From Deltaproteobacteria bacterium (GTDB lineage Bacteria > Bdellovibrionota > FAC87 > UBA2466): 47,686 nucleotides of DNA. Where the stretch lies: positions 1 to 47,686 of the forward strand of contig OMIX01000008.1 in NCBI GenBank assembly GCA_900299195.1, read 5' to 3'. The notes beneath the pieces were generated by a model, which worked only from the letters and a program-made list of their open reading frames with translations, was not told where the DNA came from and ran no database searches. Position numbers and translations under genes: made by a program. This document shows positions 1-47,686 of the stretch, piece after piece. The stretch's first letter is position 1. Each line of letters opens with the position of its first letter.

Positions 1-72
1 ACTTGGGACAAGCTCGAAATTGAGATTCGCTATGCAGCTCAAGCTCAAACCAACCTCGAGACGTTCCTTTGA
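1..72 (+). CDS. C-terminal end of an unidentified protein, cut by the window edge
   Basis: Frame 1 reads 23 codons from the first base to a TGA at 70-72. The peptide is amphipathic (begins TWDKLEIEIRY, ends LETFL) and has the look of a real protein end, but it is too short to assign to a family. It would be convergent with the minus-strand membrane protein at 249-1868. It could also be a chance open frame, since 24 codons without a stop is not rare. Confidence 0.3.
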   Translation, partial: TWDKLEIEIRYAAQAQTNLETFL

Positions 73-223
73 ATTTTATAAATTTTAGTTCTGGTAAAGC
101 GCACCAACGCGCGAGATGATGTCCTGGGGTCATCAAGTCCTCCTTTTAGATTTAGTCCGAAACCAAATCTTGTCAGGTGACTTGCTTGACCCTCTGCATT
201 CCACTATCTGAGTTCAAGAGCCT

Positions 224-246
224 ATTTTAAACGCTTGCAAAAGCGT
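224..246 (-). terminator. Possible rho-independent terminator after the membrane protein at 249-1868
   Basis: On the minus strand a six-base-pair hairpin (ACGCTT, loop TTGC, AAGCGT; 231-246) lies directly beyond the stop codon at 249 and is followed by TTAAAAT. The stem is short and the T tract is interrupted, so it would be a weak terminator. Confidence 0.35.
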
Positions 247-248
247 CA

Positions 249-1868
249 CTACTTTTCTGTTGATTCTATTCTTTTGAGTAAATACATGAGTTTATTTTTC
301 TGTCCCCAGTAGGACCGGTAGGCAACCTTGTCTATTTCTCGAAATCCCGGGAGTGGTGAAAAACTAACTACGTGAGTGAATGTGTTTGGGTTTGACCAAG
401 ACCAAGGTTCCTTTTCGATAGCACCAGTAAATTCGTACCCACCATTCAAATCCCTCGGCAAAACTTTATAATGATCTAACGCCAATCCAATCAACTTCCA
501 TCTGCCCTCATTCCATCGAAAATAGTCTGAAACTAATGTCGTTGAAAAAATGAAGTTCACAGCAACCAATAATATGCACCCAACAATTCTCTTCCTATTG
601 AAACCATCTGAGCAAACACTACGTAAAAACAAATACAGGGAACCAGGTAATAGCAAAATCAAATATCTATCGAGGTGGCCATTGCGTACAACCAACATCC
701 CAAAATAAAACCCTGAAAAACAGAGCAAAACTCGAACTGCATTCGAAATTTTTGAATCCCCGAATACGATGATCAACCCCAATATTATTCTGCGCGCACC
801 CAACAATCCGAACACGGTTAGCACAACTCTAATAGGATATGTAATCACAATTTCCCTCGACCCTAGTAACACTTCATTAAGACCAAAAAAACCATAATTG
901 GATAATAAATTATTGAAGAAAGGAAATCCCAACCCAAACATTAAAAGCACCCCAGTAAGAAAAGTACAAAACAGAAAAGTTTTCCTGAATATTCGTTGAT
1001 GCTTTATTGGAAGTTCATGGCTCGGAACTTCCGGCAACAGCACTAGAGGAAAAAAGGGGAAACCTAGACATAACAAGTATTCATAGGGTCTCTGAAGGCA
1101 TTTGAAATCACCCAAAAGTTCCAGAGGAGGCGATTTTAGGGGGGAAATTTGAGCCCACCAAACATGAATCACTGGGAGAGAAATCAAAAAAACACCTAAT
1201 TGAATGAACATTTTTAGATGGTTTTTATTTTTTAACAACTCAACTGATTTTAGTTGCGATTTCCTTTTCGTGCTCAAAACGAAAATTAGAAATACTGAAA
1301 TGGGCAACAAAAATAAAAACTGTCGTTGAGCCACTCCAACCCATGTAGAAATTGCCGCCAATAAAAAGTTTAACCAGGTGGAGGAGTCTAGAAACCTTCC
1401 TAAAGCCAAAATTCCCAGGCAACCAAACAACACAGCTAGAGAATCAGTCATAAAAGACAAAGAAACACTCAAAAAAGGGGGCCACAAGAAAATTGAACTC
1501 ACTGCTAAAAAACTAATATAAACTCTTAACTTGTTTTTGATAGCTAATTGCAATCCCTCTAGGGAGACGGAAACTATCAGCAAGGCGGCAAAGAATCCCG
1601 ATACTGCGCCCAAAACTCGTAAAGGAAAATAGATTGTTTCAGTTTTAGAAACCAACAATATTCCAAGAAGTACTTGCGGAATGCCCCAGGCATATTGACT
1701 AAACGGAACCGTAAATGTTCCTTGCTTAATCGTCTCTACAACATTCGCTGTATAAACCCAATCATCATTCAAAGGAAACTCACCCCACGGACCAACTATT
1801 AAAATGGCTCCGAAGAATAGAGCAACAATAGCGAAATAAAAGATTGGGCGGGAATTCAAATTAAACAT
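249..1868 (-). CDS. Polytopic membrane protein, GT-C (family 39/83-like) glycosyltransferase
   Basis: The 539-residue product is strongly hydrophobic, with about a dozen membrane segments. Segment one (about residues 9-28) is followed by a loop containing N34-D35-D36-W37, the place and type of acidic motif used by lipid-linked-sugar glycosyltransferases of the GT-C fold (ArnT, PMT and relatives). Such enzymes move a sugar from a polyprenyl-phosphate donor to an acceptor outside the inner membrane. The C-terminal 90 residues are soluble and rich in W and Y. It is separated from the main minus-strand cluster by 575 bases, so it probably has its own promoter. The family is inferred from fold features; substrate unknown. 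Confidence 0.65.
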   Translation of the reverse strand: MFNLNSRPIFYFAIVALFFGAILIVGPWGEFPLNDDWVYTANVVETIKQGTFTVPFSQYAWGIPQVLLGILLVSKTETIYFPLRVLGAVSGFFAALLIVSVSLEGLQLAIKNKLRVYISFLAVSSIFLWPPFLSVSLSFMTDSLAVLFGCLGILALGRFLDSSTWLNFLLAAISTWVGVAQRQFLFLLPISVFLIFVLSTKRKSQLKSVELLKNKNHLKMFIQLGVFLISLPVIHVWWAQISPLKSPPLELLGDFKCLQRPYEYLLCLGFPFFPLVLLPEVPSHELPIKHQRIFRKTFLFCTFLTGVLLMFGLGFPFFNNLLSNYGFFGLNEVLLGSREIVITYPIRVVLTVFGLLGARRIILGLIIVFGDSKISNAVRVLLCFSGFYFGMLVVRNGHLDRYLILLLPGSLYLFLRSVCSDGFNRKRIVGCILLVAVNFIFSTTLVSDYFRWNEGRWKLIGLALDHYKVLPRDLNGGYEFTGAIEKEPWSWSNPNTFTHVVSFSPLPGFREIDKVAYRSYWGQKNKLMYLLKRIESTEK

Positions 1869-2443
1869 CTCATTTGGAAAATTTCTAATTCGTTAAAACT
1901 ACCTTAATTATCAGATTTTAAAAATGGGAATTTTGAACATTTCTAGACAGCAAAACCTGTTGAAACCTTTCATTTTCCAATGTACTCATAGTGACTTTGA
2001 CTTGCACACGTATTCTAACCTATGAAATTAGTACGATTAAAAAATTGTAATAGAACTTCCGGATTAAACAGGGCAAGTAGGGGTTTTTTGAGAAGAACCA
2101 TGCTCTTAAAGGCCTCTAACTCTGCTCCGATAGCGAATGAAAATCAATTGACGAATCGCTGTCTATCGGCCGAAATTCTCCTGGCATATTCTACATTCTT
2201 CCTGGTGTATCTGGCACTTAAAGAAACCACATTAGGTTTCGTTGTAGGGACTGATGCCCATCTTTGCATATAAGATCATGCACGGAGGCGCAAAAGGACT
2301 TGGAACCTTAATAGGATTTTCCGGTGTTAGATCACTTTTCGGTGCATTAGTTTTAATATTGAAAACGCGAATTCAAGGGTTGGGAAGATGCTAGAAAGCT
2401 TTTACAAGCTAAAAAATAAATGTGATCGAGATATTTTAGTCGA
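1869..2443. other. 575-base gap with possible gene remnants
   Basis: No convincing gene. A plus-strand frame of 83 codons (2022-2273) has no ribosome binding site or recognisable motif. An overlapping short frame, 2254-2394, encodes 46 residues ending in a hydrophobic stretch and a basic tail, which resembles the end of a membrane-associated protein. Both could be relics of a decayed gene. A 5-bp hairpin (AGCTT, loop TTAC, AAGCT) lies near 2397-2410 without a T tract. The promoter of the 249-1868 gene should lie at the left end. Confidence 0.3.
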
Positions 2444-3616
2444 TTAGTTACCCTTTGGCGCCAGTTGTTCTTTAAATACCTGATTAAAATAGTCGACATA
2501 GGCGGAAACTACTTTTTTCTGCTCGAACTTTAGTTTCACCCTCTCCATCGCAGCCTTCGAAAAACAGATTCTTTCCTCTTTGTTTTCACACAACCTTTTA
2601 ATGGCCGATGCGAGCGAACCAACATCCCCAGCCGGAACCAGTATCCCAGTTTTTCCATCTTCAATCGCATCAGAAACTCCATAAATTTGAGTTCCAATTG
2701 CGGGAATGCCAGAGGCAGCCGCCTCGAGTATCACCATACCGAATCCCTCTCGATAACTAGGCAGGCAAAGGAAATCGGCCGCTTTTAATATGTTCTCCGG
2801 TTCTCTGGTGAAAGGTTTTTTTATGATTCTTTTTAAAATATCAGTTGGAATTTTTTTCAAGCACTCACTAACGCAATCAGCTTCCGTCGGGCCAACTATC
2901 AAAAGCCAAAGATCTTTTTGAGTTGATGCCAAATCAGAAAAGGCCTGAATCAATTCGACAATTCCCTTGTCTGCATTTAACCGCCCCAGAAATACACATA
3001 CCAAAGCTCCGAATGGAATATTTAAAGACTCGCGCATTCTTAGACGTATTTTTTGATCCGGCTTAAATCGTTCAGTGTCCACACCACAAATGGACCCACT
3101 CCCCAAAACTTTTATCCTTCCCATCGGAGCCACCCCTTCATTCTCAAGGAATTGTCGTTCTCCGAAGCTTACAGCCAACACATCGGTGGCAAACCTAACA
3201 ATGAAACCATCCATGATCTTTAACAAAGCACGCAAAAAACCTGTTTTTGAAGCCCACACTTCACCCTGAAAAATATGAACTCTGTTGGGTACGCCCGCTA
3301 AAAAAGCTGCCAGAATCCCAAGAAGACCCGCCTTAGGAACAAGGGTTATAACTCCCTGAAATTGCTCTCGTCGAAAGAATCGCCATAATTGGTATAAAGC
3401 CACCCCATCACTTAAAGGGGCAATCTTTCTTTCGATACCAACCCCGATCTCTCTCAAGGGAATATTTAATGGATGCACATAGGAATCGCTCTTCGGATTA
3501 TAAATCAGTGTGACATCATAATTTCGAACTAGTTCGAGCAAATGTTTTTTAAAAAAAAATTGCACCGTGAGTGGCGTTGCGGATACAATGCAAATTTTGG
3601 GTCTGGCAGAAGTCAT
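2444..3616 (-). CDS. GT4 family glycosyltransferase
   Basis: The 390-residue protein has the two-domain GT-B layout. The N-terminal Rossmann half begins ICIVSATPLTVQFF and runs to about residue 195. The C-terminal half opens with the nucleotide-binding strand and G211-R212-L213, and carries the retaining-enzyme E-x7-E signature at E290 and E298 (SYREGFGMVILEAAASGIP). It should transfer a sugar from a nucleotide donor to the growing lipid-linked glycan on the cytoplasmic face. Its ATG overlaps the stop of the upstream GT2 gene by four bases, so the two are translationally coupled. It is the last gene of the long minus-strand run. Donor and acceptor cannot be told from sequence. Confidence 0.9.
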   Translation of the reverse strand: MTSARPKICIVSATPLTVQFFFKKHLLELVRNYDVTLIYNPKSDSYVHPLNIPLREIGVGIERKIAPLSDGVALYQLWRFFRREQFQGVITLVPKAGLLGILAAFLAGVPNRVHIFQGEVWASKTGFLRALLKIMDGFIVRFATDVLAVSFGERQFLENEGVAPMGRIKVLGSGSICGVDTERFKPDQKIRLRMRESLNIPFGALVCVFLGRLNADKGIVELIQAFSDLASTQKDLWLLIVGPTEADCVSECLKKIPTDILKRIIKKPFTREPENILKAADFLCLPSYREGFGMVILEAAASGIPAIGTQIYGVSDAIEDGKTGILVPAGDVGSLASAIKRLCENKEERICFSKAAMERVKLKFEQKKVVSAYVDYFNQVFKEQLAPKGN

Positions 3617-4416
3617 GCGCTCACCAACCTAATCATCGCACGACGAAGAAATTTAACAAAAGACCAGAAGCTAGCGAAAGCGATTTCTAATTTAGTTAGC
3701 TTTCCCTTTCGATGTAAAAACCAAAATGTTTTTAACTCCTCCACTTCATGCCCCCAGAGATTTTCGCTAAGCCCCCCCTTGCTATATTCAGCTCTAAACG
3801 AAAAAGCCAGTTTTTCATTCAATCGATAAGTGGGATAACCCTCCGCAACTAGGGAGAGCCAAAGCCTATAATCCTCTGAAAATCGAGCTGTACCAAAACG
3901 ATAAGGAATGTCTCTACGGACCATTGCTGTCCGTGTTAAGATGCGGTTTGAAACAAGCATCTCCTTAAACGTCACTCGCTGGGCTGGAGGTTCGATATCT
4001 ATGTCAGTGTTTAAACTTCCACTAAAGACTCTAGAATCGTGCCCAACAAGAACAACTTCCGAATGTTGATTCAGCCAATTCCACTGAACCTCCAACTTGC
4101 GTGGGTGCCAAGCATCATCAGCGTCAAGAAAAGCGAGCCAGGGTTGCGTGGCTGATTCCCATCCGTGATTCCGTGCCACTCCAGGCCCCCCATTCTTTTT
4201 TAGAGAGAGGACTTTGATTAGATCTTCTTTTCCTTTCGTCAAAGATATTATGAAATCTCCCGTTTGATCACCGCTGGCATCATCTACAATAATAATCTCT
4301 TTTGGGGGCAAACTCTGATCCAGAATTGAGTTTAATGCCACCTCAAGACTTGGCCCACAACGATAACAAGGAACGATGACGCTAATGGGAGCCAACTTAA
4401 TATCAGGACTTCGCAC
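3613..4416 (-). CDS. GT2 family glycosyltransferase
   Basis: A 267-residue GT-A fold enzyme. It starts with the canonical strand ISVIVPCYRCGPSL, then IIIVDDASGDQT (D45-D46 for nucleotide binding) and the metal-binding D98-A99-D100 in FLDADDAWHP. No membrane helix is present, so it is a soluble inverting transferase that would act on the lipid-linked oligosaccharide. The start codon is GTG (4414-4416) and lies 14 bases inside the upstream GT4 gene, as expected in a compact operon. The C-terminal 40 residues are basic and aromatic, possibly for membrane contact. The sugar specificity is unknown. Confidence 0.9.
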   Translation of the reverse strand: MRSPDIKLAPISVIVPCYRCGPSLEVALNSILDQSLPPKEIIIVDDASGDQTGDFIISLTKGKEDLIKVLSLKKNGGPGVARNHGWESATQPWLAFLDADDAWHPRKLEVQWNWLNQHSEVVLVGHDSRVFSGSLNTDIDIEPPAQRVTFKEMLVSNRILTRTAMVRRDIPYRFGTARFSEDYRLWLSLVAEGYPTYRLNEKLAFSFRAEYSKGGLSENLWGHEVEELKTFWFLHRKGKLTKLEIAFASFWSFVKFLRRAMIRLVSA

Positions 4417-5566
4417 GATTCACCGCGGTCATTAAAAGGTTATCCATCGTCTGAATAAAAAGTTGCTGCACTCGAATAGGGTCGAAGCGGTCATCCCTTT
4501 TTGGCGCCACCCTTCCCTTAGCAGCAGCTCTGATTATACTTTCCACAATCTCTTCCACTCGCAAAGGGTTAAAATACTCGGGATAATCTCCCAAAACCTC
4601 GTGAAGCACAGGCAAATCGGAACACGCCAAGGGAACCCCAAGCTCCATGGCCTCAAGACCCACTCGCCCGAAGCCCTCTCCAAGCGAGGGATAAACAACA
4701 ACATCTGAGGCTTGATAATGAGCAACTAGTTGGGATTGATCAATGCGCCCTAAAAATACGATGTTTTCATGAATAGCGATCGGAATCTTCGCTAGTTCTC
4801 TTTCCCAGCCAGCATCTTGCTCTCCTGCTATCGCAAGTTTTGCTTTTATTTTTCGATCAAAAATCAAAATTTTTACTGCCTCAAGTAATTTTCCAATATT
4901 TTTTCTAAAATCGCTTCCCCCCACATAAAAAACCTTCAAAACACCAACGTCATCGGCTTTTAACTTATTAGCCGCGACTTGCACATCTTCCTGTAAACGA
5001 CAGTCAAAAACCTTAGTACAGTTTGGAATGACAGAAATCTTGTTAGTATTCAATCCATACAGACTAGAGATCGCTTTCTTGCTCGATTCCGAAACCGTCA
5101 CCACATGCGATACTCGCTTTAAATTGCGCCTTAACATGTGTAGATAGTAGGCCCTTATCCTTAACGGATAAACATGAGGCAAATCACTAAAACAGGTGTC
5201 GTGAATTGTCATGACTGAGGGAATCTTCTTCGGCAACCGGACATCATGGTAAGGGGTAAAAACGAAATCAGGCTGTATTCGCCTAATCGAACGTGGAAAT
5301 ATAAAATTATCATAAAAAGGATGTCGCATAGCCCTGGGTAATTTGCTTGGCCAGGGCACCTCGTGAAACCTACAATTAGGTAACGAATTCAAAACGCCCA
5401 AATTAAACATAGGGCTGACGAGCGAAAATTGAATTTCGGGACGACTACTTACCCACGACAAAAGGAGCGGTTTAAAAAAGCCAGAAATGCCTCCGGAGTA
5501 AAGCGCAAGATTTTTAGTGTCTACTAGAACATGAAGCTTGTGTTGGGAACTTTTCATTGTCGACAT
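4403..5566 (-). CDS. GT4 family glycosyltransferase (mannosyltransferase-like)
   Basis: The 387-residue GT-B protein has an N-terminal acceptor domain with the HDTC region (TIHDTCFSDLP) common to GDP-mannose-dependent GT4 enzymes, a donor domain from about residue 210 (FYVGGSDFRKNIGKLLEA), and the E-x7-E signature at E297 and E305 within YPSLGEGFGRVGLEAMELG. The HD...R-K-N arrangement resembles WbaZ and MtfA-type mannosyltransferases, and GDP-mannose should be available because gmd lies at 22955-23959, but the donor is inference. The gene overlaps the upstream membrane protein by 13 bases and the downstream GT2 by 14. Confidence 0.9.
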   Translation of the reverse strand: MSTMKSSQHKLHVLVDTKNLALYSGGISGFFKPLLLSWVSSRPEIQFSLVSPMFNLGVLNSLPNCRFHEVPWPSKLPRAMRHPFYDNFIFPRSIRRIQPDFVFTPYHDVRLPKKIPSVMTIHDTCFSDLPHVYPLRIRAYYLHMLRRNLKRVSHVVTVSESSKKAISSLYGLNTNKISVIPNCTKVFDCRLQEDVQVAANKLKADDVGVLKVFYVGGSDFRKNIGKLLEAVKILIFDRKIKAKLAIAGEQDAGWERELAKIPIAIHENIVFLGRIDQSQLVAHYQASDVVVYPSLGEGFGRVGLEAMELGVPLACSDLPVLHEVLGDYPEYFNPLRVEEIVESIIRAAAKGRVAPKRDDRFDPIRVQQLFIQTMDNLLMTAVNRAKS

Positions 5567-7224
5567 TTGAGGGGTGCCAAAACCTGGACAACGCCTTCAC
5601 CTTCAAAAAAATGCGCCTGAGGCCTCTTTAATTCTTCCCAAACAAAATACCCTTCCGGGATCGTCTGCTTATCTCCGCTCTTAACCTCTCTTAAAATAAC
5701 CAAATCCTTTGCCTCATCTCTTTTTTGGTTCAACCTTTTGTCAGGACGAAGGGACTCAATCGACTCACCCACAAAAAATGGTGCTAACTGTAATTGAGTA
5801 AATGGGGTAATCACAGCAAACAAAGAGTCCTTGGTCATATTATACTGGTAGTTGACTTCGCAATTTTTCAAAAAAGGACTCTCCAGCATTTGGCGAAGCC
5901 GAAGATAATAATGCTGGTTTTCAGCTGGCCACTTTTGTCTTCGCGTCTCGCTGATAGTGTCCTTCATCAATTTCAATTGGAGAGAATTTTTTGAGGGGAA
6001 ATAATAGTTTCCCGAGTTGGGGCCAAAAGCACTGAAAGCCATCCACAAGATCATTATATAAACAACAATCTGAAGTCTTTTCTGATTGAACCAAGCCACC
6101 AAGGGAATAAACCCAACGGCACTTGCGGTCGCAAAACGAAAGACTTCGACGCCATGGAGAACTGTACTAAGAAAAACCAGGCTCGCAAAAGCCAGCTTTG
6201 TGTTTTCCATGTCATAGATCTCTTTCGTGCCGGACCGAGTTCGGAGGCATTTCAGTGAGGAAATCAAGATCAACAGGCAAGCCATCGGTGCAAACATCAA
6301 CAGGATCCAACGACCATCCCAAAATTTCAGTGCCTGAATGGCATTACGGGTAGCATTTATCAAAAGGCTAACGAGAACGGAGTGGGATGCTGGAAAAAAT
6401 TGTTTGGCAAAAAGGCGGGGAAAATCAAAGTTTTGAATTTTCCAATACTCAAGGAGCTTATTGTTGAGTAGATAAATAAAAAAGAACACGGCAGGAAGGA
6501 AAACCCCGCTCAATCTCACAACCGTCGATTTCATCCAGTTTTCATCGCGGCCCGAAAGCTTATCTATAATTCCAAAAAAGAGAATAATTGCTGTGAGAGG
6601 CAACAAGAGGCCCTCTCGGCAAAGAACTGCAAACCCAAAAAGGATCCCCCCCAAAAAAGTAAGTGAGACCCGAGAATGCCTTAGTGACAGGAGAAGGCCC
6701 CCAAATAAAAAAGGACTTGCTATGTAGTTGGCCCACGGGGACATGGTTACTGGGTGGAATAAATAGGTAAGCAGAACACAAATTAAGGCTGTCCACTGGT
6801 TTTTTAAAACCCCAAGCGACATGCGAAATATGCAATACAAAGCAACAGAATAAAACAATGCTGTCACTGAGATGAGAGAGATCAAATCTCTCCCCAACTC
6901 TTCAAACGCATATCTATGAATCAACGTCGGCAGGATACCATACTGGATGAATATTTCCTTGTAGGGCAGCTTGCCCGTGCTCAGATCTTTTGCATTGGAC
7001 AGCATCAACCCCCAATGATGAGGATCCACTGTGTACTGTCCCTGCCAAACTGAGAAAAAGAAAGCGCCAATACAAACGAAAATTACAATAAGATGGAAAG
7101 ATAGGGCACCTACTCTACGTTCTTTACTTCCCACCTCAAGAATCTTTGCATCTCTTTTGATCCGCATCAAAATCTGGCACAACCTCTCACGCCCGTGACT
7201 TAAATTAAATACTCCAAATCTCAT
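5554..7224 (-). CDS. Large membrane protein, putative GT-C glycosyltransferase with HH...QYG signature
   Basis: A 556-residue multi-spanning protein with a basic cytoplasmic N-terminus (about 40 residues), ten or more membrane helices and a soluble C-terminal domain from about residue 410. The first extracytoplasmic loop holds D67-P-H69-H70, then G84-x2-P87-x2-E90-I-x2-Q94-Y-G96. The gene at 17604-19424 carries the same signature with the same spacing, so the two are probably members of one family. The location (loop after helix one) matches the catalytic loop of GT-C enzymes. It could instead be an oligosaccharide polymerase, since the cluster has no other clear Wzy. Its ATG overlaps the flippase stop by four bases. 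Confidence 0.6.
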   Translation of the reverse strand: MRFGVFNLSHGRERLCQILMRIKRDAKILEVGSKERRVGALSFHLIVIFVCIGAFFFSVWQGQYTVDPHHWGLMLSNAKDLSTGKLPYKEIFIQYGILPTLIHRYAFEELGRDLISLISVTALFYSVALYCIFRMSLGVLKNQWTALICVLLTYLFHPVTMSPWANYIASPFLFGGLLLSLRHSRVSLTFLGGILFGFAVLCREGLLLPLTAIILFFGIIDKLSGRDENWMKSTVVRLSGVFLPAVFFFIYLLNNKLLEYWKIQNFDFPRLFAKQFFPASHSVLVSLLINATRNAIQALKFWDGRWILLMFAPMACLLILISSLKCLRTRSGTKEIYDMENTKLAFASLVFLSTVLHGVEVFRFATASAVGFIPLVAWFNQKRLQIVVYIMILWMAFSAFGPNSGNYYFPSKNSLQLKLMKDTISETRRQKWPAENQHYYLRLRQMLESPFLKNCEVNYQYNMTKDSLFAVITPFTQLQLAPFFVGESIESLRPDKRLNQKRDEAKDLVILREVKSGDKQTIPEGYFVWEELKRPQAHFFEGEGVVQVLAPLKCRQ

Positions 7225-8720
7225 AGGATGAGTCCAGCTCTCTGTCCCCTCTTAATCGGAAAATCCAAAACCCTCAGTCCCAAAGCTAGGGCCAAGGATA
7301 ACGCCAGAAAACTTGTTCCACTGACTGCCAGCGATATCCCTTGGTAGAAAACATTCACCCCAGAATAATAATTAGAGACCACCTGCAAAGGGATGATAAT
7401 CGCTAGGATTGCTCGAACAATCCACATAAACACCTTAGCAACATCTCTCAATTGCCACATTGCCCCTCTAGCCAATAGAACAAATGCTACAATTAGTCCC
7501 GCCAAACTCGAAATTAGCCAATGAATCTGAGCCAATACAATCGAATGAGTCAAATTTGCAACTGTAAGAAGAGCGACTCCGGCTACGCTCATTATCAGCC
7601 CAACAAGCACAGTCTCCCGGCCTCGGCCCTGCGAGACAAGGGCTCGAATGCCCAGGGATACTAGTCCTACGGTCACAGCGGCAAAAACAGTTAAACTCAA
7701 CGCTCGGCAGGTAAGCTCAAGCGATGCTTTTCCAAAGGCGCCCCGTGCAAAAAGAAAACGTACAATAGAATAGCGCCATTTAAAAACATAAGCACTACAC
7801 GCCAAAAGCACAAAACCCAAAAAGCTAGATGCTTTTGTTATCAGTCGAAACATTCCCGAGTTATTTCCTTCTGAGTTAAGATCTAAAAATCGAGGCCACA
7901 AGAGATTAATGAGGGAAAGAGGAATGATACTGATAATTACATTAACAAGAGAGACAGCATATTGATAAGCAGCCACAGAACCAGTTAACAAATGGCTCAT
8001 CGTCCATCTTTCATAAAACAGATAGCCGTGAGATATGAAATAATTAAATATCAGCGATCCAAACATGGACAAAAAAGTAGAGTCGCCTATTAATTTCAGG
8101 CCCCGCCAACGAAAACCCAGCCCTGATTTTTTTAGCTGCCGCCAGGAGAAAAAAAGTGTAAGCGTTTGGCCAAAAAACAGGCTTATTAGTAGTGCATAAA
8201 CTCCTATTTTACTCGCAAGTAGAGCGATACAAATCACCGAACCTATGGCTGCGATCAAACGAGCCACGACTTGATAGATCACAAGATCAAAACTCGTGAG
8301 TAGGGCATTGCAAGTCTCCGACAAAGCAAACAAGGCAATGTAGGGCACAAATGCTTTCAATAGGTAAGCACTCCCATTTACCTCTGGTTTGTCAAAAAAA
8401 CCGAAACTTAGTGTCACAAAAAAAACAATGCTAACCACTACTGAAACACTTGCAACGGCAAAGAAACCAGCCGTCAAAACTTCATTTGCTTCTTGTTTGT
8501 TTCTCTTAGCTTTCTGAAACACCAAGGGAACAAACGCTTCTCTGAACGGATGAACATAAAAAGTAACCACCCCCGCCAAAGCCAACCCTAACCAATAGAC
8601 ATCCATGATGGGTCCCGTTCCAAAATGGTAAGATGTCAACATCTGTGAAACCAGGCTAAACAAATAGGTTATAGTGGATAAAACAACCAAGGCTCCAAAC
8701 TGCAAATGAATATGTCTCAT
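7221..8720 (-). CDS. MurJ/MviN-superfamily lipid-linked oligosaccharide flippase
   Basis: About 499 residues with some 14 membrane helices and almost no soluble part. The N-terminal part (STITYLFSLVSQMLTSYHFG, then DVYWLGLALAGVVTFYVHPFREAFVP) has the layout of MurJ-type MOP flippases, which move polyprenyl-linked glycans across the inner membrane. In this cluster it would play the role of Wzx for the polysaccharide repeat unit. I chose the ATG at 8718-8720: it has GGGAAAACG upstream and gives a normal MurJ-like N-terminus. The longer frame starts with TTG at 8831 and would overlap the upstream gene by 26 bases; this remains possible because the cluster is so compact. Confidence 0.8.
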   Translation of the reverse strand: MRHIHLQFGALVVLSTITYLFSLVSQMLTSYHFGTGPIMDVYWLGLALAGVVTFYVHPFREAFVPLVFQKAKRNKQEANEVLTAGFFAVASVSVVVSIVFFVTLSFGFFDKPEVNGSAYLLKAFVPYIALFALSETCNALLTSFDLVIYQVVARLIAAIGSVICIALLASKIGVYALLISLFFGQTLTLFFSWRQLKKSGLGFRWRGLKLIGDSTFLSMFGSLIFNYFISHGYLFYERWTMSHLLTGSVAAYQYAVSLVNVIISIIPLSLINLLWPRFLDLNSEGNNSGMFRLITKASSFLGFVLLACSAYVFKWRYSIVRFLFARGAFGKASLELTCRALSLTVFAAVTVGLVSLGIRALVSQGRGRETVLVGLIMSVAGVALLTVANLTHSIVLAQIHWLISSLAGLIVAFVLLARGAMWQLRDVAKVFMWIVRAILAIIIPLQVVSNYYSGVNVFYQGISLAVSGTSFLALSLALALGLRVLDFPIKRGQRAGLIL

Positions 8721-8805
8721 CGTTTTCCCAAATAAAACATTGCACGCAAAAGCCCGACATGCGAAGGACCAAACTGGCTTCGAAGGTATGTTTTGGCTGA
8801 TAAAA

Positions 8806-9906
8806 TCATACAGCTTTTCGTATGCCTTCAAGAAATCTAAATACCATGGCTAACCCAAACATGATCCACGATAAAACTTGTCCTACCCATCTCCGATACC
8901 TGCCTCTATTTTCTGATTTAAAAGCTCGCGCACACCCCATCAACGAACCGCTCAAGAGATTGAGTGAGAGACAGGCTGCAAAATAATCCTCGGGCTGAGG
9001 AGCAGACATTTTTCTGCTGCCACCCAAAATTTCCAGTATTTTTTTTGCCCTGTGATCATAGGTATGTTTCTCAAGAACAAGTTGCTTTGCTGCATTCCCT
9101 ATCTCTTCCTGTATAAGAGGTTGAGCGAGAATTTTGTGTATCACTTGAAGAAGTGAGGCTTCATCTTTAAAAGTAAGGTAGTGAATCCCTTCAACGAAAA
9201 GTTCCTCTAAGCCGTTATCATGAATGGGATTGGTCACCAGCACCGAACCGGATCCCATGGCCTCGAAGAAACGCATATTAATATCATTTCTTACAGATTG
9301 GTTAAAAACCACCTTACTCGAAGCATAGAGCCGCCCCATCTCTTTCGGTGTGGCCGTTCCAAAATAATGAGCTGGAAACTCTTGCTTGATTCTTTCCAGC
9401 AACACATGCCTTAGCGGATTCATCTCGCACTTCACTGACCCAATGTAGGCAATATCTATCTCTCTTTTTGGTGCTGCCTCCGGTAATAGTTGCGGGTCAA
9501 ACGCTAAGGGCAACCAAAAAACCTGCTTGATTCCGTCCTCCCGCAAACGATCAACGAACTCTTTTTGTGCTACAAACGTAACATCAAACAGTCGGCTTAG
9601 TCTCAGGTGCTTCTGATAATCCATATGGGTGTCAATACCATACCAAGCGGTAACACAGCCCAACGATTCCATATTGACCGGCATTAGCCGCATTGTGCCC
9701 CCTTCAAAAAAAAGTACGGCATCAGGGGTTAATCCAAGCCTAAGAGATAACTGAGCAACATCGACAGTTCCTGTGCGCTTGACTTGAGCGAGTTGGGTCG
9801 GGATATCAGAACAAACGACCGTATCGTGTCCCATCCGCATCAGAGCACGAACCAAATAGTTGGCAGTCGAAATTTTTGTCACTGAGCTAAAAACAAGCAA
9901 CTTCAT
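8806..9906 (-). CDS. CgeB-like glycosyltransferase (GT1/GT4-type, GT-B fold)
   Basis: The 366-residue protein matches the pattern of CgeB or 'glycosyl transferase 1_2' proteins: an N-terminal domain with an early DAVLFFEGG strand and WYGIDTH, a middle strand with DIAYIGSVK, and a C-terminal donor-site segment VFNQSVRNDINMRFFEAMGS (R212-F-F-E215) followed by GSVLVTN. The E-A-x-G-x-G-x-x-L pattern replaces the usual GT4 E-x7-E. A hydrophobic stretch at the C-terminus (LSWIMFGLAMVFRFL) may tether it to the membrane. It overlaps the downstream edge of the preceding methyltransferase gene by four bases (ATGA). Sugar and acceptor unknown. Confidence 0.8.
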   Translation of the reverse strand: MKLLVFSSVTKISTANYLVRALMRMGHDTVVCSDIPTQLAQVKRTGTVDVAQLSLRLGLTPDAVLFFEGGTMRLMPVNMESLGCVTAWYGIDTHMDYQKHLRLSRLFDVTFVAQKEFVDRLREDGIKQVFWLPLAFDPQLLPEAAPKREIDIAYIGSVKCEMNPLRHVLLERIKQEFPAHYFGTATPKEMGRLYASSKVVFNQSVRNDINMRFFEAMGSGSVLVTNPIHDNGLEELFVEGIHYLTFKDEASLLQVIHKILAQPLIQEEIGNAAKQLVLEKHTYDHRAKKILEILGGSRKMSAPQPEDYFAACLSLNLLSGSLMGCARAFKSENRGRYRRWVGQVLSWIMFGLAMVFRFLEGIRKAV

Positions 9907-10547
9907 ATTTTTTTAGCTCGAACAATATACTGACAAACATCAATATCGGGAATAGCTAGTCGCGCCGTTTCGGCCAAAATTCTTTTTGAGCCCGCATAAC
10001 GATCTCTCTTTGCGTACCAGACCTCAATTTTCAAAGGGTTTTCTTCGAACAATTGCCTAATAGAATCTTTCGTAAAAAACCGTAGGTGACCTCGGTCTAA
10101 GATCCCAGAAGGTTCATATTTCCACTGTCCCTGAACAACCAGACGATAAAGAATAGCTAGATTACGAATATTAGGAATACTCGCAACGACGTAGCCGCCT
10201 TTTTTCACTTTATTTACAAGCCGCCCCAAAACACGCCAAGGATCATTTAGGTGTTCCAATACATCCGGAAAAATCACACAATCATACTCAGGCAAGGCAC
10301 CCATCATTTCTACTTTTTCAACGTCACCGATCCAAAATTTTCTATATTTATTTTCAAGATGAAGGGAAGCCTCTGAGTTTATCTCCACCCCGTCTACCGT
10401 GCAATCTTGCCGTTTTATCAGCGCCTTGCCTAGGTTACCAAAACCACACCCCACTTCCAAAATAGTCTTACAACTCAAAGGGACAACCGCTTCAATGTCG
10501 GGGCGCTCAAGACCATAATATTGATTTAGAGTCTTAATATCATTCAT
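9903..10547 (-). CDS. Class I SAM-dependent methyltransferase
   Basis: A 214-residue protein with motif I at residues 31-37 (EVGCGFG), an acidic end of strand 2 (VDGVEIN), and YDCVIFPDVLEHLNDPW as the motif II/post-II region typical of UbiG/Methyltransf_11 enzymes found in polysaccharide clusters. It ends in a beta-rich tail (FTKDSIRQLFEENPLKIE). The likely job is O-methylation of a sugar or of the lipid-linked oligosaccharide, possibly chain capping; this is inferred only from context. ATGA overlaps couple it to neighbours on both sides. Confidence 0.85.
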   Translation of the reverse strand: MNDIKTLNQYYGLERPDIEAVVPLSCKTILEVGCGFGNLGKALIKRQDCTVDGVEINSEASLHLENKYRKFWIGDVEKVEMMGALPEYDCVIFPDVLEHLNDPWRVLGRLVNKVKKGGYVVASIPNIRNLAILYRLVVQGQWKYEPSGILDRGHLRFFTKDSIRQLFEENPLKIEVWYAKRDRYAGSKRILAETARLAIPDIDVCQYIVRAKKI

Positions 10548-11167
10548 GGTTGGAGCTCACATCGTTTGAATATAAAGATGTTTTTATCCCATTTATCAGG
10601 ACTGCTGGGCCGAAGATATTCATAATGACATCGTAACCGCTCGCTAAGTTCCTCATTAAAAAACAATCCTCTCTCCTTAAAAAAATTTATCCAGGCACGG
10701 TCTGACTTAATATTTATGTGCCCCGAAGTTCTGATATCTCGAGAGATGTTAAGAAAATAGTCTTTTATGGGCCTTGTAGCATTCAAAACGTTTGAAATTT
10801 CTGAATCGGTCATATGCTCAAAGACATCAAAAGATAGAAATAGGTCAATTTTCTTCATATCAACATCCGTCAAATTTGAGACAAACGATTGAGGATTTTT
10901 CCCATAGTGCGTTAAATAGAGCTGTCTAGCTTCTTGAGAATAATCACATCCCAAGTAGCTAAATCCTTTAGCTATCATTGGGTCTATCATGACTCCGGGG
11001 CCACAACCAAAATCCAGAATCGACTTCCACTGAGGCAGTTCTATAATCAATGAAGAGAGAATCGGCTCCAGAACTTTCCAGTTTGAAAACCACTGGTCCT
11101 TAAAAAATCGGCCATCATATAAGATCTTTCTTCTTGGCAATAACCCCTTAACAAGATTAATCAACAT
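10544..11167 (-). CDS. Class I SAM-dependent methyltransferase
   Basis: About 207 residues with motif I DFGCGPG near residues 52-58, an acidic strand-2 end (YLGCDYSQEA) and DLFLSFDVFEHM as motif II. It is a different subfamily from the neighbouring methyltransferase: after motif II it carries SRDIRTSGHINIKSDRAWINFF, where a histidine-containing loop replaces the common arginine-rich one. I chose ATG at 11165-11167; the TTG just before it would add one residue. It overlaps the upstream GT2 gene by 11 bases. The acceptor is unknown. Confidence 0.8.
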   Translation of the reverse strand: MLINLVKGLLPRRKILYDGRFFKDQWFSNWKVLEPILSSLIIELPQWKSILDFGCGPGVMIDPMIAKGFSYLGCDYSQEARQLYLTHYGKNPQSFVSNLTDVDMKKIDLFLSFDVFEHMTDSEISNVLNATRPIKDYFLNISRDIRTSGHINIKSDRAWINFFKERGLFFNEELSERLRCHYEYLRPSSPDKWDKNIFIFKRCELQP

Positions 11168-11927
11168 CAACTAAACCCCATTTATTACAGAAATATTTTT
11201 TGTTTCGCTGATGTAACGTTTCGGTATCAATCGAAGTCGACAGATAATTAATCTGAGTTTTATAGGCGCTGACTCCATGATGATGATAGTGGTGAATGTT
11301 TAGGTGGGGAACAACTAAGCAACGATAACCAGCTTTACGGAGTGTAAAACTAAAATCAATTTCTTCGAAGCCGGCGGGGGAGTATGCAACATCAAACCCA
11401 CCTAGCCTGCGAAAAGGCTCCGTTTTCAACATAAAACAATACCCAGCAATCGCATCAGCGTCTTCAACTCTCTCAACCCCAACAAACCTATCGTGTTGAG
11501 CACCTTTCCAGATTGCCCCTTTGGGCCCGACCTGTGCAATTGGCTCAGAAGAAAACAATTGATCGTAAAGTGTCCTAAGGCTTCCCGGGCCCACAGAGAC
11601 ATCATCATTGAGAAAGCAAAGAGCCTCTCCCTCTGCCAATTGAGCCCCCATATTCCAAGACCGTGCGACACCCACATTGATACTGTTGAGCACATATTTA
11701 TCAATAACAGTTTGAGTTCGAATTAATTGGGTTAGCTCTTCTTGTTGTCCATTGCAGATCACAATGATCTCTAGAGACAAATTCTCATTCTTTTGTTTTT
11801 TGAGATCATTGAGAACCTCAATAATCGAATACTGAGGCATAAAAAATCGCTTTGGATTAGAGGGACGCCGCAAGTGGAGAACAGGTATGATAACACTAAT
11901 TTTAGGCTGCCCTTGTTTAGAACTCAT
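11157..11927 (-). CDS. GT2 family glycosyltransferase (rhamnosyltransferase-like)
   Basis: About 256 residues. The GT-A fold begins at ISVIIPVLHLRRP, the donor loop is NVGVARSWNMGAQLAEGEALCFLNDDVSVG with N107-D108-D109 as the metal site, and the acceptor-side motif DVAYSPAGFEEIDFSFTLRKAG follows. The NDDV motif and the E-x-D-F-S-x-R-x-x-x-A-G segment are usual in WbbL/rhamnosyltransferase-type GT2 proteins, but the donor is not proven. The ATG at 11925-11927 shares its A with the TAA stop of the upstream gene (TAATG), so the upstream TTG start at 11954 is unlikely. Confidence 0.88.
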   Translation of the reverse strand: MSSKQGQPKISVIIPVLHLRRPSNPKRFFMPQYSIIEVLNDLKKQKNENLSLEIIVICNGQQEELTQLIRTQTVIDKYVLNSINVGVARSWNMGAQLAEGEALCFLNDDVSVGPGSLRTLYDQLFSSEPIAQVGPKGAIWKGAQHDRFVGVERVEDADAIAGYCFMLKTEPFRRLGGFDVAYSPAGFEEIDFSFTLRKAGYRCLVVPHLNIHHYHHHGVSAYKTQINYLSTSIDTETLHQRNKKYFCNKWGLVDVD

Positions 11928-12889
11928 TAAACTAACCTTTCCAGCTGTGCCCAAAAATTCTCTTCAACCTGAGAGTAATTTTTGGGATCAGCGAGATCCA
12001 TGTCGAATGATAGAGCTCCCACATTGTCATTACCAATGATCTTACAACCGCAAAGAGCTGCCTCAGCGACGACTCTTCCCTGGGGTTCTGGCCAACGCGG
12101 CAAAAAAATAAAGTTTTGGGCTCTATTCATATACTGTGGAATTTCCTCGTAGCTAACGTGCCCAAGATAGGTTCCAAAATCAAGCTTTGTTCCAGGAAAG
12201 CAACGCCCAATAAAATGCACATTTTTATCCCCAAAACGCCTTCGTATTTCTTTCAGCCCCTTAGCTTCGCTCACAACCCCCACAAATAAATATTCAATAT
12301 CTCTGGATTTTCCTTGATTATTAAATCTCTGCGTATCGATTAAAGGACGCAGAACATAACCAGGAGCGGGGTGCCCATTCCGCAAAAGAGATTCTGTTGT
12401 TTTTTGATGGAGGGGCGAAAGATAGACATTTAAAATCGACTTTTCATAGAGGGCTCGGACTATCTTTTTGTCAGCAAAACATTCATTTTCCCAGTCCCGA
12501 AGAAAAAAACGCCTAGCAATACTTAGCTGAGGTTTCAAAGGACAAAGTGAATCTCGTTCTCCAGAGCACGGAAGGTACGGAAGATTACAAATATCAACGT
12601 AGGCATTGGTCAAATGAACGAAAGGGGCGCTTTCCATCATCTCTAGGAGAAATCTTTGACCAAACTCTCTCCAAGCCCCTAGAGATCGGAAACTGTGTCC
12701 AAAATTAAAAATATCGACAAAGAAATTTAAGTCTGCCTCAGAGTGGAAGCTTTCTCGTTGAGGTCGCACCGCAGCAACTCGAATATCATGTCCCCGTTCT
12801 ACCCCCACCTCTAGCAGACGACGACTAACCATCTCGCCGCCCCCGTGGTAAATACGAGGATCTAAAAATGAAATCATATTAATGCGCAC
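11927..12889 (-). CDS. GT4-like glycosyltransferase
   Basis: A 320-residue GT-B protein. The N-terminal half contains GGGEMVSRRLLEVGVERGHDI and a cysteine cluster (C101, C108, C116, C137) in the region where related enzymes carry a cysteine-rich lid. The C-terminal half has LFVGVVSEAKGLKEI and an E-x7-E signature at E268 and E276 (WPEPQGRVVAEAALCG). It is the first gene of the minus-strand run. GTG at 12887-12889 is supported by AAGGG six bases upstream; an ATG four codons in is possible. The opposite-strand transketolase frame begins inside this start region. Confidence 0.82.
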   Translation of the reverse strand: MRINMISFLDPRIYHGGGEMVSRRLLEVGVERGHDIRVAAVRPQRESFHSEADLNFFVDIFNFGHSFRSLGAWREFGQRFLLEMMESAPFVHLTNAYVDICNLPYLPCSGERDSLCPLKPQLSIARRFFLRDWENECFADKKIVRALYEKSILNVYLSPLHQKTTESLLRNGHPAPGYVLRPLIDTQRFNNQGKSRDIEYLFVGVVSEAKGLKEIRRRFGDKNVHFIGRCFPGTKLDFGTYLGHVSYEEIPQYMNRAQNFIFLPRWPEPQGRVVAEAALCGCKIIGNDNVGALSFDMDLADPKNYSQVEENFWAQLERLV

Positions 12890-13820
12890 TTTTTTCCCTT
12901 ATCAGCCTTATCTTTCAAGTTCAACCTTGATACACCATTTAGGCTCATACCGAAGTTTTTACGGTAGACTAGGCGGGCTTATCCTGGTATCCCATCCAGG
13001 AGTAAAACCTAAAACGCAAATTGAAAAAAACTTGGAAAATCTTCAAAAAATCAGAACAGAAAGCGCTATAGAACTCTTGGGTTTGTACAAGAAGGCTAAC
13101 GCTGGGCACATCGCCTCATCCCTGAGTTGCTTAGAGATTCTAATTTACCTATCCTGCCACAAAATGAAGGAGTCTGATTACCTTATCCTTTCCAAGGGGC
13201 ATGCGGCATGCGGACTGTATGTTGCTCTAGCGCAGGCTGGCCGTCTTTCTAAAGACCTTTTATCAACTTATTATGCCAATGGAACGATGCTAGCTGCCCA
13301 TCCAAGCTGCTCTGGCAAAATTCCCTCCATCCCTTTTGGAACGGGGAGCTTAGGACACGGGCTATCCCTGGCCACTGGCTTAGTCTTATCCCAACAATTT
13401 ACGAAAAAGAATTTCAAAGTCTTTGCCGTGTTATCTGACGGGGACTGTAACGAAGGATCTACTTGGGAGGCAGCTCTTTTTGCTGGGCACCATCAGTTGC
13501 AAAACCTGCATGTGATCATAGATTACAACAAACTTCAAGGTATAGGGTCCACCGAAAGTATTCTGGATATGCAACCCATGAATCGAAAATGGGAAGAGTT
13601 TGGATTTGAAACTTTCGTTGCTGAGGATGGTAATGATTTCGATGGCCTGAACTTAGCCTTTAAATCTTTAGAAGAACTCGACTCTAAAAAGCCGAAGTGC
13701 ATTGTGGCTAATACTACTAAGGGACATGGCGTTTCTTTCATGCAGAACAGGGTAGAGTGGCATTATTTACCTATGTCTGAAACGGAATTTAAAAAAGCCA
13801 TAGAAGAGACAGATGCGTAA
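12882..13820 (+). CDS. Transketolase, N-terminal (thiamine-diphosphate-binding) subunit
   Basis: The half-transketolase begins homology near residue 50 (NLENLQKIRTESAIELLGLYKKANAGHI) and includes SKGHAACGLYVALA, the GTGSLGHGLSLATG loop and the ThDP/Mg motif D186-G-D188...N216. It should pair with the next gene to form the active enzyme, moving two-carbon ketol units. Being inside a polysaccharide locus, it probably serves nucleotide-sugar or branched-sugar synthesis rather than the pentose phosphate pathway (inference). The true start is uncertain: the ATG at 12882 overlaps the divergent gene by 8 bases, lacks a ribosome binding site, and adds about 45 unmatched residues. A TTG near 13032 would fit the family better. 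Confidence 0.85.
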   Translation: MRTFFPYQPYLSSSTLIHHLGSYRSFYGRLGGLILVSHPGVKPKTQIEKNLENLQKIRTESAIELLGLYKKANAGHIASSLSCLEILIYLSCHKMKESDYLILSKGHAACGLYVALAQAGRLSKDLLSTYYANGTMLAAHPSCSGKIPSIPFGTGSLGHGLSLATGLVLSQQFTKKNFKVFAVLSDGDCNEGSTWEAALFAGHHQLQNLHVIIDYNKLQGIGSTESILDMQPMNRKWEEFGFETFVAEDGNDFDGLNLAFKSLEELDSKKPKCIVANTTKGHGVSFMQNRVEWHYLPMSETEFKKAIEETDA

Positions 13821-14724
13821 AGAATTTTCACAATGGGCGGAAAATCGAGGACGAACCTATTCCGATTTCATTTTTTTAACAGGGGACTTAGGCTTTAATG
13901 CTCTTGAGGGGGTCCAAGAAGCTATGGGCCCGCGATTTCTGAATGCCGGGGTCAGCGAACAAAACATGATCTCCATGGCTGCTGCCTTAGCTCACCAAGG
14001 GCTCTCGCCACTTTGCTACAGCATAGCTCCTTTCGCAGTTTTTAGACCTGCAGAACAGATCAGAGTTGACCTCTGTCTCCACAACATGAATGTCAAAATA
14101 GTGGGAAACGGTGGGGGATATGGCTACGGAATTATGGGACCCACCCATCATGCAATAGAAGACATTGGGGTCCTTTCGGGATTCCCAAAAATGAAGTGTT
14201 TTATTCCATTCTGCAACTCCGCAGTTGCATCTGTAGCGGATGAAATGATGAACTATAAGGGGCCGAGCTATTTAAGGCTTGGATATGGTGTTGCGCCTGA
14301 CACCATAGAATCCTTTGACATTTACCACTCGATTCAAAAAATTAAGTCAGGAAATAATCTCACAATCATCGGGCTAGGCCCCATCATTTTAAATGCTTTG
14401 CAAGCTATTGATGAACTCGAACAGTCTGCAGACTGTTTTGTTATCAATGAACTTCCCATCCCAGAGCTATCTAAAACTCTCAGAGATAGCATTTTAAAAA
14501 CCTCGAAGGTTCTCGTTATCGAGGAACATGTAAGTCGTGGGGGGCTTGCTGAACATCTAGCTTTTCATCTCTGCAAAATGGCAATAGCTCCGAAAATTTT
14601 TGTTTCCCATTCTGCCCAGGGGTACCCCAGTGGACTCAGTGGAAATCAAGTTTTTCATCAAACTGAAAGTGGCCTTGATAAAGAAAGCATTAAGAGAACC
14701 CTGGTGAGACTTTTCAACTCATGA
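13813..14724 (+). CDS. Transketolase, C-terminal (pyrimidine-binding) subunit
   Basis: The 303-residue partner of the preceding gene covers the Pyr domain and the C-terminal domain. LTGDLGFNALEGVQ begins the Pyr domain. FLNAGVSEQNMISMAAALA contains E49, the conserved glutamate that activates thiamine diphosphate in the partner subunit. IVGNGGGYGYGIMGPTHHAIEDIGVL is the following loop, and VLVIEEHVSRGGLAEHLAFHL lies in the C-terminal domain. The ATG overlaps the previous gene by 8 bases. Two-gene transketolases occur in archaea, Gram-positives and sugar-modification clusters. The substrate here is unknown. Confidence 0.88.
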   Translation: MRKEFSQWAENRGRTYSDFIFLTGDLGFNALEGVQEAMGPRFLNAGVSEQNMISMAAALAHQGLSPLCYSIAPFAVFRPAEQIRVDLCLHNMNVKIVGNGGGYGYGIMGPTHHAIEDIGVLSGFPKMKCFIPFCNSAVASVADEMMNYKGPSYLRLGYGVAPDTIESFDIYHSIQKIKSGNNLTIIGLGPIILNALQAIDELEQSADCFVINELPIPELSKTLRDSILKTSKVLVIEEHVSRGGLAEHLAFHLCKMAIAPKIFVSHSAQGYPSGLSGNQVFHQTESGLDKESIKRTLVRLFNS

Positions 14725-16739
14725 CAAATCTTTTCGATGACATTTGGACCTCAACCGAGCGAAATGAGGCCCTCGAATTAAAGGGGCCAATTCTCATTGT
14801 AGGGGCATCAGGCTTTGTGGGCTCCAAGCTTTTTTTTAGTCTTTCAAAATTGAGAGGGGATGTTTTCGCAGCCTCCAGAAACGTGCTCTCAAATTGGCGA
14901 CTCACTCAATACTCTTCAACCCGCCAAAGCAATCAGCTTTTTGAAGTCGATATTACCCAATACCCCAATCTTGTTGCTCTCTTTCAGAAAATTAAGCCAA
15001 GAACCGTCTTCAATCTATCAGCTTATGGAGCCTATCAACGACAGAGCGAAACCCACCAAATCCATCAAGTGAACTACATAGGCACTCTTAATATTATTCG
15101 TGCTCTTCAAGATTTTGGATGCGATGCTTTCGTTCAAGCAGGTAGTTCATCAGAGTATGGGCGCAATTGTTCTGAGCCTCTCGAATACGCTCCTTTGCAA
15201 CCCAATAGTGATTACTCGGTGTCAAAGGGAGCAGCCTCTCTTCTACTGTCCTACTATGGTGGTGTTAAGCAGTTACCATGCGCCAATCTAAGACTCTATT
15301 CGGTATTTGGTCCTTTTGAAGAGCGAGACCGACTCATTCCTAGGCTAATCGAAAATGGTCTAAAAGGCACTTTTCCCCCTTTTGCCAACAGAAACCTATC
15401 GCGTGATTTTATTTATGTAGATGATTGCACTCGAGCCTTTGTTAAGGCTGCCCTAACGGTGTGCAAAAATGAACCAGGACTTTCCATCAATATAGGATCA
15501 GGAAAAAAAATAACTCTTGAAGAGGTGGCCACCGTAGTTGCTAAGATTTTTGATATTAAAACAGAGCCTAAATTCGAAACAATGGAAAACCGCAAGTGGG
15601 ATTTGGCTAACTGGTATTCAAACTCTAACTTAGCAGCTGAAAAAATGGGTTGGCGAGCCAGAACCAGCTTTGAAGAAGGGCTTCAACTGACTAAAGCATG
15701 GGAGCTGGGAGCGAGCACCTTATTTTCTTATTCTTATCCCCCTAAAACATCTAAAAAAATAAGTGCTATCATTGCCTGCTATCGGGATAATCAAGCCATC
15801 CCTATCATGCACGCTCGTCTCACCGAGGTTTTTCGTAAGATCGGTTGCGACTATGAAATCATTTTCGTTAATGATTGCAGCCCAACAAGTGATGAAGAAG
15901 AGATCCACAAATTATCTCTGGAAGATTTTCATACGTTAGGAATTTCTCACTCCAGAAACTTCGGCTCTCAGGCGGCGTTTCTAAGCGGCCTTAATATCGC
16001 TACCGGAGACGCGATGGTATTGCTGGATGGAGATCTCCAGGATCCGCCCGAGGTGATTGCTGAGTTTTATAAAAAATGGCAGGAGGGCTTCGATATCGTT
16101 TACGGGGTTCGCACGCGAAGAGAGACCTCGATAGGCATGCAGATTTTATATAAGCTTTTTTATCGATTATTTAAAAAAATGTCGAACGTTCAAATTCCGC
16201 TCGATGCCGGTGATTTTTCCCTAATCGACCAGAATGTGGCCAAACAGATCGTCAATCTTCCTGAGAAAGACTTCTTTTTACGAGGCCTCAGGGCTTGGAT
16301 TGGATTTAAGCAAACAGGGGTTTCTTATTTTAGACCTGAAAGAATGTTTGGCAGAACAACCAATAGCTTTTTTAAGAATATCTGGTGGGCAAAAAAGGCA
16401 ATTTTTTCCTTCAGCATGAGACCACTTTATTATATCCAGGCGGTGGGGAGTTCTTTTTTCTTGCTCAGCATTGTCCTTTCTCTCTTTTACCTTGGGACCT
16501 ATATACTCACCCCTGATGTTGCTCCTCCCGGAATCACAACAATTATTCTTCTTATTATTGGAATCGGCGGGCTCGTGTTGCTCTCCATAAGTATTTTAGG
16601 TGATTATCTAGGTAAGGTCTTAGAAGAGGTGAAAAACCGACCTCGCTTTATTCGATCTAAAATTCTTCAAGGGGGTGAGATCTATCAAACCCCAGAAAAA
16701 ATAACGCAATTTTTGAGCACTCTTAAGAGAGGTAATTGA
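14721..16739 (+). CDS. Fusion: NAD-dependent sugar epimerase/dehydratase plus GtrB/ArnC-like GT2 glycosyltransferase
   Basis: A 672-residue two-domain protein. Residues about 22-330 are an extended short-chain dehydrogenase: G28-x2-G31-x2-G34 for NAD, GSSSEYG, Y165-x3-K169 and RDFIYVDDCTRAF. Residues about 345-655 are a polyprenyl-phosphate glycosyltransferase: ISAIIACYRDNQ, IIFVNDCSPTS, SRNFGSQAAF, the D436-G-D438-L-Q-D-P-P-E444 signature, and two C-terminal helices (about 560-590 and 595-625). No stop or shift lies between the domains. The likely meaning is that a sugar made by the epimerase half is loaded on undecaprenyl phosphate by the other half. ATGA overlap with the transketolase gene suggests both serve the same sugar. 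Confidence 0.88.
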   Translation: MTNLFDDIWTSTERNEALELKGPILIVGASGFVGSKLFFSLSKLRGDVFAASRNVLSNWRLTQYSSTRQSNQLFEVDITQYPNLVALFQKIKPRTVFNLSAYGAYQRQSETHQIHQVNYIGTLNIIRALQDFGCDAFVQAGSSSEYGRNCSEPLEYAPLQPNSDYSVSKGAASLLLSYYGGVKQLPCANLRLYSVFGPFEERDRLIPRLIENGLKGTFPPFANRNLSRDFIYVDDCTRAFVKAALTVCKNEPGLSINIGSGKKITLEEVATVVAKIFDIKTEPKFETMENRKWDLANWYSNSNLAAEKMGWRARTSFEEGLQLTKAWELGASTLFSYSYPPKTSKKISAIIACYRDNQAIPIMHARLTEVFRKIGCDYEIIFVNDCSPTSDEEEIHKLSLEDFHTLGISHSRNFGSQAAFLSGLNIATGDAMVLLDGDLQDPPEVIAEFYKKWQEGFDIVYGVRTRRETSIGMQILYKLFYRLFKKMSNVQIPLDAGDFSLIDQNVAKQIVNLPEKDFFLRGLRAWIGFKQTGVSYFRPERMFGRTTNSFFKNIWWAKKAIFSFSMRPLYYIQAVGSSFFLLSIVLSLFYLGTYILTPDVAPPGITTIILLIIGIGGLVLLSISILGDYLGKVLEEVKNRPRFIRSKILQGGEIYQTPEKITQFLSTLKRGN

Positions 16740-17461
16740 TGGCCAGCATTCAAGATAGCAGGGGATATAATCAGGGATTTAAACCCTCTGAGGCTTTAAG
16801 TGTTCGATTTGAACGCCGATGCGACCGAATGTTACAACATATGATTATCACTCCCGACACAAAAGTTCTTGAATTGGGTTGTGGCATCGGGGAGCTCAGC
16901 CATTTGGTAGCCTCAAAGACCCAAGCCCGCGTAACTGGAAGCGATTTAAATACAGACTTTATTTCTGAAGCCAACGCTAAATATCATCTAAAAAATCTGG
17001 AATTTAAAACAATCGAATTGGGGTCTTCGAATGCCTTCGACGAGAAAGAGAACCAGTACGACTATATTATTGGAAACGGAATTCTCCATCATGTATATCG
17101 TGAATTGCCCGCAGTTTTGGCCCAACTGAGATGCAGCCTTCGCCCTGGAGGTAAAATTATTTTTTGGGAACCCAATATTTTCAATCCCTACATTTTTCTC
17201 ATTTTCAAATTAAGTCCACTTCGCCAATGGGCAAAGCTAGAGCCGACAGAGATGGCATTCAGTGGTGGTTACATTCAGCAAAAGCTTAAAGACTGCCAAT
17301 TTAAAAATATAATGGTCAAGTACTCTGATTTCTTACTTCCCAACACACCAAACAAAATGGTTAAAGCCGTGGCGAAAGCCAGCGATTTTCTGGATGAGAT
17401 GCCCGGCATTAACCGATTGGCTCAATCCATTTTTATTTGTGCTCAAAAAAACACACCTTAA
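16739..17461 (+). CDS. Class I SAM-dependent methyltransferase
   Basis: About 240 residues. Motif I is VLELGCGIGELSHLV, strand 2 ends at GSDLN, and YDYIIGNGILHHVYRELPAVLAQLRCSLRPGGKIIFWEPN covers motifs II and III, a clear Methyltransf_11/UbiE-type core. ATG at 16739 shares a base with the TGA of the fusion gene (TGATG) and is preceded by AGAGAGG, so the TTG three bases earlier is less likely. Its position after the transketolase and epimerase genes suggests methylation of the sugar they produce; that is inference. Confidence 0.85.
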   Translation: MASIQDSRGYNQGFKPSEALSVRFERRCDRMLQHMIITPDTKVLELGCGIGELSHLVASKTQARVTGSDLNTDFISEANAKYHLKNLEFKTIELGSSNAFDEKENQYDYIIGNGILHHVYRELPAVLAQLRCSLRPGGKIIFWEPNIFNPYIFLIFKLSPLRQWAKLEPTEMAFSGGYIQQKLKDCQFKNIMVKYSDFLLPNTPNKMVKAVAKASDFLDEMPGINRLAQSIFICAQKNTP

Positions 17462-17603
17462 ACTAAAAGGGTGCTTTCCTGAATGCTTTGGAATCTAAAT
17501 TTAAGAAGTATTAAAAGACAAACTGGGGTGTTGCTTTCTATGGGCCAGGTATTTATCAATGATTCGAATCATGGAGAATGATTTATTGACGGGGAATAGC
17601 TCA

Positions 17604-19424
17604 ATGAAAGACGCTATTGAGAGCAAACTAATAACTCAGGTCGTATTAAGAATTTTTAAAATTTGTCTTCTATTAGGGTTTTTGATCAACCCATCAGAGG
17701 GAGAGCCCAGAGACTGGAATATGTATCTCGCCTGTTTGATTGCTTTCCTACTTGCATTGGGAAGTAGTCATGTTCACCAAAGCAATTGGAAGGTTTGTTC
17801 TCCTGAGAGACTTGAGGGGCCTTTTTATCTAAAGAGCTCTGATTTTTTAGCAGTAGGGATCATTTTATTGCAGGGCATGAGACCTTATCTGGTCGACAGA
17901 TCTTTTGTTCATCATATGTCTTATTTCGTTGGCCCAGCAGAACTATACAAACAGGGATTCGTTCCATTTTGGGAAATTCCCAGCCAATATGGGGGACTTT
18001 ACTATATTCTATCAGCCAAGTTACCATTCGGGTCTCCTTGGATCAACTTTTTAATCATGAATAGAATCATAACCTTTTTATTAGGGCTGATCTTCTATTT
18101 TTCGATCCGTTTCCTGTGGAGCAACTCTAATTCACTCATGATCGCGTTTGTTACAATCTTTGCATGCTACTGGTGTGTTGGTTGGGAGGGAGATCTCGTG
18201 GGGCCGCTCCAGTTTCCATCCACATCCGGCCCCAGATTCTTACCTTCATTTATTTTGGTTTTCTTAGGGATTATTATCACCCAGGTCAAATTAACAAGTA
18301 AAAAGAAACCATTGTTAATCTGTTTTAATCTTCTGGCCACGATAACTTACGCTTTGTGTTCGCTTTGGAGTATTGAAGCTTTTCTCTATTCAATGGGTTT
18401 TTGGGTGAGTTTTCAGTTGATTACTTTGATAGGGTATTTGAGAGTAAATCCAACACTAAAAGCCATTAGAAAAATAAAAAGAGCTGCTTTTGTAGGGCTT
18501 TATTTGCTCGGCCCCATAGTTGGAGCGTGGAGTTTGTTTTTCATTTGGCATCAGAATCACTATTCAACGGGCTTTGATCCTTCATCTTTTATCGAGTATG
18601 CAATCACTTATAAAAATGGTTTTGGCGCTGTTCCGATCACATTGGTAAGCCCTGTTTGGATACTTTTATTTGTCTTCATTTTTGGCTCGGTGGTATCGGT
18701 AAAAGTCGATCGAATTAACCATCCCATGGCCCCCTTGTTGGTAGGAACTTTAGGGTGGCTGTGGACTTGCGCAAGTTACTATATTTCTCGAAGCCATCCT
18801 AACAATATCGCTAACCTAATGCCCCAGATTTTTTTATCCGTTGTGATATTTAGAGAGGGATATGGTTTGATTTCTCAATTCTCGGGGCTTTGGCACCTAA
18901 AGCTTCGCTGGCTTATTCCTACTTTAGCATTTTTATTGTTTCTACCTCCCTTCAGTGTTTCAACTTGGAAATCCTATTTCAAAAGTTTATCGTACCCTAG
19001 GGTCATTCCTCAAGAGGTAGAGTTTTTTAAAGAGGGAGTTGCCTACAACTTAAAGAGAGCTCTGACTGGGCTAAATATTGCCGACCACGCCCCCATAGTT
19101 GTGTTCGGACGAAGCCTGGAAACAGATTGGCTTTCCAATAAGTCATTCGAGCGATGGCTACCCCTCGCTCCGGGAGCAATGTTTGGAATTTTGAATGAGA
19201 AAAGGCAGTTGGTGTACCTTAAAAGAGCCGCAAAACACTTCCCAAAAGGGGGCTGGTTCATTTTTTGGGATAAAGAAGAAGCTCTTAACACAGAGACCAT
19301 TGTCCCTCTCATCGAGAAAGTGTATGCACTAAAAGAGGTGCGGAAATTTGATGGGTGGGAAGCCCGCCGTTACGAAGCCAGTCAATACTTTGATCCCCAA
19401 GCTAATAAGATCATCGTAAGGTAG
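17604..19424 (+). CDS. Large membrane protein, putative GT-C glycosyltransferase with HH...QYG signature
   Basis: About 606 residues with ten or more membrane helices and a soluble C-terminal domain of about 130 residues. Numbered from the earlier ATG at 17559, the first large loop has H118-H119, then G133-x2-P136-x2-E139-I-x2-Q143-Y-G145. Spacing is identical to that in the product of 5554-7224, so the two are probably paralogous. I prefer the ATG at 17604 because GGGGA lies upstream; the 17559 start adds 15 residues. It lies 142 bases after the methyltransferase, with a possible weak terminator downstream. Function is inferred from fold and context only: a sugar transfer or polymerising step outside the membrane. 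Confidence 0.6.
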   Translation: MKDAIESKLITQVVLRIFKICLLLGFLINPSEGEPRDWNMYLACLIAFLLALGSSHVHQSNWKVCSPERLEGPFYLKSSDFLAVGIILLQGMRPYLVDRSFVHHMSYFVGPAELYKQGFVPFWEIPSQYGGLYYILSAKLPFGSPWINFLIMNRIITFLLGLIFYFSIRFLWSNSNSLMIAFVTIFACYWCVGWEGDLVGPLQFPSTSGPRFLPSFILVFLGIIITQVKLTSKKKPLLICFNLLATITYALCSLWSIEAFLYSMGFWVSFQLITLIGYLRVNPTLKAIRKIKRAAFVGLYLLGPIVGAWSLFFIWHQNHYSTGFDPSSFIEYAITYKNGFGAVPITLVSPVWILLFVFIFGSVVSVKVDRINHPMAPLLVGTLGWLWTCASYYISRSHPNNIANLMPQIFLSVVIFREGYGLISQFSGLWHLKLRWLIPTLAFLLFLPPFSVSTWKSYFKSLSYPRVIPQEVEFFKEGVAYNLKRALTGLNIADHAPIVVFGRSLETDWLSNKSFERWLPLAPGAMFGILNEKRQLVYLKRAAKHFPKGGWFIFWDKEEALNTETIVPLIEKVYALKEVRKFDGWEARRYEASQYFDPQANKIIVR

Positions 19425-19461
19425 AGAACGGTCTTCTCAAAGTAGAATAAGAATGGTAGCA

Positions 19462-19484
19462 GCCCTCTTAGGGTTCCTATTTTT
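19462..19484 (+). terminator. Possible weak terminator between convergent genes
   Basis: GCCCT, loop CTT, AGGGT forms a five-pair stem (one G-T) at 19462-19474, followed by TCCTATTTTTC. It lies 38 bases after the stop of the plus-strand membrane protein and just before the stop of the opposing epimerase gene. The stem is short, so this is tentative. Confidence 0.3.
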
Positions 19485-20515
19485 CACAAATACCACCCTA
19501 TTATTTTCCTAATTCCTTCGGTAATCTGACACTTGGATTCATACCGTAATAACTTAGTTGCTTTACTGGTATCCGCCAAAGAGTGCCTTACGTCCCCCGC
19601 TCTAAAGTCGCGATGAATGGGTTCTTTCGAAATGGTTGTACCCAAAGTGGAAAGTGTATCCGCTAATATTTTGTATAGCTCATTCAAAGTCGTTCGGTCC
19701 CCGACCGCCACATTATAGACATGATTTTTTGCTTCGGAGCGCTCGACTGTGGCCGCGAGTAAGTTAGCTTGAACTACATTGTCTACATAGCAAAAGTCTC
19801 TGCTCGTCTCTCCATCACCATTAATAAATACTTGTTCACCTTTGATCATAGCCGCAATCCATTTTGGGATCACAGCTGCGTAAGCTCCGTTGGGATCTTG
19901 GCGGCGGCCGAAAACATTAAAATATCGAAGGCCGATGGAATCGAAACCATAAGCGCGATGAAAGACATCGGCATAAAGTTCGTTGACTCTCTTTGAAACC
20001 GCATAGGGACTCAAAGGGTTTCCTATTTTGTCCTCCACCTTGGGAAGGTTCGGCTCATCGCCATAGACTGCACTACTTGAAGCATACACAAAATTTTTCA
20101 CTTTAGCGTCCTTGGCAGCCAAAATCATGTTCACAAACCCATCAACGTTCGATCGGTTTGTCTCAATGGGATCAGAAATACTCCTAGGCACTGAACCCAA
20201 AGCAGCCTCGTGCAAGACATAATCAACTGGCTCACCTCGAAAAGACATGCTTTTTCTACAGTCTTCCAGGGAACCTATGTCCCCCTGAATGAAATGAAAA
20301 TTTGACCACTGTTCTGGTTTTACTAACGCTTTTACTTCTTCCAAATTTTTCTTGTAGCCTGTAGAAAAATTATCCAAGCCCACAACCCGCTGGTCCAATT
20401 GGAGCAAGGTTTCCAACAAATTACTTCCGATAAAGCCAGCCACTCCAGTGATACACCATATTTTGGGATGGCTTTTTATCTTTAATAAAATATTTTCATA
20501 GAAATTTGATTTCAT
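19484..20515 (-). CDS. wbpP: UDP-N-acetylglucosamine (or GlcNAcA) C4-epimerase, WbpP/TviC type
   Basis: A 343-residue extended short-chain dehydrogenase. NAD site G24-x2-G27-x2-G30, catalytic [10 protein letters not shown] and Y171-x3-K175, and the long family-typical segment around [17 protein letters not shown] and [15 protein letters not shown] mark the WbpP/WbgU/TviC group, which prefers N-acetylated UDP-hexoses or their uronates. Working with the next gene upstream, it would supply UDP-GalNAc or UDP-GalNAcA for the polysaccharide. The ATG overlaps the dehydrogenase stop by four bases, so the two steps are coupled. Whether the substrate is UDP-GlcNAc or UDP-GlcNAcA cannot be settled from sequence, so the symbol names the family. 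Confidence 0.88.
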
Positions 20516-21789
20516 AATCTCAAATCCGAGGCACCAAGAGGTAGGACATATTTTAGGTCGTACAGAATATGCTGAGTCTTTCCTAACGCTCGAATAGCAG
20601 GTTCTCCCATCTCTTTGAATTGTCTATGTGCAACCGCGATAACAATCGCATCATAAACACCTTTCTCCAAGTCTTTTAAAAGGGAGATTCCATATTCTTT
20701 TTTCACGGCCTGCTCGGAAGTCCAAGGATCATAAACATCCACTTTACAATGCAGTTCTTCTAAATCACGAACTATTTCAATCACTCGTGTATTTCGAATG
20801 TCGGGGCAATTTTCCTTAAACGTTAACCCCATCACAAGAACCCTAGCGTCTTCTACCTGAATTTTTTTTCTGACCATCGCTCGCAGAAGTTGGGAAACGA
20901 CATAATTACCCATGTTGTCGTTTAATCTGCGACCCGCTAAAATGATCTCAGGATGGTGTCCGATTGCCTGCGCTTTGTGGGTTAAATAATAAGGATCCAC
21001 CCCTATACAATGCCCCCCCACCAAACCCGGACGAAAAGAAACAAAATTCCACTTGGTACTTGCAGCTTTTAACACAGACTCTGTATCTAATCCCATTCGA
21101 TTAAAAATGATGGCTAGCTCATTGATGAAGGCAATATTTAAATCCCTTTGTGTATTCTCGATAACTTTTGCCGCTTCAGCCACTTTAATGCTTTCCGCTT
21201 GATAGGTTCCTGCTGTAATAATTTCTTGATAGAGATTGTTAATGAGAGTTGCAGCTTCGGGCGTCGAACCAGAAGTTACTTTTTTGATTTGAGTTAGTCG
21301 GTGCTGCGAATCACCAGGGTTGATTCTCTCTGGACTATAGCCACAAAAGAAGTCTCTGTTGAATTTCAATTTAGAGATTTTTTCGAGTAACGGTACACAC
21401 TCTTCCTCAGTGGCTCCTGGATAAACCGTGGACTCATAAATAACTATGTCCCCGACTTTAAGCGCCTTGCCCACCGTTTCTGTGGCTTGCCGTAACAGAG
21501 TCAGGTCGGGCCGTTTGTGACTATCGATTGGAGTCGGAACCGTAATAATAAAACAACTGCAATGTGCAATGTCCTGTTCTTTACATGAGTAAGTTAGATG
21601 AACTGCCGATTGCAAGTCCTTGACGGTAGTTTCTAGAGTCCCATCTTTTGAGCTCTTTAACTCTTGAATTCGCACTGGATCAATATCAAAACCCACCACT
21701 TCTCTTTTACGACCGAATTCGACGGCTAATGGAAGCCCCACATATCCCAAACCAATCACGGCTAGCTTTAAGTCTTTGAGATTTTTCAT
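20512..21789 (-). CDS. tviB: UDP-N-acetyl-hexosamine 6-dehydrogenase, WbpO/TviB type
   Basis: The 425-residue protein follows the UDP-glucose/GDP-mannose dehydrogenase plan: N-terminal NAD domain (G13-x-G15-x2-G18), central domain with conserved K208 in [17 protein letters not shown], catalytic C261 in [20 protein letters not shown], and a C-terminal UDP-sugar domain with [14 protein letters not shown]. The PYYLTHKA and IPIDxxxxPDL-like ([13 protein letters not shown]) forms are those of the UDP-HexNAc dehydrogenases WbpO/TviB. It oxidises C6 to a uronate using two NAD. First gene of a two-gene unit, divergent from kdsD with 168 bases to its preferred start. Confidence 0.9.
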
Positions 21790-21957
21790 AGATTTTGAGG
21801 AAATAAGAAGCTAATTTCCCTATTATGTAATCCTGTCAGGTTTTGGGCTGCTTAATTAGAATACCCGAATCATCCTAAATTTAAAATGGAACTCATAGAA
21901 CCAAACCTTCAATTGACAAGCCTAAAGTCCCCCCACTATGGTCAACCTTGTGGCGCT

Positions 21958-22950
21958 ATGAATCAAACCCTAAAAGACAAAAAAGATGAGATCCTAAAAA
22001 ATATTCAAGAAGTGATCACGCTTGAAGCTGAGGCTTTAAGATTAATGGCTAACTCTGTCGGGGATCCTTTTTTCGAAGCGGTAACTCTTTTACTGAAGAC
22101 CACTGGAAAAATTGTTTTCACTGGCGTCGGAAAATCGGGACTGATTGCTAGAAAAATTGCAGCTACCATGAGTAGCACTGGAACCGTAGCTACTTTTCTT
22201 CATCCTTCCGACGGAAGACATGGAGATTTAGGAATGCTCACTGCTGACGATGTGGTCGTTGCCCTCGGCAAAAGCGGAGAAAGTGAAGAACTCATTAGTT
22301 TAATACCTGCCATCAAAAGACTGGGCTCAAAAATCATCGCCGTTACAAGTAAACTAGATTCTACTTTAGCTAGAGAAGCTAACGTCGTTTTATATGCGCC
22401 AGTCACCAAAGAAGCCTGTCCCTTAGATTTAGCTCCTACAACTTCCACTACCGTAGCTCTAGCAATTGGAGATGCTTTAGCTTTAACTTTGATGAAAATG
22501 AAAAACTTTCAACATGAAGATTTTGCGAAATATCATCCCGGAGGAAAACTGGGAAAACGACTTTCGCTGAGAGTCTCTGATTTGATGATTCCTAAAGAGA
22601 AATGCCCCATTTTTAATTTGGAAAAAGCCTCGATAGAACAGAGCATCGCCGACTTAGGAACCTACGGTCTGGGCATTTTGCTGTTTTGCTCTGAAACTCC
22701 CAAACTTTCTGGAATTCTTACGGATGGCGATATTCGAAGACTTCTTAACCGCTATAAATCGGAAATTTTTAGTCTTAAATTAAATGAAGTGATTAACCAT
22801 CAACCGGTGACTATCGAACCTAATCTCATGGCCGTTAAAGCTCTCGAACTCATGGAAAGCCATAAACCCCCTCTCAATGTGGTTCCTGTAGTCAGCGCGG
22901 GAGAGGTCGTTGGCGTACTAAGACTCCATGAACTTCTAAGCGTATCGTAA
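21958..22950 (+). CDS. kdsD: D-arabinose-5-phosphate isomerase (Kdo pathway)
   Basis: SIS domain plus two C-terminal CBS domains, the KdsD/KpsF/GutQ architecture. GVGKSGLIARKIAATMSSTG, HPSDGRHGDLGM and GKSGESEEL form the sugar-phosphate site; CPLDLAPTTSTTVALAIGDALA and DFAKYHPGGKLGKRL follow. It converts ribulose-5-phosphate to arabinose-5-phosphate, the precursor of Kdo, so the host very likely makes lipopolysaccharide. The start at 21958 gives about 330 residues, the usual family length; an earlier ATG at 21886 would add 24 non-conserved residues. It is the only plus-strand gene here and nearly abuts the convergent gmd gene (4 bases). Confidence 0.92.
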   Translation: MNQTLKDKKDEILKNIQEVITLEAEALRLMANSVGDPFFEAVTLLLKTTGKIVFTGVGKSGLIARKIAATMSSTGTVATFLHPSDGRHGDLGMLTADDVVVALGKSGESEELISLIPAIKRLGSKIIAVTSKLDSTLAREANVVLYAPVTKEACPLDLAPTTSTTVALAIGDALALTLMKMKNFQHEDFAKYHPGGKLGKRLSLRVSDLMIPKEKCPIFNLEKASIEQSIADLGTYGLGILLFCSETPKLSGILTDGDIRRLLNRYKSEIFSLKLNEVINHQPVTIEPNLMAVKALELMESHKPPLNVVPVVSAGEVVGVLRLHELLSVS

Positions 22951-22954
22951 CTTT

Positions 22955-25443
<2,489 letters not shown>

Positions 25444-25446
25444 GAT

Positions 25447-26910
25447 TTACCCCTTCCCCTTGGCTATCGAAGGCAATGGGAACTCACCACGAACTTTTTC
25501 ATATTGATAGGCCGCTGTAAAAAGATCACTCTCGCAGAAAGGTTTACCTATCAGTTGAAAGCCTATGGGCAAATTTTTTGAGTCTAATCCGCAAGGAACC
25601 GAAAGTCCGGGCAATCCGGCCAAATTTACCGGCAGAGTAAAAATATCAGATAAATACATTTTTAGAGGGTCATCTGTTTTTTCGCCTAACTTAAACGCCG
25701 TACTCGGCGAAGTGGGAGAAACCACAAAATCACATTGAGTAAATGCCTTTTCAAAATCTTCCTGAATTTTTCTTCTAACTTGATTGGCCTTCAAGTAAAA
25801 CGCATCGTAATAGCCTGCACTTAGAGCATAGGTTCCAAGCATAATACGAAGTTTAACTTCCCTCCCAATGCCTTCTCCTCGACTCCGGCTATAAAGATCC
25901 TCACTACTCTTAGCTGACGGAGTTCGATACCCATAGTGAACTCCATCGTATCTTGCCAAATTACTGCTAGCTTCACTTGGAGCAATCAAATAGTAAGTAG
26001 AAAGTGAATATCGAGTATGGGGCAAATCAATATCAATCACTTTGCCGCCCATCTTTTTGAAAGCCTCTAAAACAGCTTCAAAAGATTTACCTACTTCGGG
26101 ATCCACCCCCTCAAGCCAAGAGCGAGAAACCCCCAGAGTAAAAGTTCGTTTTGAGGAAAGTTCTTCAGTATATTTAGGCACTGAACGTTTTGAACTGGTG
26201 GCATCACGATCATCAAAACCAGCCATCACTTCCATCACTCTGGCTGAGTCCCAAACCGTTTTTGAAAAGGGGCCAACTTGATCTAAAGAACTGGCATAGG
26301 CCACAATTCCATAACGACTAACTCGCCCATAAGTCGGTTTAAGCCCTACCAAACCGCACAAACTTGCAGGCTGGCGAATAGAACCGCCAGTATCCGTTCC
26401 TAAAGAAACCGTGGCTAACCCAGCTGCCACTGCCGCCGAAGATCCGCCACTGGATCCCCCTGGCACTCTTTCTAAATCCCAAGGATTTCTCACTGCACCA
26501 AAAGCCGAATTTTCATTGGAAGAGCCCATCGCAAATTCATCACAGTTCACTTTGCCCACAATCACAGCGCCCATGGATTCCAGTCTTTGAACCGACGTTG
26601 CTGTGTAAGGAGACACATAACCCGATAACACTTTAGACCCAGCCGTAGCCTGCCACCCCTCAACTAAAAAATTGTCCTTAATGGCAATCGGAATCCCAAA
26701 TAGAGGGAGTTGGTTGACCTCATTCATCCGCCCATCAAGTTTTTTGGCGTTGGCTAAAGTTTCCTCAGGACGTACTTGTAAAAAGGAATTGAGTTTTTCA
26801 TCTCGCTCCGAGATGTTTTTTAAGTAACCCTCAATCACCTCGGACGGCTTAAATTGTTTAGCCTGATATCCTTCCAATAACTCTTGAATCGTCTGTGTTC
26901 CAAATTCCAT
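25447..26910 (-). CDS. gatA: Aspartyl/glutamyl-tRNA amidotransferase subunit A
   Basis: A 487-residue amidase-signature protein. The Lys-Ser-Ser triad is visible at K78 (GIPIAIKDNFL), S153 (in VPGGSSGGSSAAVAAG) and S177 (GTDTGGSIRQPASLCG), in register with characterised GatA enzymes. It releases ammonia from glutamine and passes it to GatB. I chose ATG at 26908-26910, which shares its first base with the gatC TAA (TAATG) and gives the normal N-terminus MEFGTQTIQEL; a longer frame to 26946 would lie inside gatC. Confidence 0.97.
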   Translation of the reverse strand: MEFGTQTIQELLEGYQAKQFKPSEVIEGYLKNISERDEKLNSFLQVRPEETLANAKKLDGRMNEVNQLPLFGIPIAIKDNFLVEGWQATAGSKVLSGYVSPYTATSVQRLESMGAVIVGKVNCDEFAMGSSNENSAFGAVRNPWDLERVPGGSSGGSSAAVAAGLATVSLGTDTGGSIRQPASLCGLVGLKPTYGRVSRYGIVAYASSLDQVGPFSKTVWDSARVMEVMAGFDDRDATSSKRSVPKYTEELSSKRTFTLGVSRSWLEGVDPEVGKSFEAVLEAFKKMGGKVIDIDLPHTRYSLSTYYLIAPSEASSNLARYDGVHYGYRTPSAKSSEDLYSRSRGEGIGREVKLRIMLGTYALSAGYYDAFYLKANQVRRKIQEDFEKAFTQCDFVVSPTSPSTAFKLGEKTDDPLKMYLSDIFTLPVNLAGLPGLSVPCGLDSKNLPIGFQLIGKPFCESDLFTAAYQYEKVRGEFPLPSIAKGKG

Positions 26911-27200
26911 TAGCTGTGCTCCACAATCGTCGGTAACAAAAAGCACCCATTTTCCACGGCAGGTGCATTTCCCATGAGCCCCTCGTGATTAGGAAAAGGC
27001 TGCGCCCTATCCTCCCTAAAGGGAATGGCATCGCTGGGAACATGTTGAACAAAGGCTTCCTTTGAGGTCTGAACTTGATTGAGATCTTCGATGTGCCCCA
27101 GAACCCGGGTGAGTTGTTTTTGATAAAAAACGATTTCGTCTTCAGTTAGCGTGAGTCTAGCTAACTTGGCTATTTTTAATACTTCTTCTCGAGTTAACAT
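26910..27200 (-). CDS. gatC: Aspartyl/glutamyl-tRNA amidotransferase subunit C
   Basis: The 96-residue protein begins MLTREEVLKIAKLARLTLTE and continues with a long helix (FYQKQLTRVLGHIEDLNQV) and an extended tail with FREDRAQPF, the standard GatC layout. GatC wraps the GatA-GatB interface and stabilises the complex. The tail end (VENGCFLLPTIVEHS) has the usual 'FxVPxVxE' form in slightly altered shape (FLLPTIVE). It is first in the gatCAB unit and is preceded by a 33-base gap after the acetyltransferase gene, so the helicase, acetyltransferase and gat genes may be one transcript. Confidence 0.95.
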   Translation of the reverse strand: MLTREEVLKIAKLARLTLTEDEIVFYQKQLTRVLGHIEDLNQVQTSKEAFVQHVPSDAIPFREDRAQPFPNHEGLMGNAPAVENGCFLLPTIVEHS

Positions 27201-27233
27201 AGGTGAAAACCATACAACACCTTGGGATTTTGG

Positions 27234-28172
27234 TCACCACCAATCACAAATTTGGGGGTCAAAGAACCCCTCGGGCTCAGGCTTTACCTGCCCTTGAAAC
27301 CAACCCATCGGACACTCTTCTTCCAAAACTTTCCCCTGGGCGTTAGGGCTCCAAAAGGTAAATTCCTTTAATCCCCAACTTTCAACCACTTGCCCAATAG
27401 CCATCAGGCTATCCTCTGAATTTGGCGCTCTCCAAAGCACTTCAGCTTTCTGATTTAGTGCATTTAATACCACCGCAAAATAGGTCCGACCTTGTGAAGT
27501 CTCTAATTCAAAAAAAGTGGGGGGCAGGGGACCTCGTCCCTTTAACTGAGCAAAAAATCGAAATCGCTCCAGGTGCCAATCTAAAAAATCAACATCAGGA
27601 ACCAAAGCCATTTGCCCTTTGGGATCACTATCAAAATTTGATTTGCGCAAATCAAATACTTTATCAACCCAAGCCTTTGGCTCGATGGGGTTGATAGTAA
27701 GTTGATTTTTTGGGAAAGGCCCTCCCATTTCGCAAAGAAAGCGATGGGTTTTCTGAAACCCCCACTTTTCGTAAAACTTAGGACCAATATCCGAATAAAG
27801 AACCCCAAGATCCCATTTTTGTTGCTCAAAAAATCGACTCATCATAAGGGCCGCGTAACCCTTTCGGCGATGTTGCGGAGCTGTAAAAACAGATGCGATA
27901 AGAAAACCCTCTTTCACTGAGATGGATGCTTTAGGTCCTGCCTTGAAAAAAAACTTTACCCGAAGAACGTCCATAGAGGTCACGATTTTGTTTTCTAAAT
28001 TTCGGATAACGAAAGTGTCTATCCGTTCAGAACCAAACTGATGCGAATAAAGTCTCTGATTCCGCTTGGTAAATTCTTCAGAAGAAAGTTCTTTAGCCCA
28101 AGCTGAAGCTCTTAACAGCGCTAGTAATTCCCGCTCTGAAGCAGTGGCTTTGTCGAAACGTAAATAGCTCAT
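27234..28172 (-). CDS. GNAT-family N-acetyltransferase
   Basis: A 312-residue protein with one clear GNAT core in the N-terminal half: strand LIASVFTAPQ followed by the acetyl-CoA pyrophosphate loop R102-R-K-G105-Y-A107, then FFEQQKWDLGVLYSDIGPKFYEKWGFQ, the last motif being the usual 'Y...GF' end of the fold. The C-terminal half (about residues 165-312) shows no second acetyl-CoA motif and resembles the extended tail of Eis-like proteins. The acceptor is unknown. Its ATG shares a base with the stop of the helicase gene upstream (TAATG). Confidence 0.8.
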   Translation of the reverse strand: MSYLRFDKATASERELLALLRASAWAKELSSEEFTKRNQRLYSHQFGSERIDTFVIRNLENKIVTSMDVLRVKFFFKAGPKASISVKEGFLIASVFTAPQHRRKGYAALMMSRFFEQQKWDLGVLYSDIGPKFYEKWGFQKTHRFLCEMGGPFPKNQLTINPIEPKAWVDKVFDLRKSNFDSDPKGQMALVPDVDFLDWHLERFRFFAQLKGRGPLPPTFFELETSQGRTYFAVVLNALNQKAEVLWRAPNSEDSLMAIGQVVESWGLKEFTFWSPNAQGKVLEEECPMGWFQGQVKPEPEGFFDPQICDWW

Positions 28173-30472
28173 TAGAATTTTAGCTGAGTGAATTTAAGAG
28201 AGATCTTTTTAAGCCCACGTCCGCGAAATTCAACAATGACTTTATCGTCTCCTAAGTTTTGACGAACGATTCCTTCACCAAAGGTCGGGTGTTGAACCCT
28301 AGATCCCACTGATACTGCATTTTCTTCGGGAATATCAGAGTATGAAGAAGAATCATCAGATTCATAAACCTGACTAAAATCGTCTTGTGGGTAACGAGAG
28401 GGGGCTTCTTCGTCCTCAGGAGAATTTTGCCACCCCCCACGACGGGGCAAAAGACCTGGTCTGTCAGTGAAATGGCGTTTTCTTGAAAAATAATCTGCTT
28501 TTTTAATTTCAAGATAATCTTGAGGGATCTCTTCTACAAACCGACTTAAAACTCTGAAACTGGAATTTCCAAATAGAGTTCGGTTTTTAGCGTAAAAAAG
28601 AGACAAGTTTTTCTTCGCGCGAGTCATTCCCACATAAAACAAACGCCGTTCCTCTTCGACATCAGAAGGCTCTTCAGGTTCCCAAGGACGAACATTGGGA
28701 AAGAGCTCTTCCTCTAACCCCACAATAAATACCACATCAAATTCTAGCCCTTTGGCCATGTGGATAGTCATCAATTTGATGGCAGGAGCATTAGGATCGA
28801 ATCTATCAATATCGGAAACCAGCGCAATCTCCTCAAGAAATCCTTCCAAAGTAAGATCTTTAGAAGGATCTTCGCCACCTTTTCTTAACTCATACTCAAC
28901 AACGCTTTGTCTCAGTTCAGCCAAGTTTTCAAGACGGCTCTGCGCCTCAACCGTTCCTTCATCGGTTAAACTTTTTCGATAGCCACTTTCCTCAATGGCC
29001 ATGTTAATCAAATCCGAGGGCAGCACTGAACTTTTAGCGGCTCGCAAAGCTTCCATCAATTCAAAGAATTGCTTAAAATTCTTTTGCGAACGCCCCAAAT
29101 CAAATTGAACCTTTGGCTCAGACCCAAAAATATCAAGGAGTAACTGGTAACAACTGACATTCAACTCCCTGGCTTTGGTCGTAAATTTATCCAGAGAAAC
29201 TGCCCCAATTCCTCGAGTGGGAACATTAATAATTCTTCGGAAACTCACATCGTCACTGGGATTAGAAACTAATTTAAGATAGGCTAAAATATCTTTAACC
29301 TCGAGACGATCGTAGAATTTTAAGCCTCCGTAAATTTGATAGTTAATCCCTTTAGCCCGAAGCATATCCTCAAGGAGACGGGACTGAGCATTGGTGCGGT
29401 AGAAAATCGCCATTTGATTGAGAGGCAAACCCTCTTTGGTTGCCAATGAAACAGAGTCGGTAACTTTATGGGCCTCATCGTGCTCATCATAAGACTCGAT
29501 AACTTTAATTTTTTCCCCAGAATCGTTTTGAGTAAAAAGTTTTTTGTCTCTTCTTTCGGTGTTGTAAGAAATGACGTGGCTTGCGGCTTCGATGATATTT
29601 TTGGTGGAACGATAGTTTTGTTCTAATTTAAAAATTTGAGCATTCGGAAAATCTTTTTCGAAATTTAAGATATTGCTTATGTCAGCTCCCCGCCACTTAT
29701 AAATCGACTGGTCCTCGTCCCCTACCGCACAAATATTGGCTTGCGACCCTGCCAAAAGTTTCATGAGTAAATATTGGCAGCGGTTGGTGTCTTGATACTC
29801 ATCAATAAGTAAATAAGGAAATCTCTTTTGATAGTTTTGCAAAACCTGTGGCACCGTTTGAAAAAGTTTTACGGTCATTAAAATCAGATCGGCAAAATCA
29901 AGTGCAGAGGAAGCCTTAAGCACTTCAGAATATCGGTTAAAAATTCGAATAAAAGCATCTTCCACAGGACCACCATAGGTCGGGCGATACGAATGGTGAT
30001 CGACCCCATCATTTTTGGCCCGATTGATTTTCGATTGCATGGCCTTGGGGGAATACATGGAATCACTCAAGCGCAGTTCTTTCATGACGGCTTTCACCAC
30101 CGATAACTGATCAGAATCGTCATAAATGGTAAATGAGTTGGAATAACCCAGATGATGGATTTCAGATCTCAAAATACGAACACACGCCGAGTGAAAGGTA
30201 CTAATCCACAAATCTCGCGGATCCACAGGTCCAGGAGCCAAACGACCTAATATATGAGTGACACGCTCTCTCATTTCGGCCGCCGCTTTGTTGGTAAATG
30301 TCACTGCAAAAATTTGAGTGGGATCGACATGGTGGTTTAGGATCAAGTGTGCAATTCGATGAGTAAGCACTCGGGTTTTGCCAGAGCCTGCTCCTGCCAA
30401 TATCAAAATAGGGCCAGGCCCATGCAAAACAGCTCCCAGCTGAGCTTCGTTTAATTTTTCAAGATAGTTCAC
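28172..30472 (-). CDS. pcrA: UvrD/PcrA-type superfamily 1 DNA helicase
   Basis: A 766-residue SF1A helicase. Q motif LNEAQLGAV, Walker A AGAGSGKT with K32, motif Ia VTFTNKAAAEM, motif II D224-E-Y-Q-D228, motif III GDEDQSIYKWRGA near 251-264, motif IV LEQNYRS, motif V LMTIHMAKGLEFDVVF and motif VI EEERRLFYVGMTRAK are all present. A basic/acidic linker (about 660-725) leads to the C-terminal Tudor-like fold HPTFGEGIVRQNLGDDKVIVEF, which binds RNA polymerase in PcrA/UvrD. Role: 3'-5' unwinding in repair and removal of blocked complexes. Start is GTG with GGAG eight bases upstream. PcrA versus UvrD naming is a matter of lineage. Confidence 0.95.
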   Translation of the reverse strand: MNYLEKLNEAQLGAVLHGPGPILILAGAGSGKTRVLTHRIAHLILNHHVDPTQIFAVTFTNKAAAEMRERVTHILGRLAPGPVDPRDLWISTFHSACVRILRSEIHHLGYSNSFTIYDDSDQLSVVKAVMKELRLSDSMYSPKAMQSKINRAKNDGVDHHSYRPTYGGPVEDAFIRIFNRYSEVLKASSALDFADLILMTVKLFQTVPQVLQNYQKRFPYLLIDEYQDTNRCQYLLMKLLAGSQANICAVGDEDQSIYKWRGADISNILNFEKDFPNAQIFKLEQNYRSTKNIIEAASHVISYNTERRDKKLFTQNDSGEKIKVIESYDEHDEAHKVTDSVSLATKEGLPLNQMAIFYRTNAQSRLLEDMLRAKGINYQIYGGLKFYDRLEVKDILAYLKLVSNPSDDVSFRRIINVPTRGIGAVSLDKFTTKARELNVSCYQLLLDIFGSEPKVQFDLGRSQKNFKQFFELMEALRAAKSSVLPSDLINMAIEESGYRKSLTDEGTVEAQSRLENLAELRQSVVEYELRKGGEDPSKDLTLEGFLEEIALVSDIDRFDPNAPAIKLMTIHMAKGLEFDVVFIVGLEEELFPNVRPWEPEEPSDVEEERRLFYVGMTRAKKNLSLFYAKNRTLFGNSSFRVLSRFVEEIPQDYLEIKKADYFSRKRHFTDRPGLLPRRGGWQNSPEDEEAPSRYPQDDFSQVYESDDSSSYSDIPEENAVSVGSRVQHPTFGEGIVRQNLGDDKVIVEFRGRGLKKISLKFTQLKF

Positions 30473-30540
30473 CTGTTCAACTCCAAAAGCAAATTAACCT
30501 TAGTCGGGATTATTTGGCAAACAAACCGCACCATTTCGGG

Positions 30541-30575
30541 CAAAAAAAAGGAGTGCGAGGGGGCTCGCACTCCTT
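30541..30575 (-). terminator. Strong rho-independent terminator
   Basis: On the minus strand a perfect 12-base-pair stem (AAGGAGTGCGAG with loop CCCC; 30548-30575) is followed at once by eight Ts (30549-30542). It lies 44 bases after the stop of the secreted protein gene (30619) and should isolate it from the helicase gene. Confidence 0.9.
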
Positions 30576-30618
30576 AAATTGAATTGGAAGGTCTAAAACG
30601 ACCTTCCTTTTCAAATTT

Positions 30619-31041
30619 CTAGTTTTTTAAATATCGAGAGCACTCTAAATCGATAACCTGTTTAGAGCCTTCTTTCACAAGGATAAGCTGACCACTAACC
30701 ACTTCGCCTTCCTCTAGAGTTTCTCTTCCTTCTTTATGGGTCACTTGAAAAATCACAGAGTCAGAATCGATTTTTCGGTTACCTTCGACCACAAACTGAA
30801 CTGTATTTCGACGATTCGCTTTTTTAATTTCAAGATCTTTTCTTAAAAGAAGAGTCCCTTGATCCTCATTGCTGATCACTAATACTGAAGGAACTCGGGT
30901 TTCTACTGAGGTATGATTGTACATTTTTACTGACCACTCAGTTCCAGTAAAGTCAGTTCCGGAGCACTTATAACCACTTCCGAAAGCTGCGGTTCCAACC
31001 ACCATTGCCATACTTACTAATTTAACTACGAGGTTTTTCAT
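30619..31041 (-). CDS. Small secreted protein of unknown function
   Basis: About 140 residues. The N-terminus MKNLVVKLVSMAMVVGTAAFGSG is a signal peptide, so the mature protein (about 118 residues) is exported. It is predicted to be mostly beta strand (SVLVISNEDQGTLLLRKDLEIKK, NTVQFVVEGNRKI, SGQLILVKEGSKQVIDLEC) and has two cysteines, one near each end (KCSG and LECSRY), which could form a closing disulfide of a small beta barrel. The family is not recognised. ATG at 31041 has AAAGGGA eight bases upstream; an upstream in-frame start at 31089 lies inside the leader and is unlikely. The long structured leader and strong terminator make it a single-gene transcript. Confidence 0.75.
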   Translation of the reverse strand: MKNLVVKLVSMAMVVGTAAFGSGYKCSGTDFTGTEWSVKMYNHTSVETRVPSVLVISNEDQGTLLLRKDLEIKKANRRNTVQFVVEGNRKIDSDSVIFQVTHKEGRETLEEGEVVSGQLILVKEGSKQVIDLECSRYLKN

Positions 31042-31064
31042 GACAGATTCCCTTTCCAAATAAC

Positions 31065-31293
31065 TTGTTTTTGGAACATCCAAAAACAACCGCTGGAAAA
31101 TTCAGTGCACTACACACCGGTAAACTCCAACGAAAACAAGTTTAGGAAAATCCCGACGGTTCGGGTTAAGGGGGTCGAAAAATTCGAACTGTTTGCTCAG
31201 TCTCTTTGCAAAAACTTCAGCAAACGACCTTGCGGTAAGAAGTACCCCCTAATCTGGCTGACGCCAGTTCTTAGGAATGACATCTCTGTCAGT
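31065..31293 (-). ncRNA. Candidate structured RNA: long leader of the secreted protein, or a separate small RNA
   Basis: Read on the minus strand, seven helices can be drawn in 229 bases: TGACA-GAGA-TGTCA (31278-31291, GNRA-type loop), CTGGC-GTCA-GCCAG (31254-31267), a closing stem AGGGGGT (31250-31244 complement) with ACCCCCT (31175-31169), which encloses GTTTGCT...AGCAAAC (31225-31191) and CGAA-CGAA-type hairpin (31187-31175), then CCCGA-ACCG-TCGGG (31165-31152) followed by ATTTTCC, CGTTGGA...TCCAGCG (31132-31091) with one G-U pair, and an 11-bp hairpin (31089-31065). The G-U pair and GNRA loop favour this strand. No known RNA family recognised. Confidence 0.5.
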
Positions 31294-31299
31294 TGTTGA

Positions 31300-31326
31300 G
31301 TTATTCATTTTTCTTGTCTGCGTCAA
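31300..31326 (-). promoter_or_regulatory. Possible sigma-70-type promoter for the structured leader
   Basis: On the minus strand TTGACG (31326-31321) is followed after 15 bases by AATAAC (31305-31300). The -35 box matches consensus at five of six positions; the -10 box at four, and the spacer is short. Transcription would begin near 31293, just before the first hairpin of the candidate RNA. Confidence 0.35.
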
Positions 31327-31383
31327 GATTTTTTTAAATATTGTAGCTTGCGTTCACTGCTTAACTGATTCAACCTTTTTTGA

Positions 31384-33456
31384 ATGAAAGTGATCTTTAT
31401 CGGTTTAGTCTTTTTTTGCACCATGACCAGTGGCGCAAAAAAAAATAGGTCTCCCAAAACCGAACAATATTGGGTTCCGCCTCGCCTACTCACCTCAGTT
31501 CCACAGACTCCTTCAGCAGTCCCGGCGGCAGAACTTTTGGCTCTTCAAAGAGTGATTCAATCGGAAAATCAGAGACTCAATAAAGACCCGTATCTTCTTC
31601 AAGCCATCTCGCACCCTTCTCCACAGGTTTCTAAAGCTGCCATTTTGGCTTTGGGTAGAATTGGAGACCCTTACGCTATTGAAGCTCTTTCTCGAATACT
31701 CAACGGTAAAAGTTTAGAAAAAAAAGAGTGGGCTGCGTTTAGCTTAGGCCTTATCGGCGACGAACTTGCCATTAAATTGTTGAGTCAGCACTTAACCATG
31801 GAAAAGTCATCTAAAGTGCGTAGTTCTTATTATCGGGCTTTGGGCTACAGCAGAAATTCTTCAGTGCTACCCGTTCTTGTGAAGGCGTTATCCTCAGAAA
31901 AGGACTTATCCGCGCAAAAGAATATTGTCGAAGGATTGGGGATTTTATTAAGTGGAGATTCCGCCAGTTGGGAAATTTCGGAAGATCTTCTTAGACTGAT
32001 TACCCTCATCGCAACTTCTGACCATAATTCCTCTCTTGCAGCCGCTTTTGTACTGGCACAATTTAAGGGAAATCCCAAAAATCTACCCGTGGCAAATATT
32101 TTATCGGCGGTAAGTAAAAATTTGCCTTCCACAAACCAAGCACTACTCATTCGTTCTTTGAGTCGCTCGGACAACCCACAATTGATCCCTTTGTTTCTTT
32201 CCCATCTCGACCCCAAATTTCCCCTCTCAGTCAGGATTGAGGCGATGAAAGCCCTTAAAGGGAAACCGCTTTCTGAAACCTCGGGAGGAGCTTTAGCGAG
32301 ATCTCTTAATAGCCCGGAGAGTTCCTTAGTGATTACTACCTTAGATACTATTGTGTTCAAGCCCGAACAATTTTCTTGGCTTAAAACCCCTTTAGAATTG
32401 CTCTTAAAAACCTCAAAATCGGATTGGGTTAAAGGAAAAACCTTAAAAACTCTTTGCACGGTCGCGCCCGATATTGGTCAAAAGTACGTTCAAGAATTCT
32501 TGAAAAATAAGGGACTACTTGGATTGCCGCCCGTTCTGTCTTCGCTTGTTATTTTGCGAACCTCAGAAAACATCAAACAGTTGAATCCTTTTCTAACGGA
32601 AGGAAATCCTCTACTTCTTTCAGATGCTATTGAACAAATGGCGAATCTTGAGGAAGATGACTTTCCCGATGACTGGAAAACAGCTCTCAAAGAACTTGTG
32701 ATGAAAAAAGATCCGGGTTTGTTAGCTTTGATTTCAGAGTTAGCCAAACAAATGAATTGGAAGGACTTTGGTAAACCACTGGCTGAGGCTTACCCATCTT
32801 TGAATTCCGACGATACCACTGAAACCAAATCCACCTTACTTAATAGTTTGGCGACCTTGGGTTCGGAATCAGATTTGCCGCTTCTGCAATCGGCACTTAA
32901 TGACAATGCGAAACAAGTAGTAGTCGCTGCAGCTCAGGCCATTAAAAATATTTCAGGAAGAGATCCCAAGATCCCATTGCCAATCAATAATCGAATTACA
33001 GAATCCACTCCCTTGTGGAATCAGCTAAAATCTGTAATCTCCCAAAGAATTTTTATCAAAACAACCCGTGGAGATATCGAACTTAAACTCTTTGATGACA
33101 CTCCTTTAACGGGTTATCGGTTTGTAGAGTTTATTAAAAAGAAATTTTATGATGGAAAAACTTTCCATCGAGTGGTTCCGAACTTTGTTTCCCAGGGGGG
33201 CGACCCCAGAGGAGATGGCTTCGGTGGCCCGGGATTTCTAATACGCGATGAAGTCAGCCCTAGAAATCACGAAAGAGGGACTGTGGGCATTGCGACCGCA
33301 GGGAAAGATACTGGCGGCTGTCAGTTTTTCTTTAACCTCAGTTCAAATTACCACCTAAACGGAAGATATACCGCTTTCGCAGAGGTGGTTTCTGGAATGG
33401 ATGTTGTAGAAAAACTTGAGGTTGGAGATAAAATTATCTCCGCAACACTTAAGTAA
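31384..33456 (+). CDS. Secreted HEAT-repeat protein fused to a cyclophilin-type peptidyl-prolyl isomerase
   Basis: A 690-residue protein with a signal-like N-terminus (MKVIFIGLVFFCTMTSGA). Residues about 60-540 are alpha-helical HEAT-like repeats, clearest at VSKAAILALGRIGDPYAIEALSRIL, EKKEWAAFSLGLIGDELAIKLL and VVAAAQAIKNISG. Residues 555-690 are a cyclophilin: IKTTRGDIELKLFDD, F594-H-R596 with the catalytic arginine, the VSQGGDPRGDGFGGPG loop (Q604), GTVGIATAGKDTGGCQFFFNL and TAFAEVVSGMDVVEKL. It would catalyse prolyl isomerisation in the periplasm, with the HEAT scaffold holding a client. It is transcribed alone, divergent from the secreted protein gene. Confidence 0.88.
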   Translation: MKVIFIGLVFFCTMTSGAKKNRSPKTEQYWVPPRLLTSVPQTPSAVPAAELLALQRVIQSENQRLNKDPYLLQAISHPSPQVSKAAILALGRIGDPYAIEALSRILNGKSLEKKEWAAFSLGLIGDELAIKLLSQHLTMEKSSKVRSSYYRALGYSRNSSVLPVLVKALSSEKDLSAQKNIVEGLGILLSGDSASWEISEDLLRLITLIATSDHNSSLAAAFVLAQFKGNPKNLPVANILSAVSKNLPSTNQALLIRSLSRSDNPQLIPLFLSHLDPKFPLSVRIEAMKALKGKPLSETSGGALARSLNSPESSLVITTLDTIVFKPEQFSWLKTPLELLLKTSKSDWVKGKTLKTLCTVAPDIGQKYVQEFLKNKGLLGLPPVLSSLVILRTSENIKQLNPFLTEGNPLLLSDAIEQMANLEEDDFPDDWKTALKELVMKKDPGLLALISELAKQMNWKDFGKPLAEAYPSLNSDDTTETKSTLLNSLATLGSESDLPLLQSALNDNAKQVVVAAAQAIKNISGRDPKIPLPINNRITESTPLWNQLKSVISQRIFIKTTRGDIELKLFDDTPLTGYRFVEFIKKKFYDGKTFHRVVPNFVSQGGDPRGDGFGGPGFLIRDEVSPRNHERGTVGIATAGKDTGGCQFFFNLSSNYHLNGRYTAFAEVVSGMDVVEKLEVGDKIISATLK

Positions 33457-33477
33457 CTGTAGAACCTTAGACTAACT

Positions 33478-33777
33478 TTATTTTGCCGATTTTTTCTTGC
33501 CTGCTTTTGGCTGTGCTTTCTTACATGCCTCTACCTGTTTGGAATCTACAGAAGGAAGGGAAAGCTTCGCATCTGGATGAATCTTTCCCTGAAGAATGGG
33601 CTGAAAACAATTTACCCAGAGCCCTTTACCTTCTTTGTATCCACCCTCTACAAAACCGGCTTTTTCACAGGCTTCTTTAATCGGCTTGCATGCTACTGCC
33701 ACTTGTTTACTTTCCGCAGCCAATCCGCTAACTGAAATCAAAATACCTAGAATTACTAATTTGATTTGGTATTTCAT
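33478..33777 (-). CDS. Small secreted four-cysteine protein
   Basis: A 99-residue protein with a signal peptide (MKYQIKLVILGILISVSGLAA). The mature part has four cysteines in the pattern CKPIKEACEKAGF...VNCFQPIL...VEACKKA, with a GGYKEGKGLW stretch between the second and third, and a lysine-rich tail (KAGKKKSAK). Four cysteines suggest two disulfides. I recall similar short 'ACxxAGF...GKGLWxxC' proteins in other proteobacteria but know no function. ATG is preceded by GGAGAAAAAA, a good site. It is 27 bases downstream of the topoisomerase VI A gene, so it may be the last gene of that operon. Confidence 0.75.
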   Translation of the reverse strand: MKYQIKLVILGILISVSGLAAESKQVAVACKPIKEACEKAGFVEGGYKEGKGLWVNCFQPILQGKIHPDAKLSLPSVDSKQVEACKKAQPKAGKKKSAK

Positions 33778-33803
33778 TTTTTTCTCCAGGTTTTTATATT
33801 GGT

Positions 33804-34943
33804 TTAAATAAAATCGCCTTTTTTAATTTTCTCTAAAATAATTTTTTCTGGCATCACTGGGTCGCGGGGATCTACGGTGAAATAGGATTGTTGCTCGCAA
33901 CGTCGCTTGTTTTTTAAAAGCCATTCGAGAATTTTAGACAATCCCTTGTTCTTTTTATCTTTAAAGAAAGGATCGTTTTTTAATGCATCTGAGGCCTTCT
34001 TTAAAGCCCTAGCCTCTTGAAGATCATTCTCTTTCACAGGGTAATCGGCAAGATCATACTTTTTGATATCTTCAGGAAGAACCCCCAAAAAGCGAACATC
34101 GGGAGCGGAAAAATCGGAATTACGAATTAAACTAGCTGCCGATCCCGCCTTTAGCGTTCTAAAAATATTTTGCAAGGTATAGGCGTCAAGATCTCCGAAG
34201 AAATAGATGGGAACTTTCAGTTGATCTTGAATCAACTTACACCAGCCTCTCACGGCATTACTCGGAACCCCTTGGGCACCTAGGAGAATTGCGTTGTTTC
34301 TTTTGCAAAACCCGTTGGTCACAAAGGTGTTTGCGGTACCTTCCGATTCTACTACTAAACAAAAATCGATCTTTTTCTTGGCTTTGAGTGAAAGACTCTG
34401 GGGTCGGTTTTTCGGCTGAAAAGGTGAAGTTCCCAAAGTGCTTAAATCAACTACAGCTTTGGTTCCATCGGGAAGCTGTTCAGTCACCACTAATTGATTG
34501 GAATAGGTTTGACCTCCCCGATCGTTAGCGTAGCAATTCAAATCTTCGCGATAACACTCCATCATTTCACAAATGAAATCGATAATCGCATCACTCTCAG
34601 ACTGGTCGGAAAAGTCCAAAGGCCGCAACTCAGGGTTGTGTTTTACTTCACCTTTAGAAATATAATAGAGCTCACGCTTGGTGTTCACAGCTCCAGTTTC
34701 TAAATTTCTTAAAAGAATCTCTAAGATAAAAATGGCTCTCGACATCTTCTGAACAGAAGCCACATTCAGTTCAGATTTTACCATTTTATCCCCTGGAGTC
34801 AGGTACCCTACTTTGGGGTTATAACGAGAATTGTCCAAAGAGCACTTGATGGCTTCCAGCACGGGCCGACGAGCATTCTCGAGATCGGTTAACATTTTGT
34901 TACATAAATCCTTCGAAAGCTTTGGAATCGTGTCTTCTCTCAT
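33804..34943 (-). CDS. top6A: DNA topoisomerase VI subunit A (Spo11-like)
   Basis: The 379-residue protein carries the type IIB topoisomerase A plan. The winged-helix (CAP) domain has the strand-cleaving motif NTKRELYY (residues 87-94; Y93/Y94), and the Toprim domain has VVESEG (E199, E201) and the metal-binding D251-L-D253 in YFFGDLDAYTLQNIF. It cuts both DNA strands, staying bound 5' through tyrosine, while subunit B supplies ATP-driven gating. The ATG overlaps the top6B stop by four bases, so the two are co-translated. Topoisomerase VI is mainly archaeal and plant; bacterial chromosomal copies are sporadic. Key residues look intact. Confidence 0.93.
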   Translation of the reverse strand: MREDTIPKLSKDLCNKMLTDLENARRPVLEAIKCSLDNSRYNPKVGYLTPGDKMVKSELNVASVQKMSRAIFILEILLRNLETGAVNTKRELYYISKGEVKHNPELRPLDFSDQSESDAIIDFICEMMECYREDLNCYANDRGGQTYSNQLVVTEQLPDGTKAVVDLSTLGTSPFQPKNRPQSLSLKAKKKIDFCLVVESEGTANTFVTNGFCKRNNAILLGAQGVPSNAVRGWCKLIQDQLKVPIYFFGDLDAYTLQNIFRTLKAGSAASLIRNSDFSAPDVRFLGVLPEDIKKYDLADYPVKENDLQEARALKKASDALKNDPFFKDKKNKGLSKILEWLLKNKRRCEQQSYFTVDPRDPVMPEKIILEKIKKGDFI

Positions 34944-36766
34944 GCTTCTTTCTCTTTCATTTTTTCTTTGGGCTTAGCTGTAGCTTTCTTTTTGGTTTTT
35001 GAAGTTGCTTTAGCCGATTTAGTTTTTTCAGGTGCTGCCTCAGCTTCTTCAGAAGCTTCTGACTCTTCCGGATGAGGCGCTTTCAGCTCCTCTTCCTCTT
35101 CAGCTTTAACTTCTTCTTTCTCAACAATTTGGATTTTCCCTTTGGCATGCGCCTCTTTATGATGTTTTAAAGCTTCGTCTAGCTGTTTCTTCGCCGCATT
35201 CACATCACGCCCAAGCAACTTAACTAGCCCTTCGGTCGCAGCTTTTTTTCGTTTTTCCGGAGCTTTTACGATTCGACACAAACAATCCACTAAGATGGGA
35301 CAAAATTGTTCGATGTGCCTTAGTTTTTCTTCAAGATCGGCTTCTCGATGTTCTTTTTTAATATGCCTAGAGAGTCGCTGACCCGCTTGAATCAGCGCTC
35401 TTCTAATTTCTTCTACTAACTCATCACTCGCATCCACTGTTTCTTTAGATGCATTTTTAAATTTAATAAACGGAGATACAAGACTGACTGCTATCACATA
35501 GGGCCCTAGGGGCAAACTGCTTTTGGGCTGAGGCAATCCGTAGGATCTCCAATTGACTGTTTCAATCGCCCTCACCATGGCACAAGCCGCTTTATCAAAC
35601 TGCAAGGGAACACGATTAGCAAACCGCAACACCTGAACAGGAGGACTGTCATCTCCCTCCACTTTTTGAGCTGTTTTGAGTCGAGCCACAGCAATCTCAA
35701 TGGCCACCGGCTTAAAATCGCAAATAGTGGGTTTTCGAGTGACGACTGAAAAAAAGTCGACTTCACCCAATCGACGAACACTTTTAGAAAAGGTCTCTTC
35801 ACCAATCGTCATTACCGAGCGAGTACTGGGAGACATGAGTTCCGTTTTGTGAATAGCCCCAAAAATATCTTTAAAGTGAGCATCGCTAATTTTATCAACC
35901 GCCTGTTCTAAGAATTTTTTGTCTAGCCCGTTTTTGACAAATTCTTGAAGAGTGTTTTCGGTGATTCTCGAAAATCCTTTTTTAAGAAAACTGGAAAGAG
36001 TCGATCTTCCAAAAAGATGTGAATGCGCGATAAACTCTCCAAGCTTCATCGTATGAGGATGAGGCTCAACGGCGTTGGGGATATCCGGACATTTGTCTGA
36101 AACCCGATCGACTTTGACCACCGGTTGATCCAAAAGCTTATATCTCAAATTCAAGTGGGGATTCACTAAGGCGGTTCCCGTTAAATAGGTGATGAGTCCG
36201 CCTTCTCCCTGAAGTTGAATTCGACCGTCTAAAACAAATTCGACACTGACCCCATGCGGGCGATCCCAGTTAATCGACTTCTTGTCTTTGATGTTCCCTT
36301 TGTTATTTTTAACATCGACATCTACTAGACAAGAGACCGCTTGGCGCATGCTTTTAGTCTTAGTGATGATTCGCGCACCTTTAGCACTGGTCAGCTGTGC
36401 CCATGTGGTAGCCGCAGAAATACCAATCCCTTGTTGTCCTCGAGAGCAACGTCCTCGACCAAATTTCGACGAGGCTAAATACTCTCCAAAAACTTTGGGA
36501 ACGTCGTCGATATGCAATCCCGGCCCATTGTCTTCAATCTTAATCCGGATCAAATCGGTATTTTTGATAGTGCCTGCGCCGACCTTCTCAATTTCAATAT
36601 AGAGCTCCGGTAAAATGCCCTCGTCCTCGCAAGCATCCAAGGAGTTATCAACTGCTTCTTTGAGCGTCGTTAAAACAGCTTTGGTGGGCGAAGAAAAGCC
36701 AACCTGCTGAAGATTTTTAGAGAAATACTCGGCCGTACTACTGGATGTAATTTTTTGTTTTGCCAC
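34940..36766 (-). CDS. top6B: DNA topoisomerase VI subunit B
   Basis: A 608-residue GHKL ATPase. N-box E37-x3-N41 (TTLKEAVDNSLDACED), G1 box D79-N-G-P-G83, lid and G2 box SRGQQGIGIS (108-117), a central H2TH-like helical region (about 250-300) and the transducer with RFANRVPLQFDKAACAM, whose lysine should contact ATP gamma phosphate. After about residue 545 comes a low-complexity tail rich in E, then K, A and T, which archaeal subunits generally lack. It dimerises on ATP and drives strand passage through the A subunit. Start is GTG with no strong ribosome site; it lies 56 bases after gltA. Confidence 0.93.
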   Translation of the reverse strand: MAKQKITSSSTAEYFSKNLQQVGFSSPTKAVLTTLKEAVDNSLDACEDEGILPELYIEIEKVGAGTIKNTDLIRIKIEDNGPGLHIDDVPKVFGEYLASSKFGRGRCSRGQQGIGISAATTWAQLTSAKGARIITKTKSMRQAVSCLVDVDVKNNKGNIKDKKSINWDRPHGVSVEFVLDGRIQLQGEGGLITYLTGTALVNPHLNLRYKLLDQPVVKVDRVSDKCPDIPNAVEPHPHTMKLGEFIAHSHLFGRSTLSSFLKKGFSRITENTLQEFVKNGLDKKFLEQAVDKISDAHFKDIFGAIHKTELMSPSTRSVMTIGEETFSKSVRRLGEVDFFSVVTRKPTICDFKPVAIEIAVARLKTAQKVEGDDSPPVQVLRFANRVPLQFDKAACAMVRAIETVNWRSYGLPQPKSSLPLGPYVIAVSLVSPFIKFKNASKETVDASDELVEEIRRALIQAGQRLSRHIKKEHREADLEEKLRHIEQFCPILVDCLCRIVKAPEKRKKAATEGLVKLLGRDVNAAKKQLDEALKHHKEAHAKGKIQIVEKEEVKAEEEEELKAPHPEESEASEEAEAAPEKTKSAKATSKTKKKATAKPKEKMKEKEA

Positions 36767-36822
36767 GATGGACTAAATTCTAAGTGACGAATCGACTTTT
36801 TGCAAACTACCTTAAAAATCGA

Positions 36823-38121
36823 TTAGCCGCGTCGCTCGTGGATGGGGGTATAAGCCCTTTCCTGCGGCCCAGTGTAAATCTGCCGAGGACGGCCAATTTT
36901 AGCGTTTGGAGCCTCTAACATCTCTTTCCATTGGGCTATCCAACCTGGGGTTCTTCCGATAGCAAACATCACGGTGAACATGTTGGTAGGAATACCTAAG
37001 GCTCGATAAATAATTCCACTGTAGAAATCTACGTTAGGATAAAGCTTACGAGAAACGAAATAGTCATCACTTAAGGCCGTTTCTTCAAGTCGTTTAGCAA
37101 TATCTAACAAAGGATCATGGATATTGAGTTTCTTTAAAATAGTGTCACAGCTGCGTTTGATGATTTTAGCTCGAGGATCGAAATTTTTGTAGACTCGATG
37201 CCCGAAACCCATGAGTCGGACTCCAGACTCTTTGTCTTTTACCTTATTCACAAAGGTTTTTACGTCCATGCCCGAATTTTTAATCTCCTGAAGCATCTCA
37301 ACCACCTCTTGGTTGGCTCCGCCATGCAGAGGGCCCCAAAGAGCTGAAATCCCGGCTGACACCGAAGCATAGAGGTTGGCTCGACTACTTCCTACGAGCC
37401 TCACAGTTGAAGTGCTGCAATTTTGTTCGTGGTCCGCATGGAGAATCAATAAAAGATCCAGCGCTTTTGCAACCTCAGGATCCAATTGGTATTCCTCTGC
37501 AGGTACCGCAAACATCATTTTTAAAAAGTTGGAGCAGTAATCCAAACTGTTAGTGGGGTAAATGAAGGGTTGCCCAATCGACTTCTTATAAGAAAAGGCT
37601 GCTATCGTCGGCAATTTGGCTAACAATCGCCAAATCGAAAGCTCCATGTCCATGGGTTTAGTAAAATCTGAGGAGTCTTGATAGAAAGTGGAAAGAGTGC
37701 TCACAGCAGATGACAATGTGGCCATCGGATGTGCATCTCTTGGAAAGCCATCATAGAAACGCTTCATGTCTTCGTGAAGCATGGTGTGTCGAGTTAAACT
37801 GGTGCTAAATCTTTCCAACTCTTTCTGGGTAGGAAGTCTTCCATAAATCAACAAATAACAAACCTCAACGAAAGTGGACTTTTCAGCTAATTGCTCAATG
37901 GGATAGCCGCGATATCTCAAAATTCCTTTTTCACCATCCAGAAAAGTAATGGTGCTTTGGCAAGCGCCAGTATTCATGTAACCGGAATCTAAAGTTACAA
38001 GCCCGGTTTGAGCTCGAAGATTAGTGATGTCTATGGCTCTTTCGTTTTCAGAACCCTCGACAATATTAAGTTCGTATTCTTTACCATCTATTTTTAGGAT
38101 TGCTTTTGTGTCTTTTGCCAC
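36823..38121 (-). CDS. gltA: Citrate synthase
   Basis: A 432-residue type II citrate synthase. The N-terminal beta domain is followed by the helical core with LILHADHEQNCSTSTVR, catalytic H266 (GPLHGGANQEV), H308 (GFGHRVYKNFDPRA) and D365 (YPNVDFYSGIIYRALG), at nearly the same numbering as the E. coli enzyme. It condenses oxaloacetate with acetyl-CoA at the entry of the TCA cycle. GTG start with GAGGTG upstream, 10 bases after proC. Co-occurrence with proC and topoisomerase VI on one strand is unusual, but the spacing allows one transcript. Confidence 0.97.
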   Translation of the reverse strand: MAKDTKAILKIDGKEYELNIVEGSENERAIDITNLRAQTGLVTLDSGYMNTGACQSTITFLDGEKGILRYRGYPIEQLAEKSTFVEVCYLLIYGRLPTQKELERFSTSLTRHTMLHEDMKRFYDGFPRDAHPMATLSSAVSTLSTFYQDSSDFTKPMDMELSIWRLLAKLPTIAAFSYKKSIGQPFIYPTNSLDYCSNFLKMMFAVPAEEYQLDPEVAKALDLLLILHADHEQNCSTSTVRLVGSSRANLYASVSAGISALWGPLHGGANQEVVEMLQEIKNSGMDVKTFVNKVKDKESGVRLMGFGHRVYKNFDPRAKIIKRSCDTILKKLNIHDPLLDIAKRLEETALSDDYFVSRKLYPNVDFYSGIIYRALGIPTNMFTVMFAIGRTPGWIAQWKEMLEAPNAKIGRPRQIYTGPQERAYTPIHERRG

Positions 38122-38131
38122 GTTGTCACCT

Positions 38132-38959
38132 CTAAAACTTTACTTGTTTAGCTAGAGCCTTAGCTCTTTTAGTTGCCTGAACCACCGCTTTAATTAAAGT
38201 TACCCGCAATTTTCCTTCTTCAAGCTCCAACAAACCGTCGATGGTGCAACCTGCGGGAGTGGTTACTTCATCTTTTAAAGCCGCAGGATGGCGCCCAGTG
38301 TCTAATAACATACGAGCGGCACCTAGAACAGTCTGTCCAGCAAGTTGGGTCGCTAATTCTCGCGGTAAACCTACCTTAATTCCAGCATCGGTCAATGATT
38401 CTAAAACGACATAAATATAAGCTGGCCCACAGCCGCTAAGTCCAGTCACGGCATCCAAATGCTTTTCATCAACGCGAGCGACTTTTCCTAAAGGCTTAAA
38501 AAGAGTTTGGATCTTTTCGAAATGACTTTCAGTCACAAATGACCCGGCGCACCAGGCCGTCATCCCTGCTCCAACAAAAGCGGGAGTATTGGGCATGGCC
38601 CTAATGACGGGGACATTTTTGGATAGTTTCTTTTCCATCAAAGCGGTTGGAATGCTCGCCACTATCGACACCAAAGTTTGATCTTTTGAAATTTTTTTTC
38701 CTATCTCCTCTAGAACCTCAGTGATGTTCTGAGGCTTTACCGCAATAACTACGACATCACTTTTGGAAACCAATTCTAAGTTGCTTTGACAGGATTTAAT
38801 GCCGAGATCTCTTTCAACCTGACTCGCCGTATCCGAATGTTTTGTCGTAAAAAAAACTTCAGTTTTTTTAAGGGTTTGTGTTTCTAAAAGCCCCTTAACC
38901 ATACACCGTCCCATTCGACCTAGTCCTATAATACCGATTGTTTTAATTTGATTTGCCAT
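38132..38959 (-). CDS. proC: Pyrroline-5-carboxylate reductase
   Basis: The 275-residue protein has the NAD(P) site GIIGLGRMGRCMVKGLL, VVIAVKPQNI, the AMPNTPAFVGAGMTAWC segment and the C-terminal dimer domain with VTGLSGCGPAYIYVVLESLTDAGIKVGLPRELATQLAGQTVLGAARML and TPAGCTIDGLLELE, all standard for ProC. It reduces pyrroline-5-carboxylate to proline in the cytoplasm. It is the first gene of the proC-gltA-top6 run; the 175 bases upstream should hold the promoter, though I see no clear -35/-10 pair. Confidence 0.96.
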   Translation of the reverse strand: MANQIKTIGIIGLGRMGRCMVKGLLETQTLKKTEVFFTTKHSDTASQVERDLGIKSCQSNLELVSKSDVVVIAVKPQNITEVLEEIGKKISKDQTLVSIVASIPTALMEKKLSKNVPVIRAMPNTPAFVGAGMTAWCAGSFVTESHFEKIQTLFKPLGKVARVDEKHLDAVTGLSGCGPAYIYVVLESLTDAGIKVGLPRELATQLAGQTVLGAARMLLDTGRHPAALKDEVTTPAGCTIDGLLELEEGKLRVTLIKAVVQATKRAKALAKQVKF

Positions 38960-39134
38960 AGCGTATCAATTTGCTCGCGAATGTGACACAGACTCTCGCC
39001 CCCTCTTTTCGGCAAAATGGCTTTAAGCTAAAAGGTCTTTTTCGATGAACGAACGACAAAAAAACTCTAATCCAGAAGAGCTGAAACAAGTCCCTCCAGA
39101 ACAAGCAAGAACACTGCATTAGTCTCTGTAGGTT

Positions 39135-40496
39135 TTATTTAAAGATATTTTGATACCAAGTTTCCTTGGTCGGAGTCTTTTCATCTGAAGTGGGAGAAGG
39201 TTCTTTACCCATCTCTTTGGTGATCTCTTCCATTTTCCATTGGGTAAGTTGAGCTAAAGTTTCTGCCTCTTTAATTCTGCGGGACTTCAACTCTTTGAAA
39301 TATTTTTTTCCGGCTTCGCACTTAGCCTCTTTCAGCCAAGGATGCCGCAAAACATAGCGCCCCTGAAAATTCTCGGTATCTGCAGTTTCTTGAAAGAACA
39401 GATCTTCGGGAAAATGTTCAGCGTCGTATTTGACGTGCAATCGAGTGATGTAAGCTTCGGGTTGAGGCTGCATGGGAGGAACAATGCCCGGTCGCACCTT
39501 GGGAAACTTCGGGTTAAACGGGCTAGTCATCCAAAACACTCCTAATTTTCTGAGTTCTTCATCTGTGAGAGGATCTGCCGCACACGGATCACACCATCCC
39601 ATGTTCCAAGCATATTCTAAAAAAACGACCTTCTTGTTTTCTTTGTGATGAGAAACTTCAAACATTGCTCGATAAAAATCGGCAAATTTATTTTTTACAT
39701 AGAGAGGAAGATCCATTCCTGTAGGTAATTTCACAGTGCGATAGTTAGTCGTTTCGACTCTTCCTTTTTTGGTGATCGCATAGATCAACATGTCCTGAGG
39801 ACCTTCAGAATTCACCATACCCAAGCGAATGGGTAACATAAATTTCGGAGATTCATAAGCGAACTGAATAGGCCGGAGGTATTGAAATCCTGATTTAACT
39901 TGTTCAGCCAGATTCACTTTGGCGACAAAAAATTTAAGCTTTTGTTTTATGTAGGGCTCAAGAGCCTTCGACGCTCCTTTGGGGAGTTTATATCCATTTT
40001 CCGTAAGCCATTTTTCCAGTCCTGAAGATTCTTTAGCTCCCAAAATTAAAATATCGTACTCGCCTACAGTATATTGCGCCTCAATGGTTACTCCCAACGA
40101 TTTACTAGATGCTGGACCCGATTTCGCTAAGGCGCCATCCGGTGCGCCCATGGATCTCATGGAATAAACCATTGGAGGTTCGCATGGATCCGAATCAAAA
40201 TACTCTACTAAGCGAGGAGCCGAAAAAGCGTCGACTCTTTCAATAAGTGCTTTGTCGCCTACATTGATTTGCTCACGAGTTAAAACTTCGGGGACAGGAA
40301 TCACCAAAGCAAAATCCTTCATTTCGCCCCGATAATCACTAAACATGGTCAGAGCAGTTTTGTTTTCATGGCGAACCAAAACAACTTGAGAGGCTTGGTT
40401 GTATAAAGAGCTATCAGCTTTGGCGACGTAAAATCCGCAAAACCCAAAAATTTGAAACGGAAGGAAACTTAAAATGAAAATTGCTAGATGTCGCAT
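39135..40496 (-). CDS. DUF2330 domain-containing secreted protein
   Basis: About 453 residues. MRHLAIFILSFLPFQIFGF is a signal peptide, followed by the DUF2330 start CGFYVAKADSSLYNQASQVVLVRHENKTALTMFSDYRGEMKDFALVIPVP. This domain is widespread in proteobacterial envelopes but has no known role. A CDPCAADPLTDEEL motif near the middle could bind metal or form a disulfide; the C-terminus is helical and charged. The ATG at 40494-40496 has AGGAGAGA upstream, so I reject the longer frame to 40559. It overlaps the preceding RnfD-like gene by 83 bases, suggesting coupling. Confidence 0.85.
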   Translation of the reverse strand: MRHLAIFILSFLPFQIFGFCGFYVAKADSSLYNQASQVVLVRHENKTALTMFSDYRGEMKDFALVIPVPEVLTREQINVGDKALIERVDAFSAPRLVEYFDSDPCEPPMVYSMRSMGAPDGALAKSGPASSKSLGVTIEAQYTVGEYDILILGAKESSGLEKWLTENGYKLPKGASKALEPYIKQKLKFFVAKVNLAEQVKSGFQYLRPIQFAYESPKFMLPIRLGMVNSEGPQDMLIYAITKKGRVETTNYRTVKLPTGMDLPLYVKNKFADFYRAMFEVSHHKENKKVVFLEYAWNMGWCDPCAADPLTDEELRKLGVFWMTSPFNPKFPKVRPGIVPPMQPQPEAYITRLHVKYDAEHFPEDLFFQETADTENFQGRYVLRHPWLKEAKCEAGKKYFKELKSRRIKEAETLAQLTQWKMEEITKEMGKEPSPTSDEKTPTKETWYQNIFK

Positions 40497-41289
40497 GGAT
40501 GATTTCTCTCCTGTTGGAAGTGGGCCATTCAAATCGTTCTGACGGAAATAATTTATCAATCAACGGTGTTAAGGGCGACAAGAAAAACAGAGCTAACACC
40601 AAGGCATTGGGATTATAAAGCTTGAATTTAATCCAATAAGCAACCACAGCCACAAGTCCAGAAAACAAGATTCGACCATAACGATGATCTGGGGTGGATT
40701 TTGGATCAGAGATCATGAAAAAAGAAAAAAGGAGTAACGAACCACTGTTGAGTTGATGAAAGAAAACGCTGTGAGGCTGACCTAAGTAGGAAACTCGAAG
40801 CCAAAGAAACATTAAATAGAATCCAAGGAACGAATAACTCACATCGTTTCGTAATGACTTGTGGGTTACCAAAATACCCAGCATCGCAATCCAAGCTCCG
40901 ATGAGAAACTCCTCACCCCACTGAGCAGGAGAAATCCAAACCTCAGGAGAAACTAACAACAAGATTGCTAGAGAAAAGTTAGTGGGGTTAAAGAAATGTT
41001 TGCCACGAAAACGGAAGACAAATTTACTCAAAATGGCAAGGGCGCTAGCCAAAGCCAAGAGTTTGAATGACTGAGTCCGAATCAGCATTAAAAGACCCAA
41101 ACTAGAAATGATAGCGCTCCGTAAACTGGCCCAAGCCAGCCGATATTTGAAGATAGCAAAAACCTGAACCGCCAAAGCAGAAACTAAAACCACTAAAATC
41201 TGACTAAAGCCCACACTAAAATCTCGAAAAACAATCCCCAACCCTAGGAATGAGGCTAGAAAGGCAATTTGATAAAACCTTGGATCCAC
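40414..41289 (-). CDS. RnfD/NqrB-like integral membrane protein
   Basis: A 291-residue protein with about nine membrane helices. Features of the NQR2/RnfD/RnfE family are visible: the GKHFFNPTNFSLAILLLVSP segment, then a SGSLLLFSFFMISDPKSTPDHRYGRILFSGLVA segment corresponding to the region where RnfD and NqrB carry their flavin loop; the canonical SGATT flavin threonine is not evident. It stands alone without other Rnf subunits, so it is not an Rnf complex gene but a relative, probably acting with the DUF2330 protein. GTG start at 41287-41289 immediately follows an in-frame TGA. The last 27 codons overlap the DUF2330 gene. Confidence 0.72.
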   Translation of the reverse strand: MDPRFYQIAFLASFLGLGIVFRDFSVGFSQILVVLVSALAVQVFAIFKYRLAWASLRSAIISSLGLLMLIRTQSFKLLALASALAILSKFVFRFRGKHFFNPTNFSLAILLLVSPEVWISPAQWGEEFLIGAWIAMLGILVTHKSLRNDVSYSFLGFYLMFLWLRVSYLGQPHSVFFHQLNSGSLLLFSFFMISDPKSTPDHRYGRILFSGLVAVVAYWIKFKLYNPNALVLALFFLSPLTPLIDKLFPSERFEWPTSNRREIIHATSSNFHFKFPSVSNFWVLRILRRQS

Positions 41290-41382
41290 TCAACAAATCT
41301 GTCCTATCCCCAGGCAAAAGTAAATTTTTTAATGTTCCCAAGAATTTTTGAATCTTTTATGGTAGAAGCTTTCTTCTTCTCT

Positions 41383-41459
41383 GGGTGCTTAGCTCAGTTG
41401 GTTAGAGCGCCTCGCTTACACCGAGGAGGTCGCAGGTTCGACCCCTGCAGCACCCACCA
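41383..41459 (+). tRNA. tRNA-Val (anticodon UAC)
   Basis: A 77-base cloverleaf including an encoded CCA. Acceptor stem GGGTGCT/AGCACCC, D arm GCTC...GAGC with AGTTGGTTA loop, anticodon stem CCTCG/CGAGG with loop CTTACAC (anticodon TAC at 41417-41419), variable AGGTC, T arm GCAGG/CCTGC with TTCGACC loop, discriminator A and CCA. All stems pair fully. It is transcribed divergently from the RnfD-like gene. A 5-bp hairpin CCCCA/TGGGG follows at about 41492-41509 without a T tract. Confidence 0.98.
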
Positions 41460-41668
41460 GTTGTCAGACTATTCGAACCAAAAACCCCTTTCCCCACGCA
41501 ATAATGGGGTCTAAAGCCTGGCCCAAATGTGACGTTTCGCTAGTAGTCGTCCGATGAAATTTGTGCCATTGGATTTACATCTGCACCTCACACCCGAGAT
41601 TTACTTGAAGCCTAACAATTGGTCCGTGACTTAAGGCAGGTGAATTTTCCGTTATGTCGCCTATCTTT

Positions 41669-41983
41669 CTAACGTTCAGATTTGCTTCGCTGAAGAGCTT
41701 TAATTAGATCTTCAAAAAACCATTTACCAAAAATATGCAAACCAGCCACCGATAGATGGGTTTGATCGATTAGGTAGGGCTCCCCAAAAGCGCTAAAAAG
41801 TGAACATTGCTTGGTATCCTCAACACAAAAAGCATCATAGCCATTCAGCGTGGAGATATCACGTTGATGAGCTATCGACTCCAACTTAGAATTTGCAAAC
41901 ATAGTCCTGGCATGTTTATTCAGATAGAGGAATTCAGTAAATCGAAAATCAGAAAACGAATACCTCTCTTTGTCGAGGGCCAT
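41669..41983 (-). pseudogene. Detached C-terminal SGNH segment of the acyltransferase
   Basis: The 104-codon open frame encodes the end of an SGNH-hydrolase domain: DQTHLSVAGLHIFGKWFFEDL holds the D-x2-H catalytic pair (block V). It lacks an own start of the domain and would be non-functional alone. The same frame reads back to a TAA near 42040 and gives KKKVIVYKTHGF, a normal SGNH strand, so this belongs to the gene upstream (41986-43575). Adding one base in the T7 tract at 42036-42042 would join the two into about 640 residues, the usual length for OafA/YrhL-type acyltransferases with an SGNH domain. Confidence 0.75.
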
Positions 41984-41985
41984 AA

Positions 41986-43575
41986 TTAACGAAGATATCG
42001 TGGCGAAGCCATGCGTTTTATAAACAATAACCTTCTTTTTTTAAGTTCTGGTCGCTCTAACAAAGATTCTAAATATTTAGCATTCGATAACCAAGCAGCC
42101 GCCAAAACTATAAATTCAGAATTCCGATATAGGTCGGATTCAAAAGTCTGAATAAATGACTCTGAGCAATGCTTTTGATTATGACTAACTTCTTTTCCAT
42201 TGGTTACGATATTTTTAGCGCAGTCTTTATCAAAATCTAATCGCCTAACATGAGCGATTTCTGAGATCGCCTGTGATTGCTTACTAACAACGTATAAATC
42301 CTGAGAGAGAGAGTCCCCCAAAAAGAGAATGCGAAATTTTGAATCATTTGGATAAGCATATTCAGCGAGTTTTAGCTCTTTTTCCCATAAATTAGACCTT
42401 TTTATCTGCTGTTCGCTTAATTTTTCCATCAAGTTTTTAGCTTGAGGAGTTAAAAAAGAAAGCTTGATATCGTTAAGCGCCTGAGTGGACTGCATTAAAA
42501 TGCCGTAGAAACCAAAAACTAAAACCGGGATAATCGAAGACGCAAACACAACTCTTCTCGATATATGATTTTTCTGTCTGAAGGGCAGTTCCACAAACTT
42601 GTAAGAGAAATAAGCCATCACAAGCGTAGACAGAACAATCACAGTTCTTTCAGCTATGGATAAATCAATGCTCGATTTATATACACGCCACAAAGCCAAG
42701 ATTGGCTGGTGCCACAAATAAGTTGAATAACTTATCAAACCAATTCCAACCAACACATTGCTGCTTAGCAAATTAGCTACTAGTGTATTTTTTCCTGCGA
42801 ACAGAATGAACAACAGTGTACCAGCGACTGGAATCAACATATATCTACTCGGGGAGGGTGTGGTTTTATCAAATGTAAATATTGCAAAAACAATCGCTAC
42901 CAAACCCAAAATTGAAAGAGCCTGATTTTTTTGAATACCCCTTTTCTTCGCAGTAAATGCTGCAATTGCCCCTGAAAACAACTCCCAAGCGCGGGTTGGA
43001 GCAAGGTAAAAATTAGCCAAAGATTTATTCTGCCAACCCCATTCGCTAAGAAGAAAACTTACTAGCGTCATTAAAACAAGAATCAAAAGGACACGACTTT
43101 TTCCAAATCTCCAAGCCAAAAACAAAAAAACAGGAAATAAAATATAGTATTGTTCTTCAACGCCCAGGCTCCAAGTGTTTAGCAACGGCAAAAACTCTGA
43201 AGACTGAGCCCAATAATCTGTCTTCAGATAAAAGTAAAAATTTGAAAGGAAGCTGACAGTTGCAAGAACACTCTGCCCATAATCCTTAAGCTGCGATGGC
43301 AACATCATGATTGTTGCGACAAAACTAACCAACGCTAGGAGAAAGTAGAGTGCTGGAAGAATTCTTCTGGCCCGTCTTTCATAGAAGGTAACTATACTAA
43401 ATCTCTTGTTTTCTATATCCTCGATAAGGATAGTCGTAATCAAGTAGCCACTAATCACGAAGAAGACATCGACCCCGACAAAACCACCACTAAACGTCTG
43501 AAAGCCAGCATGAAAGAGTATCACGGGCAGAACGGCCAGCGCCCTCAGTCCATCTATCTCTCTTCTGTATTCCAT
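41986..43575 (-). CDS. OafA/YrhL-type O-acyltransferase, truncated by a frameshift
   Basis: 529 codons. Residues 1-350 are the acyltransferase-3 membrane domain: YRREIDGLRALAVLPVILFHAG with the catalytic-type R/D/H region, GGFVGVDVFFVISGYLITTIL, FYERRARRILPALYF and NTWSLGVEEQYYILFPVFLFL. Ten or so helices follow. From about 390 an SGNH domain begins with LFLGDSLSQD (block I, serine) and LAAAWLSN, but the frame ends early at MASPRYLR; the D-x2-H motif is in the next open frame. It would acetylate or otherwise acylate surface sugars. The break is in a homopolymer, so it may be phase variation, a mutation or an assembly error. Confidence 0.85.
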   Translation of the reverse strand: MEYRREIDGLRALAVLPVILFHAGFQTFSGGFVGVDVFFVISGYLITTILIEDIENKRFSIVTFYERRARRILPALYFLLALVSFVATIMMLPSQLKDYGQSVLATVSFLSNFYFYLKTDYWAQSSEFLPLLNTWSLGVEEQYYILFPVFLFLAWRFGKSRVLLILVLMTLVSFLLSEWGWQNKSLANFYLAPTRAWELFSGAIAAFTAKKRGIQKNQALSILGLVAIVFAIFTFDKTTPSPSRYMLIPVAGTLLFILFAGKNTLVANLLSSNVLVGIGLISYSTYLWHQPILALWRVYKSSIDLSIAERTVIVLSTLVMAYFSYKFVELPFRQKNHISRRVVFASSIIPVLVFGFYGILMQSTQALNDIKLSFLTPQAKNLMEKLSEQQIKRSNLWEKELKLAEYAYPNDSKFRILFLGDSLSQDLYVVSKQSQAISEIAHVRRLDFDKDCAKNIVTNGKEVSHNQKHCSESFIQTFESDLYRNSEFIVLAAAWLSNAKYLESLLERPELKKRRLLFIKRMASPRYLR

Positions 43576-43758
43576 AATAATCGAGGTGTGATTGGTCCCT
43601 TTACAATTAGCTCTAATACTTGGAATTTTACCCCAGAGTTTCTAGTCCGTATATAGATCTGATAGGCCAACAATTAATGATCCTTTATTCTTTTCTATAC
43701 TTGTTTTTCGATCGATCAACTTCCTGAACCGATGATGCCTTCGGAGAGAACCAAAATT

Positions 43759-44643
43759 TCAGATGCACTCAGATTTAAGTGGCAGGCTTTTTTTCGTTAA
43801 TCCCCAAGCTTCGGGGATAAAGTCCCATCCTCTATCTATTTGTGATTGAGGGATTTCCCCTTTTTCGAACTTTGCTATGACCCAATCGATATCATACTCA
43901 TCAAAAATTTGTCTTGGCCCGAGATGCATGCTAACCCCCCCTCTCGAATCGCTGGATAAGATAGCCAACTTCTTGAGTTCGATCTCTTTTTGAAGCATTT
44001 GTTCGAAGGGCAACCAAGAAGATCTCCTTTGAAACCAACGATGCATTTTTCTTAGTGGGTCAAGCTCCCAAGCTTTGATTGGGAGCTTTTCGTCTTCTAA
44101 TTGTTTTTTATTGAAAATTAGAGCTCGCGAGGAGAGGGTTTCGGTTGACTCGCTCCAAACACCCATTCTTGGGGCAGAAACAAGATCCACCTTTGTCTCC
44201 GCCATTTTTTGTAAACCAGACTTTACCCAATCAGAGGCTGTAAAGACCATGTCACAGTCGAGTCTGAGAACCCTGTCGGACCGTGACTCGCTGATCGAGT
44301 AGACCATCGGAAGAATTGGGGTGCCGGTCTGGCAACGCACCAGTTTTTTATCTCCAAACCACTTTTTTAAGACCGCCTCAGAGGCAGCGCCCTGAGACAA
44401 AACTTCAACCCATCTTACTCGGGAATCTTTCTTAGCGAAATCCTCTAGGCTCTGTTTGAGCTTTTCTTGACTTGAAGCACGTCCTCTATTTTGTTCCGCA
44501 ATTCTTCCCTCCACTGGCGTCAGGTCTAAGACCACCAGGAACTCTGAAATTAAAGTTCCGAAAACATTGAGCCAGTGAGGGAAAACACTGATGATACAAG
44601 CAGCATCGATTAAACTGACATTGGTAGCCAATGTGATGTTCAT
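43759..44643 (-). CDS. GT-A-type glycosyltransferase-like protein
   Basis: A 294-residue soluble protein. The opening NITLATNVSLIDAACIISVFPHWLNVFGTL...FLVVLDLTP is a Rossmann-like strand-helix-strand, and DRVLRLDCDMVF places a D129-C-D131 metal motif at the end of strand 4, as in GT2/GT-A enzymes. WDFIPEAWG near the end may bind the acceptor. It is more divergent than the transferases at 2444-12889, and the family cannot be named. It is located next to the broken acyltransferase and far from the main cluster. Confidence 0.65.
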   Translation of the reverse strand: MNITLATNVSLIDAACIISVFPHWLNVFGTLISEFLVVLDLTPVEGRIAEQNRGRASSQEKLKQSLEDFAKKDSRVRWVEVLSQGAASEAVLKKWFGDKKLVRCQTGTPILPMVYSISESRSDRVLRLDCDMVFTASDWVKSGLQKMAETKVDLVSAPRMGVWSESTETLSSRALIFNKKQLEDEKLPIKAWELDPLRKMHRWFQRRSSWLPFEQMLQKEIELKKLAILSSDSRGGVSMHLGPRQIFDEYDIDWVIAKFEKGEIPQSQIDRGWDFIPEAWGLTKKSLPLKSECI

Positions 44644-44944
44644 GGGGGCTAGTTTCCTAAATTCGATTTTAATTCAGAAATCTAATTATATAATTAGAGT
44701 CTTAAACTTACACCAACCAAGTTCCTGGTACGGTAACCCCAGCGCCCGAGGTCTCCGGCTACTAGACTAGTAGATAAGATATTTTAATATCCCATTCCAT
44801 GAGAACACTCATCATATCCACAAAACACGTTTGACTACCTGGAATAACTTGGTGAGCTGTGAAATCGAAGCGACAGCTATATTGGTTCGCGTTCCAGTCA
44901 ATGCTGATTCAACTTAGTCAAATCCAGCCGCTCGGAATAATCGT
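44644..44944. other. 301-base gap with two small inverted repeats
   Basis: No gene is supported. CTACTAG-A-CTAGTAG (44759-44773) and GATATT-TT-AATATC (44778-44791) are adjacent palindromes; neither has a T tract, so they are more like protein-binding or structural sites than terminators. The right end abuts the stop of the secreted protein gene at 44945; the left holds the upstream region of the glycosyltransferase starting at 44643. Confidence 0.3.
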
Positions 44945-45553
44945 TCAGAGCCCGCTGCTGTTGCAGTCGAAGTCGGTCGGCATGAACGCTGGGAATTTAA
45001 CGACATCGTTGCGAGTGCATGGTGAACCACAAAAATTGTCGAATGTGTAGGGCAACTCGGTACCGTTCACACGCAAGGAGAAGCGAACCCCCTTGAAGTT
45101 TCGGCCAACCCTATCGGAAGCTGGTACAACTGACGTGATGATGGACACATCGGCATTTCGGAGCAAATATTCGTATGTAAACGAGCCCTGTGCCCCGTAG
45201 CTCGAGCGCGAGCCGAGCAATTTCACCTCAACCAGCCGCGAGCAGCTAGCCCCATCGAATGCATATGGATTTTTGGGCGAAACACAAGAAGAGGGATTGA
45301 AATCGACGTACAGTTTATAGCTCTTGTTGCGGAACCGATCCGCGATCGGCACCTGCATCTGATCTAAGAACCGGTCGACCACCGGATTCTCTCGTACAGC
45401 ATCGTATTTGAACCACGTGTAGAACTGGCCTGTGCGAGTGTCAAAAGTCGTCGTATTACAATTGACGAAGTATGGAGTTGACTCGGCGTAAGTCGCAGTC
45501 ACTGCGCTGAAGGACATGATCGCTAAAAGGAGGGAAAGGGTTCGATAAGCCAT
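44945..45553 (-). CDS. Secreted cysteine-containing protein of unknown function
   Basis: A 202-residue protein with a clear signal peptide (MAYRTLSLLLAIMSFSAVTATYA/ES). The mature part is predominantly beta, with six cysteines (NCN, SSCV, ASCS, FCGSPC, FDCN), suitable for disulfides. Not recognised. The ATG has GAGGTG seven bases upstream. Base composition here is visibly richer in G and C than in the neighbouring polysaccharide genes (for example 45181-45240), which suggests a different origin, though expressed envelope genes can also differ. Confidence 0.7.
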   Translation of the reverse strand: MAYRTLSLLLAIMSFSAVTATYAESTPYFVNCNTTTFDTRTGQFYTWFKYDAVRENPVVDRFLDQMQVPIADRFRNKSYKLYVDFNPSSCVSPKNPYAFDGASCSRLVEVKLLGSRSSYGAQGSFTYEYLLRNADVSIITSVVPASDRVGRNFKGVRFSLRVNGTELPYTFDNFCGSPCTRNDVVKFPAFMPTDFDCNSSGL

Positions 45554-45714
45554 AAAAGCACCTCAATCGAAGAACGGCTGGACACAGCCGAAATTTGCCT
45601 TTCTTCTGGCGTAAGGCCTAATACCTGTCAAGAATAAACATCCCAGAAACTTTCAAGCGAAACGCCAAGTAACAATAGGCACACCAGAAGTAAAGCCGTA
45701 CCTATTGGTACCTA

Positions 45715-46896
45715 CTATCTCAGTCTCTTAGGTCGCAAACTAAGGAATTGATAGAGCAATGTGCAGTGCCGTCGAAGAGCGTCCGGTTTGTTAAGTAAGT
45801 CTATCCAATTCGCTGGCGCGGTTTCATAGAAATTTCTCACCGTGCCTTTGGGACTCACTTCGAGGGGGGTCATATTTCCTATCGAATGGGCAAATCGTAA
45901 AATTCGTCGAGAGTTAGCTGCATCATCTTTTGTGTCGTCGGGGATGACAAGTTCTATGGTGGGGAGTCCAGCCGCAACCGCAGGACCATCCAGTGCGCCT
46001 CCTTTCATTCCAATCTGTCCGATGAGCCCCCCGTTTTTCTTAAGTTCCCGAAAGAGATCGAGTTGTCCGGTGACTTGAGTGTCCCAACGATTAAAAGGCT
46101 GTTTCTTCCACAGCTCTGTCATGTTGAGTACATCCCCCTGAGAAATCAGTTCTTGAAATTCGACCCAAGAGGGATCCACAGGGGGCCCTAAAATCATGGG
46201 TGTATAGCCTTTAGTAATAGATTCTTTGACCAAAGCAGCTAGGGTTTCCCTCGACATGTTTCTTTCAGGTTGATAGGAGGGGTCTTGCCGATTCCAAATC
46301 GCTACAAGAGGTTTTTTGTTAGCTTGCTTGCTTGTAATCTGATCTTGAATAAATTTTTTGACCTCGTCCGGAGGGTCAGTTCCGGAGCGAGTGAAAAGAG
46401 TTGCGGCTTTTTTTAGATTTCCTTCGTTATCGTCTGCTATGAACCTTTCAAAAGCCTGGGTGCTGTACGCAAGGGGCTTGACATAGGGGGCGACAAATTT
46501 TCCCGTGCCATCGGGTCTTTCTTTTCCGACAAGTCCGAAAACCTTATTGTCTATCGGGGGGATTCTAGAATTGGCTTGGATAACTCTGTTCGCAAGTCCT
46601 ATTTGTTTTAGAAAGCCGTAAATGACAAGCGCTTGTCTTGCCTTGGGATCAGCTTCTAGCTGCTTTAATTTTTCCTGCGAAATAGAATCTGATGAATCAC
46701 TGATGTAAGGCAAATAGACATATGCGTTTTTTTCAGCAAGAAGGCCCAGAGCAACATGGTACATTTCACCGAAGTAGGCGCCCTTTTCAAAGTTGAAATG
46801 GTAGATGGTTTCTTCGGCAAAACTCAGGCTCGAAAAAAATAAAAATCGAACTAAAAACAGCAACAGCAGAAAACTGTTTCTTAGACCCGATTTCAT
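45715..46896 (-). CDS. Exported protein with GT-B-like C-terminal half, function unknown
   Basis: About 393 residues. The N-terminus MKSGLRNSFLLLLFLVRFLFFSSLSFAEE is a signal peptide. The middle has KPLVAIWNRQDPSYQPERNMSRETLAALVKESITKGYTPMILGPPVDP, a strand-helix-strand like the start of a GT-B donor domain, followed by QIGMKGGALDGPAVAAGLPTIELV, which resembles the nucleotide-sugar loop of such enzymes. An exported nucleotide-sugar enzyme would be odd, so the resemblance may be only of fold. Start: ATG at 46894-46896, because the longer frame opens with TTG and would put nine residues before the signal peptide. TATAAT lies six bases before this ATG. Confidence 0.65.
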   Translation of the reverse strand: MKSGLRNSFLLLLFLVRFLFFSSLSFAEETIYHFNFEKGAYFGEMYHVALGLLAEKNAYVYLPYISDSSDSISQEKLKQLEADPKARQALVIYGFLKQIGLANRVIQANSRIPPIDNKVFGLVGKERPDGTGKFVAPYVKPLAYSTQAFERFIADDNEGNLKKAATLFTRSGTDPPDEVKKFIQDQITSKQANKKPLVAIWNRQDPSYQPERNMSRETLAALVKESITKGYTPMILGPPVDPSWVEFQELISQGDVLNMTELWKKQPFNRWDTQVTGQLDLFRELKKNGGLIGQIGMKGGALDGPAVAAGLPTIELVIPDDTKDDAANSRRILRFAHSIGNMTPLEVSPKGTVRNFYETAPANWIDLLNKPDALRRHCTLLYQFLSLRPKRLR

Positions 46897-46955
46897 GGCT
46901 TCATTATAGCAACTTTTAGCCAAAGTTGAGTGGGGGGCGCTAATTACGAGTCAAT

Positions 46956-47034
46956 GCGCAAATGGCGTATGCCCTCCAAAGTATCCTGACTCATTGAGGA
47001 AATTCGCGCGCCATTTTTCGCGCCAATTTTTTTT
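46956..47034 (+). terminator. Orphan hairpin with T8 tract, possible end of a small RNA
   Basis: GCGC and AAATGGCG (46956-46967) pair with CGCCATTT and GCGC (47009-47023) around a three-base bulge, and a second option GCGCG/CGCGC (47006-47023) is followed by CCAA and eight Ts (47027-47034). No plus-strand gene ends before it. The 41-base loop holds CCCTCC, which could bind a ribosome site. It may terminate a small RNA of about 100 bases. Confidence 0.4.
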
Positions 47035-47088
47035 CGTTTCCACATAATTCCGTCACAATGATATGTTAGATTGGGATAGCTGGATAAT

Positions 47089-47177
47089 GTTGAACGTCGG
47101 TAGGTGGGCAGGCGTTCTCTACCTCTCTCTCGTTCAACAAAAATCATAACGAAAATTACTATTAAAGGAGACCTACC
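47089..47177 (+). promoter_or_regulatory. Leader with alternative pairings at the start region of the next gene
   Basis: GTTGAACG (47089-47096) and CGTTCAAC (47131-47138) form a perfect 8-bp stem, with GGTAG (47099-47103) pairing CTACC (47119-47123) inside. GGTAGGT (47099-47105) is also complementary to ACCTACC (47171-47177), the seven bases between the AAAGGAG ribosome site (47164-47170) and ATG. The two pairings exclude each other, which suggests translational control; it is not tested. Confidence 0.4.
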
Positions 47178-47510
47178 ATGAAAAATTTATCTTTTATTTT
47201 GGTTTTCACAGGAATCGTTTTTGCGCCGCTCATGCTGAGTGCACAAGCAAATATTCAGCTTCTTCCTAAGCCTCAATCAAAGGCAAATTCGGCTCCTGTG
47301 ATAAATAGCGGTCTACCTATTTCTGACAGCGACCATTGCAACAATATCCTCATAAAAGGCACGACTTATGCGACCAGGAGAATATGTCAGAGAGATGCAG
47401 ATTGTCGAATCACGCACCCGACCAAAGGTTATACGATTACGTGCGCGTGTAATCCGAAAGCTTTACCTGGGAATACGCACCATTTCTGTCAGGGACGCAA
47501 GGCCGATTAA
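47178..47510 (+). CDS. Small secreted six-cysteine protein
   Basis: A 110-residue protein with signal peptide MKNLSFILVFTGIVFAPLMLSAQA. The mature part is about 86 residues with six cysteines (CNN, ICQ, DCR, CAC, FCQ) in the C-terminal half. Spacing RICQRDADC...TCACN resembles small disulfide-bonded domains such as follistatin/EB-like folds, but I do not recognise the family. The ATG has a perfect AAAGGAG seven bases upstream. The leader may fold over the start region. A hairpin-bearing repeat just after the stop may end the transcript. Confidence 0.75.
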   Translation: MKNLSFILVFTGIVFAPLMLSAQANIQLLPKPQSKANSAPVINSGLPISDSDHCNNILIKGTTYATRRICQRDADCRITHPTKGYTITCACNPKALPGNTHHFCQGRKAD

Positions 47511-47576
47511 GGAATTAAGGGGTCTAGGAATTAAGGGGTCAGTCGACTTTCAATATTGAAAGGAACCTGACCCCTT
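47511..47576 (+). repeat. REP-like palindromic element with tandem 14-base direct repeat
   Basis: GGAATTAAGGGGTC occurs at 47511-47524 and again at 47527-47540. The second copy begins a large imperfect palindrome: AAGGGGTCA (47533-47541) pairs with TGACCCCTT (47568-47576), and the inner TTTCAATATTGAAA (47548-47561) is a perfect palindrome; only six bases on each side do not match. GGGGTCAGGTTCC-type elements are known to recur in some genomes, often with REP-associated tyrosine transposases. It starts right at the stop of the last gene and may serve as its terminator. Confidence 0.65.
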
Positions 47577-47686
47577 TTCAGAAATGCACCACAAACTTTA
47601 TTTACCCACTCATCTATTTTGGAACTACTATAATGTCTGTGTCCTGATTTTCTCTGGATGTAGCTTTTAGAGGAAACAATTTTCTC

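Follow-up and report, generated by a model that had tools for sequence, protein, structure and literature searches.

Identification of the topoisomerase VI gene pair

The window analyzed here, a stretch of 47,686 nucleotides from the genome of an uncultured relative of the predatory Bdellovibrio, carries two adjacent genes for topoisomerase VI (topo VI), a DNA-untangling enzyme of archaeal type, on its minus strand, in the order subunit B then subunit A, with the two reading frames sharing a four-base overlap (ATGA). Subunit B (34940-36766, minus strand; 608 aa, GTG start) comprises GHKL ATPase, H2TH and transducer domains, and subunit A (33804-34943, minus strand; 379 aa, ATG start) a winged-helix (5Y-CAP) domain with the tyrosine Y94 followed by a Toprim domain. 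Matches above the curated Pfam cut-offs were obtained to Topo-VIb_trans (2.9e-42) and HATPase_c for subunit B and to TP6A_N (3.8e-14) and TOP6A-Spo11_Toprim (PF21180; 2.6e-37) for subunit A. In NCBIfam, subunit B exceeded the cut-offs of two topo VI-B equivalog models, and subunit A scored 413.5 against the cut-off of 424 of the topo VI-A model, falling about 10 bits short. Relatives in the PDB were 1d3y, 2q2e and 2zbk for subunit A, the nearest structure being M. jannaschii topo VI-A, and 2q2e_B, 2zbk_B and 1mu5 for subunit B, the nearest being M. mazei topo VI-B.

Structure models of both subunits, built from 28 relatives, were of moderate confidence (pLDDT 73.6 for A and 74.4 for B), and that of subunit A, owing to its poor domain orientation (rmsd 15-20), was used for fold assignment alone. 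In the fold search, the matches of the A model below an E-value of 0.001 were solely topo VI-A and Spo11, and the 16 best matches of the B model were all topo VI-B. The B model aligned near full-length, over 478-524 columns, on structures of topo VI-B, and its helices 242-307 are predicted to occupy the H2TH position between the GHKL and transducer domains. Judged from its sequence, the gene pair encodes a complete A2B2 type IIB topoisomerase. The ORF coordinates confirmed the initial annotation of two intact subunits joined by an ATGA overlap, and the motifs that it listed (Y93/Y94, D251/D253, E37/N41 and D79-N-G-P-G83) were all present as stated; its identification of topo VI was borne out by the Pfam and NCBIfam matches, the fold search and the conserved residues, so that a non-topoisomerase GHKL pair, the alternative that it had raised, was ruled out.

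Residues 548-608 of subunit B (34943-35125, minus strand) form a charged tail of low complexity and predicted disorder (pLDDT <50), the last 67 residues of the subunit consisting of 25% Lys/Arg and 27% Asp/Glu. M. mazei topo VI-B instead has an Ig-like C-terminal domain, which is not present in the window's subunit. The lysine-rich tail varies among relatives from 0 to about 110 aa, with up to 44% Lys/Arg, and is missing from the B subunits of two families with a distant topo VI (f28 and f19, described below) and from the archaeal structures as far as these could be aligned.

Conservation of catalytic residues

Residues R90, Y94, E199, D251 and D253 of subunit A were identical in 94/94 non-redundant related A subunits, in the distant topo VI type and in 5/5 archaeal sequences, E199 being the third member of the Toprim triad with D251 and D253. 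For subunit B, residues E37, N41, D79, G81, G83, R109, G110 and K441 were identical in all readable related sequences, and K441 aligned with K427 of S. shibatae, the switch lysine of the transducer. In the alignment with M. jannaschii topo VI-A, whose catalytic tyrosine is Y103 in the published numbering, this residue corresponded to Y94 and not to Y93. Residues R90 and E350 of subunit A, the latter invariant in the alignment, corresponded to a clasp of arginine and glutamate known from M. mazei topo VI (PMC13040014). Domain order, catalytic residues and fold are shared with the archaeal enzymes (M. mazei, M. jannaschii and S. shibatae), although subunit A is only about 20-30% identical to archaeal topo VI and has at position 229 an Asn, found in all 94 relatives, in replacement of Arg.

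Nothing in the sequences suggests decay of either subunit. In comparisons between the same genomes beyond the window's own order, aa identity was 71-84% for subunit A versus 53-62% for GyrA; dN was low and dS saturated, hence no dN/dS ratio is given. The higher conservation of subunit A than of GyrA, together with low dN at saturated dS, points to strong purifying selection. Across the phylum, subunit A (L002-L081) was markedly more conserved than either GyrA or subunit B from the same genomes.

Gyrase without topoisomerase IV

The draft genome containing the window (2.83 Mb, 128 contigs, 97% complete) encodes one PF00521 and one PF00204 protein, neighbors on contig C98. The PF00521 protein, a GyrA of 838 aa, carries the GyrA-box QRRGGKG, and a GyrA-box was present in all 42 GyrAs read from the phylum, this one included. 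Since the sole type IIA pair bears a GyrA-box, the enzyme is considered to be gyrase and topo IV to be missing; no second PF00521/PF00204 pair corresponding to ParC/ParE was found in this 97%-complete, 128-contig draft, an absence that is not absolute. In most bacteria, topo IV unlinks sister chromosomes after replication. The search for gyrAB and parCE proposed in the initial annotation, run on the draft genome, thus returned a single GyrB-GyrA pair and no ParC/ParE, which narrows its suggestion of a role next to or instead of gyrase/topo IV to one next to gyrase and instead of topo IV.

The same combination of gyrase and topo VI without topo IV has been described in B. bacteriovorus by Allen & Maxwell (2024), who proposed topo VI as the missing decatenase and called for more study of what it does in bacteria (PMC11302465); both the combination in that species and the replacement idea are therefore already published. 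B. bacteriovorus HD100 (Bd2864 and its neighbor) resembles the window in having topo VI of the same type, encoded as a B-A pair, with one gyrase and no topo IV, but belongs to another class-level group and has other flanking genes. With 75% identity between the A subunits and 64% between the B subunits, the window's pair is, by sequence comparison, an ortholog of Bdellovibrio topo VI. What is new here is the phylum-wide pattern, the presence in two families of another, distant type of topo VI, and the supported transfer between classes.

Distribution across Bdellovibrionota

The census covered 369 genomes of the window's phylum, Bdellovibrionota, sorted by family code (f3, f4 and so on). Topo VI-A was found in 211 of them in a clade-wise pattern, that is in 211/227 genomes of the topo VI-bearing families, of which 203/227 had exactly one PF00521 match. 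When genomes were scanned at one per species, 80 relatives with 72-97% identity in subunit A were recovered, whose titles named only Bdellovibrionota-type, Deltaproteobacteria, Proteobacteria or unclassified MAGs. Subunits A and B occurred together in 115/116 loci and were neighbors wherever the contig allowed, and a single closely related type, here called the main type, runs through the topo VI-bearing classes as a linked B-A pair. The view of the initial annotation that topo VI had been sporadically acquired was not sustained, the gene being core in most classes, and the clade-wise census largely shows the outcome that it had named as contrary to this view, namely genes that are common in the lineage and vertically inherited. 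On these distributions, topo VI appears as an ordinary core housekeeping enzyme of the lineage and not as an oddity of one genome.

Those topo VI misses that were checked look like assembly gaps. Among well-assembled genomes, true loss was rejected for G202 and G265, in which a contig breaks within or beside the subunit B gene, and for G162, in which the whole 16 kb block syntenic with a genome of the same genus is unmatched, so that it also looks like a gap. At two loci (L037 and L176) subunit B is split into two overlapping frames, reflecting an assembly error or a broken gene. Extra PF00521 matches were detected in nine genomes of topo VI families, five being split or frameshifted GyrA. Genomes G149 and G150, from topo VI families, have extra PF00521 matches, and in f29 a second GyrB/GyrA-like pair was found on the 8.6 kb contig C83 of G367 and a fragment in G368. 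Contig C83 (L121), possibly a contaminant, encodes a GyrB-like protein of 674 aa and a GyrA-like protein of 932 aa with a 315-aa DHH-type phosphoesterase-like gene between them.

Topo VI-A was absent from all 129 genomes of f3, of which 107 had two or more PF00521 matches. Where f3 genomes were checked, the additional match was a ParC-type frame of 471-489 aa (476-480 aa in L118, L119 and L124), adjoined by a ParE-type gene in 4/4 genomes where both were searched; these short ParC-type proteins apparently have no C-terminal pinwheel domain. Topo VI-A was likewise not found in f15-f18 (13 genomes of 1.2-2.0 Mb). Of these families, f17 encodes a ParC-type protein about 770 aa long, beside which a ParE-type gene was seen in two genomes, and in f15, f16 and f18 gyrase was found and neither topo VI nor topo IV. 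Examples of gyrase-only genomes (G288, G293 and G295 from f15 and f16) are small, at 1.7-2.0 Mb. Topo IV and topo VI alternate cleanly by clade; a tree-aware test on the GyrA tree yielded 1-2 independent contrasts and had no power, and as the alternation rests on few independent events, no statistical support is claimed for replacement. With topo VI apparently core in some families and topo IV or neither enzyme in others, Bdellovibrionota make the replacement idea directly testable, also in B. bacteriovorus HD100, which is genetically tractable.

Phylogeny and transfer

Trees were built from main-type sequences, those of f28 and f19 and five archaeal sequences, all the bacterial ones being from Bdellovibrionota. 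In the subunit A tree, the 30 main-type sequences formed a single clade (100/100) with f28 and f19 outside it, and the main type was separated likewise, with full support, in the subunit B tree. The GyrA tree agreed with most groups inside the main topo VI type. Families f20 and f21 (L169/G303 and L170/G304) were joined in the GyrA tree, and their topo VI sequences were nested within f4-f13, that of f20 adjoining f5, the family that holds HD100. Placing f20 and f21 together for topo VI was rejected (p-AU 0.0007, for a grouping chosen after the tree comparison and so not blind), which supports lateral transfer of the topo VI pair between classes. For f14, a position close to the window's class had no support in the joint data (p-AU 0.117).

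The topo VI of f28 and f19 (L086-L089, L112 and L113) is, like that of the window, an intact A and B gene pair in genomes with gyrase, and no second type IIA enzyme was found in these families. Its identity to the window's enzyme is, however, no more than about 32% for A and 34% for B, and it falls outside the clade of the latter, which suggests that this distant topo VI may have been acquired independently. In the trees with the five archaeal sequences, the stem branches were very long, at 8-10 changes per site. Given its core status in the group, topo VI in a Bdellovibrionota MAG should not be read as a mark of recent acquisition from archaea. The pair is probably old and mostly vertically inherited, and belongs to the core genes of most Bdellovibrionota classes, the window's own among them. 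A more tentative scenario, plausible without being the favored expectation, is one of repeated decatenase exchange in the phylum, in which an archaeal-type topo VI would have supplanted topo IV across most classes, other families would have acquired the distant second type and the pair would later have passed between classes, with one large and one small-genome family keeping topo IV and others managing with gyrase alone. If this were so, the phylum would represent a natural experiment on the decatenation needs of chromosomes.

Proposed role and alternatives

There is good reason to think that topo VI in this genome serves as a decatenase beside gyrase, replacing topo IV. Following established topo VI biochemistry, ATP would close the B-subunit gate on the transported duplex, and the two Y94 residues would cut the gate duplex, through which the transported duplex would pass. 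Gyrase, the sole type IIA enzyme found, would supply negative supercoils and remove positive ones, and topo VI would unlink sister chromosomes after replication, the usual job of topo IV; bacterial topo IV (ParC/ParE) is a type IIA enzyme with a cleavage subunit of different architecture for which the same job is thereby proposed. Decatenation by the window's enzyme would fit, by analogy, the biochemistry of M. mazei topo VI, which prefers decatenation (PMC8837201). The M. mazei enzyme also complements a parE-ts mutant of E. coli, according to unpublished results referred to by Allen & Maxwell (PMC11302465).

A recent or mobile pair without a core role, related to plasmid topo VIII, phage or defense systems, would be in keeping with the transfer of the pair between classes on at least one occasion (f20/f21), but is scarcely credible given its distribution across the phylum and its genomic context. 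In the window's order, the pair has conserved flanks, with gltA and proC on the upstream side and UvrD on the downstream side, and the contig holds gatCAB as well as the uvrD, gltA and proC-type genes; the GC content of the pair (41-44%) is like that of its neighbors (42.5% for the window). Phage records and viral contigs gave no match to the pair, bacterial plasmids gave no full match and one weak partial match at 25% identity, and no defense family was matched with PADLOC. Plasmid topo VIII itself was rejected on the separate full-length A and B subunits, the housekeeping contig and the lack of a full plasmid match. The synteny check suggested in the initial annotation gave a divided answer, the flanks being conserved within the window's order and differing between families, where other housekeeping genes flank the pair with no recurrent partner hinting at function. 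Close to the pair in the window (31384-33456) lies a gene for a predicted protein in which HEAT repeats are joined to a cyclophilin-type prolyl isomerase.

The existence of gyrase-only relatives in the same phylum (f15, f16 and f18) speaks against the decatenase reading, as gyrase might suffice. Gyrase alone could then decatenate and topo VI have a specialized role, such as the relaxation of particular crossings where the nucleoid is compact and bears histones or the making of Spo11-like controlled breaks, and the Bdellovibrio nucleoid is indeed unusually compact and histone-bearing (PMC11318664; PMC11390915). We regard this as unlikely. The gyrase-only relatives have small genomes of 1.2-2.0 Mb and could be exceptional, and the near-universal presence of topo VI among classes with larger genomes speaks for a core role. 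The window's B subunit also retains its GHKL, H2TH and transducer domains together with the switch lysine, while Spo11 partners have a degenerated B (PMC11302465). A Spo11 or Mini-A nuclease was discarded on the intact B subunit overlapping A by four bases and the linkage of the pair in nearly every locus. A link to predation is also unlikely because f3, presumed to be the Bacteriovorax group and thus predators too, carries topo IV and lacks topo VI. That topo VI acts mainly as an additional relaxase, removing the positive supercoils that form in front of replication and transcription, would accord with the presence of a single type IIA enzyme and with the general ability of type II enzymes to relax such supercoils, yet it is very improbable, as gyrase already removes positive supercoils and M. 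mazei topo VI is slow and distributive and prefers crossings of about 90 degrees, as in catenanes (PMC8837201).

A 2023 review lists 'Top II (Bd2865)', 'Top IV (Bd0005)' and topo VI (Bd2864) in HD100 (PMC11318664). In genome G133, taken as HD100 (L116 and L090), one GyrB/GyrA pair with a GyrA-box lies in the first 8 kb, and topo VI-B adjoins topo VI-A. This single gyrase pair near the chromosome start casts doubt on the labels of the review, and 'Top IV (Bd0005)' is most likely GyrA and 'Top II (Bd2865)' topo VI-B.
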